A stretch of DNA of 46,077 bases, from positions 1-46,077 of IMG/VR virus record IMGVR_UViG_3300025886_000051; one strand, 5' to 3'. Source of the DNA: a virus. Under the pieces are notes generated by a model. It made no database searches and was not told the origin of the DNA. It was given only the letters and a program-made list of their open reading frames with translations. A program made the position numbers and the translations under genes. Shown piece by piece: positions 1 through 46,077 of this stretch. Numbering within the stretch: the first letter of the stretch is position 1; every line of letters begins with the position of its first letter.

Positions 1-1
1 G

Positions 2-769
2 GAAGCACTTAACGAGCTTCGCTTAATGCTTGATCTTGGCGAGCCAGATGAAGACGGCGAATTCGACATGGCAAACATTCTTATCACTGATGCTGATGCA
101 GAAGAAGCTCCTGAAGACGAAGAAGCCCCCGAAGGCGAAGAAATGTCCGACGACGAAGAGCTTGATTTTGAATTAGAAGATGAAGAGGCTCCACCTGAAG
201 GTGAAGAAGCTCCTGAAGCTCCTGAAGCTCCTGAAGATGATGAAGTAATGCTAGAAATTAACGAGGAATCACTTGTTGCAGCACTTAGAGAAATGAAAAG
301 TGCAAGAACAACTGAAAGAACTCGTAACACAAACAAAACAAATGAGTCTGCACAAATTGCAACTCTTAACGGCCAGGTTGCCGAATACGCTAAGGTTATA
401 AATTCCTTACGTGAGCAATTAACCGAGATGAACCTGTTTAATGCTAAGCTTCTATATGTAAATAAGCTAGTCCAGGATAAGAACGTAACATCTGAGCAAA
501 GACGAGGCATCGTCGAATCTCTTGATGGAGCAAAAACATTGCGTGAGGTCAAGCTCTTATACAAGGGTTTAACAAAGTCTCTGAAGACGGCAAAAACTTC
601 TTCTAAGAAGAGCCAAATTTCAGAAGCAGCCGCTAGAAGAAGCATTGGGTCTTCCTCTAGACCAGCTGGAACGAAGTCAACTCAGAAAACTCTTAACGAG
701 TCTACTGACAGTACACCGAACCGTTGGGCAACTCTCGCCGGTCTTAATAAACACCCAGGTAATTCTTGA
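2..769 (+). CDS. Prohead core scaffold protein, gp22-like (5' partial)
   Basis: The reading frame is open to the left edge of the window, so the true start lies outside it; the first internal ATG is at 26. The first part is extremely acidic, with repeated EEAPE-type blocks. A helical region with coiled-coil character follows (from about LNGQVAEYAKVINSLREQL), then the block FNAKLLYVNKLVQDKNV, which I associate with scaffold proteins of T4-like phages. The C-terminus is basic and Ser/Thr-rich. Its place directly before the major capsid gene matches T4 gene 22, whose product forms the core around which the prohead shell assembles and is then degraded by the prohead protease. The protease and portal genes would be expected just upstream, outside the window. 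The family call rests on position and composition. Confidence 0.7.
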   Translation, partial: EALNELRLMLDLGEPDEDGEFDMANILITDADAEEAPEDEEAPEGEEMSDDEELDFELEDEEAPPEGEEAPEAPEAPEDDEVMLEINEESLVAALREMKSARTTERTRNTNKTNESAQIATLNGQVAEYAKVINSLREQLTEMNLFNAKLLYVNKLVQDKNVTSEQRRGIVESLDGAKTLREVKLLYKGLTKSLKTAKTSSKKSQISEAAARRSIGSSSRPAGTKSTQKTLNESTDSTPNRWATLAGLNKHPGNS

Positions 770-835
770 ATAATACGGCTTTTTACAAACTGCGAAAGCA
801 TAAAATAAAAAAGCACAAATAACTAATTGTTTACA

Positions 836-841
836 TATAAT
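836..841 (+). promoter_or_regulatory. Possible -10 element upstream of the capsid gene
   Basis: A perfect TATAAT lies 16 bases before the capsid ATG, just before the AAGGA ribosome site. No recognisable -35 box is found at the usual distance. A CATAAA element at 799-804 could instead be a T4-style late promoter, so which element drives the gene is open. Confidence 0.35.
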
Positions 842-857
842 AAGGAAACATAACAAA

Positions 858-2717
858 ATGAGTAAGAAATTTACATTAAACCAGCTAACCGAGGGCATCC
901 GCTCTCGTAACGTTGGACAGCAAGGTGCTCGCCTTACTGAGAAGTGGTCACGTACCGGTCTTCTCCGTGGGCTCGAGAACACTAACCGCGAGAACATGGC
1001 TATGATGCTTGAAAATCAGGCAGCACAGCTTCTTCGTGAGAGCAACACCATGGGATCAGGCGCAGTTGGTGGTTTCACTAACATCGCATTCCCAATCGTC
1101 CGTCGTGTATTCGGTGGACTAGTTGCTAACGAACTAGTATCAATCCAGCCAATGAGCCTACCTTCAGGTCTGCTCTTCTATCTCGATTACACCTATGGTA
1201 CCGACGTAGGCAATGCTTACGGCGCCGGAGAGTCAATCTACGGTAGCGGAAGTGGACGTAGCCTACAGTCAGGTGCAGATGCAGCCGGTGGTCAGTACGA
1301 CCTCGTAGGCTCAGGATTCTCAGCTGGTGCTTGGGGTTCAGATACTAACGTTGCAAATATTAATGCTGGTCAGCTCTGGTTCGACAACAACGGCGTCGCC
1401 GACGGAACCGGCACCACCGCAGCAGCCTTAGCAGCTCAGGCAACATTTGCCCAGGCCATATCAGGATTCGACCCACTTGTTGGTGATGGTACTGGTTGGG
1501 AAGTAGTCGTTAGAACAGTTCCTACTGTTGCTGATCGTTCTTCTGTAAAGTCATGGGCAATATCCTCTACAGTCATCGGTGCAGATCGCGTAGCTGCTTC
1601 AGTACAGTCAGGCGACCTCTCCGGCGGCGCTGCCGGAAACGGTTCATACAACCTACGTCGCTGTAATGTTGTTGGTAACTGGGTCCTCGGTGGCACCTCA
1701 GCCATAGGTACATTCGTAGCTGACCCATTGGCCGGTACACACGTTCTAATGCTAGTTCAGAGAACAGTAGCAGCCGTACCTGTCACTCCAGATACACACA
1801 CACTTAACTACCCACTCGCTGACACACTCGCTGCTGATGCAGCTGGTGGACTCGGTGAGCTAGACGGTTCCCCTGCATTCGAAGGTAACATGGATGGAAC
1901 AGTCGGCGCTGCTGGAACTGATACGATCCCTGAGATCGACATCAAGATTGAGTCAATTGCTGTTACAGCTCAGACTCGTAAGCTCCGTGCTCGTTGGTCC
2001 CCAGAGCTCGCTCAAGACCTCAACGCATACCACTCAATGGACGCTGAAGTAGAACTTACTCAGATCCTATCCGAGCAGGTTGCACTTGAGATCGACCGTG
2101 AGATTCTTAACGACCTACTAGTTGGCGCCAATGGTGCAAACCTCTACTGGTCACGTGCTCCTGGTCGCTTCTTGAACAAGAACACCGGTGCTACAGTTGA
2201 CGTAGGCGAATCCAGTGCTGCTTACGAAGGACTAGCCTTCACAGGTACAGTTCGTGAGTGGTACGAGACATTGACTGAGACAATCATCGACGTTGCTAAC
2301 CAGATCCACCGTAAGACTTTACGCGGTTCTGCTAACTTCATCGTAGTTGGCCCTGATGTTGCTACTATCCTTGAGTCCGGTGTCATGTACAAGCCTAATT
2401 ACAAGCTTGACGGACAGGGCCAGGTCGGTTCATCATTCTCAATCGGTGCCGAGAAGGTTGGCGCTCTTTCTAACAGATTCACTGTTTACAAAGATCCTTA
2501 CTTCCCACGCAACAAGATTCTTGTTGGATTCAAGGGTGGATCATACCTTGAGACTGGTTACGTTTACGCTCCGTACGTTCCTCTCATCGTTACTCCTACC
2601 ATCTTCCAGCCCGACGATTTCACACCTCGCAAGGGTGTAATGACTCGCTACGGCAAGAAAATGGTTCGTTCCGACTTTTACGGAACAGTAACTATTCTTG
2701 ACATGCACATTATCTAA
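858..2717 (+). CDS. gp23: Major capsid protein, gp23-like
   Basis: This 619-residue protein forms the hexameric lattice of the head. The N-terminus (LTEGIRSR..., then GGFTNIAFPIVRRVFGGLVANELVSIQP, quoted here in pieces) and the later block around IAVTAQTRKLRARW, with an ELTQILSEQVALEIDREIL helix, match T4 gp23-type capsid proteins. A Gly/Ala-rich stretch from about residue 125 to 360 looks like a variable surface insertion. Residues 59-61 (LRE, just before SNTMGSG) fit the L/I-x-E rule of the T4 prohead protease and sit close to the T4 cleavage point at residue 65, so removal of a roughly 61-residue propeptide is inferred. The start has an AAGGA ribosome site at 842-846. Codons are richer in C and G at third positions than in neighbouring genes, as expected for a very highly expressed protein. 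A strong terminator follows. Confidence 0.93.
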   Translation: MSKKFTLNQLTEGIRSRNVGQQGARLTEKWSRTGLLRGLENTNRENMAMMLENQAAQLLRESNTMGSGAVGGFTNIAFPIVRRVFGGLVANELVSIQPMSLPSGLLFYLDYTYGTDVGNAYGAGESIYGSGSGRSLQSGADAAGGQYDLVGSGFSAGAWGSDTNVANINAGQLWFDNNGVADGTGTTAAALAAQATFAQAISGFDPLVGDGTGWEVVVRTVPTVADRSSVKSWAISSTVIGADRVAASVQSGDLSGGAAGNGSYNLRRCNVVGNWVLGGTSAIGTFVADPLAGTHVLMLVQRTVAAVPVTPDTHTLNYPLADTLAADAAGGLGELDGSPAFEGNMDGTVGAAGTDTIPEIDIKIESIAVTAQTRKLRARWSPELAQDLNAYHSMDAEVELTQILSEQVALEIDREILNDLLVGANGANLYWSRAPGRFLNKNTGATVDVGESSAAYEGLAFTGTVREWYETLTETIIDVANQIHRKTLRGSANFIVVGPDVATILESGVMYKPNYKLDGQGQVGSSFSIGAEKVGALSNRFTVYKDPYFPRNKILVGFKGGSYLETGYVYAPYVPLIVTPTIFQPDDFTPRKGVMTRYGKKMVRSDFYGTVTILDMHII

Positions 2718-2778
2718 ATCTAGCTTAGATAATCAATACTTGGGAGCTGCCTTTACGGGTGGCTCCCATTTTTTTTGT
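2701..2778 (+). repeat. 78-bp direct repeat, copy 1 (capsid gene tail plus terminator)
   Basis: This copy contains the last codons of the capsid gene (DMHII-stop), the short palindrome TATCTAAATCTAGCTTAGATA and the terminator. It matches 4284-4361 at 77 of 78 positions; the only difference is G2762 against A4345. The two copies bracket the homing endonuclease gene. Confidence 0.95.
2741..2777 (+). terminator. Rho-independent terminator of the capsid gene
   Basis: The arms TGGGAGC (2741-2747) and GCTCCCA (2762-2768) pair perfectly. The stem extends inward by four more pairs, including two G-U, around a six-base loop. Eight T residues follow. It lies 24 bases after the capsid stop codon. Confidence 0.92.
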
Positions 2779-2828
2779 TTCAAGGTAAAGAAATAAACAT
2801 ATATATCATAAAAGGGTATAATGACAGT

Positions 2829-4247
2829 ATGATATGTGAAATATGTAACTATGAATCAACCGGAAAAGATTTTTCAAACCACTTACAGCGTGAGCATAAG
2901 CTAAGCTCAAAAGAATATACTATTAAGAACATCTATAAAAAGCAACCAATGTGTGAACACTGTGGAAACGAAACAAGGTATGTGGCATACAAGTTCAAAA
3001 GATTCTGCAAAGATTGCTCAAAGATAGCATCTTCAGTAGCTGGCAAAGAAGGTGGTAAGGCTACAGCTTGGAATAAAGGACTTACAAAAGAGACAGATGA
3101 ACGAGTTAAAAAACAAGCAGAGAATAATACAGGTGAAGGTAATCCATTTTATGGAAAACGTCATACACTGAACTCACGCCAGCAAATGAGTAAAACAAAG
3201 ACGCTCGACAGAATAAAATTTCAACAGCGAATAAGCGATAGAGCAAATGACTTTGAGTTGCTCACAAGTTTTGACGATTATTTTTCAAGGCAAGAACAGT
3301 ATTTAGAGTTCAAATGCAAAAAATGTGAAACAACGTCTAAAAAAACTCTTCAAACATTTGAAAGAGGATCATTGTGTCAAGTATGTTTTCCAAACAATAT
3401 ATCACAATTTGAGAATGAAATTGCAGCATTTATTGAAAGTGAAAATGTAGAATACGATACAAAAGTCAGATATGCTATTTCGCCAAAAGAATTAGATGTT
3501 TATGTACCCACAAAACAAGTTGCAATAGAGGCTAACGGACTATATTGGCATTCTGATAATAACAGAGTAGAAGAGTATGATAAAAGAAAACATATCAATA
3601 AAACAAAACTCTGCCTCGAAAACGATATATCTCTAATCCACATATTCAGTGATGAATGGTATAATAAAAAAGACATTTGTAAGTCATTAATATCATATAG
3701 AATAGGGACAGCAAAAAACAGAATATTCGCAAGAAAATGCAAGATATCAAAAATAACAAAACAAGAGGAAAAAGAGTTCTTTGAGAAAAACCATATCACA
3801 GGATTCACACCGTCGAAAGAATGTTTTGCACTAAAATATAATGAAGAGATAGTAGCGGCGCTTTCAGTACGCTCACCAAGACAGCAGAAATACAAGAGTA
3901 TGCTCGAAATAGCTAGATTCGCTACATTGAGAGATACAGCTGTAGTAGGAGGACTAAGCAGATTATTCTCTTGTGCAGAGTGTTTTGCAATAGAAAACAA
4001 TTACTCTGGGATCATGACGTACGCAGATAGACGTTTTGGTGAAGGAAAAGGGTACGAAAAAATTGGACTAACGTACGAAGGATCGACAGGAATAGACTAT
4101 TGGTATACAGACGGAAAAGTTAGAATAAATCGTTTTATTATGAGAACAACAAAAAATGAAACTGAGAAACAAAAAGCGTATAAAAACAACTTAATGAAGA
4201 TCCATGGTTGTGGCAGTAACATTTTCACTAAATATTTTAGTCAATAA
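2829..4247 (+). CDS. Homing endonuclease, Vsr/PD-(D/E)xK-like with zinc fingers and NUMOD3
   Basis: The ATG at 2829 gives 472 residues; an ATG at 2775 in the same frame lies in the upstream terminator and is unlikely. In order the protein shows a C2H2-type finger (C3, C6, H18, H23), a second cysteine set (C42, C45, C60, C63), a NUMOD3-like DNA-binding motif near 104-127 (GNPFYGKRHT), a third cysteine set (C163, C166, C183, C186), and a Vsr-like nuclease core near 192-285 with ELDVYVP and VAIEANGLYWH. The long C-terminal region (FARKC..., GGLSRLF, YADRRFGEGKGY) is typical of Hef-like free-standing phage endonucleases. Such enzymes cut related phage genomes near the insertion site so that the gene is copied in. 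A CATAAA at 2807 and TATAAT at 2817-2822 lie just upstream, with no good Shine-Dalgarno site. The gene is AT-rich compared with the capsid gene. Confidence 0.85.
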   Translation: MICEICNYESTGKDFSNHLQREHKLSSKEYTIKNIYKKQPMCEHCGNETRYVAYKFKRFCKDCSKIASSVAGKEGGKATAWNKGLTKETDERVKKQAENNTGEGNPFYGKRHTLNSRQQMSKTKTLDRIKFQQRISDRANDFELLTSFDDYFSRQEQYLEFKCKKCETTSKKTLQTFERGSLCQVCFPNNISQFENEIAAFIESENVEYDTKVRYAISPKELDVYVPTKQVAIEANGLYWHSDNNRVEEYDKRKHINKTKLCLENDISLIHIFSDEWYNKKDICKSLISYRIGTAKNRIFARKCKISKITKQEEKEFFEKNHITGFTPSKECFALKYNEEIVAALSVRSPRQQKYKSMLEIARFATLRDTAVVGGLSRLFSCAECFAIENNYSGIMTYADRRFGEGKGYEKIGLTYEGSTGIDYWYTDGKVRINRFIMRTTKNETEKQKAYKNNLMKIHGCGSNIFTKYFSQ

Positions 4248-4283
4248 TCGAGTGTCTGTAGCATAAATCATATTACTTTTGTT

Positions 4284-4361
4284 ACATGCACATTATCTAA
4301 ATCTAGCTTAGATAATCAATACTTGGGAGCTGCCTTTACGGGTGACTCCCATTTTTTTTGT
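4284..4361 (+). repeat. 78-bp direct repeat, copy 2
   Basis: This is a second copy of the capsid gene tail and terminator, placed 37 bases after the endonuclease stop codon. It is not part of any gene here. It differs from copy 1 by one base (A at 4345). Confidence 0.95.
4324..4360 (+). terminator. Duplicated terminator after the homing endonuclease
   Basis: The hairpin and T-run are the same as in the capsid terminator. The G-to-A change at 4345 turns one C-G stem pair into a C-A mismatch, leaving an outer stem of six pairs and four inner pairs. It probably still works but more weakly. Confidence 0.75.
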
Positions 4362-4366
4362 CTAAA

Positions 4367-4501
4367 ATGTCTTTCAATAATAGAGTAGAGGCATTTATAA
4401 AATATAATAAAAAAAATCAAGTATATGAAGTCTCTAAGAAATATATAATAAATGTAGATCGTGTCTTAACAAGACATTTCATAATCGTGAAGGCGATATA
4501 G
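4367..4501 (+). CDS. Possible small protein (44 aa)
   Basis: This reading frame of 44 codons (begins MSFNNRVEAF) fills most of the otherwise empty stretch between the duplicated terminator and the next gene. It is basic and rich in Lys, Ile and Val. There is no clear Shine-Dalgarno site and no recognised family. The first bases resemble the start of the neck gene at 5064 (ATGTCTTT-AA), which may be chance. The rest of 4502-4565 holds no gene that I can see. Confidence 0.22.
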   Translation: MSFNNRVEAFIKYNKKNQVYEVSKKYIINVDRVLTRHFIIVKAI

Positions 4502-4565
4502 AAAATATCACAAGTTCAGTTAATTTTAGATAAGACAAGAAACATAAACGAACTATACTAAAATA

Positions 4566-4835
4566 ATGAATTTATTTGATTTTTATTCACGCAAATTTGA
4601 ACAAGGAGAGCTTGTAGCAGTATTTAAAAATGCTAATAGACTCATAGGGTACGGCGTATTAATCGCACAGGTCGCACACACTAGTTCACAAACAAACAAA
4701 CAAGTTTCAAAAACTCTTTTGTCTGACTGGTCGTCAGGTCTTGAAAATTCTGCGTGGACAACATATATCAACAATAAACTGGTTATTGTAAATGAGTTCG
4801 ACATGGAGAAGTTAGAATGTCAACAGGACAATTAG
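4566..4835 (+). CDS. Small protein, possible SH3-like fold (89 aa)
   Basis: I recognise no named family. The start MNLFDFYSRK is followed by FEQGELVAVF and later YGVLIAQV and LVIVNEFDME, a pattern of short beta strands. The next gene (4817) repeats the same pattern (GQLVMVA, YGVIVQV, ILTGADI), so the two look like paralogues. There is no Shine-Dalgarno site; a TATACT at 4554-4559 lies only six bases before the ATG. The last 19 bases overlap the following gene, suggesting coupled translation. Small proteins of this sort sit between capsid and neck genes in several large phages, but their role is unknown. Confidence 0.6.
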   Translation: MNLFDFYSRKFEQGELVAVFKNANRLIGYGVLIAQVAHTSSQTNKQVSKTLLSDWSSGLENSAWTTYINNKLVIVNEFDMEKLECQQDN

Positions 4836-4978
4836 TAATGGTTGCAGAAGCTACATCAAAAGTAAAATACGGTGTAATCGTTCAGGTTATGGCTGGAGTA
4901 AAATCAGAAGACTCATATATTGTTCTTATCGGAAATGAATTTTTAATCCTAACGGGAGCAGACATTGCAGAAATATAA
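4817..4978 (+). CDS. Small paralogue of the preceding protein (53 aa)
   Basis: The frame begins MSTGQLVMVAEATSKVKYGV and ends TGADIAEI. A GGAG ribosome site lies eight bases before the ATG, and the gene overlaps its upstream neighbour by 19 bases. The arrangement GQLV..., YGVIVQV, then a closing strand parallels the 89-residue protein upstream but lacks its middle Ser/Thr-rich insertion. A small beta-barrel is inferred. Function unknown; the position between head and neck genes hints at a structural or assembly role. Confidence 0.55.
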   Translation: MSTGQLVMVAEATSKVKYGVIVQVMAGVKSEDSYIVLIGNEFLILTGADIAEI

Positions 4979-5039
4979 AATAAAAAACACAATATTGTGT
5001 AATATTTATAAATTGAATGAATTGTATTTCGTTATAGCA

Positions 5040-5045
5040 CATAAA
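5040..5045 (+). promoter_or_regulatory. Candidate late promoter element (CATAAA)
   Basis: CATAAA lies 24 bases before the neck gene ATG. The same element occurs at 8276-8281, 26 bases before the first sheath gene, in the shared context GCAtaAAGAA/GCACATAAAGAA. T4-type late promoters are a lone -10 element (TATAAATA), so a variant of it is plausible here. Confidence 0.3.
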
Positions 5046-5063
5046 GAACTTAGGAAAAAATAG

Positions 5064-6335
5064 ATGTCTTTTAACCCAGCAAACAACCCAACACCCTTTG
5101 GCGTATTTGACGACGATGCAGAATTTCAAGTAGAAGCTGACAACATGATCACATTCGTCAAACGTAAATTAGGCGATGACATACTCAGTGTTGAACTTAC
5201 ACAAAAACAAATATGGGGTAACCTCGAAGAGTCACTTTTTGAATATGGCAGTATTTTAAATCAATATCAGGCAAAATCACAGCTCATGGAGTTCATGGGT
5301 ATGCCTACTAAAAAGCAGTCTGTAGATGATGCAGGCGATCTGCTTTATAAAAATAGCACAACTGGCGTCATATCAACAGATGACACAGGAGATCCTGTAT
5401 ATGATGATCATGCAAACAAGTTCCCACGTAGCAATCTAGAATACTTAACCAGATTCGCTGAGCCATATGCATCAGAGGCCGGAATAGGTGGCTCATACGA
5501 TGTAATATCAGGTTCTATAACACTGGTTGTTGGAAAGCAAGACTACAATCTGAATGTAGACCTACTCGGTACAGAAACAGATGGAGCGGGCGATCTTATT
5601 CCACTTTTCGACGGAAGTCAAAATAAAAACCCAAAAACACGTCTAAAAATAAATGAAGTGTTTCACTATTCTCCTCAGGCAGCATACAGATTCTTCGATA
5701 CAACATCAGCAGTCAACTACTTGAACAACGAAATGAGCTTTGAGTCGTTCACACCGGAAACAATCTTCTATGTTTTGCCTGTTTTCGAAGATATCTTAAG
5801 AGCATCTCAATTAGACCTTTCAAACAGAGTAAGACGTTCAAACTACTCATACAAAGTTCAAGGAACTAATCTACGAATATACCCATCACCAACTTCGGAA
5901 AGTGCACAGAAGATCTTCGTAAGTGTAAGGACATTTAATAACCCAATTGACACTGGTCATACAGACGAGACAATTGACGGCGTGTCTAGTTTAGGGAATA
6001 TACCCTTTGGAAACATTCAGTTCTCAAAAATAAATTCTATGGGACATCAGTGGGTCAGACAAATGTGCCTCGCATTGTCAAGAGAGCAGCTCGGATTAAT
6101 TCGTTCAAAGTTCTCTAAAATACCAATTCCTGGTCAAGATTTAACGCTAAACGGTACAGAATTAGTAACACAAGGAAGAGAAGACAAAAAAGAATTAATA
6201 ACTCAACTAAAAGAAATGCTCGACAGTATGACATACGACAAACTTATAGAGACACAGGCTCTAAGAGCAGAGAACATGCAAAAACAGTTGAAGTTCATAC
6301 CAATGCCAAACGGCAAAGCCGTTTTCATGGGATAA
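5064..6335 (+). CDS. Neck protein, possibly gp13-like (423 aa)
   Basis: The gene has a good ribosome site (TAGGA) and is the first of the neck block. The N-terminal block ADNMITFVKRKLGDDILSVE, followed by LTQKQIWGNLEESLFEYGS and MEFMGMPT, recalls neck or head-to-tail connector proteins of marine T4-like phages. A central insertion of about residues 85-180 is acidic and Gly-rich. The C-terminal part has a long helix near LKEMLDSMTYDKLIETQALR. In T4, gp13 and gp14 close the filled head and form the platform for the tail. The gp13 call rests mainly on order (before the gp14-like and gp15-like genes) and could be a different connector. Confidence 0.55.
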   Translation: MSFNPANNPTPFGVFDDDAEFQVEADNMITFVKRKLGDDILSVELTQKQIWGNLEESLFEYGSILNQYQAKSQLMEFMGMPTKKQSVDDAGDLLYKNSTTGVISTDDTGDPVYDDHANKFPRSNLEYLTRFAEPYASEAGIGGSYDVISGSITLVVGKQDYNLNVDLLGTETDGAGDLIPLFDGSQNKNPKTRLKINEVFHYSPQAAYRFFDTTSAVNYLNNEMSFESFTPETIFYVLPVFEDILRASQLDLSNRVRRSNYSYKVQGTNLRIYPSPTSESAQKIFVSVRTFNNPIDTGHTDETIDGVSSLGNIPFGNIQFSKINSMGHQWVRQMCLALSREQLGLIRSKFSKIPIPGQDLTLNGTELVTQGREDKKELITQLKEMLDSMTYDKLIETQALRAENMQKQLKFIPMPNGKAVFMG

Positions 6336-6338
6336 GCA

Positions 6339-7022
6339 ATGTCTAGACTATTTATTACAAAAAGAGAGATAGATTTTATCTCTGACATAACAAAAGAAGT
6401 AATCAAAGACGTTGTTGGGCAGCGTATATTCTACTACCCAGTTTCTATCGTAAAGACTCAGATACATGACGTCTACGAAGAATCAGTCAACAAGGTTTTC
6501 GAGACACCGATCGAAATAGATGTGCTTGTAGAGTTCTCGCCTGAAGAAGTAAAGACTAATATCTTTGGTCTCGAGGAAATATACAAACTCGACGTATTCA
6601 TACAACATCGCGATCTACTTGACAAAAAAATCAAATGTAAAGAGGGCGACTTTTTTAGTTATGGTGATATTTTCTTTGAAGTTCTTACTGCAACATTTAT
6701 CGACAATGTATTTGGGCAGACAGAGCACTACACTGGGATCAAACTAATCGGAAAGCAAGCAAGAAAAGGACAAATCAATATGCCAGCTCTTGGGCCTACA
6801 TCTGAAAAATATTCAGACGCCAATGCTGTTCAAGAAGAATTCGTACAACAGCGCGGATTTGCAACTGACGCCGCCGGAGACCCAACAGGAGATACCCGTG
6901 AGCTTACTGCAAAGATAGGTGCACCACTTACAGGTCCGGCAGGTGTTAAGGTATACGATGAGTCAGATGGAACAACAGATGGGAACTCTGATTCCGCATT
7001 CTACGGCGATGGTGAACCATGA
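6339..7022 (+). CDS. gp14: Neck protein, gp14-like (227 aa)
   Basis: The gene starts three bases after the neck gene upstream. The segment VGQRIFYYPVSI, followed by PIEIDVLVEF, IYKLDVFIQHRDLL, GDFFSYGDIFFEVLTATF and GQTEHYTGIKLIGK, matches the organisation I know for gp14-type neck proteins (a YYP or YFP motif, a beta-rich middle, and a strand describing a 'state of the system' loop). gp14 works with gp13 at the head-tail joint. The C-terminal 80 residues are Gly/Asp-rich and probably flexible. The stop codon overlaps the next gene start by four bases (ATGA). Confidence 0.6.
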   Translation: MSRLFITKREIDFISDITKEVIKDVVGQRIFYYPVSIVKTQIHDVYEESVNKVFETPIEIDVLVEFSPEEVKTNIFGLEEIYKLDVFIQHRDLLDKKIKCKEGDFFSYGDIFFEVLTATFIDNVFGQTEHYTGIKLIGKQARKGQINMPALGPTSEKYSDANAVQEEFVQQRGFATDAAGDPTGDTRELTAKIGAPLTGPAGVKVYDESDGTTDGNSDSAFYGDGEP

Positions 7023-8224
7023 GTGATAAAAAATTAAGAACAGGTTGGGAGTCAGGGAAGATTCCTGACGACTTTACGATTCCTTCATGCGGCATCGCTG
7101 ATATGGATAGATCGATGTTTAATCTTTTCGACAAAGATATAATCATACAAATATCAGTAGACGGGACAATGAAAAAAGTTCCAGTCGTCTTCGCTTCAGG
7201 TGAACGATTTGCTGTGTCTCAAAGAAACAAACCGATACGTGATAAAAATAACGCACTAATACTACCAATTATATCAATTCATAGAAAAAAGATAGATCAT
7301 GATGCAAATGTTGGTGGTTATGGCTCAGGTATTTCCTCAAGAGAACGAGGCGATCTTGTCATAAAGCGCAGACTTTCTAAGAAAGATCCAAACTATCAAA
7401 ATATCATCAACCAACAAAAAATAAAAAATCAAGATAATGTGTCGAATACTGGGAACTTCACTCTAACCAATATAGCCCCTGGTAATCAAGCTGCTCCTGG
7501 AACGTCTACATCAAGAAGAAATAAAAATAATCTATCAAAGACTGTTGGCGATCCTACGTTGTTGACAAATCTTAACGGTGATCACATCTATGAGATTATC
7601 ACAATACCATACCCAAAGTTTGTAAAAATAACATACAGCATAACGATATGGACTCAGTATGTAACTCACATCAACAAGATAATAGAGACACTGTTTGCAA
7701 ACTTCCCCTCGATAGGACACAACTATCAAGTCACAACAGATGCTGGATACAAGTTTGTAGCATACATGCAGACACCATTGAGCTTTGATGATAACTTTAC
7801 TGATTATGCATCAGACGAACGCCTTGTTAAGCTTACGTTTGATATGGACTTACCTGGTTACTTCGTCGCACCTCAGGATATACCTGGCAAAGGTTCACCA
7901 TTTAGAAGTTTCGAGACAGCTCCTAACGTTGTCTTTAACATGAATGAGATAACAGCTGACCTTATTGAAAAAAGAGGACCGGATATAAGAAGTGGAGATA
8001 TAAATAAATTCACACTTAATAACCTCGAAGAATTAGACAAGCGAGGGGACAAAGTCTTAAATAGAGACACAATTGATCTAAATGTTGTAGAATATGTCAT
8101 AAACCCTTTTACGGGTAAAGAAGAAAGAAAATTATCTAAAGTTCTTTCTAAGAACAGTCGCACCGGAGAGACTGTTGCTAGCATAAGAACGATAAAAGAA
8201 TTAGAAAACATCAATAACGAATAG
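7019..8224 (+). CDS. gp15: Tail sheath stabiliser and completion protein, gp15-like (401 aa)
   Basis: The middle of the protein carries ALILPIISIHRKKID and the region IITIPYPKFVKITYSITIW followed by THINKIIETLFANFPS. The pattern of an IPYP strand followed by a helix ending in a phenylalanine and proline region is characteristic of T4 gp15, which caps the sheath and tube and makes the tail competent for joining the head. At 401 residues it is longer than T4 gp15 (272), because of a disordered Asn/Ser-rich insertion near 120-180 and a charged C-terminal tail. It overlaps the gp14-like gene by four bases and directly precedes the sheath genes. Confidence 0.7.
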   Translation: MSDKKLRTGWESGKIPDDFTIPSCGIADMDRSMFNLFDKDIIIQISVDGTMKKVPVVFASGERFAVSQRNKPIRDKNNALILPIISIHRKKIDHDANVGGYGSGISSRERGDLVIKRRLSKKDPNYQNIINQQKIKNQDNVSNTGNFTLTNIAPGNQAAPGTSTSRRNKNNLSKTVGDPTLLTNLNGDHIYEIITIPYPKFVKITYSITIWTQYVTHINKIIETLFANFPSIGHNYQVTTDAGYKFVAYMQTPLSFDDNFTDYASDERLVKLTFDMDLPGYFVAPQDIPGKGSPFRSFETAPNVVFNMNEITADLIEKRGPDIRSGDINKFTLNNLEELDKRGDKVLNRDTIDLNVVEYVINPFTGKEERKLSKVLSKNSRTGETVASIRTIKELENINNE

Positions 8225-8275
8225 TAACTTGGAGTCTTTCGAAATATTTAATAATTGACGATTTTGTATTATATG

Positions 8276-8281
8276 CATAAA
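8276..8281 (+). promoter_or_regulatory. Candidate late promoter element before the sheath gene
   Basis: CATAAA lies 26 bases before the sheath ATG, and a GGAG ribosome site sits between them. A TTGACG at 8255-8260 lies 15 bases upstream of it, so a sigma70-like reading (TTGACG-N15-CATAAA) is also possible. Confidence 0.3.
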
Positions 8282-8301
8282 GAAAAAATAGGAGACATTT
8301 A

Positions 8302-11286
8302 ATGTCAGAGCAAACTTTTAAATCACCTGGGTTCTTTGAAAGAGAAATAGATCTTTCAAGTACAAGCGCAAGCTCAGTCGGCACGCCTGCAGGAGTCATT
8401 GGGACGGCTCAAAAAGGTCCCGCATTTCTACCGGTAACAGTATCTTCATTCGATGAATTCATTAGTATATTTGGAGAGCCAGACGGAAAGCGCTTCGGCC
8501 CATATGCTGTAAAAGAGTTCTTGAAAAACAGAAATGCGCTTACATATGTTCGCGTTCTCGGAGCTGGAGGAGATCCATCTTCTGACACCAACTACGCTGG
8601 ATTCAAGGTAGCAGGTGCAACAATAACAGCTGGAGAAGACTCCACAGATACAACTATTCGTCCAGTAGGTCACACACAATTTATTCTATCAAAGCAAGAA
8701 GCAAGCACACTCGAAGCTGTAGGTAACCCTATATTTACTGATACGTCAATAGACACATCTTCAACGTTCGAACTAGTAAGAGGTATGCTCCTCATGCCGT
8801 TCGGTACAAGAATGATGATTCATACTGATACGGCATTGTCAACATGGGACGCAGATAGCGCAGACTACGATGACACTGCAGCACCAACTGCGGGTGTATT
8901 CAAACTAATACTTTCAGGCGTCGCCGAAACAACAGACACTTTTGTCGGAATAAAAGTATTTAGTGCTTCACTTGACCCAGACAGCGATCTATACATTAAC
9001 AACGTCTTAAATACAGACCCAACAAGATTCTTAGAAAAAGGGCACGTTCTTTATGCAGACTTCCCAGTAGAATCAGACATGGTAGACACAACAACAGAAG
9101 TAAAACTAGCATCAGACTGGGATAGCGGAACGTCAACTGGCCTAAAGAGCTTCGGTGATCTAACAGAAACTTTCTCAAACGCTAAGACTACTTCATATAT
9201 TTCACAGCCTTTCGGAGACAAAGAATACAATTTGTTTCACTTTGAGACACTAAATCAAGGTGCAGCCATGAACGAACAGTTCAAGGTAACAATCTCTAAC
9301 TTGAAATTCTCAGTAGATCCTGCAAACAAATGGGGAACATTTAGCGTACAAATCAGAAACTTTTTTGACACAGATAAAACAAAGCAAGTAATTGAGCAGT
9401 TCTCAAACTGCAACTTGAACCCAGCTAGCCCAAGATACATTGCCAAGGTAATTGGCGACAAGAACGTATATTACAACTTTCAGGCAGCAAGCGAAGCTGA
9501 AAGACGTATGGTAAAAACTGGCATGTTTAAAAATAAATCATCATTCGTTAGAATAGTAATGTCAAATGATGTGAAATCTGGAAACATTCCCGAAGAGACA
9601 CTACCCTTTGGATTCAAAGGTCTTCCAATGCTAGATGTCTCTGGTAACAACTTAAATACTTTCACCACCGGTCAAAGCGCAAACACAGATGGAAACATCG
9701 CTCTTGCTCACATGCCTCCCGTTTCATACAGATTCAAGGTAACTAAAGGCTCACTCGCTTCTACAGGAATAACTTACACAGGAATGCCAGGGACAAATGA
9801 GTCAGTTGACTTACCACTTACCTGGGGAATTAAATCAACGAGACTAAGCAAGACGCTTGTTAATCCACTGTTAAAACCTAACAGCGGCGAATTCAACACT
9901 CTATTGCAGTCTTACGTTAAGTTGCTTGGAAAATCAGCAAGCCTCGCAAGTTCTTCAGATGATGATAAGTTCACACTTTCAAGAGTAGCAATATCTGCGG
10001 TATCTACTACTATTGACGCAGACCTTGGAACAGCAAAAGAAGAGGTACTAAAGGCAGCATACATCAGAAACGGTGTATACATGACCTCTGGGAATACAAT
10101 AGCAGACGACGTTGGAAGTGCTCCAACACGCTACTCATTCGCTTCACTTGCGAACTACAAGGATAAGACACTGTTTAATGCTTATTCAAAATACATGAAG
10201 TTCACTAACGTGTTCTCTGGTGGTTTCGACGGAGTAAACATTCTGGATAAAGACATGGCTATGATGACTGACAAGTCAACTTCAATAGACACTGATGCAG
10301 GTGGGCTCGGCGGACTAACAGTAGACGCTGATGTGAAATCTAAATTAGGTCTAAGTGTTAATCCAGCTGGAACAGGAACAACGAACAACGCCGTAAACTC
10401 ATTCAGGTCTGCTATTAATATCCTAACAGACGAGATGTCATCAACAATAAACATCTTGGCAGTCCCAGGCATGCGTGATTCGTTTATTACTGACTACGCA
10501 GCTGACAAGGTTCGTGACTACGGAATGGCAATATATCTCATGGACATTCCTTCTTACGGATATAATTCAGCCAGTGCAGTTGTTAGAGTGTTTGATAATG
10601 ACTCAATAGACCCAGACACAACAGAGACACTTGCAAAATTCGGTGGACGCAGCTTCGACAACAACTACGTAGCTACTTACTACCCAGATGTCAAAATATA
10701 CGATGAGTATGTAGACACTGTAGTTGAAGCTCCTGCATCTATTGCAGCTATGGCAGCCATCAGCTACACTGATAAGGTTGCGTACCCATGGTTCGCCCCT
10801 GCAGGGTTTAACAGGGCTTCTTTGGATGTGGTTAAAGGCGTAACAGCTCGCTTAAACACAGCCGATCGTGATAGCCTCTACGAAGCACGCATTAACCCAA
10901 TTGCTACTTTCCCGAATGCCGGTTATGTCATCTTTGGTCAAAAGACATTGCAAATGACAGCTTCTTCACTTGATAGAGTCAATGTCAGACGTATGCTACT
11001 TGAAGTAAAAAGACAAGTAGTTGCAGTTGCGAAGAACATGTTGTTTGAACAGAATAACGCTACTACAAGAGCTAAATTCGCATCACAACTAAAACCAAAA
11101 CTTTCACTAATACAGACTCAACAAGGTGTTGATATGTATTCAATAACAGTTGACGACTCAAACAACACACCTTCTGACATAGAGTCAAATAGAATGAATG
11201 GTAGAGTTGTACTGGTCCCAACACGTGCCATTGAATACGTAGCAATCGACTTTATTGTTACATCTTCAGGTGTAAGTTTTGAATAA
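8302..11286 (+). CDS. gp18: Tail sheath protein, first copy (994 aa)
   Basis: The N-terminus SPGFFEREIDLS, followed by GVIGTAQKGPAFLPVTV, FGEPDGKRFGPYAVKEFL and YVRVLG, is the classic start of contractile sheath proteins. The C-terminus carries AYPWFAPAGFNRASL, YEARINPIATFPNAGYVIFGQKTL (in pieces) and ASSLDRVNVRRMLLEVKR, the conserved part that drives sheath contraction and strand exchange between rings. At 994 residues it is far longer than T4 gp18 (659); the extra sequence lies in the middle, in surface domains. The next gene is a paralogue of nearly equal size. It has a good AGGAG ribosome site. Confidence 0.93.
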   Translation: MSEQTFKSPGFFEREIDLSSTSASSVGTPAGVIGTAQKGPAFLPVTVSSFDEFISIFGEPDGKRFGPYAVKEFLKNRNALTYVRVLGAGGDPSSDTNYAGFKVAGATITAGEDSTDTTIRPVGHTQFILSKQEASTLEAVGNPIFTDTSIDTSSTFELVRGMLLMPFGTRMMIHTDTALSTWDADSADYDDTAAPTAGVFKLILSGVAETTDTFVGIKVFSASLDPDSDLYINNVLNTDPTRFLEKGHVLYADFPVESDMVDTTTEVKLASDWDSGTSTGLKSFGDLTETFSNAKTTSYISQPFGDKEYNLFHFETLNQGAAMNEQFKVTISNLKFSVDPANKWGTFSVQIRNFFDTDKTKQVIEQFSNCNLNPASPRYIAKVIGDKNVYYNFQAASEAERRMVKTGMFKNKSSFVRIVMSNDVKSGNIPEETLPFGFKGLPMLDVSGNNLNTFTTGQSANTDGNIALAHMPPVSYRFKVTKGSLASTGITYTGMPGTNESVDLPLTWGIKSTRLSKTLVNPLLKPNSGEFNTLLQSYVKLLGKSASLASSSDDDKFTLSRVAISAVSTTIDADLGTAKEEVLKAAYIRNGVYMTSGNTIADDVGSAPTRYSFASLANYKDKTLFNAYSKYMKFTNVFSGGFDGVNILDKDMAMMTDKSTSIDTDAGGLGGLTVDADVKSKLGLSVNPAGTGTTNNAVNSFRSAINILTDEMSSTINILAVPGMRDSFITDYAADKVRDYGMAIYLMDIPSYGYNSASAVVRVFDNDSIDPDTTETLAKFGGRSFDNNYVATYYPDVKIYDEYVDTVVEAPASIAAMAAISYTDKVAYPWFAPAGFNRASLDVVKGVTARLNTADRDSLYEARINPIATFPNAGYVIFGQKTLQMTASSLDRVNVRRMLLEVKRQVVAVAKNMLFEQNNATTRAKFASQLKPKLSLIQTQQGVDMYSITVDDSNNTPSDIESNRMNGRVVLVPTRAIEYVAIDFIVTSSGVSFE

Positions 11287-11321
11287 AAGAATAATTAATA
11301 ATACAATGGAGAGATCTACTA

Positions 11322-14300
11322 ATGTCTGAACTAACATACAGCAGTGCAGGAGTCGGCACAAGAGAAATCGATTTATCACAACCAAGCAGACTTGGACCAC
11401 AAGGCATTCCAGCTTGTGTAATCGGTACTTCTTTACGCGGTCCTGCCTTTGTACCCGTTACTATTGGCGATTTTAAAGAGTTCGTTGCACAATTCGGAGA
11501 GTCAGACGGCGAAAAGTACGCCCCTTTAGCTGTCAATGAATGGTTAAAGAATGCTCAGTCACTTACTTTCGTAAGAACACTCGGAGTTGGAACAGGAACA
11601 GGAGCTGATATAACAGCTGGTTTCGTTGCTGGAGATGCTCTACCCGTCACGAGTACAGGATTAGTAACTGCAGGAACTGCTAAAAACAATTACGCAACAG
11701 GCACTTCAGCAGGAACATCTCACTTAATAAGTGCTTACATGACAGACACTGCAGGATCAGCAGTATTAGCTGACGCTGGAGTCACTGAGACTATTTATAC
11801 TCCTTCTGCTACTACATTTGCTTCATCATCAACTACAGGGCTGACGATCACAGAGACATCAGGCGACACTATTACTTGGACTCCTGCAGGAGGAAGCTTA
11901 GTGACATTTTCTTACACTACTTCATGGGACACGATTGCTGGTTATACGCTCGTAGTGGACAGTTCTGGTGGCGCCACCGACGTATCGGTCACAATAACAG
12001 ACACATCAGGGGCAACTGAAGAGCTGAATGGAATTGTTCCTACATATGCAGGCTCCTCTACTCACACGCTAACAGCCTTCAGTGGCGGCGTTGACAGCAC
12101 ATGCGCACTAGTGGCAAGAGCTGTGGTAATGATTCCATACGGCGTCACAATGTCAGTGGGATCATATGCAGATGCCACAAAGACCTCTGTTATGACACTA
12201 AACACCTACGTTCCTTCTGGAGATGCTGCTACTGTCGTTGCAACAGCCATTACATTCTCACTTGATCCAACAAGTGCCTATTACATTGCTAATGTCTTAA
12301 ATACTGATCCTCTTCTAATAGAAGAAAAAGGTCACCTACTTTACACTCACTACGAAATAGATGAGAATCAAGCAGCTGTTGCCCCTGTAGGCGCAACGCT
12401 GACTGAAATGATAGTAACTGAAGATGTTGGAGCAGATGCGAAATACAAGACTTTCGAGCAACGATTTAATCACGCAAAGACTCCTTGGGTAAAATCACAG
12501 TCATTCGGCTCTGATAAGTTCAAGCTGTTCAAAGTCCACGCTCTTTCTGACGGTGAGTTCGAAAACTCCAATATAAAAATATCTATCATTAACTTACGTT
12601 ATGACAAGAATGGAAGCTTTGGAACGTTTGATCTAGTAGTAAGAGATTTTAACGACACAGATGCCGGTCAAAAACAGATAGAAAGATTCTCAAGCTTAAA
12701 CTTGGACCCAACATCATCTAACTTTATCTCTAAAAAGATCGGAGACAAAAGAACTTTTTTCAACTTTGACAATCCAACACAACAGCTACAGACCTCAGGG
12801 ACTTACGACAACGTATCAAAATACATAAGAATAGAAGTCTCAGACGATGTATCTCAAAGTCAGATACCTGTAAATGCAGTTCCATTCGGTCATGAGGCAT
12901 ATGAGGAAATGATAGTATCTGTTGCACCTGGAAACATAGACGGCACAGTTGTAGCAGCTAAGAACCTCCCAACACCATACAGACAGAATGTAGCAGTTGG
13001 ACTGCTTCTCAGCAAGAAGTCTTACTCCAAGCTACACTGGGGCGTTCAGTTCTCAAAAGTCCAAGATGTAGCAGAACCAAATGCTCTACTTACACAGAGT
13101 TCCATTGTAAAAAACCTTGTTAAATTCCTACCTAACGGAACACTTAACACAATCGTATCAAGAACCGGTCACGAATTCTCATTAGAGAACATTGAAGTAA
13201 ATGTAAAAGACCTTGATGGTGATGCAACTGAAAGAGCAATTGATTGGAAAGAGTCAAACTACAGATATGATTCTGTACTAGACGACGCCACATCAGTTAC
13301 ACGCTTTCTCTTGGCATCAGACGTCACAGGATCAACTAACTCATCATTCGCAAAGTTCACAATGTTGATGCAAGGCGGATTCGACGGCACAAACATATTC
13401 AGGGAACAAAAAGCAAAAATGCAAAATGCAGCAACTGTATGGGAAATGGAAGATGCCTCAAACCAAGGCGGAACTTCAGGCCCAACAGTAGTATCATACA
13501 GAAAAGCATTGGATGTTATCACTAGTAAGTCAGACGTAGAAATACAAATACTGGCAGTTCCCGGTATAAGACACAGTGCTGTTACTCAATACGCAATAGA
13601 CGCAGTAGAGAGCAGATTCGATGCACTCTTCATAGCAGACATCCTTGAAAAAGATAGCAACAACGAGACGAAACTCTTAGATTCACAAATAACAGACGTA
13701 GGGTTCACAATTGCACAGTTCATATCAGAAGGGTTTGACTCTTCATTCGCTGCAGCATACTTCCCAGACGTAATAATGACTGACCCAATAACTAAGACTC
13801 AAATAAATGTACCACCTTCAGTAGCAGTTCTTGGTGCGATGGCTCTGAATGACTCTTTAGCACATCCTTGGTATGCACCTGCAGGTTTCACTCGAGGAGC
13901 TCTAAAGTCCGTCGAGGATACCCTAGCAAGTTTCTCAAGGGCTAACCTTGATTCGCTCTACGAAGCAAAAATCAACCCGATCACATCTTTCCCAGGAACA
14001 GAAGTTGTAATCTGGGGGCAGAAGACAATGCTACAAGCTGCATCTTCACTTGATCGTGTAAACGTCAGAAGATTGCTAATAACAATCAGACGCTCAGTTA
14101 AGAATATAGCTCTTGGGTTCTTGTTTGAACCTAACAGATCAGAGACTCTTGCGGCCTTCGAAGCAAAAGTCAACCCACTTCTACAAAGCATCCAAGAGAA
14201 AGCCGGGCTTGATCGCTACAAGGTAAAAATTGACACTGAGACAACAACTCAAATGGATGTAGAGAACAACACACTTCGCGGAAAAATCTACATACAACCA

Positions 14301-14354
14301 ACTAAGACAGCTGAATTCATATCACTTGACTTTGTTGTGTCAAATACGCTGTAA
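11322..14354 (+). CDS. gp18: Tail sheath protein, second copy (1010 aa)
   Basis: It shares the sheath N-terminus (GVGTREIDLS, CVIGTSLRGPAFVPVTI, FGESDGEKYAPLAVNEWL) and the C-terminus (HPWYAPAGFTRGAL, LDSLYEAKINPITSFPG, ASSLDRVNVRRLLITIRR) with the gene upstream. Residues of roughly 130-260 are a Thr/Ser/Gly-rich beta insertion that may form an Ig-like surface domain not present in the same form in the first copy. A GGAGAG ribosome site precedes the ATG, and only 35 bases separate the two sheath genes. Both keep the conserved ends, so neither looks like a decayed copy. The tail could therefore be built of two sheath types, or one could be used near the baseplate or neck. Confidence 0.93.
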   Translation: MSELTYSSAGVGTREIDLSQPSRLGPQGIPACVIGTSLRGPAFVPVTIGDFKEFVAQFGESDGEKYAPLAVNEWLKNAQSLTFVRTLGVGTGTGADITAGFVAGDALPVTSTGLVTAGTAKNNYATGTSAGTSHLISAYMTDTAGSAVLADAGVTETIYTPSATTFASSSTTGLTITETSGDTITWTPAGGSLVTFSYTTSWDTIAGYTLVVDSSGGATDVSVTITDTSGATEELNGIVPTYAGSSTHTLTAFSGGVDSTCALVARAVVMIPYGVTMSVGSYADATKTSVMTLNTYVPSGDAATVVATAITFSLDPTSAYYIANVLNTDPLLIEEKGHLLYTHYEIDENQAAVAPVGATLTEMIVTEDVGADAKYKTFEQRFNHAKTPWVKSQSFGSDKFKLFKVHALSDGEFENSNIKISIINLRYDKNGSFGTFDLVVRDFNDTDAGQKQIERFSSLNLDPTSSNFISKKIGDKRTFFNFDNPTQQLQTSGTYDNVSKYIRIEVSDDVSQSQIPVNAVPFGHEAYEEMIVSVAPGNIDGTVVAAKNLPTPYRQNVAVGLLLSKKSYSKLHWGVQFSKVQDVAEPNALLTQSSIVKNLVKFLPNGTLNTIVSRTGHEFSLENIEVNVKDLDGDATERAIDWKESNYRYDSVLDDATSVTRFLLASDVTGSTNSSFAKFTMLMQGGFDGTNIFREQKAKMQNAATVWEMEDASNQGGTSGPTVVSYRKALDVITSKSDVEIQILAVPGIRHSAVTQYAIDAVESRFDALFIADILEKDSNNETKLLDSQITDVGFTIAQFISEGFDSSFAAAYFPDVIMTDPITKTQINVPPSVAVLGAMALNDSLAHPWYAPAGFTRGALKSVEDTLASFSRANLDSLYEAKINPITSFPGTEVVIWGQKTMLQAASSLDRVNVRRLLITIRRSVKNIALGFLFEPNRSETLAAFEAKVNPLLQSIQEKAGLDRYKVKIDTETTTQMDVENNTLRGKIYIQPTKTAEFISLDFVVSNTL

Positions 14355-14395
14355 CAATATAATTATAATTAAGAGATTCTAGGAGAATACAAAAA

Positions 14396-14887
14396 ATGGC
14401 TACAACACTATCCGTCACAGACATGTTACCCAACAAGTTTGAACCAAAAAGAGGACAACGTTGGGTATTGCAGATCGAAGGCATCGACGCATTCTTGATC
14501 AAGACTGCTAATCGTCCGTCAATGAAAATATCAGAGATCAAGATCCCATTCATTAACTCTAAACGTTACGTCGCTGGTGGGTTTGAATTTGACCAGATGA
14601 ATATCACATTACACGACCCTATCGCACCTTCAGGCGCACAGCAGGTAATGGAATGGGTAAGAACTCACTTCGAATCAGTCTCAGGAAGAGCCGGATACGC
14701 AGACTTCTACAAAAGAGACATACAGCTTAAGCTCCTGGACCCAGTAGGGACAGTAATTGAACTATGGGACATCAAAGGCGCATTCATAGTTAACGCAAAG
14801 TATGGCGATCTTAAGTACGACGGCGATAGCGATATCATGCAAATAGACCTTACACTAAGATTTGATAACTGCGTACTTCAGTTCTGA
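14396..14887 (+). CDS. gp19: Tail tube protein, gp19-like (163 aa)
   Basis: The length equals that of T4 gp19 (163). The start LSVTDMLPNKFEPKRGQRWV is followed by FLIKTANRPSMK, NSKRYVAGGFEFDQMNITLHDPIAPS, WVRTHFESVSGRAGYADFYKRD and a closing DIMQIDLTLRFDNC strand, all in line with the tube fold of contractile tails. The tube is the inner channel through which DNA passes. It directly follows the sheath genes, as in T4. It has a perfect AGGAG ribosome site. The gene ends a transcription block: a 12-bp inverted repeat follows. Confidence 0.92.
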   Translation: MATTLSVTDMLPNKFEPKRGQRWVLQIEGIDAFLIKTANRPSMKISEIKIPFINSKRYVAGGFEFDQMNITLHDPIAPSGAQQVMEWVRTHFESVSGRAGYADFYKRDIQLKLLDPVGTVIELWDIKGAFIVNAKYGDLKYDGDSDIMQIDLTLRFDNCVLQF

Positions 14888-14907
14888 TTTTCAAATTTAG
14901 TAACTAT

Positions 14908-14952
14908 ACAATCTCTCTATTTTGATTAGAAAAGTCATCTTAGAGAGATTGT
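14908..14952 (+). other. Hairpin after the tail tube gene
   Basis: The arms ACAATCTCTCTA (14908-14919) and TAGAGAGATTGT (14941-14952) pair perfectly over 12 bases around a 21-base loop. No T-run follows, so this may be an RNA processing or stability element rather than a simple terminator. The remaining 14953-15020 is AT-rich with no gene. Confidence 0.6.
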
Positions 14953-15020
14953 TGTATTCGGGTTAAAAGATTAGTATATTTGTATGCTTGAAATATATAG
15001 TAATATAAACGGATTTATAA

Positions 15021-15353
15021 ATGATTAACTTTTTTCAAAATAAGAATGTCGACAAGATAATAGACGACATTACTACTGAAGTTCATCTTGGAGCAGACAT
15101 CTTCCTTAACTGGAAGTTTCCAAAAATAGTAGAAAGAGGGTTTACTTGTCAACAGTGTAGTAAAAAGAAAAATATACATGTAGAATATGACATTACAGAA
15201 CTTAGAATCATTGTAGAAGAAGTAAACACACGCCTTAATCCGTCTAATAGAGATAGCTACGAAGTAAAGCACAGAGTTCAAAAAGCTGTAGTAGAAGAAC
15301 TAAACGAACTAAATAGTCTTGACTACCTTGTACTCTGTGAAAGCTGCTCATAG
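15021..15353 (+). CDS. Small protein with CxxC pairs (110 aa)
   Basis: I recognise no named family. The protein begins MINFFQNKNVDKIIDDITTE and carries CQQC in the middle (TCQQCSKKKN) and CESCS at the very end, enough for one zinc site. The stretch between is helical and charged. There is no Shine-Dalgarno site; the ATG lies inside an AT-rich region with TTTATAAATG. The last codons (GAAAGCTGCTCATAG) are repeated downstream after thyX, see the repeat entries. It could be a regulator or an anti-host factor, but nothing in the sequence decides this. Confidence 0.6.
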   Translation: MINFFQNKNVDKIIDDITTEVHLGADIFLNWKFPKIVERGFTCQQCSKKKNIHVEYDITELRIIVEEVNTRLNPSNRDSYEVKHRVQKAVVEELNELNSLDYLVLCESCS

Positions 15354-15386
15354 TCTTATACATTTAGTTTATCTGATGTAGAATAT
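15340..15386 (+). repeat. Imperfect direct repeat, copy A, before thyX
   Basis: This 47-bp block starts in the last codons of the 110-residue gene and runs through the promoter -10 box of thyX. The first 15 bases (AAAGCTGCTCATAGT) are identical to copy B at 16129; the rest matches at about three of four positions and ends in the shared TAGAATAT. Confidence 0.85.
15356..15384 (+). promoter_or_regulatory. Promoter of thyX (sigma70-like)
   Basis: TTATAC at 15356-15361 and TAGAAT at 15379-15384 are 17 bases apart. It lies 28 bases before the thyX start codon and is partly copied in front of the gp26-like gene. Confidence 0.55.
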
Positions 15387-15412
15387 TAATTCTAAATAGA
15401 GAGTTAATTACA

Positions 15413-16111
15413 ATGCAAAAAAGAGTAGAACTATACAACGATGGTATCGGAGTAGTTGAGTATGTTGATCATATGGGCTCTGACTTAACAGTTGTAAATA
15501 GCGCTCGTGTCTCATTCGGAAAGCACAGAGATTCGTTAGATGAAAAAGATGAGAAGTTAATCAAGTATCTCGTAAATCATAAACACACGTCTACGTTCGA
15601 ACACAATGTTGTAACATTCAGATTTGTTGTGCCATTATACATTAGAAGTCAGCATCATCGTCATCGGACGTGGTCATACAACGAGATCAGTAGACGATAT
15701 ACTGATTTAGACATGAGATTCTACGAACCTGAATCATTCAGAACACAACACAAAAGCAACCGACAGGCAAGCAATGCCGAAGAGTTGATCGATCCAGAAG
15801 TTGAGTGGGGCGGTTATACGCCAATTCCAGCCTCACATCTTGTTGGGATACATAATGAAAAATCTCTAGACTTATTTAACAGCCTTATCGAAGCAGGCGT
15901 CTGCCGAGAACAAGCCCGTGGGGTTCTACCACAGAACCTCTACACCGAATACTACGGATCGTGTAATCTCTCAAATCTTTTAAAGTTTATTGAGTTACGC
16001 ACGCATGATGGAGCACAGTGGGAAATACAGCAAGTAGCGAACGCATGTCTTGATATAGCTGAAACACTCTGGCCTGTGTCTGTTGGAACTTACAGAGAGT
16101 CAAGAAAATAA
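15413..16111 (+). CDS. thyX: Flavin-dependent thymidylate synthase
   Basis: ThyX makes dTMP from dUMP using FAD, NADPH and methylenetetrahydrofolate. The ThyX signature RHRx7S is present as R83-H84-R85 to S93 (RHRTWSYNEIS), and the following RRY is also typical. Length (232) is normal for the family. A weak AGAGAG ribosome site precedes the ATG. The gene sits among tail genes rather than with the other nucleotide genes further on, and it is bracketed by 47-bp direct repeats. That placement suggests it arrived separately. It works with NrdJ and the pyrophosphatase-like genes to supply thymidine for phage DNA. Confidence 0.95.
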   Translation: MQKRVELYNDGIGVVEYVDHMGSDLTVVNSARVSFGKHRDSLDEKDEKLIKYLVNHKHTSTFEHNVVTFRFVVPLYIRSQHHRHRTWSYNEISRRYTDLDMRFYEPESFRTQHKSNRQASNAEELIDPEVEWGGYTPIPASHLVGIHNEKSLDLFNSLIEAGVCREQARGVLPQNLYTEYYGSCNLSNLLKFIELRTHDGAQWEIQQVANACLDIAETLWPVSVGTYRESRK

Positions 16112-16128
16112 TATAAATATTTTGATAC

Positions 16129-16175
16129 AAAGCTGCTCATAGTTTTTACACATTATCTTTATTTGTATAGAATAT
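16129..16175 (+). repeat. Imperfect direct repeat, copy B, after thyX
   Basis: It begins with the same 15 bases as copy A, here as a non-coding remnant of the 110-residue gene's tail, and ends in the -10 box of the gp26-like gene. Confidence 0.85.
16145..16173 (+). promoter_or_regulatory. Promoter of the gp26-like gene (sigma70-like)
   Basis: TTTACA (16145-16150) and TAGAAT (16168-16173) are separated by exactly 17 bases. Transcription would begin near 16180, which rules out the ATG at 16174 as the start codon for this transcript and favours the GTG at 16198. Confidence 0.65.
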
Positions 16176-16197
16176 GACATCTAACGGGAGTTTAGCA

Positions 16198-17052
16198 GTG
16201 TCAGATAAAATGTCAAGAGAAGATCTATTTAACCCAGAAAAAGCAGTAGATCAAGGCTATAAAACAAGCAATGTATCAAGAGACGACTTCGGGTGGGAAG
16301 TACCTGTTGATTCAGCACCGTTGCCCTCAAAAGGTCAGTTGTACGATAAAGACTCATCACTATATCAAAGAGAGACAATAGATATCAGGGCTATGACCGC
16401 CAAAGAAGAAGATATTTTAATGTCTCAAGCGTATATAAAGCAAGGAGTAGTAATCGACAAGCTTCTTGAATCATGTATTATTGATAAGTCAATAGACGTA
16501 TCAGAGCTCCTAACAGGAGACAGAAACACAATTCTTGTAGCACTTAGAGTTACTGGTTTTGGATCAGACTATAGTGCATCGACAAATTGTACTGCATGCG
16601 GCGCTCGAAACACAACAGTATTTGACCTAACAAGCCTAAAACTAAAGAGCCTCGATGCAAAACCTGTTGCACCCGGCATAAATGAATTTGAAGTATATCT
16701 TCCTGTATCTAGAAAGACTGCAACAGTATCATTTATGACGGCCGGAGTTGAAAAAGAAATAAGCGTAACTGAAAAAAGAAATAAAGAGCTGTTAGGAATA
16801 GACCCAGATGTTAATAGAGTAACAACAAGACTATCAAATTCAGTCAAATCTATAGACGGAATCAGAGACAGAAACAAACTTAAAAAATTCATAGAAAACA
16901 TGCCACTAAGAGACTCACGTACAATAAGACGTTTTATTAAAGATAATGAACCTGGAATTGATATGAATACAAGCTATAACTGTAGCAGTTGCAATCAGGA
17001 GGCCCAAGTGACGTTATCTCTCGGGCTCAACTTTCTTTGGCCTACCATCTAA
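16198..17052 (+). CDS. gp26: Baseplate hub assembly protein, gp26-like (T4_baseplate family)
   Basis: I choose the GTG at 16198 because it has a GGGAG ribosome site at 16186-16190 and because the upstream ATG at 16174 touches the promoter -10 box. The product is 284 residues. LPSKGQLYDKDSS, IDIRAMTAKEEDIL, LLTGDRNTILVALRVTGFGSDY and a final LNFLWP are the hallmarks of the T4 gp26-type family. Two CxxC pairs (C131/C134 and C262/C265) probably bind one zinc ion. In T4, gp26 takes part in assembling the baseplate hub. It is followed by a short gene in the +1 frame that looks like the usual partner of this family. Confidence 0.75.
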   Translation: MSDKMSREDLFNPEKAVDQGYKTSNVSRDDFGWEVPVDSAPLPSKGQLYDKDSSLYQRETIDIRAMTAKEEDILMSQAYIKQGVVIDKLLESCIIDKSIDVSELLTGDRNTILVALRVTGFGSDYSASTNCTACGARNTTVFDLTSLKLKSLDAKPVAPGINEFEVYLPVSRKTATVSFMTAGVEKEISVTEKRNKELLGIDPDVNRVTTRLSNSVKSIDGIRDRNKLKKFIENMPLRDSRTIRRFIKDNEPGIDMNTSYNCSSCNQEAQVTLSLGLNFLWPTI

Positions 17053-17089
17053 CTATAAAGAAATAGTATTAGAAGACTATTACGTTTTG

Positions 17090-17227
17090 ATGAGATACCT
17101 TAGTGTTGGGTATGTTGAAGCGAGAAATATGCCTCGTCGTTATAGACGTTGGTTTATTGATAGATATCTTAAAGAGCTTTCTGACAAAAAAGAAGCTATA
17201 GATGAAGCAAACAATAAAAGAAAATGA
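17090..17227 (+). CDS. Short gp26-partner protein, possibly gp51-like; start uncertain
   Basis: From the first ATG the product is 45 residues (MRYLSVGYVEARNMPRRYRR, then WFIDRYLKEL). The motif of MP followed by a basic RRWFIDR helix recalls the small proteins encoded after gp26 in T4-like cyanophages. In those relatives the protein starts further upstream, at a block like LEEIYELV. Here the same frame reads NYKEIVLEDYYVL before the ATG, with no stop back to 17009 but also no ATG, GTG or well-placed ribosome site. The real start may be a rare codon or a +1 frameshift from the gp26-like gene. Confidence 0.55.
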   Translation: MRYLSVGYVEARNMPRRYRRWFIDRYLKELSDKKEAIDEANNKRK

Positions 17228-17280
17228 TAAAATTATTTTGTTGATATTTATTTGTATACAATAGTTTTATGGAGTTGTAA

Positions 17281-19056
17281 ATGGCAGCAGATCCCCCAAA
17301 TCCTGGAATGCTAGATGGTATAGTGAAAGCTATAGAAGAAGGATTCTTAGGGCGTTCAGATACCGCTGCTGGGGCCATAGCTTCGTCTGCATACAAACAA
17401 GCTTCAGATTTAATGAACATACACGAGGAGATGGTTTCTGCTTTTGGAGAGAATAGTGATACATTTAAAAAAATGTACGCTGGTATCACTGAAGTTCAGA
17501 CAAACTTCTATGGTATGGCAGCTGAAAGCGGTGAAGCTCTTAATACAATATTCAAGAATCAAGGCGAACTAATAGGTGAATACCAAGGAATAATTAGTTC
17601 AAATTTATTACAAATACACGCAACTACAAAAGAAGTCACTGCAAAAGAAATGGCTGATCTTACATTGTATGGAAGAGCACTTAACTTTGGATCAAATCAA
17701 ACTCAAAAGTTCCTCGAGAGACAGTTTGCACTAACAGGGGAGGTCAATAATGAATTATTAAAGCAGACACTCGCCTATTCGAATGCAATAGAAGATTCAA
17801 CAGGTATATCAAGCAAAATAATAGCATTAAATATATCCGGAATGATGTCAGACGTGAAGACGTTTGGTAATATGACAGTTGAAGAGATGTCTGAAGCAGC
17901 AGCAGCAATAGCCAAAGTTGGCCTCGAAGTCTCAGACGTCGCTGGGTTAGTCGGAAAGTTTAGTACATTCGAAGGCGCAGCCGAGTCTGTATCTAAATTA
18001 ACTCAAGTATTCGGTGTTCAGATGGACACAATGAAATACATGACCGCATCTTTCGAAAGCCCAGAAGAAATGCTTGCAATGATTCAAGAAGACTTTGAGA
18101 CTGCTGGCGTAGACATGGCTAATATGAATATGGCTCAAAAGAGACTGCTCTCACAAACTCTTGGAATGGATATATCATCTGTTGAGAGTCTTCTCGGGGA
18201 GGCCGGAAGTGATCTTTCGCAGTTCACTGATCAAGTATCAGGAGCAACAGCAGGTGTAGGAGCGTCTGACATAGATAGCGCACTGGCAAATGCAGGTGAT
18301 GATATTGCAAGATTGAATGAAATGGGTGATACTATCGAAGAAGGTTTCAAAAACTCGGCAAGAAAAACTAAAGAAGCTATCGGGGCTGTATTTTCTAGCG
18401 GAATCAGAGATTTAGCAGACGAAGCCACGCTTCTAGCAGGAGAGATCCCTAGATCAGCAACTATTTTGACTAGAATAGCTGGCGAAGGTGCCGAGGACCT
18501 CGCTCGTGTTAGGGAGCTCAAAGAGTCACTAGAAGAAGGAACTATAGTTATTAGAGAGGAAATTAAAGGCGCAAATGATATCAACGAAGACGCAGCTAAC
18601 GCCGGCTCTGGGGACATGTCTAGTGCCCTTAGTGTCTACACAGTCTCAGGTGAGTCGCTGCTGAAGGGTATGGTAAATAAAGGAGCGACTGCACAGCCTG
18701 AATCATCAGGCGGGCAATCATCTCCAGCGATTCCAGTGCTGGACGACACAACTAAAGGTCTTATTACGACTGCGGCGCTGCGGCATGCCGCAGTCACAGA
18801 AGAAGTCACAACAATCAAAATCAGTGAAAACGCCTCTGTGGAACAACTAAAAACACTTGTAAATGAAGTAAATGAAGCATCAGGCAACAAATTTGAGGGT
18901 AAAATGAGGGAAATGCTCGACAGCCTCTTAGCACAACAAGCAGAACTAAACAGAGACAGCAAAGAAAAACAACAAATAAATATAACTATTACAGATACAG
19001 GTCCTGGCTTCGAATGGAAAGCAGATAGAGCTGGCGTTGTAATAGCGAGCAATTAG
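17281..19056 (+). CDS. gp29: Tape measure / baseplate hub protein, gp29-like (591 aa)
   Basis: The length is almost the same as T4 gp29 (590). The sequence is largely alpha-helical and contains FLERQFALTGEVNNELLKQT, LAYSNAIEDSTGI and FEGAAESVSKLTQVFGVQMD, a pattern I associate with tape measure proteins of marine T4-like phages. From about residue 330 to 450 it is rich in Ala and acidic residues. The last 100 residues are charged and likely helical with a beta end. This protein spans the tail lumen, sets tail length and probably takes part in DNA delivery. A TATGGAG ribosome site lies eight bases before the ATG. Confidence 0.75.
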   Translation: MAADPPNPGMLDGIVKAIEEGFLGRSDTAAGAIASSAYKQASDLMNIHEEMVSAFGENSDTFKKMYAGITEVQTNFYGMAAESGEALNTIFKNQGELIGEYQGIISSNLLQIHATTKEVTAKEMADLTLYGRALNFGSNQTQKFLERQFALTGEVNNELLKQTLAYSNAIEDSTGISSKIIALNISGMMSDVKTFGNMTVEEMSEAAAAIAKVGLEVSDVAGLVGKFSTFEGAAESVSKLTQVFGVQMDTMKYMTASFESPEEMLAMIQEDFETAGVDMANMNMAQKRLLSQTLGMDISSVESLLGEAGSDLSQFTDQVSGATAGVGASDIDSALANAGDDIARLNEMGDTIEEGFKNSARKTKEAIGAVFSSGIRDLADEATLLAGEIPRSATILTRIAGEGAEDLARVRELKESLEEGTIVIREEIKGANDINEDAANAGSGDMSSALSVYTVSGESLLKGMVNKGATAQPESSGGQSSPAIPVLDDTTKGLITTAALRHAAVTEEVTTIKISENASVEQLKTLVNEVNEASGNKFEGKMREMLDSLLAQQAELNRDSKEKQQINITITDTGPGFEWKADRAGVVIASN

Positions 19057-19079
19057 CCATATAACAATAAAGATAAAAT

Positions 19080-22000
19080 ATGTCAAGAGAAACATTAAAA
19101 GAATTTTTAGCAAGAACAGGTTCTTCCGCTGATTCAATATCATTTGGAAGCATATCAGACGAAAACGGTTCTGGTAATGTCGACAGAGGCGATGATCTTG
19201 GCATCGATCCAAACACCGGAAAACAGCTAATACAGATGTCTGATGCCGACAAGGGACTACTTGGTGACTACGTAAACTACATTGCAACTTACTATAGAGG
19301 CGGCAATAAATACGGAATAGCTGCTGGTAATAAAGAATCTAATGACAACAACAGGGGTAGTTCAATACAAAATGCTGAGACAACAAGCGACGATGAAGTC
19401 TTTGCAAAGCAATCTACGACGCTCGGAGAGACTCTCGGTAGTTATTCAAACAGTGGAAAGTTTGAATCAGCAGAATCAGGACTAGATACGATAATTGATA
19501 AAACATCTGCAAACAAAGAATTAGACGGTCATTCACTACTAAACGCAACAGGTGATGAAATAGACAGATCAGGCAGTACAAACCCAGGCAACGAAGACGA
19601 CGATAGTAGACAACTAAAGAAAATGACAACAGAGATGCTACAGAGAAACAATAGATTCTCTCCAGGAACTAAAGGCGTCCAATATTCAGAAAGTAGAACA
19701 GAAACAAACGATAAAATAGACAACAAAGATATTGCAAAAGCTCAAAATTCATTCGGTGCTTATAATGCTTCTGGCGAAAGCTTTATTCAAGAAAAATTAA
19801 AAAGTGTAGGCGCTTCACTACTACTAAAGGCTGCAGGCCTTGACATAGATACAATGGATCCCGATACATTCGACGCTTCTAGTATAAAGAATAACATAAA
19901 AGGCTCAGTAGTCTCAAGAGATATTGAAGCAGGAAACGCATACAACTCACCAGTCGACAGAGATAGCAGAGGAGCATACGACAGTTCTTCAGCTCAGACA
20001 GCAACAACTGTCCATAACGTACCTGGGCTAGAATTCCAGAGCGAGAATACAACTCTAAATGATAAAATTCTAGTTTCTTTTGATAATTTGTTGAAAAACG
20101 TATTAATAGACGACGCTGATCGTACAAGAGACAACAACTCGGTCTACACTACAAACAGCTATTATGACTCAGTAGAAAGATTCTTAGAAACAACAATACG
20201 AAACAAAGAAACAGAAGACAAAGACAAAGCCTATTTTGCTTCTATGGCTAGATCAGTACTACGTGAAGAGCCAGAAAGCGTAGAACAAAAAGAAAGAATT
20301 AGAAAATTTCTAGATGTCTTTGCAGTAATCGGAGACACAGACTTAGTATTGTTTCAAGACATAGTCGGCAAAGAAAAGAAAAGAATATGGGATATCGATC
20401 AACTAACAGACGGCCCAGCAACAAGAATATCAAAAAGTAGATCAAAGAACGGATTCAGTACAAAATCACTTGCATGGCGAGCTTCATCAATGCCAAGTAT
20501 GTATCATATGCCAATGAGCATACTACGATCAGTACAAAAAACTGGCAGTGTGTCAAAGAAAAACCCAGTAAAGGCTATGATGGGATCTTCACTAGGAGAA
20601 AAGACTTACTTAGCACAGAATCTAGAGCTTAATGATACATCTACTACTTTAAATGATCTTGTTGACGGACTCTTTGGCAATCAAGAAGTAGACACGACTC
20701 GTAACAAGATACCTAAAGCAATGGTAGATATATACGAAGACATGTTAGACGCAGAATACGTCCCATTCTATTTTCATGATCTAAGAACGAACGAGATAGT
20801 AGCATTTCACGCATTTTTGTCATCACTCACAGATGCATTCCAGGCAAATCATACTCCCTATGAGGGATACGGGCGAATGGATGATGTTCAAATCTATAAG
20901 AATACAAAAAGAACAATAAGCGGTAAATTCATGCTTGTTGCAACATCAAAAGAAGACTTTGATGAAATGTGGTTCAAGGTAAATAAATTAGTTGAGATGT
21001 TATACCCACAGTGGTCGCGTGGAGAGTCAGTCAAAAGTGGTACAGGAAATGAAAACACTCAGTTCATACGTCCGTTTTCTCAGATACCTACTATTTCTCC
21101 TATGATAAGACTAAGAATAGGTGATGTAATAAGAGGAAATTATTCAAGATTCAATTTAGGAAGACTATTTGGTTCAGGACATGTTGAGACGTATATAAAC
21201 GCAACATCTGTGCTCCCAACTACTTTGGGTTCACTAGCAGCCGGCTTAAACGGAGAATCTGATGCCTTCAACTCAACTACTGACACTATTAACGAAGCTG
21301 CATTGCAAGCATTTATGGCTGCTTTCGGAACACCTTTACAATTTTTAGATCTAATTCCAGGCGATATTAATGATAGTAATGCTCTCGGAGGTGAAATAAA
21401 ACGACTAGCTTTTCAAGTGCTTTCACAGGTTCTTGACAACGGATTTGTGAACCCATTAGTTCTAGACGGAATAAATAAACTAAAAAACCCAGACGTCGAA
21501 GCTAACTTAAGCGAGTTCGGGTTAGGTGGTACATTCAACAAAGAATATGGACCACCTGTAGGCAGTGTAGTTCTTGTAAAGCCATCACAAGGAAAATACA
21601 GATATATTACTGATGAGAACTTAAACATCGGGAATGCTCAAGCTATAAAGATACGATTAGCTCAAGAAAGTGGCAGACCCGTAGATGAAGCATCGGTATT
21701 ATCTACTGACAGCTCAGTAGAAAAAGTATTAATTGATCGTCATTTAAAATGTAGAATTCTTGATAAAAAACAAATAGATACGACACCCGGCACCAACAAA
21801 ACGACACTAAGAACGTTTTACAACGTTGTCGTCATAGAACCTACAGTTAAAAATCTATACAAAAAAATGTTAACAGTTTCTCATGAAGACGTAATAGTCG
21901 ATCCTGACTGGGTATTTAAGAATTACTTTGCATGGTTCTTAGATCCTGTGAACAACGCTATCGAGCTTCTACAAAATGAAGTTAATGATCTTGCTGCGTC

Positions 22001-22403
22001 TGCTGGTCTAATGGGTGATTCTATCGATCTATTTACAACTACATTTGAAGACTTTATGAGCCCATACAACAACTCTATTACAAAGTCATTTGAAGAATCA
22101 GCAGGACGCGGACTAGCTGGGTTTATTGGAAAATTAAGCTATGAACTTGTAGGCGATAATACAAACTGGGAAATAGATCATGGATCAAGGGCTCCAATGC
22201 GGCTAGAGATATCATTCGACTTCAAGCCGATACATGATATTGCGCCTGGACTAGATGCAGATGGATTCTCAAGGGCTCCTGTATATAACGTTGGCTCAAT
22301 TATGAATGATATTGCTGGCGATCAACAGGGCGAAGGCCTTGGATCGAAAAATAGATATAACAAGGCTGCAAATGATGCAGTCAAAAAAGAAAACAAGGAA
22401 TAA
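19080..22403 (+). CDS. Large tail/baseplate structural protein (1107 aa)
   Basis: No named family is certain. The first 430 residues are polar and low in complexity (many Ser, Asp, Asn, Thr), likely extended. From about residue 557 a globular part begins with PFYFHDLRTNEIVAFHAFLS, then YEGYGRMDDVQIYKNTKRTI and WFKVNKLVEMLYPQWSRGE, which recalls baseplate or tail-tube-initiator proteins of other large myoviruses. The C-terminus has NWEIDHGSRAPMRLEISFDF, a closing beta region. It sits between the tape measure and a LysM/gp53-like gene, so a role in the central baseplate is inferred. The next gene starts four bases after its stop. Confidence 0.6.
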   Translation: MSRETLKEFLARTGSSADSISFGSISDENGSGNVDRGDDLGIDPNTGKQLIQMSDADKGLLGDYVNYIATYYRGGNKYGIAAGNKESNDNNRGSSIQNAETTSDDEVFAKQSTTLGETLGSYSNSGKFESAESGLDTIIDKTSANKELDGHSLLNATGDEIDRSGSTNPGNEDDDSRQLKKMTTEMLQRNNRFSPGTKGVQYSESRTETNDKIDNKDIAKAQNSFGAYNASGESFIQEKLKSVGASLLLKAAGLDIDTMDPDTFDASSIKNNIKGSVVSRDIEAGNAYNSPVDRDSRGAYDSSSAQTATTVHNVPGLEFQSENTTLNDKILVSFDNLLKNVLIDDADRTRDNNSVYTTNSYYDSVERFLETTIRNKETEDKDKAYFASMARSVLREEPESVEQKERIRKFLDVFAVIGDTDLVLFQDIVGKEKKRIWDIDQLTDGPATRISKSRSKNGFSTKSLAWRASSMPSMYHMPMSILRSVQKTGSVSKKNPVKAMMGSSLGEKTYLAQNLELNDTSTTLNDLVDGLFGNQEVDTTRNKIPKAMVDIYEDMLDAEYVPFYFHDLRTNEIVAFHAFLSSLTDAFQANHTPYEGYGRMDDVQIYKNTKRTISGKFMLVATSKEDFDEMWFKVNKLVEMLYPQWSRGESVKSGTGNENTQFIRPFSQIPTISPMIRLRIGDVIRGNYSRFNLGRLFGSGHVETYINATSVLPTTLGSLAAGLNGESDAFNSTTDTINEAALQAFMAAFGTPLQFLDLIPGDINDSNALGGEIKRLAFQVLSQVLDNGFVNPLVLDGINKLKNPDVEANLSEFGLGGTFNKEYGPPVGSVVLVKPSQGKYRYITDENLNIGNAQAIKIRLAQESGRPVDEASVLSTDSSVEKVLIDRHLKCRILDKKQIDTTPGTNKTTLRTFYNVVVIEPTVKNLYKKMLTVSHEDVIVDPDWVFKNYFAWFLDPVNNAIELLQNEVNDLAASAGLMGDSIDLFTTTFEDFMSPYNNSITKSFEESAGRGLAGFIGKLSYELVGDNTNWEIDHGSRAPMRLEISFDFKPIHDIAPGLDADGFSRAPVYNVGSIMNDIAGDQQGEGLGSKNRYNKAANDAVKKENKE

Positions 22404-22406
22404 ACA

Positions 22407-22685
22407 ATGGCAGGGTCAAGATATGGATTCTCTAGTGGTCGGATAGCTGGAAGAGACACTAGTGTCATCTATTTCGCAGCGTCTACTGGCAGATTACCTT
22501 GCAAAATTCTTACAATGAATTCTACTCAAAGACTAGACACATTGGCAGGACAATATTATGGAAACTCTCAGTATTGGTGGATAATAGCAGCTGCAAGTGG
22601 AATCGGGTGGGGGCTACAAGTGCCAGCTGGGACGTTAATAAGAATACCAGAAAGCGCAAGCGCAGCACAAAATCTAGTGAGATAG
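22407..22685 (+). CDS. Baseplate protein with gp53/LysM-like fold (92 aa)
   Basis: The core QRLDTLAGQYYGNSQYWWII followed by AAASGIGWGLQVPAGTLIRIP is a clear LysM-type pattern: a 'runs at once' helix, a YYG turn, a YWW motif, and the closing P-G-x-x-I-x-I-P strand. Baseplate wedge protein gp53 of T4 and the small 'X' tail proteins of other phages share it. The function is to anchor the tube or wedge to the baseplate. An AAGGAA ribosome site is present, and the next gene follows after one base. Confidence 0.7.
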   Translation: MAGSRYGFSSGRIAGRDTSVIYFAASTGRLPCKILTMNSTQRLDTLAGQYYGNSQYWWIIAAASGIGWGLQVPAGTLIRIPESASAAQNLVR

Positions 22686-22686
22686 C

Positions 22687-25600
22687 ATGAAATATCTTGA
22701 TGAATTAGACACAATATCAAAACTAAGAATGTTCTACAAAGGCGACGTTTATGATAAAATGAAAGGAACTGACAGAATCAGTTCGCTTACTACAGAACAA
22801 AAACAAAATTTTGTTTATGAAAAAATATTTAATGATGATTCAATCGTAAATTCAGTTTCAACAATATCTGCATTCCTTAGTGGTGAAGAAGTAGCTGATA
22901 ATTTACCAACTAATATTTTACCAGCTGATATCATATCAAGTATATCTGAATCTACTGCATCAAAGCCGCCTTTATTTGAAATATCAATATACGGAAGTGA
23001 CATAGAGACATCTGAGACGACAAACTCAACTTTCGGCGATATTTCTTGGAAATCAGATAATAGTACACAGGTAAATTATCTAGACAGTTTATTTACAGAG
23101 TCTTTAGCTCCTGCTACAGGATCTTTAATACCTGATAATAAAAGTATTATGCTCATAAAGGTAAAAAATAGTGAATTACATCCTGCTTATCATTCAACTG
23201 AAGCCTCTGAGGTATTTTTAAACTATATTCCCGTTATAGAGAGATCAAGGTGCACACCAATGTTTTCTGTAGACGTATTTACTCGAACAACACTACTACA
23301 AGACGACTCACTAATTACTGGTGAAGTATCTGAAATAATAGATTCAACTGCACTCAGAGGAGAACTAAATAATCAACTGCCAAACCTTTCAGCATTGAAA
23401 TTTTTGAATGGAAACAGCACTATAACGGAAGATAGAAATAATACAGCAGATGGCTTACTAACATTGGCTTCTACGACACTACATACAGGTACAGAAACTA
23501 GTTCAAATACAGCAAAAAATCCTTACGTCATACAAAAAAACGGTATGGAGATGTTCACAATGCCGCAGTCTTTGATATCAAAAACAAAATCTGGTATCGA
23601 TATTGATCCGTTTAGACCTTTTATGTCTATAAAAAGTGCAACAATTACTACACAATCAGCAGGACAAGGAATTATTTCATGGAACACAGCTGAACTTGTT
23701 ATAGACGTATATGATAGACATAGACTCAATGATATTGCTTACTTTTTAGATCCAGGAAAATATGCGTTTACTAAGTTTGAGCTTACAGCAGGTTGGAAAC
23801 ATCAAGATTCAACATCTCCATATGGTAAATATATAGAAAGAATGGTATCAAAAGAACTATACTCGTTAAAGTCGAGCTCTTACACGTTTAACGATGCAGG
23901 AGTAGTTACTGTCAATCTTAGCCTGGCAATGAACGGAGCTCGTGAAATGTCAAACTATTCAATGTTTGCTGCAGTCTCTGAAGGTCAAGGCTTAAGAGAT
24001 GCGCATGAAACCCTAAAAAAGAACCTTCAGACGATAAGAGATGGGACAGCTGCAATAAACTCTCAACAAACAACAGGAAATCTTTTACCAACTAGTATTA
24101 TAACTCAACAAAACAGCGCGTCTGCTATGGTTCTTAACAGAGAGGCATTAGATCTTGTTTTGTACTCAAGTCAGAATGGTGATATGTCTGATGAAGATAG
24201 AGCAGAGTTTAATAAAGCATTAGAGAGTATAGCCGGTGGTGAACTATCGGACTACTACAATGAATTAAAAAAGTATGTCGACGAATTTCTGATAGAGTCA
24301 GGATTAAATGCAGGATCAGTTGACGAAATAATACCTGATAGTCCTGCCGGCGACCCACTAGAATATAGATACACTTCAGCCGGCGAGTGGTTCTTCAGAA
24401 AACCACCCTCAGAACCATGGATATCACCAGATGCTGATGGTCTAGCGTCAATAAAAGCAACGTTCCCAAAAGTCCCTGAGCAGCTTGTTTCAACAAACTC
24501 AGGCGAAACAGTTCGTTTCGATAAACTTCTCATAAATGCACTAATAAAAAGAATGCTACAAGGGGCAGAATCTGCAGCAGACGAGATTCATGTATTCATT
24601 TACGAATTTAATGATAAATGCCCAACCCTAAACAACACTTACATGGGCGACTTTGAAATAAATGTCGACAAAGTGTCACAAAAGCTAAAAAAAGTAATAG
24701 AGACGACACAAAATTTAACAGTTACTAACTTTGTAAAAGTAATAAACTCTGAAATGAAAGACAAACTAAATCCTCAGTTTGAAATAGCGAGCGATCTTGA
24801 GGCGAGCGAATACGCTAAGGCAAATGCTGCTATTAAAGATATAATTGATACACTTGATGAATTTAAAGCTAAGAAAAAACAAAAAGAAGCAGAGCTTGAA
24901 GCTGAGACTAAAGACAAGAAAAAAGAATCAATTCAAAAAGAAATAGAAGTTATACAGGAAAGCATAGACGGCGCTAAACTTGATCTCGCTGCTGCAGAAG
25001 ATAAAATTGAAGAAATTATTACAAATAGTGAGAACATAATTCGCAAAAATCAGAGAACATCTACACTTGATATGCCTGATTTAAAGATAAAAGTAGAGTC
25101 TAAAAAGTCGACAGACGGTAAAAATATCTTAAGGGTTCATGTATATGACGGAAAATCAAAACCAAATGAACTGTCAACATTTTTAGCAAATTTAAACAAT
25201 GAAGTTTCATTTGAATATGATGTAGACGTATTAGGAACAAAATCAAAAGCCGAAGAAGCAAAAACAAAGCTTGAGGATGAAGGTCTAGCTTATGAAAAAA
25301 CAATTACAGACAGTAAAGGCAAAGAAAAAAAGAGACTAGTTGTAAATACTCAATCACATAAACTAAAACGAGTAATAAAAAATATTATGCCGTCTATTAC
25401 ATATGGTGTTGAAGGAACAGCAATAAATAAAGCCTCTATGTCAATGACGTCTGACGCAAACATACAAGCTAACTTCTTGTTACAAACACAAAACGAAAAT
25501 ATACCAAACACTCCTAATGCTCAAATTGGAGAAAGCGATCAAGACGCTCAAAGAATAATGCCTGCAAATATATCGCTAGACATGATGGGTTGCCCACTGT

Positions 25601-25821
25601 TAAGATACGGTCAAGAATATTTTGTTGATTTTGACACAAACACCGACCTAGACAATGTATACGCAATGACAAAAATAACTCATAGTATATCACCTGGTAA
25701 CTTTAAGACGTCTGTGCAACTAGTTCCAACATATCGTGGAAGCGTTTCGTTCGGCAGCTTTTTATCTGATATTGAACTAATTTCAGATCTGCCTTCAACG
25801 ACAGAGACGACTTCAGAGTAA
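22687..25821 (+). CDS. Baseplate hub-like structural protein (1044 aa)
   Basis: The N-terminal 600 residues are beta-rich with no recognised family. A charged coiled coil lies near 720-800 (FKAKKKQKEAELEAETKDKK and following). The C-terminus, about 958-1007, reads LDMMGCPLLRYGQEYFVDFD, then DLDNVYAMTKITHSISPGNF, which is the pattern of hub proteins related to T4 gp27 and Mu gp44, where GxPxxxxGQxxFVDF precedes a final VxHxIxPGxF strand. Its place directly after the LysM/gp53-like gene supports a central hub role. No lysozyme domain is visible in it. The start has a weak ribosome site and probably relies on translational coupling. Confidence 0.6.
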   Translation: MKYLDELDTISKLRMFYKGDVYDKMKGTDRISSLTTEQKQNFVYEKIFNDDSIVNSVSTISAFLSGEEVADNLPTNILPADIISSISESTASKPPLFEISIYGSDIETSETTNSTFGDISWKSDNSTQVNYLDSLFTESLAPATGSLIPDNKSIMLIKVKNSELHPAYHSTEASEVFLNYIPVIERSRCTPMFSVDVFTRTTLLQDDSLITGEVSEIIDSTALRGELNNQLPNLSALKFLNGNSTITEDRNNTADGLLTLASTTLHTGTETSSNTAKNPYVIQKNGMEMFTMPQSLISKTKSGIDIDPFRPFMSIKSATITTQSAGQGIISWNTAELVIDVYDRHRLNDIAYFLDPGKYAFTKFELTAGWKHQDSTSPYGKYIERMVSKELYSLKSSSYTFNDAGVVTVNLSLAMNGAREMSNYSMFAAVSEGQGLRDAHETLKKNLQTIRDGTAAINSQQTTGNLLPTSIITQQNSASAMVLNREALDLVLYSSQNGDMSDEDRAEFNKALESIAGGELSDYYNELKKYVDEFLIESGLNAGSVDEIIPDSPAGDPLEYRYTSAGEWFFRKPPSEPWISPDADGLASIKATFPKVPEQLVSTNSGETVRFDKLLINALIKRMLQGAESAADEIHVFIYEFNDKCPTLNNTYMGDFEINVDKVSQKLKKVIETTQNLTVTNFVKVINSEMKDKLNPQFEIASDLEASEYAKANAAIKDIIDTLDEFKAKKKQKEAELEAETKDKKKESIQKEIEVIQESIDGAKLDLAAAEDKIEEIITNSENIIRKNQRTSTLDMPDLKIKVESKKSTDGKNILRVHVYDGKSKPNELSTFLANLNNEVSFEYDVDVLGTKSKAEEAKTKLEDEGLAYEKTITDSKGKEKKRLVVNTQSHKLKRVIKNIMPSITYGVEGTAINKASMSMTSDANIQANFLLQTQNENIPNTPNAQIGESDQDAQRIMPANISLDMMGCPLLRYGQEYFVDFDTNTDLDNVYAMTKITHSISPGNFKTSVQLVPTYRGSVSFGSFLSDIELISDLPSTTETTSE

Positions 25822-25847
25822 CAAACTACTACAACTGAATAGAAATA

Positions 25848-25876
25848 ATGAACAACCCATACAACTACGTTATAAT
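25848..25876 (+). promoter_or_regulatory. Promoter of the DNA polymerase gene
   Basis: ATGAAC (25848-25853), 17 bases, TATAAT (25871-25876). The flanks AACCCA after the -35 box and ACGT before the -10 box are shared with the promoter of the single-strand binding protein gene. It ends five bases before the GTG start, so the transcript may be leaderless. Confidence 0.65.
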
Positions 25877-25881
25877 GAAAT

Positions 25882-27078
25882 GTGGAATTTGTAATATCAA
25901 AAAATATTCTTGGAACTAAAAAAGACATAATTGTACAAGAAGATGCATTCACAGTAACTACCGAACATACAGACGGATGGGCTGTAGACGGCTGTAGTAC
26001 ATTAAAAAGTCTTGATGTGGTTTCCATCATGAACAACCGTAAGCCCCCTGTGATTACAAGCGAGACCCACTCAAATGCATTCTCACAATTAGGCATAGAT
26101 AAAATCAACTGGGTTCATGCCTTAGGAATAGAAAACTTCAAACGCTTTGTAGCTGAGACCAGAGTGTATGCAGAAAAAGAACAAAAATTCATAAAAGAAA
26201 ACAGCTATTATTCTGATGAATTCACGACAGGACGGTCAGTTCTATTTGATCTAGAAGACTATACAATAGATACACTGACATTAAAGAATCACATCAAAAA
26301 CGCTGATGTAAGAAATCTAAAATTGCTAAATGAATTTAGAAGACAAGAAAAAACATATTATACACAGACTGCAAGCATAACAGGCAGACTATCAGTAAAA
26401 TCTGGTCCAAACATTCTTCATCTAAAGAGAGAGCACAGAGACATACTTAAATCAAAGTATGGGTCAGACGGAGCAATAATACAGGTAGACTTTAAGTCTC
26501 TAGAGCCGAGAATTTTAGCTCTTGTGAAACAAGATGATGTTCCTGATGATCTTTATACTGACATAGCTAGCATGTGTAACAACAGTATAGATCGAGAACT
26601 AGCAAAGAAAGCAACACTTGCTATTATCTACGGAATGTCAAGAAACAATCTAAACAATCTCCTCAGAGTTTCCAATTCAGATGAGATATTCAGTCACATA
26701 TCAGAATATTTCGGAATCAGACACTTACGTGATGCCCTTATAAATTCTATTGATGAAAACGGAGTAATTCAAAACTTTTATGGGCGAAACATCTATACAA
26801 GCTCAGAAAATGATCATCTTTTTGTAAACTACTTCACACAGTCTACAGGAGTCGACGTCTCGCTTCTCGGGTTCAGACAAATAATCGACAGTATAAAAAA
26901 AGAAGAACTAACAATTAGCCCTTTGTTTGTTATTCATGACGCTCTAATACTGGACGTTCATAAAAACAGCATAAAACAATTAAAAAATATAACAAAAGAC
27001 GGTATAGTAATACCAGGCTTTAAACATAACAAGTTTCCGCTCGATTTGAGCTTATTTTACAAAAGGACAAAAAAATGA
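25882..27078 (+). CDS. Short family A DNA polymerase (398 aa, palm and fingers only)
   Basis: The family A polymerase motifs are present in order: TGRLSVKSGPNILHL (168-182), motif A as VDFKSLEPRILAL with D203, motif B as RELAKKATLAIIYG (238-251), and motif C as VIHDALILDV with D353. The residue after the catalytic Asp of motif C, usually Glu, is Ala. There is no 3'-5' exonuclease domain and little room for a thumb; E. coli Pol I Klenow is over 600 residues. T4 itself uses a family B enzyme. This could be the catalytic half of a split replicative polymerase, or a specialised gap-filling enzyme. The start is GTG with an in-frame stop two codons upstream, so it cannot be longer. It overlaps the HD gene by four bases. 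Confidence 0.85.
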   Translation: MEFVISKNILGTKKDIIVQEDAFTVTTEHTDGWAVDGCSTLKSLDVVSIMNNRKPPVITSETHSNAFSQLGIDKINWVHALGIENFKRFVAETRVYAEKEQKFIKENSYYSDEFTTGRSVLFDLEDYTIDTLTLKNHIKNADVRNLKLLNEFRRQEKTYYTQTASITGRLSVKSGPNILHLKREHRDILKSKYGSDGAIIQVDFKSLEPRILALVKQDDVPDDLYTDIASMCNNSIDRELAKKATLAIIYGMSRNNLNNLLRVSNSDEIFSHISEYFGIRHLRDALINSIDENGVIQNFYGRNIYTSSENDHLFVNYFTQSTGVDVSLLGFRQIIDSIKKEELTISPLFVIHDALILDVHKNSIKQLKNITKDGIVIPGFKHNKFPLDLSLFYKRTKK

Positions 27079-27677
27079 CACAGCACTTGCACGACATCGA
27101 TACAATTACAAACAATTACGCACTTTTTCTAAAGATGTGTTCAAAGTTAGGAGACCGATCTGCACCAGTAGTGGCAATGGTTGAACATATGAACGAGAGG
27201 CTTCTAATGGCCCCTGCTTCTACGAAACTATCATACCATTGTGCACACCCAGGGGGTCTAGTAGAACACTCTCTTAACGTTCTGCGCAATTTAAAAAAAT
27301 TAATAAAAGTATATGAAGTAGATGTTCCTGTAGAGTCAATGATTATCGCATCACTATTTCATGATTGGGGAAAAGTCGGTGATCTAGAAGAGGCTTACTA
27401 CATAGAACAGGACAGCGACTGGCATCGTGAAAAGTTAGGTCAAATGTACAAAGTAAACGAAGACATGCAGTCAATGCCAAATGCCGAGAGAGGACTCTGG
27501 TTATTACAGCATTTCGGAGTGCAGTTAACGCTTGACGAATGGATCGCAATACGTACAAACGACGGTCCTGGTGTTCCAGAGAACAAGGCGTATTTCGGTG
27601 GAGAGCCTACTTTGGCTCTTTTATTACAGCACGCTGATCAAATGGCAACAAAACAAGAAAAAGAGCGCTACTCGTAA
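27075..27677 (+). CDS. HD-domain phosphohydrolase (200 aa)
   Basis: The motif AHPGGLVEHSLNVLRNL supplies a conserved His, and IIASLFHDWGKVG supplies the HD pair. A later His (RGLWLLQHF) and the closing LLQHADQMA complete the usual metal-binding set of HD enzymes. The arrangement resembles the HD part of YhaM-type 3'-5' exonucleases and related nucleotidases more than RelA-type synthetases. The substrate cannot be told from the sequence; a nucleotide or a nucleic acid 3' end are both possible. It overlaps the polymerase gene by four bases, so a role in DNA synthesis, for example as a proof-reading or dNTP-handling partner, is a reasonable guess. Confidence 0.75.
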   Translation: MTQHLHDIDTITNNYALFLKMCSKLGDRSAPVVAMVEHMNERLLMAPASTKLSYHCAHPGGLVEHSLNVLRNLKKLIKVYEVDVPVESMIIASLFHDWGKVGDLEEAYYIEQDSDWHREKLGQMYKVNEDMQSMPNAERGLWLLQHFGVQLTLDEWIAIRTNDGPGVPENKAYFGGEPTLALLLQHADQMATKQEKERYS

Positions 27678-27691
27678 TATTTATATGTATG
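27650..27691 (+). repeat. Direct repeat, copy 1 (HD gene tail plus start of next gene)
   Basis: These 42 bases hold the last codons of the HD gene (KQEKERYS-stop), the 11-base spacer and the ATG of the next gene. They are identical to 30145-30186. Similarity continues through the coding sequence of the two following genes for over 100 bases. Confidence 0.95.
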
Positions 27692-30004
27692 TCTAAGCAA
27701 CTAAACAAAAGAGGACTTCCGTCTGTAGGCGGAGTCTTATTGAACGGTCACTCACAATCTGCTGTTAGTGGGTTCTCTTCTAAACTAGGACGCAAACCAA
27801 TGCCAGAAAGAAAACTGACAACAGATATTGATCAACTTATAGAAGACAATGAAAGGTTTAATGAATTTTTAAGTCTTAACTCTGTCATTAAAAGTCCAGG
27901 TAGTGCAGACACATCTGAATCACAGTTAAGGTCTGTTATTAGAGAGACTATTTTAAAAGAAATCTTAAAAGAGCAGACCGCCTCGAGCTTGACAATTAAG
28001 CTTCTAGTGTCAGACATCATGAACGATCCACAAAAATACCTCTCATCTGAACAAAGTAATCTTGAAACAATTACTTGGAAGGGAAAAGAATATGTGGCAC
28101 TAGGTTTTCTTAAAAAAGGAAACCCAGTTGTTTTAATCACAAAGACAGATTTAAAACCACAAGATATATCTACTTCAGGATCATTTCAGCTTCCAGACAA
28201 AGATAGCGTTTTACTTACAAACGCCGGCGATGATCAAAATTTTAACTTAAAAAATCTTAGAGATGGAAATGTTGTCCCTGTCTACGTTCGTGACAGCGCA
28301 AAAGATGTCACGCTAAACATTACTAAAGTAGACTACGGCGAACCAAGCATAGCTGATTGGGCTATCGAAGTAGGATCTTATATTGGTATGGTACCTGGTG
28401 TTGGAACGCCTGTAGATTTAGCTTCTGCTGTCCTTGCTGTAATCAAAGATCCACCCGACTATTTATTAGGCGCCCTTTGCGTGCTTTGTTCAGCGCCTGT
28501 TTTAGGGTTAGTTGCAGGTGCAGCAAAGATTGTAGGAAAAGGTATTATTAAAAAAGGTGCTACTGCAATTGGAAGAGAAGTCTCAGATGAAGCGATAGAA
28601 AAGGCCGCAGAGGCTTTAGTAAATTATCTAAAATCAATAGACGCTGAAATATCAGAGAAAGTCTTCGGCGCGCTAAGAAAACAGCTTGACGGCACACTTG
28701 AATATCTTGAAAAGCAGATGAAAAAATTCGCTCAAGATCAGGACCTTTTTGGGTTGTGTGCACTGACAGAGCAGAAAGGGCTAGCTGGTTGCGCTAGTTC
28801 AGTTTCAGAAGCGACAAGGCGATTTGAAAACCTAGCAAATCCCTTAAAGAGGCTTTATGATTCAGTTCTTGCAGAACTAGAGCTTCAAGAGATGACAAAA
28901 GGATGGGACTCCAGCGCTATAACAAATCTTTCATATGCAAGAAGATTAGCAGATTCAGCGGGTGAAAAAGCCAGGAGAGAGGCAAAAACAAAATTTCAGA
29001 GGACAGTATACGGAAATCCTGCAGCTAAAAAATTCTTCACGGAAGATGTAGTGTACGTTCACGTTGTAGGTGCCTATCGCGCTGGCCGAGGAACTTCAAG
29101 AAAAAGCGTGTCAAATTTTAGTTTTTTAGACTGGCTTTCGACAAACCCGGGTGCTACAACTAGAGCATCTAACGAAATATCTACTTTTGGAATTCACAAA
29201 GATGACTTTGCTGATGCAGTTAGCAGCGGCGTACTGAAGGGCAAGAATTTTTATGTCCTCGAGGGTAGGTTAACTTACTTCTCTCCCTCTGACGCTGCAA
29301 CTGAACTTACAGGAACAGCATCAGCTCAGACAAAGAAGCACTACGCACAGAGCGGCACAAGAAAGAAACCTTTTTTACCGAAAGACGTGTCCGAATTAGT
29401 CGTTGATGAAAAGTCTTTTCGAGCACGTAACTATACCGCAGAAGCAATTTTAGGTAATTGGAAAATAAAATCTTATCATGGCGGATCCAAATGGGGCAAC
29501 TTACCAGATCCAGTGAAAGAACTCAAAAAAATAGATTTTAGCTCTGCTCTCGAAATTGTTTCAAATTTAAAAAAGACTCTAAAGTCTGGTTTACCACCTA
29601 GTAAAGATGTACTTATAAAGCTTGACAATATTGTCAATCAATTGAGTTCGCGGGCCACACCTCAATCACCTGTTTTAATAAATGACATGAAAAAATTAAG
29701 CAAAACTCTCGAAGACAGTTCAGAAATTCCAGCTCGTGTCTTATTAGACGGTGAGATGATTGACTTAAGAAAGTTAATGCCAGATTTTACAGAAATTAAT
29801 AACTTTATAAAAGAAGCAAGATCGATGATTTCATCATTACGACTGCCACCGGTCCCTGGCTCACCTGCAGGAACAAAGGGTTCGATAGACCTACGCCAGA
29901 ACGCTGACATAGTACTACAAACATCTTCCAGCAGCAGCGCGAAAGACTTTACATTGAAGGATTGGGTATCTCGATTCGCCGATAATTTAGAAAAAATCAA
30001 ATAA
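27689..30004 (+). CDS. Large protein with shared N-terminal module, type 1 (771 aa)
   Basis: Residues 1-66 (GLPSVGGV, GHSQSAVSGFSSKLGR, KPMPERKLTTDIDQLIEDNE) are nearly the same as in the 458-residue protein at 30184, while the rest differs. A motif LRSVIRETILKEIL follows at 80-93. Residues 227-291 are hydrophobic and Gly-rich (MVPGVGTPVDLASAVLAVIK, LLGALCVLCSAPVLGLVAG) and may insert in a membrane. A compact part near 445-600 has VVYVHVVGAYRAGRGTSRKS, VLEGRLTYFSPSDAA and ELVVDEKSFRARNYTAEAIL; I recall similar blocks in virion proteins of large phages but cannot name the family. No Shine-Dalgarno site is present. A virion-carried effector is one reading. Confidence 0.6.
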   Translation: MSKQLNKRGLPSVGGVLLNGHSQSAVSGFSSKLGRKPMPERKLTTDIDQLIEDNERFNEFLSLNSVIKSPGSADTSESQLRSVIRETILKEILKEQTASSLTIKLLVSDIMNDPQKYLSSEQSNLETITWKGKEYVALGFLKKGNPVVLITKTDLKPQDISTSGSFQLPDKDSVLLTNAGDDQNFNLKNLRDGNVVPVYVRDSAKDVTLNITKVDYGEPSIADWAIEVGSYIGMVPGVGTPVDLASAVLAVIKDPPDYLLGALCVLCSAPVLGLVAGAAKIVGKGIIKKGATAIGREVSDEAIEKAAEALVNYLKSIDAEISEKVFGALRKQLDGTLEYLEKQMKKFAQDQDLFGLCALTEQKGLAGCASSVSEATRRFENLANPLKRLYDSVLAELELQEMTKGWDSSAITNLSYARRLADSAGEKARREAKTKFQRTVYGNPAAKKFFTEDVVYVHVVGAYRAGRGTSRKSVSNFSFLDWLSTNPGATTRASNEISTFGIHKDDFADAVSSGVLKGKNFYVLEGRLTYFSPSDAATELTGTASAQTKKHYAQSGTRKKPFLPKDVSELVVDEKSFRARNYTAEAILGNWKIKSYHGGSKWGNLPDPVKELKKIDFSSALEIVSNLKKTLKSGLPPSKDVLIKLDNIVNQLSSRATPQSPVLINDMKKLSKTLEDSSEIPARVLLDGEMIDLRKLMPDFTEINNFIKEARSMISSLRLPPVPGSPAGTKGSIDLRQNADIVLQTSSSSSAKDFTLKDWVSRFADNLEKIK

Positions 30005-30020
30005 TACTAATAGCACTATA

Positions 30021-30049
30021 GTGTAAACTTAAGCCTCGTGTTTTATAAT
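30021..30049 (+). promoter_or_regulatory. Possible promoter before the second shared-module gene
   Basis: GTGTAA (30021-30026), 17 bases, TATAAT (30044-30049). The -35 box is weak, but the arrangement resembles TTGTAA-N17-TATAAT at 44994. Confidence 0.45.
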
Positions 30050-30077
30050 AATCATAAAGTTCTATTTTAGGAGTATA

Positions 30078-30143
30078 GTGAGCATATTTGATATTAAACC
30101 ACCAACTCGTTTTGCAAGTTCATGTGGGCACACAAACATGTAA
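30078..30143 (+). pseudogene. Truncated gene start (21 codons) at a duplication junction
   Basis: A GTG with an AGGAG site four bases upstream opens a frame MSIFDIKPPTRFASSCGHTN-M that stops after 21 codons, two bases before the repeat copy at 30145. The promoter, ribosome site and start look real, but the body is gone. It may be the front of a gene cut off when the HD-gene tail and the next gene were copied in. A short functional peptide cannot be excluded. Confidence 0.4.
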
Positions 30144-30144
30144 T

Positions 30145-30186
30145 AAAACAAGAAAAAGAGCGCTACTCGTAATATTTATATGTATG
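30145..30186 (+). repeat. Direct repeat, copy 2 (orphan HD gene tail)
   Basis: A perfect copy of 27650-27691 at an offset of 2495 bases. Here the HD gene's last eight codons and stop have no gene body in front of them, which shows the direction of copying: from the HD/771 junction to this site. Confidence 0.95.
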
Positions 30187-31560
30187 ACTAAGAAACTAAA
30201 TGAAAGAGGACTTCCTTCTGTAGGCGGGGTCTCACCAGGTGACTCATCCAATAACCTCGGACAAGCACGCAGACCCTGGAACTTAACAGGTTCATCAGGT
30301 GGTCACTCACAATCTGCTGATAGTGGGTTCTCTTCTAAATTAGGACGTGTAAACAAAGGTCGTGATGACGACAAATATGCGTGGCAAGTAAGGTTCCCTG
30401 AAAACGAAGAAGAACCCGAAGAAGATACATATAATATGAAATTAAGATCAAAAATATCAATTGATCTTAGAGGACGTAAACCAATGCCAGAAAGAAAACT
30501 AACAACAGATATTGATCAACTTATAGAAGAAAACGAAAAGTTCAATGAGTTTTTAAATCTTAACACTGTCAGTGAGAGATCAGACGGGAACACAAGCAGA
30601 GGCTTCTTGGGTCATGTAGTCGACGATGCATTTGATACCGTTGTCGATATGGCTGGCGACACTGCCCGCCAGTTTGTTGGCACAGTTATTCCTGGAGCCG
30701 CTGATTTTTTATTCGTTTTAAAAAATATAAAAGAATTGCAGAATAATTCAGAGGCTGGAAAAGAATTAATAAGTCTATATAATGAACAAGGTTCATACAA
30801 GAGATTAGGAGGGTCATATCTTAATGAAATAGATGATGTTATTGACAATATTGTTACTGATTTATCTGACGTCATAGAAGCTTTTGTTTCAATAATTCCT
30901 GCGGGTGGAGATGTCGCAGGTTATATCGCAACATTGACATCGTGGGCTGCAAAAATAAAAAAGACTTTAGATCCCTTGTTGAAACAGGCTTCTAGAGTCC
31001 CAGGGGCTAAAACAAAGATGGGGAAAGAATTGACACTCAGATTAGCTGGGAATGTCGCTTTACGATCTGCAATATTCGAATTAGATGAAAAGTTTGATGA
31101 AGAAACTCCATTCTGGGGTTCTATAATAGACTCAGTAAAAGTTGCTGGAACCTTGTCAGATATTGTTAGTAACTTTGATGAACTATATAAAATGTCTGAT
31201 GATGGGTATGAAAAAATGTCATCTACTGAAAAATTAGCATTGATACGAAAAGCAAATAAATTAAAAAGACTAATCAGTATACCAGTAAGTATAGATGATA
31301 TAGACTCATCTGTTTATGGCTTCGAAGAATTACATGATGAGACAGACATATCTGAATCAAAAATAAGAAGCTTAATATCACAAATTCTATTAGAGTCTGA
31401 AGAACTAATCGATGAAGACCTTGTCGAGGCTGAATATGCCGACGAAGTAGAAGAAGCAAGTGGCGTCGGATCTATCGGTGGATACGCCGGACCGATGGCT
31501 TCCCCTGCAAATCAAGAAGAATTTAATAAAAAAATGCAAAAGGTATCTTTTCCAGATTGA
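30184..31560 (+). CDS. Protein with shared N-terminal module, type 2 (458 aa)
   Basis: The start at 30184 is fixed by its match to the 771-residue paralogue. The shared module is split by two insertions (about 17-39 and 56-97) and ends near residue 129 with KPMPERKLTTDIDQLIEENE. The body differs from the 771-residue protein but also has hydrophobic Gly/Pro-rich segments (VGTVIPGAADFLFVLK, IIPAGGDVAGYIATLTSWAA). Near the C-terminus, at about 390-405, lies ESKIRSLISQILLESEE, a motif like LRSVIRETILKEIL of the paralogue. It ends in an acidic and Gly-rich tail. No Shine-Dalgarno site is visible. Function unknown. Secretion or virion targeting through the common module is an inference. Confidence 0.6.
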   Translation: MTKKLNERGLPSVGGVSPGDSSNNLGQARRPWNLTGSSGGHSQSADSGFSSKLGRVNKGRDDDKYAWQVRFPENEEEPEEDTYNMKLRSKISIDLRGRKPMPERKLTTDIDQLIEENEKFNEFLNLNTVSERSDGNTSRGFLGHVVDDAFDTVVDMAGDTARQFVGTVIPGAADFLFVLKNIKELQNNSEAGKELISLYNEQGSYKRLGGSYLNEIDDVIDNIVTDLSDVIEAFVSIIPAGGDVAGYIATLTSWAAKIKKTLDPLLKQASRVPGAKTKMGKELTLRLAGNVALRSAIFELDEKFDEETPFWGSIIDSVKVAGTLSDIVSNFDELYKMSDDGYEKMSSTEKLALIRKANKLKRLISIPVSIDDIDSSVYGFEELHDETDISESKIRSLISQILLESEELIDEDLVEAEYADEVEEASGVGSIGGYAGPMASPANQEEFNKKMQKVSFPD

Positions 31561-31618
31561 TCTACAAATTATGCTTTTGATCTGCCAAAATCGAATTCAT
31601 AAAATAGTATAAAAACTA

Positions 31619-31647
31619 TTGAACAACCCAAAATATCACGTTATTAT
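31619..31647 (+). promoter_or_regulatory. Promoter of the single-strand binding protein gene
   Basis: TTGAAC (31619-31624), 17 bases, TATTAT (31642-31647). The run TGAACAACCCA and the CACGTTAT before the -10 box nearly repeat those of the polymerase promoter. A 6-bp inverted repeat (AATAGT/ACTATT, 31603-31620) overlaps the -35 box and could be an operator. The rest of 31561-31734 is AT-rich with no gene. Confidence 0.7.
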
Positions 31648-31734
31648 AGTAAAGTGATTTGGCACAAACTAAAAAATTAAACAATTAAAAAATCACATTT
31701 TTAAAAACTAAATATTACATTAGGAGTAATAAAC

Positions 31735-32517
31735 ATGGCTATCGACTTAGACGCAATTAGAGCAAAACTTAATCAACTATCTGGTAAGAACCGCCGAAGC
31801 AACGTAATGTGGCGCCCTACCGAAGGTGAGACAGCAACAATTAGACTACTTTCTTTTCCAGACAACGATGGACAACCGTGGAAGGATATGTTCTTCTACT
31901 ACAACATCGGAAATAATCCTGGCCTCCTTTCACCTTATCAGTACGATAAGCCTGATCCTGTTCAAGAGCTCATCACAAAGCTCCGCGATGATGGTAGCAA
32001 GGAGTCTTACGAGCTAGCTAAGAAGCTATACCCCAAGATGAGAACATTTGCTCCTGTTATTGTACGTGGTGAAGAGGAGAAGGGAGTTCGTCTCTGGTCC
32101 TTTGGCAAGATGGTATATCAGGATCTTCTTAATCTTATGCTTGATGAAGACTACGGAGATATTACCGACGTAGACAAGGGACGAGATATTCGTATTGTCT
32201 GTGAAAAGCCACCCGGACGACAGTATGCAACAACTTCAGTGACTCCACGTGGTTCTGTAACTTCACTTACTGAAGACTCAAAGCTCTTGGCTACTTGGCT
32301 AGAGAATATCCCAGCCCCAACTGATCTTTACGAATTAAAGACCTACGAGGCACTAGAGAAGATAGTAAATGACTGGTTAAATGGTGATGACGAAGAGAAT
32401 ACCGGAACAGAACGTGGTCGCACACCTGCACGAGCTACTGCTGCTCCTGCTGCTGCTGCAGCAACAACCACTACAAAGTCTCTTGACGACGCTTTTGCGG
32501 ATCTAGAAGACTTATAG
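31735..32517 (+). CDS. gp32: Single-stranded DNA-binding protein, gp32-like (260 aa)
   Basis: The start MAIDLDAIRAKLNQL, the middle block WRPTEGETATIRLLSFPDND, then FYYNIGNNPGLLSPYQY, and LWSFGKMVYQDLL with DVDKGRDI are typical of gp32 of T4-like phages. The C-terminus ends with a Thr/Ala-rich linker and the acidic tip SLDDAFADLEDL, which in T4 contacts UvsX, polymerase and helicase loader. The zinc-binding cysteines of T4 gp32 are missing; the equivalent place reads YQYDKPDPVQEL. The gene has an AGGAG site, its own promoter and a terminator after it, and its codons are richer in C and G than the genes around it, consistent with high expression. Confidence 0.88.
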   Translation: MAIDLDAIRAKLNQLSGKNRRSNVMWRPTEGETATIRLLSFPDNDGQPWKDMFFYYNIGNNPGLLSPYQYDKPDPVQELITKLRDDGSKESYELAKKLYPKMRTFAPVIVRGEEEKGVRLWSFGKMVYQDLLNLMLDEDYGDITDVDKGRDIRIVCEKPPGRQYATTSVTPRGSVTSLTEDSKLLATWLENIPAPTDLYELKTYEALEKIVNDWLNGDDEENTGTERGRTPARATAAPAAAAATTTTKSLDDAFADLEDL

Positions 32518-32551
32518 GGTTCCAAAGCGCTACAAGTTCTAAAAACTAAAT

Positions 32552-32590
32552 AAACGGACAGCAGCTTGAAATAGTTGTTGTCCGTTTTAG
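32552..32590 (+). terminator. Rho-independent terminator after the SSB gene
   Basis: AAACGGACAGCA (32552-32563) pairs with TGTTGTCCGTTT (32576-32587), 12 pairs with one G-U, around a 12-base loop. The right arm ends in TTTT. The uvsX promoter starts seven bases later. Confidence 0.8.
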
Positions 32591-32596
32591 TATTAT

Positions 32597-32625
32597 ATGA
32601 ACAAAAACAAAAAACAAAGTATTAT
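32597..32625 (+). promoter_or_regulatory. Promoter of uvsX
   Basis: ATGAAC (32597-32602), 17 bases, TATTAT (32620-32625), the same architecture as the polymerase and SSB promoters. It begins right after the terminator, so uvsX and the genes after it form a separate unit. Confidence 0.65.
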
Positions 32626-32648
32626 AAATGTAAGCAAAGAGGAACAGC

Positions 32649-33863
32649 ATGGCTAGAAAAAAGAAAGTACAAAACGTTGAAAATAATGTAGATCTTGAAG
32701 ATTTTGCAAGTGATCTAATTAAGTCACTAAACAAAGAACAAGGAAGCAGGGTCGCATATAATCTTAGCGCAGACGACTCTCCTACACACGTCAAGCGGTG
32801 GATTTCAACAGGTTCAAGGCTGCTTGATTATATCTGTTCAAACAGGCGAGACGGCGGACTCCCAGAAGGACGCATTATTGAAATGTTCGGTCCACCTTCA
32901 ATTGGAAAAAGCCACATTGCAACTCAGATAGCAGCATCAACACAGCGTATGGGTGGTATTGTGGTATACATTGATACCGAGAATGCTACAAGCCCAGAGA
33001 ACCTCGCCAACCTTGGTGTAGATGTTTCTACGCGGTTTGTTTATGTCGATGAACACTGCACAGAAAATGTCTTTGCAATTGCCGAGTCAACTATTCTTAA
33101 AGCAAAAGCTATGAATAAAGATGTACCTATTACAATTATCTGGGATAGTGTAGCTGCTACTTCACCAAAAGCAGAGCTTGAGGGTGACTACGATCAAAAT
33201 AGTATCGCACTAAATGCCAGAACTATATCAAAGGGCATGCGAAAGATTACAGGAATAATCGGACAAACAAATACGCTTATGGTTTGTCTCAATCAGATCA
33301 GAGTAAATGTTGGTGTTATGTACGGAGACAACACTACAACTCCGGGTGGTAAAGCTATTCCTTTCCACGCAACTACAAGGATCAAGTTAGGAGCTGGACA
33401 ACAAATAAAAAATGGTGAAGATGTAATCGGTATTAATGTCTCTGCGAAGACAATCAAGAACAAGGTCGCCGCACCATTCAGAACTGTAAAGTTTCAGATT
33501 CACTTCGGAAAAGGTATTGTTGAACACGAAGAGATGTTCGATATTCTTAGAAAGCACGGCGAAGAGACTGTAAAAGGAAATACAATATCTGTCACCGGAA
33601 CAGGAGCCTGGAAAACACTAAATGTTGTCAACGAAAAATCAGGTAAAGTTATAGTCGATAAGAAGTTCTACAAAGCAGATTTTGACAAAATCATAATAGA
33701 CCCAGCATATACTACATACATAGACGATTTGCTAGAGAAGACTATGGTAAAAGTAATGGGTAATAACGATGAAGTAGATATTGACACAAACTCTTTTGAA
33801 GAGATGAAAGCAATAGCTCTTGAAGTTGAAGATATTTCTGATGGATATGATGACCTGACATGA
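32649..33863 (+). CDS. uvsX: RecA-like recombinase UvsX (404 aa)
   Basis: The protein binds DNA and exchanges strands in recombination-driven replication and repair. The Walker A motif is GPPSIGKSH at 81-89, an unusual form of the GPESSGKT of RecA. VVYIDTENATSPENL follows as in RecA/UvsX, ITIIWDSVAATSPKAELEGD is the Walker B region, and TLMVCLNQIRVNVGVMYGDN, followed by TTPGGKAIPFHATTRIKL, is the L2 and following region. Length is close to T4 UvsX (391). The acidic C-terminus EDISDGYDDLT suits interaction with partners. It has an AGAGGA ribosome site and overlaps the nuclease gene by four bases. Confidence 0.93.
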   Translation: MARKKKVQNVENNVDLEDFASDLIKSLNKEQGSRVAYNLSADDSPTHVKRWISTGSRLLDYICSNRRDGGLPEGRIIEMFGPPSIGKSHIATQIAASTQRMGGIVVYIDTENATSPENLANLGVDVSTRFVYVDEHCTENVFAIAESTILKAKAMNKDVPITIIWDSVAATSPKAELEGDYDQNSIALNARTISKGMRKITGIIGQTNTLMVCLNQIRVNVGVMYGDNTTTPGGKAIPFHATTRIKLGAGQQIKNGEDVIGINVSAKTIKNKVAAPFRTVKFQIHFGKGIVEHEEMFDILRKHGEETVKGNTISVTGTGAWKTLNVVNEKSGKVIVDKKFYKADFDKIIIDPAYTTYIDDLLEKTMVKVMGNNDEVDIDTNSFEEMKAIALEVEDISDGYDDLT

Positions 33864-34828
33864 AAAAGAAAAATCAGCCAATACTAATAATTGATTTTCT
33901 TAACATATTCACTCGCCATTTTACAGTAAATCCTACGCTTAACAAAGATGGTATCCCTGTAGGCGGAGTAATTGGGTTCTTAAACAATTTCAAATATATT
34001 CTTGAAGAAATTTATCCAAAAAAAGTAGTAATTGTTTTTGAGTCAGGTGGATCACCGCGTAGAAGATCACTATTTAAAGATTACAAGTCTAATAGAAAGC
34101 CAATAAAGCTAAATAGAACATACGACGATAACGCAACAAGTGCAGATGAAGTAGAAAACAGAATGTACCAGATAAACTTGTTGATGGAGATGTTGAGAAA
34201 GATCCCTGTCGTTCAGATGTATGTAAAAGACTGCGAAGCAGACGATGTAATAGGCTATCTAACAAAATATGAATTTTCTGATGATGACTGCGTTGTTCTA
34301 TCATCAGATAAAGACTTCTATCAACTTCTAGACGACAAAACAACAATATATTCACCTACTTCAAAAAAGTTTATCAAAAGTGAAGATGTTTTTGAAAGAT
34401 TTGGAATACACCCTAAAAACTTTTGTCTAGCACGAACATTAATGGGAGACCCGTCTGATAATATTGACGGCATTAAGGGCGCTGGTTTTAAAACAATAGT
34501 AAAGCGGTTTCCAAAGTTCGCACAAGAAGATGAAATAGACATTGACATGGTTTTAGCAGTTAGCAAGAAGCAATCTGAAATAAGCAAACTAAAAATATAT
34601 AAAGAAATAAATGAAAATCATGACAAGATTAGAAGAAACTGGAAGCTAATGTACCTCGATACACAAAATTTATCTGCAGTTCAAATCAAAAAAATAAACT
34701 ATACTATTGATACATTTGAACCAAAAAAAGATAAAATAGGAATGTTCAGGTTGTTAGTCAAGCAAGGACTTAATAGATTCGACATTGAAAGACTTTTCTT
34801 TGTCATTGACTTCACACTAAAGAATTAA
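33860..34828 (+). CDS. 5'-3' exonuclease / RNase H, FEN-1 family (322 aa)
   Basis: The acidic metal-binding residues are in the usual order: DFLN near residue 12, CEADDVIGYL with E126, D128 and D129, and LSSDKDFYQLL. A helix-hairpin-helix element is seen as LMGDPSDNIDGIKGAG. Length is close to T4 RNase H (305), which removes RNA primers of Okazaki fragments. The short polymerase at 25882 has no 5' nuclease domain of its own, so this gene fills that role. It overlaps uvsX by four bases, and the helicase gene follows. Confidence 0.88.
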   Translation: MKKKNQPILIIDFLNIFTRHFTVNPTLNKDGIPVGGVIGFLNNFKYILEEIYPKKVVIVFESGGSPRRRSLFKDYKSNRKPIKLNRTYDDNATSADEVENRMYQINLLMEMLRKIPVVQMYVKDCEADDVIGYLTKYEFSDDDCVVLSSDKDFYQLLDDKTTIYSPTSKKFIKSEDVFERFGIHPKNFCLARTLMGDPSDNIDGIKGAGFKTIVKRFPKFAQEDEIDIDMVLAVSKKQSEISKLKIYKEINENHDKIRRNWKLMYLDTQNLSAVQIKKINYTIDTFEPKKDKIGMFRLLVKQGLNRFDIERLFFVIDFTLKN

Positions 34829-34856
34829 ATTATTCACTATGATAAAGGAAGATAAA

Positions 34857-36269
34857 TTGTCACAGGCAACAGCTCAAGTATATCAATTCGATGAATCGGC
34901 TACACAACACTTCAGGCAATACGGTAAATCGTTTCAAGAAAAGATATTTCAATGTCTTCTTCATGACAGTCCATGGGCATCACAGATGTCAGAAGTTATG
35001 GAGCCTGGATACTTCGAACTTCGATATCTTGCTTATTTGACAGACAGATATTTTGCATATTTTCAAAAATACAAGACTTGGCCAACATTACAGCTGCTAA
35101 TAACAATAATAAAAGATGATCTTTCTTCTGGAACAGACGTACTTTTACGTGACCAGATTATAGAATATCTTGTAAGAATAAAAAGCAACCCAAGTATTGG
35201 CGATCTTCAGTTTGTAAAAGACAAGACACTAGATTTTTGCAGACGTCAGGCTTTTAAAGAGGCACTTGAAGAAGCAGTAACGATGGTTTCAGACGACAAT
35301 TTTGATTCTGTTGTAGGCCTTATGAAGAATGCAGTTTCAGTAGGTATACCCGTATCTACTGGGCACGATTTCTTTGAAGATATTGAAGCAAGGTTTGTTA
35401 AGATAGAAAGACAAGTCTGTCCTACTGGCATTGCTCAGATAGACACAAAAGATATTCTTAATGGTGGCCTTGGGCGCGGCGAGTTAGCTTGTATAGTTGC
35501 AAACACAGGCGTCGGAAAGAGTCACTTCCTTGTAGAGATGGGAGCTGCAGCACTAAAGCGTGGAAAGAATGTAATTCATTATACTTTTGAACTTTCTGAG
35601 ACTTCTGTTGGTCTACGTTATGACTCTAATCTATGCGGCATACCCAGCAACGAAGTTCAAGATAACAAAGAAATAGTAATGAAGCGCTATTCTGATAAGG
35701 ACTTAGGAAGATTAATAATAAAAGAATACCCAACTGGCTCTTGCACAATCAATATGATGAGAAATCATATTGAAAAGTTATCTCTAAAAGATTTTAAACC
35801 AAGTCTAATAGTTATAGACTACGCAGACATTATGAAAAGCTCAAAAGCATACGACTCATTGCGACATGAACTAAAGTTAGTATACGAAGAGCTAAGAAAC
35901 CTTGCAATGGAGCTCAACATACCAATCTGGACTGCTTCACAAAGCAATAAAGACGGTTCAAACTCAAATGTTGTAGGACTAGAGAATATGGGTGAATCAT
36001 ACGCAAAAGCACAGATTTGTGACGTTGTTCTTACTATCTCGCGCAAGCCAGAAGAGAAAGAAAGTGGTCAGGCAAGATTATTTGTTGCCAAAAACAGAGC
36101 AGGAAGAGACGGAATGTTGTTTCCTATACATATTGACACAGCATGTTCAAAGTTTAAAGTGCTATCAGATTCGTCCATGACGTTTGATGAAGTTAATAAA
36201 AACGACAGTCAAAAAATGAAAGAACTTCTAAAGCGCAAGTGGGGCGAAGTCAGTGGAAGTAAGCAATAA
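34857..36269 (+). CDS. gp41: Replicative DNA helicase, DnaB/gp41-like (470 aa from TTG)
   Basis: The hexameric helicase unwinds the fork and, in T4, works with the gp61 primase. Walker A is ANTGVGKSHF near 214-223, followed by NVIHYTFELSETSVGLRYDS and LIVIDYADIMK (Walker B) and a Gln/Asn-rich sensor (WTASQSNKDGSNSN). Length equals T4 gp41 (475). I prefer the TTG at 34857 as start because AAGGAAG lies five bases before it; an ATG at 34839 lies upstream of this ribosome site and would add six residues. No primase gene lies beside it in the window. Confidence 0.9.
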   Translation: MSQATAQVYQFDESATQHFRQYGKSFQEKIFQCLLHDSPWASQMSEVMEPGYFELRYLAYLTDRYFAYFQKYKTWPTLQLLITIIKDDLSSGTDVLLRDQIIEYLVRIKSNPSIGDLQFVKDKTLDFCRRQAFKEALEEAVTMVSDDNFDSVVGLMKNAVSVGIPVSTGHDFFEDIEARFVKIERQVCPTGIAQIDTKDILNGGLGRGELACIVANTGVGKSHFLVEMGAAALKRGKNVIHYTFELSETSVGLRYDSNLCGIPSNEVQDNKEIVMKRYSDKDLGRLIIKEYPTGSCTINMMRNHIEKLSLKDFKPSLIVIDYADIMKSSKAYDSLRHELKLVYEELRNLAMELNIPIWTASQSNKDGSNSNVVGLENMGESYAKAQICDVVLTISRKPEEKESGQARLFVAKNRAGRDGMLFPIHIDTACSKFKVLSDSSMTFDEVNKNDSQKMKELLKRKWGEVSGSKQ

Positions 36270-36327
36270 AATCATTAATCAAATTCAAAAAACAAGATAA
36301 AATAAAACAACACTATAAAGGAAGTAA

Positions 36328-38793
36328 ATGAAAAAAGAAATAACAATTGAAAGTGCTGTTGAAAAATCAAAACAATATTTCAATGGCGATGAATTAGCTG
36401 CATCAGTTTTTCATATAAAGTATGCCCTTACTGACAAAGAAGGAAATTTACAAGAAGAAACACCTGACGATATGCACCATCGCATGGCTAAAGAATTCGC
36501 CAGGATAGAGTCAAACTACCCAAACCCACTTTCAGAAAAAGAAATCTATGATCTATTCTCGTCTTGGGAGGTAGTCCCACAAGGGTCACCCATGTCAGGA
36601 GTAGGGAACCCATATCAAATACAGTCACTTTCTAACTGTTTTGTAATCGACAGTCCTGCTGATAGTTATGCTGGAATTCTTCATACAGATCAACAGCAAG
36701 TTCAAATCATGAAACGCAGAGGCGGAGTAGGATTTGATATCTCTAATATTCGCCCAAAGGGTCTCGCAACATCAAATGCAGCTCGCACAACAGATGGGAT
36801 TGGTATCTTTATGGAACGATTCTCTAACTCTACAAGAGAGGTAGCACAGGGCGGCAGACGTGGTGCGCTAATGCTCTCTGTAGACTGCAGACATCCTGAG
36901 ATTGAAACATTCATTAATATAAAGCGTGATCTTACAAAAGTGACCGGAGCAAACATATCTGTTAGACTAAATAATGAATTTATGAATGCTGTAAAGAATG
37001 ACGATGAATACCAACTTCAGTGGCCTGTAGAATCAGCAAACCCTGAAATAACAAAAATAGTAAGAGCTACTGAAATATGGGATAAAATAATAGACTCAGC
37101 TCATAAAATGGCAGAACCTGGAATATTTTTCTGGGACACCGTAATAGACAACTCAATTCCAGACTGCTATGCTGATCTTGGTTTTAAGACAGTCAGCAGC
37201 AACCCTTGCGGAGAAATCGTTCTATCAGCAAAAGACAGCTGCCGACTCATGGTGGTTAATCTCGCCAAGTTTGTTCAAAAGCCATTTACACAACATGCTA
37301 GATTTAACTGGCCGAAGTTTGCCTCTGCAGTCCAAAAAGCACAAAGACTTATGGATGATCTTGTTGACTTAGAGATAGAACAAGTAGACAAGATAATAAA
37401 CAAAATACAAAACGATCCAGAAGACGAAAGTGTTAAAAGAATTGAACTAGAGCTATGGGAAGGTATTAAAGAACAAGCATTAAATGGACGTAGGACAGGG
37501 TTAGGAGTAACGGCAGTAGGTGATACACTCGCAATGCTTAATCAGAAGTATGGTTCAGATGAGTCCGTAGAGACAATTGAAGAAATCTATAAATATCTCG
37601 GAATAAACTCACATATTTCATCATGTATAATGGCAGGTGAAAGAGGAACTTTCCCAGCATTCAGTCATGAAAGAGAGAGAGGTCATCAATATCTAAACAG
37701 ACTTCTTAGTGAAGACGAAGGGCTTTCTGAACTCTATAATCAGAATGGTCGAAGAAACATTGCTCTTACAACAACTGCCCCTGCTGGTTCTGTCTCAACA
37801 TTAACTCAAACAACTTCAGGTATTGAGCCTGCTTTTATGCTCAAATACACACGACGCAGAAAAATAGCACATTCAGAAAACATAGAAGCTAACTTTATAG
37901 ATGAGTTAGGTGACAAGTGGGTAGAGTATGATGTTCATCATCACGGCGTTCAGCAGTGGATGGATGTCACTGGCAACAAAAATATTGAAGATTCACCATA
38001 TTGGGGATCTACTGCAAATGATCTTGACTGGAAACAAAGAGTAAAAATTCAAGCTGTTGCTCAAAAATGGATTGACCACAGTATCTCTTCAACTTGCAAC
38101 TTGCCAGAAGATGCAACTCAAGAAGATGTTAGGGAGATCTACGAGGCGGCCTGGGAGTCTGGTTGCAAAGGATTCACTGTATATCGTGAAGGTTCAAGAT
38201 CAGGAGTATTAATTGACAAGTCAAAGCTAAAAGAAGAGAATACTTTTGAGCCACACAATGCTCCAAAGAGACCAACTGAGCTCGAATGTGACATTCATCA
38301 TGCTTCAATACAAGGAGAACAGTGGACAATATTAGTTGGATTAATGAATGGTAGACCCTACGAATTGTTAGGCGGATTATCTGAGTATGTTACAATACCG
38401 ACAAAATATAAGACCGGAAAGATTGTAAAGCACCAACGAAAGTCTATGAATAGCATTTATGATCTTCACTTTGGTGAACCTAATGAAAAAGTAATAGTAA
38501 AAAACATTGTTAAATTGTTTGATAATCCAAACTACGCTTCTTTTACAAGAGTTATTTCACTTGGTCTACGTCATGGTGCCCAAGTTCACTACATGGTGGA
38601 ACAACTACAGAAAGACAGAGATGCTGACATGTCAAGTTTCTCAAAAGTAATCGCAAGAACTCTAAAAAGATACATTCAAGATGGAACAAAATCATCAGAA
38701 AGAAAATGCTCTAACTGTAGCGCAGAGGGAACACTAGTCTTCCAAGAAGGTTGTGTATCATGCACCGCTTGTTCAATGTCTAAGTGTGGCTGA
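36328..38793 (+). CDS. nrdJ: Class II (B12-dependent) ribonucleotide reductase (821 aa)
   Basis: It reduces ribonucleotides to deoxyribonucleotides with adenosylcobalamin, needing no oxygen or second subunit. The finger-loop Cys lies in SSNPCGEIVL near residue 291, a second redox Cys in QSLSNCFVI near 103, and RRGGVGFDISNIRP, GIGIFMERFSNSTREVAQGG and TTAPAGSVSTLTQTTSGIEP are typical of the NrdJ family. The last 30 residues carry two CxxC pairs (CSNCSAEG and CTACSMSKCG), the swinging tail that restores the active site. Because the enzyme needs B12, the host must make or import cobalamin. A clear AAGGAAG ribosome site is present. Confidence 0.93.
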   Translation: MKKEITIESAVEKSKQYFNGDELAASVFHIKYALTDKEGNLQEETPDDMHHRMAKEFARIESNYPNPLSEKEIYDLFSSWEVVPQGSPMSGVGNPYQIQSLSNCFVIDSPADSYAGILHTDQQQVQIMKRRGGVGFDISNIRPKGLATSNAARTTDGIGIFMERFSNSTREVAQGGRRGALMLSVDCRHPEIETFINIKRDLTKVTGANISVRLNNEFMNAVKNDDEYQLQWPVESANPEITKIVRATEIWDKIIDSAHKMAEPGIFFWDTVIDNSIPDCYADLGFKTVSSNPCGEIVLSAKDSCRLMVVNLAKFVQKPFTQHARFNWPKFASAVQKAQRLMDDLVDLEIEQVDKIINKIQNDPEDESVKRIELELWEGIKEQALNGRRTGLGVTAVGDTLAMLNQKYGSDESVETIEEIYKYLGINSHISSCIMAGERGTFPAFSHERERGHQYLNRLLSEDEGLSELYNQNGRRNIALTTTAPAGSVSTLTQTTSGIEPAFMLKYTRRRKIAHSENIEANFIDELGDKWVEYDVHHHGVQQWMDVTGNKNIEDSPYWGSTANDLDWKQRVKIQAVAQKWIDHSISSTCNLPEDATQEDVREIYEAAWESGCKGFTVYREGSRSGVLIDKSKLKEENTFEPHNAPKRPTELECDIHHASIQGEQWTILVGLMNGRPYELLGGLSEYVTIPTKYKTGKIVKHQRKSMNSIYDLHFGEPNEKVIVKNIVKLFDNPNYASFTRVISLGLRHGAQVHYMVEQLQKDRDADMSSFSKVIARTLKRYIQDGTKSSERKCSNCSAEGTLVFQEGCVSCTACSMSKCG

Positions 38794-38796
38794 CTT

Positions 38797-38825
38797 TTAA
38801 ACACTTAAGAAAAATAACATATAAT
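38797..38825 (+). promoter_or_regulatory. Possible promoter of the ClpP-like gene
   Basis: TTAAAC (38797-38802), 17 bases, TATAAT (38820-38825). The -35 box differs from TTGAAC by one base, so this may be a member of the same promoter class. Confidence 0.55.
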
Positions 38826-38853
38826 ATAACATACAAAAAAGAGGAAGAGTATA

Positions 38854-39456
38854 ATGAAGTGGGTAAGTAAAGTTTCACCATTAATTCGTGAACTAGAACT
38901 AAGAAAGTCTCCTGTAATAATCAGGGTAAACAAGTTTGATGAAGATTCTGCTACATCTTTTCAAAACGAGGTAGCAAGAGCTCATAGCACTGGACAAAAA
39001 GTAATTCCAGTTGTAATTTCATCATATGGTGGACAAGTATACTCGCTAATGACAATGATCTCGGCAATTAAACATTCAGATATTCCTGTTGCAACAATTG
39101 TTGAAGGAAAGGCGATGAGTTGTGGTGCAATTCTATTTAGTTGCGGCGCAGATGGAATGAGATACATGGATCAAGATGCAACAGTTATGATTCACGATGT
39201 AAGTTCAATGTCATTTGGTAAGAATGAAGAGACAAAAGCATCTGCAGAGGAATCAGACAGGCTTAATAAGAAAATATTTGAAATGATGGCAACTAATTGT
39301 GGCAAAAAGAAGTCACATTTTCTTGACGAAGTTCACGAGAGAGGACACGCTGATTGGTTTTTAACAGCTGAAGATGCAAAAAAGCATGGTCTTGCAAATC
39401 ACTTGCGAGTCCCAACAATGACAATTAGCGTTGATGTTAGCATCGACTTTGAATAG
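38854..39456 (+). CDS. clpP: ClpP-like serine protease (200 aa)
   Basis: The catalytic triad is complete: S89 in KAMSCGAIL (usual GQAASMGA), H114 in VMIHDVSS, and D167 in HADWFLTAEDAKKHGL. The Ser-His spacing of 25 is the same as in E. coli ClpP. SSYGGQV replaces the usual SPGG oxyanion loop. The N-terminus differs and no signal peptide is visible. No Clp ATPase gene is in the window, so it would have to use a host unfoldase, act alone, or mix with host ClpP. In the phage it could trim virion proteins or disturb host proteolysis. It has a good GAGGA ribosome site. Confidence 0.85.
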   Translation: MKWVSKVSPLIRELELRKSPVIIRVNKFDEDSATSFQNEVARAHSTGQKVIPVVISSYGGQVYSLMTMISAIKHSDIPVATIVEGKAMSCGAILFSCGADGMRYMDQDATVMIHDVSSMSFGKNEETKASAEESDRLNKKIFEMMATNCGKKKSHFLDEVHERGHADWFLTAEDAKKHGLANHLRVPTMTISVDVSIDFE

Positions 39457-39480
39457 TAATAGACAATAAAAGGAGCCATC

Positions 39481-39714
39481 ATGGCAGTTAAAGAGAAAGT
39501 AGAAGAGTTCGTATCAAAGTACATGAGAATTGAAAATGAAAAAAGCATGTTAGCAGACGATCAAAAAGAACTATTTGCTGAATACAAAGATCAGATGGAT
39601 CTTAAAGCATTGCGTGCAGCTATACAAATTGCTAAAATTAAGATTAGGCTCGGAAAGAGCGAAGGCGAGCTAGATAGCATGCTTGAAACTGTAGAGAATA
39701 AATTCGGCATGTAA
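39481..39714 (+). CDS. GapR-like / DUF2312 small DNA-binding protein (77 aa)
   Basis: The pattern of a helix with IENEKSMLADDQKELFAEYK, then MDLKALRAAIQIAKIKIRLG and a final acidic helix, fits DUF2312, the family of GapR. In alphaproteobacteria GapR is a nucleoid protein that binds overtwisted AT-rich DNA in front of forks and helps topoisomerases. Length 77 is close to the family minimum. In a phage it could help replication or compact DNA. It has an AAAGGAG ribosome site and follows the ClpP-like gene by 24 bases. The call is by motif shape only. Confidence 0.65.
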   Translation: MAVKEKVEEFVSKYMRIENEKSMLADDQKELFAEYKDQMDLKALRAAIQIAKIKIRLGKSEGELDSMLETVENKFGM

Positions 39715-39724
39715 AGAGAAAATA

Positions 39725-39787
39725 TATTATGCCAGCCTCATAACGCTACTGACAAAAGTAAATAAGCGTGTTGAGGCTGGCATAATA
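39725..39787 (+). other. Strong 16-bp hairpin between two genes
   Basis: TATTATGCCAGCCTCA (39725-39740) and TGAGGCTGGCATAATA (39772-39787) pair perfectly. Inside, ACGCT (39743-39747) and AGCGT (39765-39769) add five pairs after a two-base bulge on each side. No T-run follows. It is the most stable fold in the window outside the terminators. Confidence 0.85.
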
Positions 39788-39837
39788 GTATGCAATGAAA
39801 ATAAAATCATTTTTAGATGATGTAAAAGAGAAGAAAA

Positions 39838-40767
39838 ATGGACAAAGTATTTTATAACAAAAGCTCATCAGACTCACTTGGGTGGACTCCTGAATGGTTC
39901 AATGTAGAGTATTTCGATGACAATCTAGTAAAGGCTATCAAGGCCTGGCAAAAAGAAAACGGCCTAAAAGCTGACGGTCTATGTGGACCAGGAACTTTCA
40001 GACGTGTCTTTACTGAACGCGAAGACAAAATTCATAATCATATGCCACAAGTCTTTAGTAATCAAATGATCACAGAGCAAGGATCGAAACAAAAGTACAT
40101 AGTTCACAATGGAAACTTTTTTGAGATTGACTGGCCTATGGTAACTTTATGGAGTGAGTCTGGTGGGTATGAGGCAGTAAGTGGCTCGTATTACAACTAT
40201 TCAGGAAAGCCAGACAGAAAGCCATCATTCTTTGTAAATCACTGGGATGTGTGTCTATCATCAGAGTCATGTCATAAAATTCTTAAAAAGAGAAACATTT
40301 CAGTTCATTTTATGATTGACAATGACGGACGTATTTTCCAAACTATGGATACACAGCATGGAGCCTGGCACGCCGGTGGCTCAAAGTGGAACCATAAATC
40401 AGTTGGTGTAGAAATATCAAATGCCTATTACCTAAAACACCAAGACTGGTATGAGCGCAAAGGATTCGGCCCAAGGCCAATAATCAATGATGCGTATGCA
40501 CACGGCGCCAAACTTGAATCTCACCTTGGATTCTACGATGTACAGCAGGAGGCCCTGGTTGCTTTATGGGCCGCTATCCATAAGGCTATAGGTATACCAC
40601 TTGAAGTACCAACAGATGACAACGGTGTCCTCACGACAAAGGTCGACAGCAAGTCTGCAAGAGGAACTTTTAAAGGATTCATTAACCATTATAATCTAAC
40701 AAAAAGAAAGATTGATTGTGCTGGTCTTGACCTTGTAAAAATACGAGATCAGGCAAAAAAGAAGTAA
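39838..40767 (+). CDS. Endolysin: N-acetylmuramoyl-L-alanine amidase with peptidoglycan-binding domain (309 aa)
   Basis: It cuts the bond between N-acetylmuramic acid and L-alanine in the wall. Residues about 27-62 (LVKAIKAWQKENGLKADGLC then GPGTFRRVF) are a typical peptidoglycan-binding repeat. The rest is an Amidase_2-type domain: FFVNHWDVCL, ISVHFMIDNDGRIFQ, HGAWHAGGSKWN, KSVGVEISNAY, with the His residues of NHWD and AWHAG likely binding zinc. There is no signal peptide or membrane segment, so release through a holin or use in the virion tail is expected; no holin gene is seen near it. The start has a GAGAAG ribosome site. Confidence 0.88.
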   Translation: MDKVFYNKSSSDSLGWTPEWFNVEYFDDNLVKAIKAWQKENGLKADGLCGPGTFRRVFTEREDKIHNHMPQVFSNQMITEQGSKQKYIVHNGNFFEIDWPMVTLWSESGGYEAVSGSYYNYSGKPDRKPSFFVNHWDVCLSSESCHKILKKRNISVHFMIDNDGRIFQTMDTQHGAWHAGGSKWNHKSVGVEISNAYYLKHQDWYERKGFGPRPIINDAYAHGAKLESHLGFYDVQQEALVALWAAIHKAIGIPLEVPTDDNGVLTTKVDSKSARGTFKGFINHYNLTKRKIDCAGLDLVKIRDQAKKK

Positions 40768-40856
40768 TTATCATTGTTAGCGTCATCTTTTTATGATATA
40801 GAGACATATTTAATACAAACAAATAACAATACTTTGTCATAAAAGGTTGAACTAGA

Positions 40857-41603
40857 ATGAAACTTGTACTTGAAAATTTGAGAAAGCTTAAAAATGAGGC
40901 AAAAAAGCTAATTTGCCCAGAACCGACACAAGATCTAGAATTAAATACTAAAAATAGAAATGCCGCTATTAAGGCAGACTATATTCAGTATGGACCACTA
41001 AATCTAACCGATGAAGAATATTGGGAAAGAGCTGCTGAACACTGGAACACTGAGCCTGAAGTCGCTAAAGAGTCTAAATGTTATAATTGCGTTGCATTTG
41101 ATATATCTCCTAACATGCAAGACTGTATGCCAGGATCAATTATGAAGCAAGAGGAAATAGAAATTGCAATTGAAAACAACAAGCCTTGGGAGACTTTAGG
41201 TTATTGTTGGATGCATAGTTTTAAATGTCACAGTGATAGAACGTGTTATACGTGGGCTGCTGGCGGTCCTATTACTGAAGATAAAATTTCTGCCGATTGG
41301 CAAGAAAAAAACACCAGTATTAAAGAGAATATAAAAAACGAAAAAACCTCCAAAGACATCGGCAATACTGCTATAACGGAAACATTCTTACGTCACGTAA
41401 TACAGATAATTCTTACTGAAAAAAGAGACCCAACTGGTGGCTCTTATTACGATGAAACTTATCAAACTGGAACAATTAAAAACCTTCATCTGGACAAACC
41501 TATAAAGGCTCTCCCAAGCACTCACAAAAGAGTAAATGGGAAAGATGTCCCAGTGAACAAACAAATAATAGACTATCTCAGAGACATGGGACTATTAGTC
41601 TGA
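40857..41603 (+). CDS. Cys-rich protein, possibly Fe-S or zinc binding (248 aa)
   Basis: Six cysteines form a clear pattern: C75-x2-C78, C90, C117, C124, C130, within KCYNCVAFDISPNMQDCMPG, GYCWMHSFKCHSDRTC and YTWAAGGPI. I recall a similar set in unnamed proteins of marine T4-like phages; it is reminiscent of HiPIP-type iron-sulfur sites but zinc is equally possible. Residues 178-188 (LRHVIQIILTE) match the LR-x-x-I motif of the two shared-module proteins. The C-terminus is basic with HKRVNGKDVPVNKQ. Function unknown; a virion component is one option. Confidence 0.6.
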   Translation: MKLVLENLRKLKNEAKKLICPEPTQDLELNTKNRNAAIKADYIQYGPLNLTDEEYWERAAEHWNTEPEVAKESKCYNCVAFDISPNMQDCMPGSIMKQEEIEIAIENNKPWETLGYCWMHSFKCHSDRTCYTWAAGGPITEDKISADWQEKNTSIKENIKNEKTSKDIGNTAITETFLRHVIQIILTEKRDPTGGSYYDETYQTGTIKNLHLDKPIKALPSTHKRVNGKDVPVNKQIIDYLRDMGLLV

Positions 41604-41654
41604 TTGAACAAAACTCTTAATAACATCACAAGTTAATTAGACATAGGAATAAAA

Positions 41655-42458
41655 ATGCCAGAAGGCCCAGAAGTAAAAAGAATAGCAGAACTATTAGCTG
41701 AAAAAGTATCTTCAAAAAAATTAACAAAAATAGAGATACTGTCAGGTAGATACGAAAAAAAGTTGCCCGAAGGATATGAACAGTTTCAGAATGTTCTACC
41801 TATCAATGTCGTCGGCGCTGGGTGCACAGGTAAATTTATTTTTATTATTCTTGAAGGCGGATCATCTATCTGGAATTCACTTGGTATGACCGGATATTGG
41901 TCAGAGACTAAATCAAAGCATGCCAGAGTGGCAATTCATCTAGACAATGATATTTTGTATTTTAATGATACAAGAAACTTTGGAACAATAAAGTTTGTAG
42001 GTGATAAAAAAGAACTAATTAATAAACTTGAGTCTCTCGGGCCAGACATGATGACGTCTAATATAACTGACGAAGAATTAAAGTCAAGACTAATGTTTAT
42101 GAGATCAGAGAAGACAGTAGCTCAAGCGATCATGGATCAAAACGTTATTTCCGGAGTAGGGAATTACATTAAAAGTGAAGCTCTGTATAGAGCGAGAATA
42201 TCTCCTAACAGGCTTATAAAAGATCTTAAAGATGAAGAGTTCGTGGCTTTAAATACATCTATAAAATTTATTATGGCAAAAAGTTCACAGCTAAAATCAA
42301 AGATGCTGATGAGCGACTTTGATAACTACACTGATTCAAAGTATAATATAGAGATGACGGTATATTCGCAGAAAGAAGATATTTATGGACATGAGGTTAT
42401 TAAAGAAAAAACCAAAGATGGTAGAAATACATATTGGGTGCCTCAAGTACAAAAGTGA
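41655..42458 (+). CDS. mutM: Fpg/MutM-like DNA glycosylase with zincless finger (267 aa)
   Basis: The N-terminal PEGPEV gives the catalytic Pro2 and Glu3, and K60 in CTGKFIFII corresponds to K57 of E. coli Fpg. The H2TH region is seen as DQNVISGVGNYIKSEALYRA. The C-terminal finger VYSQKEDIYGHEVIKEKTKD, followed by GRNTYWVPQVQ, keeps the Arg (R257) and the general shape, but all four zinc-binding Cys residues are absent, as in plant Fpg and animal NEIL1. The enzyme removes oxidised bases such as 8-oxoguanine and cuts the strand. A phage-borne copy is unusual and would protect or repair phage DNA. It has an AGGAA ribosome site. Confidence 0.88.
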   Translation: MPEGPEVKRIAELLAEKVSSKKLTKIEILSGRYEKKLPEGYEQFQNVLPINVVGAGCTGKFIFIILEGGSSIWNSLGMTGYWSETKSKHARVAIHLDNDILYFNDTRNFGTIKFVGDKKELINKLESLGPDMMTSNITDEELKSRLMFMRSEKTVAQAIMDQNVISGVGNYIKSEALYRARISPNRLIKDLKDEEFVALNTSIKFIMAKSSQLKSKMLMSDFDNYTDSKYNIEMTVYSQKEDIYGHEVIKEKTKDGRNTYWVPQVQK

Positions 42459-42464
42459 GTAAAC

Positions 42465-44291
42465 ATGTGTGGGATAATTGGTGTAATTGGTGATGATCAT
42501 GCTGAGAAAACATTAGTAGATGGACTCAAGAAGCTAGAGTATCGGGGTTATGACTCTGCTGGAATATCAGTAATAAGAAACGGCAAATTCAAAACAATAA
42601 AAGCAACTGGGCACGTTTCAGAGCTTGACAAAAAAGTTGGAAATAAAAAGTCAAAAATAGGGATTGGACATACTCGCTGGGCAACTCACGGCGAAGTATC
42701 AGAGATAAACTCACACCCGCACGTCTCAACTAACAAAAAAATAATGGTCGTTCACAACGGTATTATTGACAACTATGATTTATTGAAAACATCTCTTAAA
42801 AAAGAAGGGAAAGTCTTCAAAACTCAAACTGACTCTGAGGTTATCCCAAATTTAATAGAGAAATACTATACAGATGATCCACTTGCTGCTGTAAAATCTG
42901 CTTTGGCAGACATTGAGGGGACTTACGGTGTTGCCGTTATGTTTGCAGATAATCCAAATATAATAATAGCTGCAAAAATGGGCTCTCCTATTATCTTAGG
43001 CTTAGGGGATAATAAAAATTATATATCATCTGACACACTTGCTCTAGTTCGTCATACAAACAGGGTTATTCATTTAGAAGATGGCGAAATAGCAGTAGTT
43101 ACAAAAGAAAATGTTGATATACTAGACGCATTTGACAGTGCAATAAAAGAGTCAAATGTCGAAATAATAGATGACGCTGACAAAGACATAGCTCTAGCAG
43201 ACCTCGGTTTTCCAAACTACATGATAAAAGAGATATTTGAGCAACCAGAGTCAATTAGGCGGTGCCTGGCAGGAAGGCTTGATAAAAAAAATGGCAATAC
43301 TTTGCTATCTGGGCTCAATCTTGAAAGAGGAGAATTATCAAGTTTATCAAGAGTTTGTTTTGTTGCTTGTGGAACGTCACTGCACGCTGCAACTATTGTA
43401 AGTAGAATGATTGAGGAATTTTGTAAAGTTCCATCGAGAGCATACTCTGCATCAGACATTATAGACACAAACCCAATAATTGGAAAGAATGAAATGTGGT
43501 TTGCAATATCACAATCTGGTGAAACATTCGACACACTTCAGGCAATCAGAGAAGTCTCTCTAAAGGCATCAAGTATAAAGGGTATAATAAACGTTCCTGG
43601 TTCTACAATTGCGAGGGAATGTGGATCAGGAGTTTATATTCACAGTGGTAGAGAGATATCTGTCGCATCAACAAAGGCATTCACGTCACAACTTACAGCT
43701 CTGTCAATGTTCTCACTAAAACTAGCAAGAAGCAAATATCTAACACAGTCACAAGGAAAGCAATTTTTAGAAGAATTGTGTGAAATACCAGAAAAGATTG
43801 AATCAGTCCTTAGACAACAAGACCCAATAAAGCAAGCGGCATTAAAAATAAAAGATGCAAAAAATGTAATGTTTATAGGGCGAGGAATGAGTGAGTATGT
43901 GGCAAAAGAAGGCGCTCTTAAGTTAAAAGAAATATCTTACATACCAAGTGATGCATACAGCGGTGCAGAATTAAAACATGGCCCAATTGCAATGCTATCT
44001 CAGGGAATTCCTGTAATTGCTGTCATTCCTGAAGATGACGCATACGAAAGAACACTGTCAAATATACACGAGGCAAAGGCAAGAGGATCATTTATAATTA
44101 CCGTTGGTAGCGATAGCAAAGAAGTCAAGTCAATATCTGACATTAACATTCCGGTCCCACTAACATCAAAGTTCTTGTCTCCTTTCCTGACTATCATACC
44201 AATGCAACTAATAGCATACTATACAACGCTTGAGCTCGGTCATAATGTAGACAAACCACGTAACCTTGCAAAAAGTGTCACAGTTGGTTAA
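42465..44291 (+). CDS. glmS: Glucosamine-6-phosphate synthase (608 aa)
   Basis: It makes glucosamine-6-phosphate from fructose-6-phosphate and glutamine. Full length (E. coli: 609). The nucleophile is Cys2 in MCGIIGVIGD; LEYRGYDSAGISV, GIGHTRWATHGEVSEINSHP and VVHNGIIDNYD are the glutaminase loops. Two SIS domains carry FVACGTSLHAA and SQSGETFDTLQAI, then FIGRGMSEYVAKEGALKLKE, GAELKHGPIAML and the end DKPRNLAKSVTVG. All key parts are intact, so an active enzyme is expected. It starts six bases after the glycosylase stop. In a phage it may feed cell-wall, sugar-modification or surface polysaccharide pathways. Confidence 0.95.
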   Translation: MCGIIGVIGDDHAEKTLVDGLKKLEYRGYDSAGISVIRNGKFKTIKATGHVSELDKKVGNKKSKIGIGHTRWATHGEVSEINSHPHVSTNKKIMVVHNGIIDNYDLLKTSLKKEGKVFKTQTDSEVIPNLIEKYYTDDPLAAVKSALADIEGTYGVAVMFADNPNIIIAAKMGSPIILGLGDNKNYISSDTLALVRHTNRVIHLEDGEIAVVTKENVDILDAFDSAIKESNVEIIDDADKDIALADLGFPNYMIKEIFEQPESIRRCLAGRLDKKNGNTLLSGLNLERGELSSLSRVCFVACGTSLHAATIVSRMIEEFCKVPSRAYSASDIIDTNPIIGKNEMWFAISQSGETFDTLQAIREVSLKASSIKGIINVPGSTIARECGSGVYIHSGREISVASTKAFTSQLTALSMFSLKLARSKYLTQSQGKQFLEELCEIPEKIESVLRQQDPIKQAALKIKDAKNVMFIGRGMSEYVAKEGALKLKEISYIPSDAYSGAELKHGPIAMLSQGIPVIAVIPEDDAYERTLSNIHEAKARGSFIITVGSDSKEVKSISDINIPVPLTSKFLSPFLTIIPMQLIAYYTTLELGHNVDKPRNLAKSVTVG

Positions 44292-44353
44292 AAATAATAA
44301 ACAATAGTCGTTCATAATATAAAATAATAATATCTAACTAACAAGAGGTTGAT

Positions 44354-44620
44354 ATGAAAAAAGCATATAATTTAGACGACAACGTAATCTCTGAGATTGC
44401 AAGACTTTTACAAGTAGCACTACTTACTGGGACTGACATCATTGACAATCTACGAACAATCAGAGTAGAGCGATCAGATGACTCAATGACACTTCACAAG
44501 AAGTACATTAATTCACAAACAGAGAACATTGAACGCATGCTATCTGAGGCTGCTAAACTATCACAAGAAGATGTAATCAATGTCACTGACACTGACGACG
44601 ATTGCCTACTTAACAAATGA
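44354..44620 (+). CDS. Conserved small protein (88 aa)
   Basis: I recognise no function. The start NLDDNVISEIARLLQVALLT, followed by GTDIIDNLRTIRV, is a helical pattern that I have met in small proteins of marine myoviruses, with an LHKKYINSQTENIERML helix after it. The end is acidic. It has a GAGG ribosome site and overlaps the next gene by four bases (ATGA), so it is co-translated with the dUTPase/MazG-like protein. Confidence 0.55.
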   Translation: MKKAYNLDDNVISEIARLLQVALLTGTDIIDNLRTIRVERSDDSMTLHKKYINSQTENIERMLSEAAKLSQEDVINVTDTDDDCLLNK

Positions 44621-44991
44621 AAGACAAGCTAGATAAAATATTTGAACTTCGTGAGGAGTTCATGTCTGACGTAAACAAGTATGCAAAAGTCTACCCTGAA
44701 GGGTGGCCTATTGACTTGTCAAAAAAGTCTTCTCAACAGCAAATCAGAGAGATAACACTCAGAGGAGTTGAAGAGATTTTTGAGGCACTACAACTTCTAA
44801 AAAACACAAAAGATCACAAATTGACCGATGATCCTGCTGTCGATAGAGATCATTTTTTAGAAGAATTTGTAGATGCTCAGAATTATTTCATAAGTCTATT
44901 AATACTATCAGGCTATTCAGTTGATGATTTCTTTAATGCTTATGTTAGAAAGCATGACATCATTGTAAATAGAATAAAGAACAAATACTAA
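44617..44991 (+). CDS. MazG / all-alpha dUTPase-like NTP pyrophosphohydrolase (124 aa)
   Basis: The pattern ITLRGVEEIFEALQLLKNTK, then DHKL, and HFLEEFVDAQNYFISLLIL is the all-alpha NTP pyrophosphatase signature (ExxE...E, then EExxD) that binds magnesium. Enzymes of this superfamily split dUTP or other NTPs to NMP and pyrophosphate, cleaning the pool or giving dUMP to ThyX. The sequence is closer to dimeric dUTPase-like phage proteins than to bacterial MazG. It overlaps the upstream gene by four bases. Confidence 0.72.
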   Translation: MKDKLDKIFELREEFMSDVNKYAKVYPEGWPIDLSKKSSQQQIREITLRGVEEIFEALQLLKNTKDHKLTDDPAVDRDHFLEEFVDAQNYFISLLILSGYSVDDFFNAYVRKHDIIVNRIKNKY

Positions 44992-44993
44992 AA

Positions 44994-45022
44994 TTGTAAA
45001 ATCATTTATTCTATGTTATAAT
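44994..45022 (+). promoter_or_regulatory. Promoter of the HAD-fusion gene
   Basis: TTGTAA (44994-44999), 17 bases, TATAAT (45017-45022), 21 bases before the GTG start. A CAGGAA ribosome site lies in between. Confidence 0.65.
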
Positions 45023-45042
45023 AGTAGTATACAGGAACATAA

Positions 45043-46023
45043 GTGAAAAAAAATCATAATAAGTCATCGTCTACTCTTTTACATATGTTTGAATCTCAAA
45101 ATGAGTTTTCAAGTTTATTTTTTGATAAGGATTCACTAACAAACGAAGAAAAACAAGAGCTTACAAAATCATTTACACTAGCACTACACAGTGAAGCTTC
45201 TGGTATAATCGACTCTATTAATTTTAAAGATCATAGATTAGTAAAAAAAGAAGTAGACAGAAATAAGCTTTTGTTTAAGTCAATTGACTCATTCAGATAC
45301 ATGTTAGCAATTATGAATCTTTGGGATTTTTCTCAAGAAGATTTTATAGCAGCTTTTCATAGCAAAGATTTGTTTCTAAATATGCGACATGAGTTTGAAG
45401 GAAATCCTTGGAAACCAGAACAACCAGTAGTGCTGTTTGATATTGACGACGTTCTAAATGAGTTCAGGGCTACATTCACACAATGGTTACATGATGAACA
45501 TGGTGTTTACGTTGATCCTGATTCAACTGAGTATTACTCTACTAAGGAAGTAAAGGCAGCCGGCTTGTCTCCTGATGGAACATTCCAGCAGTTTGTTGCT
45601 GAAGGTGGTTTAATGACTATTACATCTAATCAAAAGATGATAAATATTGCAAACAAGCTATATGACAAAGGAGTGTTTGTACAGTTGATTACAGCACGTC
45701 CTGCTGATAATCTTAAATGCAAGTATGACACGTATCGCTGGGCAAAGGATTCAGGTATCAAATGCAGTCATATCGATTTCTCGCCTGAAAAATACAGATG
45801 GTTATTAACTCAAGACTATTTTCATAGCGACGTCGTACTTTGCGCTCTAGATGATTCAGAAAAGCATTCAATGGAATACGCAAAACATGGAATATCAGTC
45901 TTGTCACCACGCACATCTTACAATAAAGCGTTACAAGACGTTCAGGGTGTGACTATTTATGATGATACTGAACAAGCATATGAAGAGATATTAAAAAAAT
46001 TAGAGGACTTTAATAGAAAATGA
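45043..46023 (+). CDS. Fusion: all-alpha NTPase-like domain plus HAD phosphatase (326 aa)
   Basis: Residues 1-115 are helical (EASGIIDSINFKDHRLVKKE, FKSIDSFRYMLAIMNL, DFSQEDFIAAFHSKDLFL) and resemble a degenerate all-alpha NTP pyrophosphatase: the last metal motif, usually EExxD, reads KSID. Residues 128-326 are a HAD enzyme with VVLFDIDDVLNEF (D133 nucleophile, D135), VQLITARPAD (motif 2 Thr) and VVLCALDDSEKH (final acidic motif), closest to 5'-deoxyribonucleotidase-type members. A two-step route from NTP to NMP to nucleoside is suggested, or the N-domain now only binds. The start is GTG with a CAGGAA site. It overlaps the next gene by four bases. Confidence 0.7.
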   Translation: MKKNHNKSSSTLLHMFESQNEFSSLFFDKDSLTNEEKQELTKSFTLALHSEASGIIDSINFKDHRLVKKEVDRNKLLFKSIDSFRYMLAIMNLWDFSQEDFIAAFHSKDLFLNMRHEFEGNPWKPEQPVVLFDIDDVLNEFRATFTQWLHDEHGVYVDPDSTEYYSTKEVKAAGLSPDGTFQQFVAEGGLMTITSNQKMINIANKLYDKGVFVQLITARPADNLKCKYDTYRWAKDSGIKCSHIDFSPEKYRWLLTQDYFHSDVVLCALDDSEKHSMEYAKHGISVLSPRTSYNKALQDVQGVTIYDDTEQAYEEILKKLEDFNRK

Positions 46024-46077
46024 AAGAAGTAACAACATTAAAACTTGAGTATGTATGGATCGGCCTAAATGGTTTCC
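46020..46077 (+). CDS. Start of a gene, possibly glutamine synthetase (3' partial)
   Basis: The ATG overlaps the previous stop (ATGA). Only 19 codons are in the window: MKEVTTLKLEYVWIGLNGF. The LEYVWIxxNG block resembles the start of type II glutamine synthetases (EYxWIDGxG). With GlmS, which uses glutamine, 1.7 kb upstream, this would make sense, but 19 residues cannot prove it. Confidence 0.4.
   Translation, partial: MKEVTTLKLEYVWIGLNGF

Follow-up and report, generated by a model that had tools for sequence, protein, structure and literature searches.

Two kinds of described systems are closest to the locus analysed here. The first one is the free-standing homing endonucleases (HEGs) of T4-type phages (intronless homing; Hef, Seg, Mob), where an intergenic nuclease ORF lies beside a conserved essential gene, with segD of T4, for example, being located between genes 23 and 24 (PMC2988022). 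For these HEGs the cleavage and insertion sites lie apart and the resection must reach the homology that flanks the HEG (PMC2988022). The second one is the mobile ORFs with carboxy-terminal duplication in fungal mitochondria, found in atp6 of Allomyces and in atp6, atp9, cox2 and nad3 of Glomus, where the order is gene, inserted tail, endonuclease and native tail, and where the inserted tail is of foreign origin and differs clearly, with 64-81% identity to the relative (PMC3630166). In the open-access literature that we examined, no description was found of a phage gene-tail duplication around a homing endonuclease.

The window, namely the whole stretch of 46,077 bases that was analysed, is a T4-like phage contig from a virus record. 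Its nuclease gene, like the T4-type free-standing HEGs, is an intergenic ORF beside a conserved essential gene (gp23), is present in some relatives and absent from others and bears signs of transfer with the flanking gene; unlike them, as searched in the literature, it has the target tail and terminator duplicated. A relative is also located between the capsid and vertex genes in Providencia phage PSTCR6. As in the fungal mobile ORFs, the endonuclease is followed by a second 3' end of the host gene, both in the window and in two other phage sequences described below (L147 and L222), and also, with another nuclease, in a third one (L080). By contrast with the fungal cases, the phage copies are 95-99% identical and include the terminator, and other genomes and other nuclease families are involved. 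The window locus thus works like the fungal tail-duplicating ORFs and gives a phage parallel to those mitochondrial inserts, and it is not classed as one of them because the foreign, more divergent inserted tail is not seen, its two copies being of one lineage.

The repeat search of the window gives one direct repeat with a spacing of 1583 at this place (Table 1), where 77 of the 78 positions are identical, as was claimed in the original prediction and far above chance, and where the sole mismatch is G2762 in copy 1 versus A4345 in copy 2. The pair brackets the intact Hef-like gene directly 3' of gp23, and from the repeat, the ORF and the profile matches it is also borne out that the endonuclease gene stands between two capsid-tail and terminator copies with the end of gp23 intact. 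Copy 1 comprises the 17 nt at the end of gp23 (ACATGCACATTATCTAA), a hairpin spanning the stop codon and an intrinsic terminator. No third copy is present in the window, and a dispersed mobile element carrying the terminator was ruled out as there are just these two copies. As had also been predicted, the one difference weakens the distal stem: A4345 breaks one C:G pair, with the predicted energy of the terminator being changed from −21.1 to −14.4 kcal/mol. Because four relatives (L002, L003, L084 and L102) have G at this position, the change probably arose in copy 2, as judged from this comparison. Copy 1 differs from L002 and L003 at about 6 sites, and all of the lineage-specific changes are common to both copies of the window.

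Table 1. Features of the gp23-HEG locus in the window (positions of the window; all on the strand given).
Feature	Position	Strand	Basis
gp23 major capsid protein gene, 619 aa	858..2717	+	PF07068 1.6e-76; phrog_138 3.2e-72
Copy 1: last 17 nt of gp23 with stop, hairpin, terminator	2701..2778	+	repeat search
9-bp hairpin over the gp23 stop codon	2709..2733	+	fold −5.7 kcal/mol; also in L002, L003
Intrinsic terminator of copy 1 with T run	2741..2776	+	fold −21.1 kcal/mol
HEG leader with conserved element before ATG	2784..2828	+	homologue comparison
Hef-like free-standing homing endonuclease (HEG), 472 aa	2829..4247	+	profile and fold matches
36-nt spacer, HEG stop to copy 2	4248..4283	+	weak likeness to L100/L102 HEG-sulfotransferase spacer
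Copy 2: gp23 tail, hairpin, terminator; stem weakened by A4345	4284..4361	+	repeat search, fold
orfX remnant, 5' part missing, frameshifted	4352..4563	+	78-85% DNA identity to relatives; joined at T run
Small 89-aa ORF (orf89), conserved in lineage	4566..4835	+	synteny with relatives
Head-tail adaptor-like (gp13 position) gene, right anchor of locus	5064..6335	+	phrog_211 9.7e-10; synteny

The start of the HEG is taken as the ATG at 2829, with the TTG at 2775 giving an upstream extension that is absent from the aligned homologues. Directly before this ATG there is an element, aaaGGGTATAATGACagt-ATG (AAGGGTATAATGAC-like; window 2810-2828), which is conserved in many homologues and is a candidate promoter −10 or ribosome-binding sequence. 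The protein matches NUMOD3 (above cutoff), MTES_1575 (below cutoff) and the PHROG homing endonuclease family phrog_3339 (8e-77), and it is laid out as an N-terminal zinc-finger-like part, NUMOD3, a Vsr/EDxHD-like nuclease and a C-terminal GNAT/Mom-like domain. Within the family, the nuclease domain has a match to 3r3p ('Mobile intron protein', E = 0.0012), which is I-Bth0305I, an EDxHD mobile intron nuclease; unlike the latter, the window HEG is without an intron and has extra N- and C-terminal domains. For the C-terminal domain (residues ~300-470), Foldseek on a structure model with a mean pLDDT of 76 gives Mom of phage Mu (8bv8, E 4.9e-6) as the best PDB match, and Pfam Mom is above cutoff in homologues (9.6e-13 in L089 and 1e-7 in L147). 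By its predicted fold, the nuclease family is thus fused to a candidate Mom-like DNA-modification domain, which is like Mu Mom in its Mom/GNAT fold and unlike it in the fusion to a nuclease, with the modification being putative. Nothing relevant on a homing endonuclease with a Mom/GNAT domain was found in the open-access literature.

By its sequence, with cleavage being predicted, the HEG belongs with the free-standing homing endonucleases of T4-type phages: it has the phrog_3339, NUMOD3 and 3r3p matches, it lies between gp23 and the gp13-side genes, gp23 loci occur with and without it, and HEG and gp23 tail are less diverged than the neighbouring genes. Among the relatives, gp23 is at most 2.5 kb upstream at 60 of the 117 places where the HEG occurs.

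The relatives come from scans in which gp23, the gp13-like protein and the HEG were looked for. The L084 locus reads gp23, terminator, HEG, sulfotransferase-like gene, small ORFs, orfX, orf89 and gp13, with one copy of the terminator. L102 has the same order and one copy, with a second nuclease gene in addition and with the HEG shortened to a 135-aa remnant, while L098 and L100 begin inside the HEG and then follow an L084-like order with two extra genes before orfX. Among the relatives whose downstream sequence is visible, a single copy beside the HEG, or beside what is left of it, is thus seen at this site in L084 and L102, and also in L003, which ends soon after its HEG remnant and has its right side partly seen; the sequence of L002 ends inside the HEG. 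In the HEG-free L020, L033 and L054, gp23 and the terminator are followed directly by the sulfotransferase-like gene. Since L084 and L102 have a single copy although this site is occupied by the HEG or its remnant, and since the HEG-free sites are continuous, the HEG entered after the terminator with no duplication needed. The original prediction of an insertion with duplication is thus kept in part: a non-homologous joining is likely, while the insertion of the HEG itself makes no duplication. Among the fetched relatives, no close one was found that lacks the HEG and has precisely the one-copy site gp23-terminator-orfX'.

It is also noted that an identical internal deletion of the HEG is present in three phages (L003 7857-8264, L102 3345-3752 and the start of L100), leaving in L003 and L102 a 135-aa zinc-finger/NUMOD3 protein with no nuclease, while of L100 only the junction is seen. 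Between the gp23 terminator and the HEG there is often a second nuclease gene, which is TnsA-like (L102 2387-3313; L069, L076, L138, L187, L252), and this spot is therefore a stacking site for nuclease genes. Among 54 distinct gp23 loci that were chosen regardless of nucleases, an HEG or TnsA-like nuclease starts within 500 nt after gp23 in 17. The sulfotransferase-like gene is a common neighbour 3' of gp23 (L084 2085-2879, L098, L100, L102, L020, L033, L054) and is missing from the corresponding place in the window.

Copy 2 marks a recombination border, as seen from the sequence comparisons, because the capsid tail and the nuclease are similar to one phage group and the genes to the right of copy 2 to another. 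Between the window and L084, the differences at four-fold sites are 0.15-0.33 in the gp23 3' end and the main parts of the HEG (the last 27 HEG codons have just 4 four-fold sites) versus 0.51-0.68 in the downstream genes. The downstream genes of the window are closest to those of L098 and L097 (0.27-0.48), while the HEG fragment of L098 is only ~40-41% identical to the window HEG. To the right of the HEG, the window has the 36-nt spacer, copy 2 and then orfX sequence from the T run (TTTTTTTTGTCTAAAATGTC versus TTTTTTTAGACAAAATGTC in L098); the 5' part of orfX is lost and the remainder is frameshifted, while orfX is intact in relatives, with 94 aa in L098. The cargo genes of relatives, 1.1-2.5 kb, are missing and copy 2 occupies their place. 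The event that gave rise to the extra copy also removed or bypassed this cargo and truncated orfX. For the 36-nt spacer no match was found elsewhere in the window or in the loci of relatives, and its weak likeness to the HEG-sulfotransferase spacer of L100 and L102 is equalled by 72/2000 and 27/2000 shuffles. Dating of the event from the divergence of the copies versus the frameshifts of orfX was dropped, the changes being too few.

The duplication of tail plus terminator occurs in 3 of 124 distinct gp23 tails (116 of which have at least 500 nt downstream), each time around a nuclease gene. In L147, whose HEG is 45% identical to that of the window, the repeat is 75 bp at 96% and starts at GACA(T/A)G, within the Asp-Met codons of gp23 where the window's repeat also begins, the two starts being one base apart when counted from the gp23 stop; both copies are also carried by L222, which has a different metagenome ID. 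In L080 the repeat of 88 bp (95.5%) surrounds a TnsA-like nuclease of a family different from the HEG and starts 11 nt before the gp23 end, this start being offset by ~7 nt in the 3' direction from those in the window and L147. The distance from the nuclease stop to copy 2 is ~10-48 nt in all three cases, and copy 2 ends at the terminator end. The HEG tree, where L002 is labelled one-copy although its right side lies outside the sequence seen, calls for two gains, one in the lineage of the window and one in that of L147. An ancestral duplication common to both was rejected, since the tree forces two gains and the downstream contexts differ, and repeats in L071, L008, L159 and L166 are not gp23-tail duplications. 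The two independent recurrences (L147/L222 and L080) strengthen the link to nuclease acquisition. What gives the recurrence weight is that the nucleases are bracketed so precisely and that the left edge is shared, and not the contrast of 3/57 nuclease-bearing tails (with enough downstream) versus 0/35 nuclease-free ones, which is not significant (Fisher p = 0.29). The result that would have contradicted the prediction, both copies with no nuclease, is absent from the 35 nuclease-free tails, which have at least 2.2 kb downstream.

These cases also bear on three other explanations. That the repeats come from assembly is very improbable: all sequences are metagenomic contigs, and a second IMG/VR contig (3300001349_000065), which over 14,332 bases has just 5 differences from the window, all in the first 202 bases, may be of the same population or sample; however, this contig has both copies with both alleles of the mismatch, L147 and L222, with different metagenome IDs, agree with each other, and the spacers and right flanks are distinct in three lineages. 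A transposition with a long target-site duplication would also put direct repeats on both sides of the insert, and we give it hardly any weight, because the repeat lengths vary (75, 78, 88) with edges following gene features, the insertion site is common to one-copy relatives, and no terminal inverted repeats or transposase are present; a transposon was therefore rejected. Lastly, a second terminator could have been recruited by selection, insulating the HEG transcript from the downstream structural genes, with the mechanism of its arrival being incidental. The position of copy 2 close after the nuclease in all three cases and the terminators of copy 2 that fold intact in L147 and L080 are consistent with this; yet copy 2 of the window is weakened, in most of the HEG relatives no repeat follows the HEG, and the gp23 codons would not be kept by selection, making this explanation improbable.

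We propose that the duplicated tail is a scar of imprecise homing repair, with a cut near the gp23 end, copying on the left and end-joining on the right, and we give this a probability of about 0.5. Based on this model, the HEG resident 3' of gp23 would cut gp23 alleles that lack the HEG, close to their last codons (around GAC ATG, Leu-Asp-Met), with the terminator lying between the presumed cut and the HEG. The left end would be repaired from the HEG-bearing phage, copying the gp23 tail, the terminator and the HEG. With a donor and a recipient that share no homology to the right of the HEG, the right end, unresected past its own tail and terminator, would be joined without homology just after the HEG. 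The outcome would be gp23, copied tail and terminator, HEG, a short spacer, the recipient's own tail and terminator and then the downstream genes. It would thereby be explained why copy 2 begins in the last gp23 codons and stops with the terminator, why the filler is short and why the downstream genes differ. The window case would additionally need a recipient in which the stretch between terminator and orfX was already deleted, or else another jump at the T run. In favour of the model are the one-copy HEG relatives and the HEG-free sites, the recombination border, the recurrences in L147/L222 and L080 with copy 2 close behind the nuclease stop, and the distance between cleavage and insertion sites in free-standing HEGs; these, like the repeat and the cargo loss, are observed, whereas the cut position, the choice of copy 2 as the native one, the end-joining and the deleted recipient are proposed.

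Counting against homing repair, both copies of the window share the lineage-specific changes, the start in L080 is offset, few of the nuclease-bearing tails have the duplication, and among the relatives no HEG-free recipient allele was found. Since the copies are nearly identical, donor and recipient would have to match almost fully in this stretch, unless copy 1 served as the template of copy 2. The main rival is template switching or a microhomology rearrangement in a single HEG-bearing phage, where synthesis would run off the end of the HEG, switch back to the gp23 tail in that genome or in a sister one, copy the terminator and then jump at the T run into orfX with deletion of the cargo, and where the nuclease supplies breaks or nothing. 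It accounts for the near-identity of the copies equally well, it puts this identity, the cargo loss and the T-run junction in one event, and the nearest visible HEG relative, L084, has one copy plus the cargo. By contrast, two illegitimate jumps would be required per event, and neither the near-equal left edges in two independent lineages nor the recurrent place right after the nuclease stop is explained by it; we thus consider it possible and less probable than homing repair.

If imprecise homing repair is the origin, cut positions could be predicted at the sequence level for uncharacterised capsid-linked homing nucleases, and homing could add terminators and remodel the gene block 3' of gp23. 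More tentatively, and rather doubtful at present, the left edges of copy 2 may be footprints of capsid-cutting homing enzymes, with abortive homing repeatedly duplicating tail and terminator and building nuclease cassettes that are insulated by terminators, and the fused Mom-like domain may protect the target of the carrier.

Finally, we note that elsewhere in the window the neighbouring ORFs 27689-30004 and 30088-31560 share stretches with 88-96% identity that include their starts (27647-27899 / 30142-30583), which, judged from this identity, is a recent partial gene duplication.
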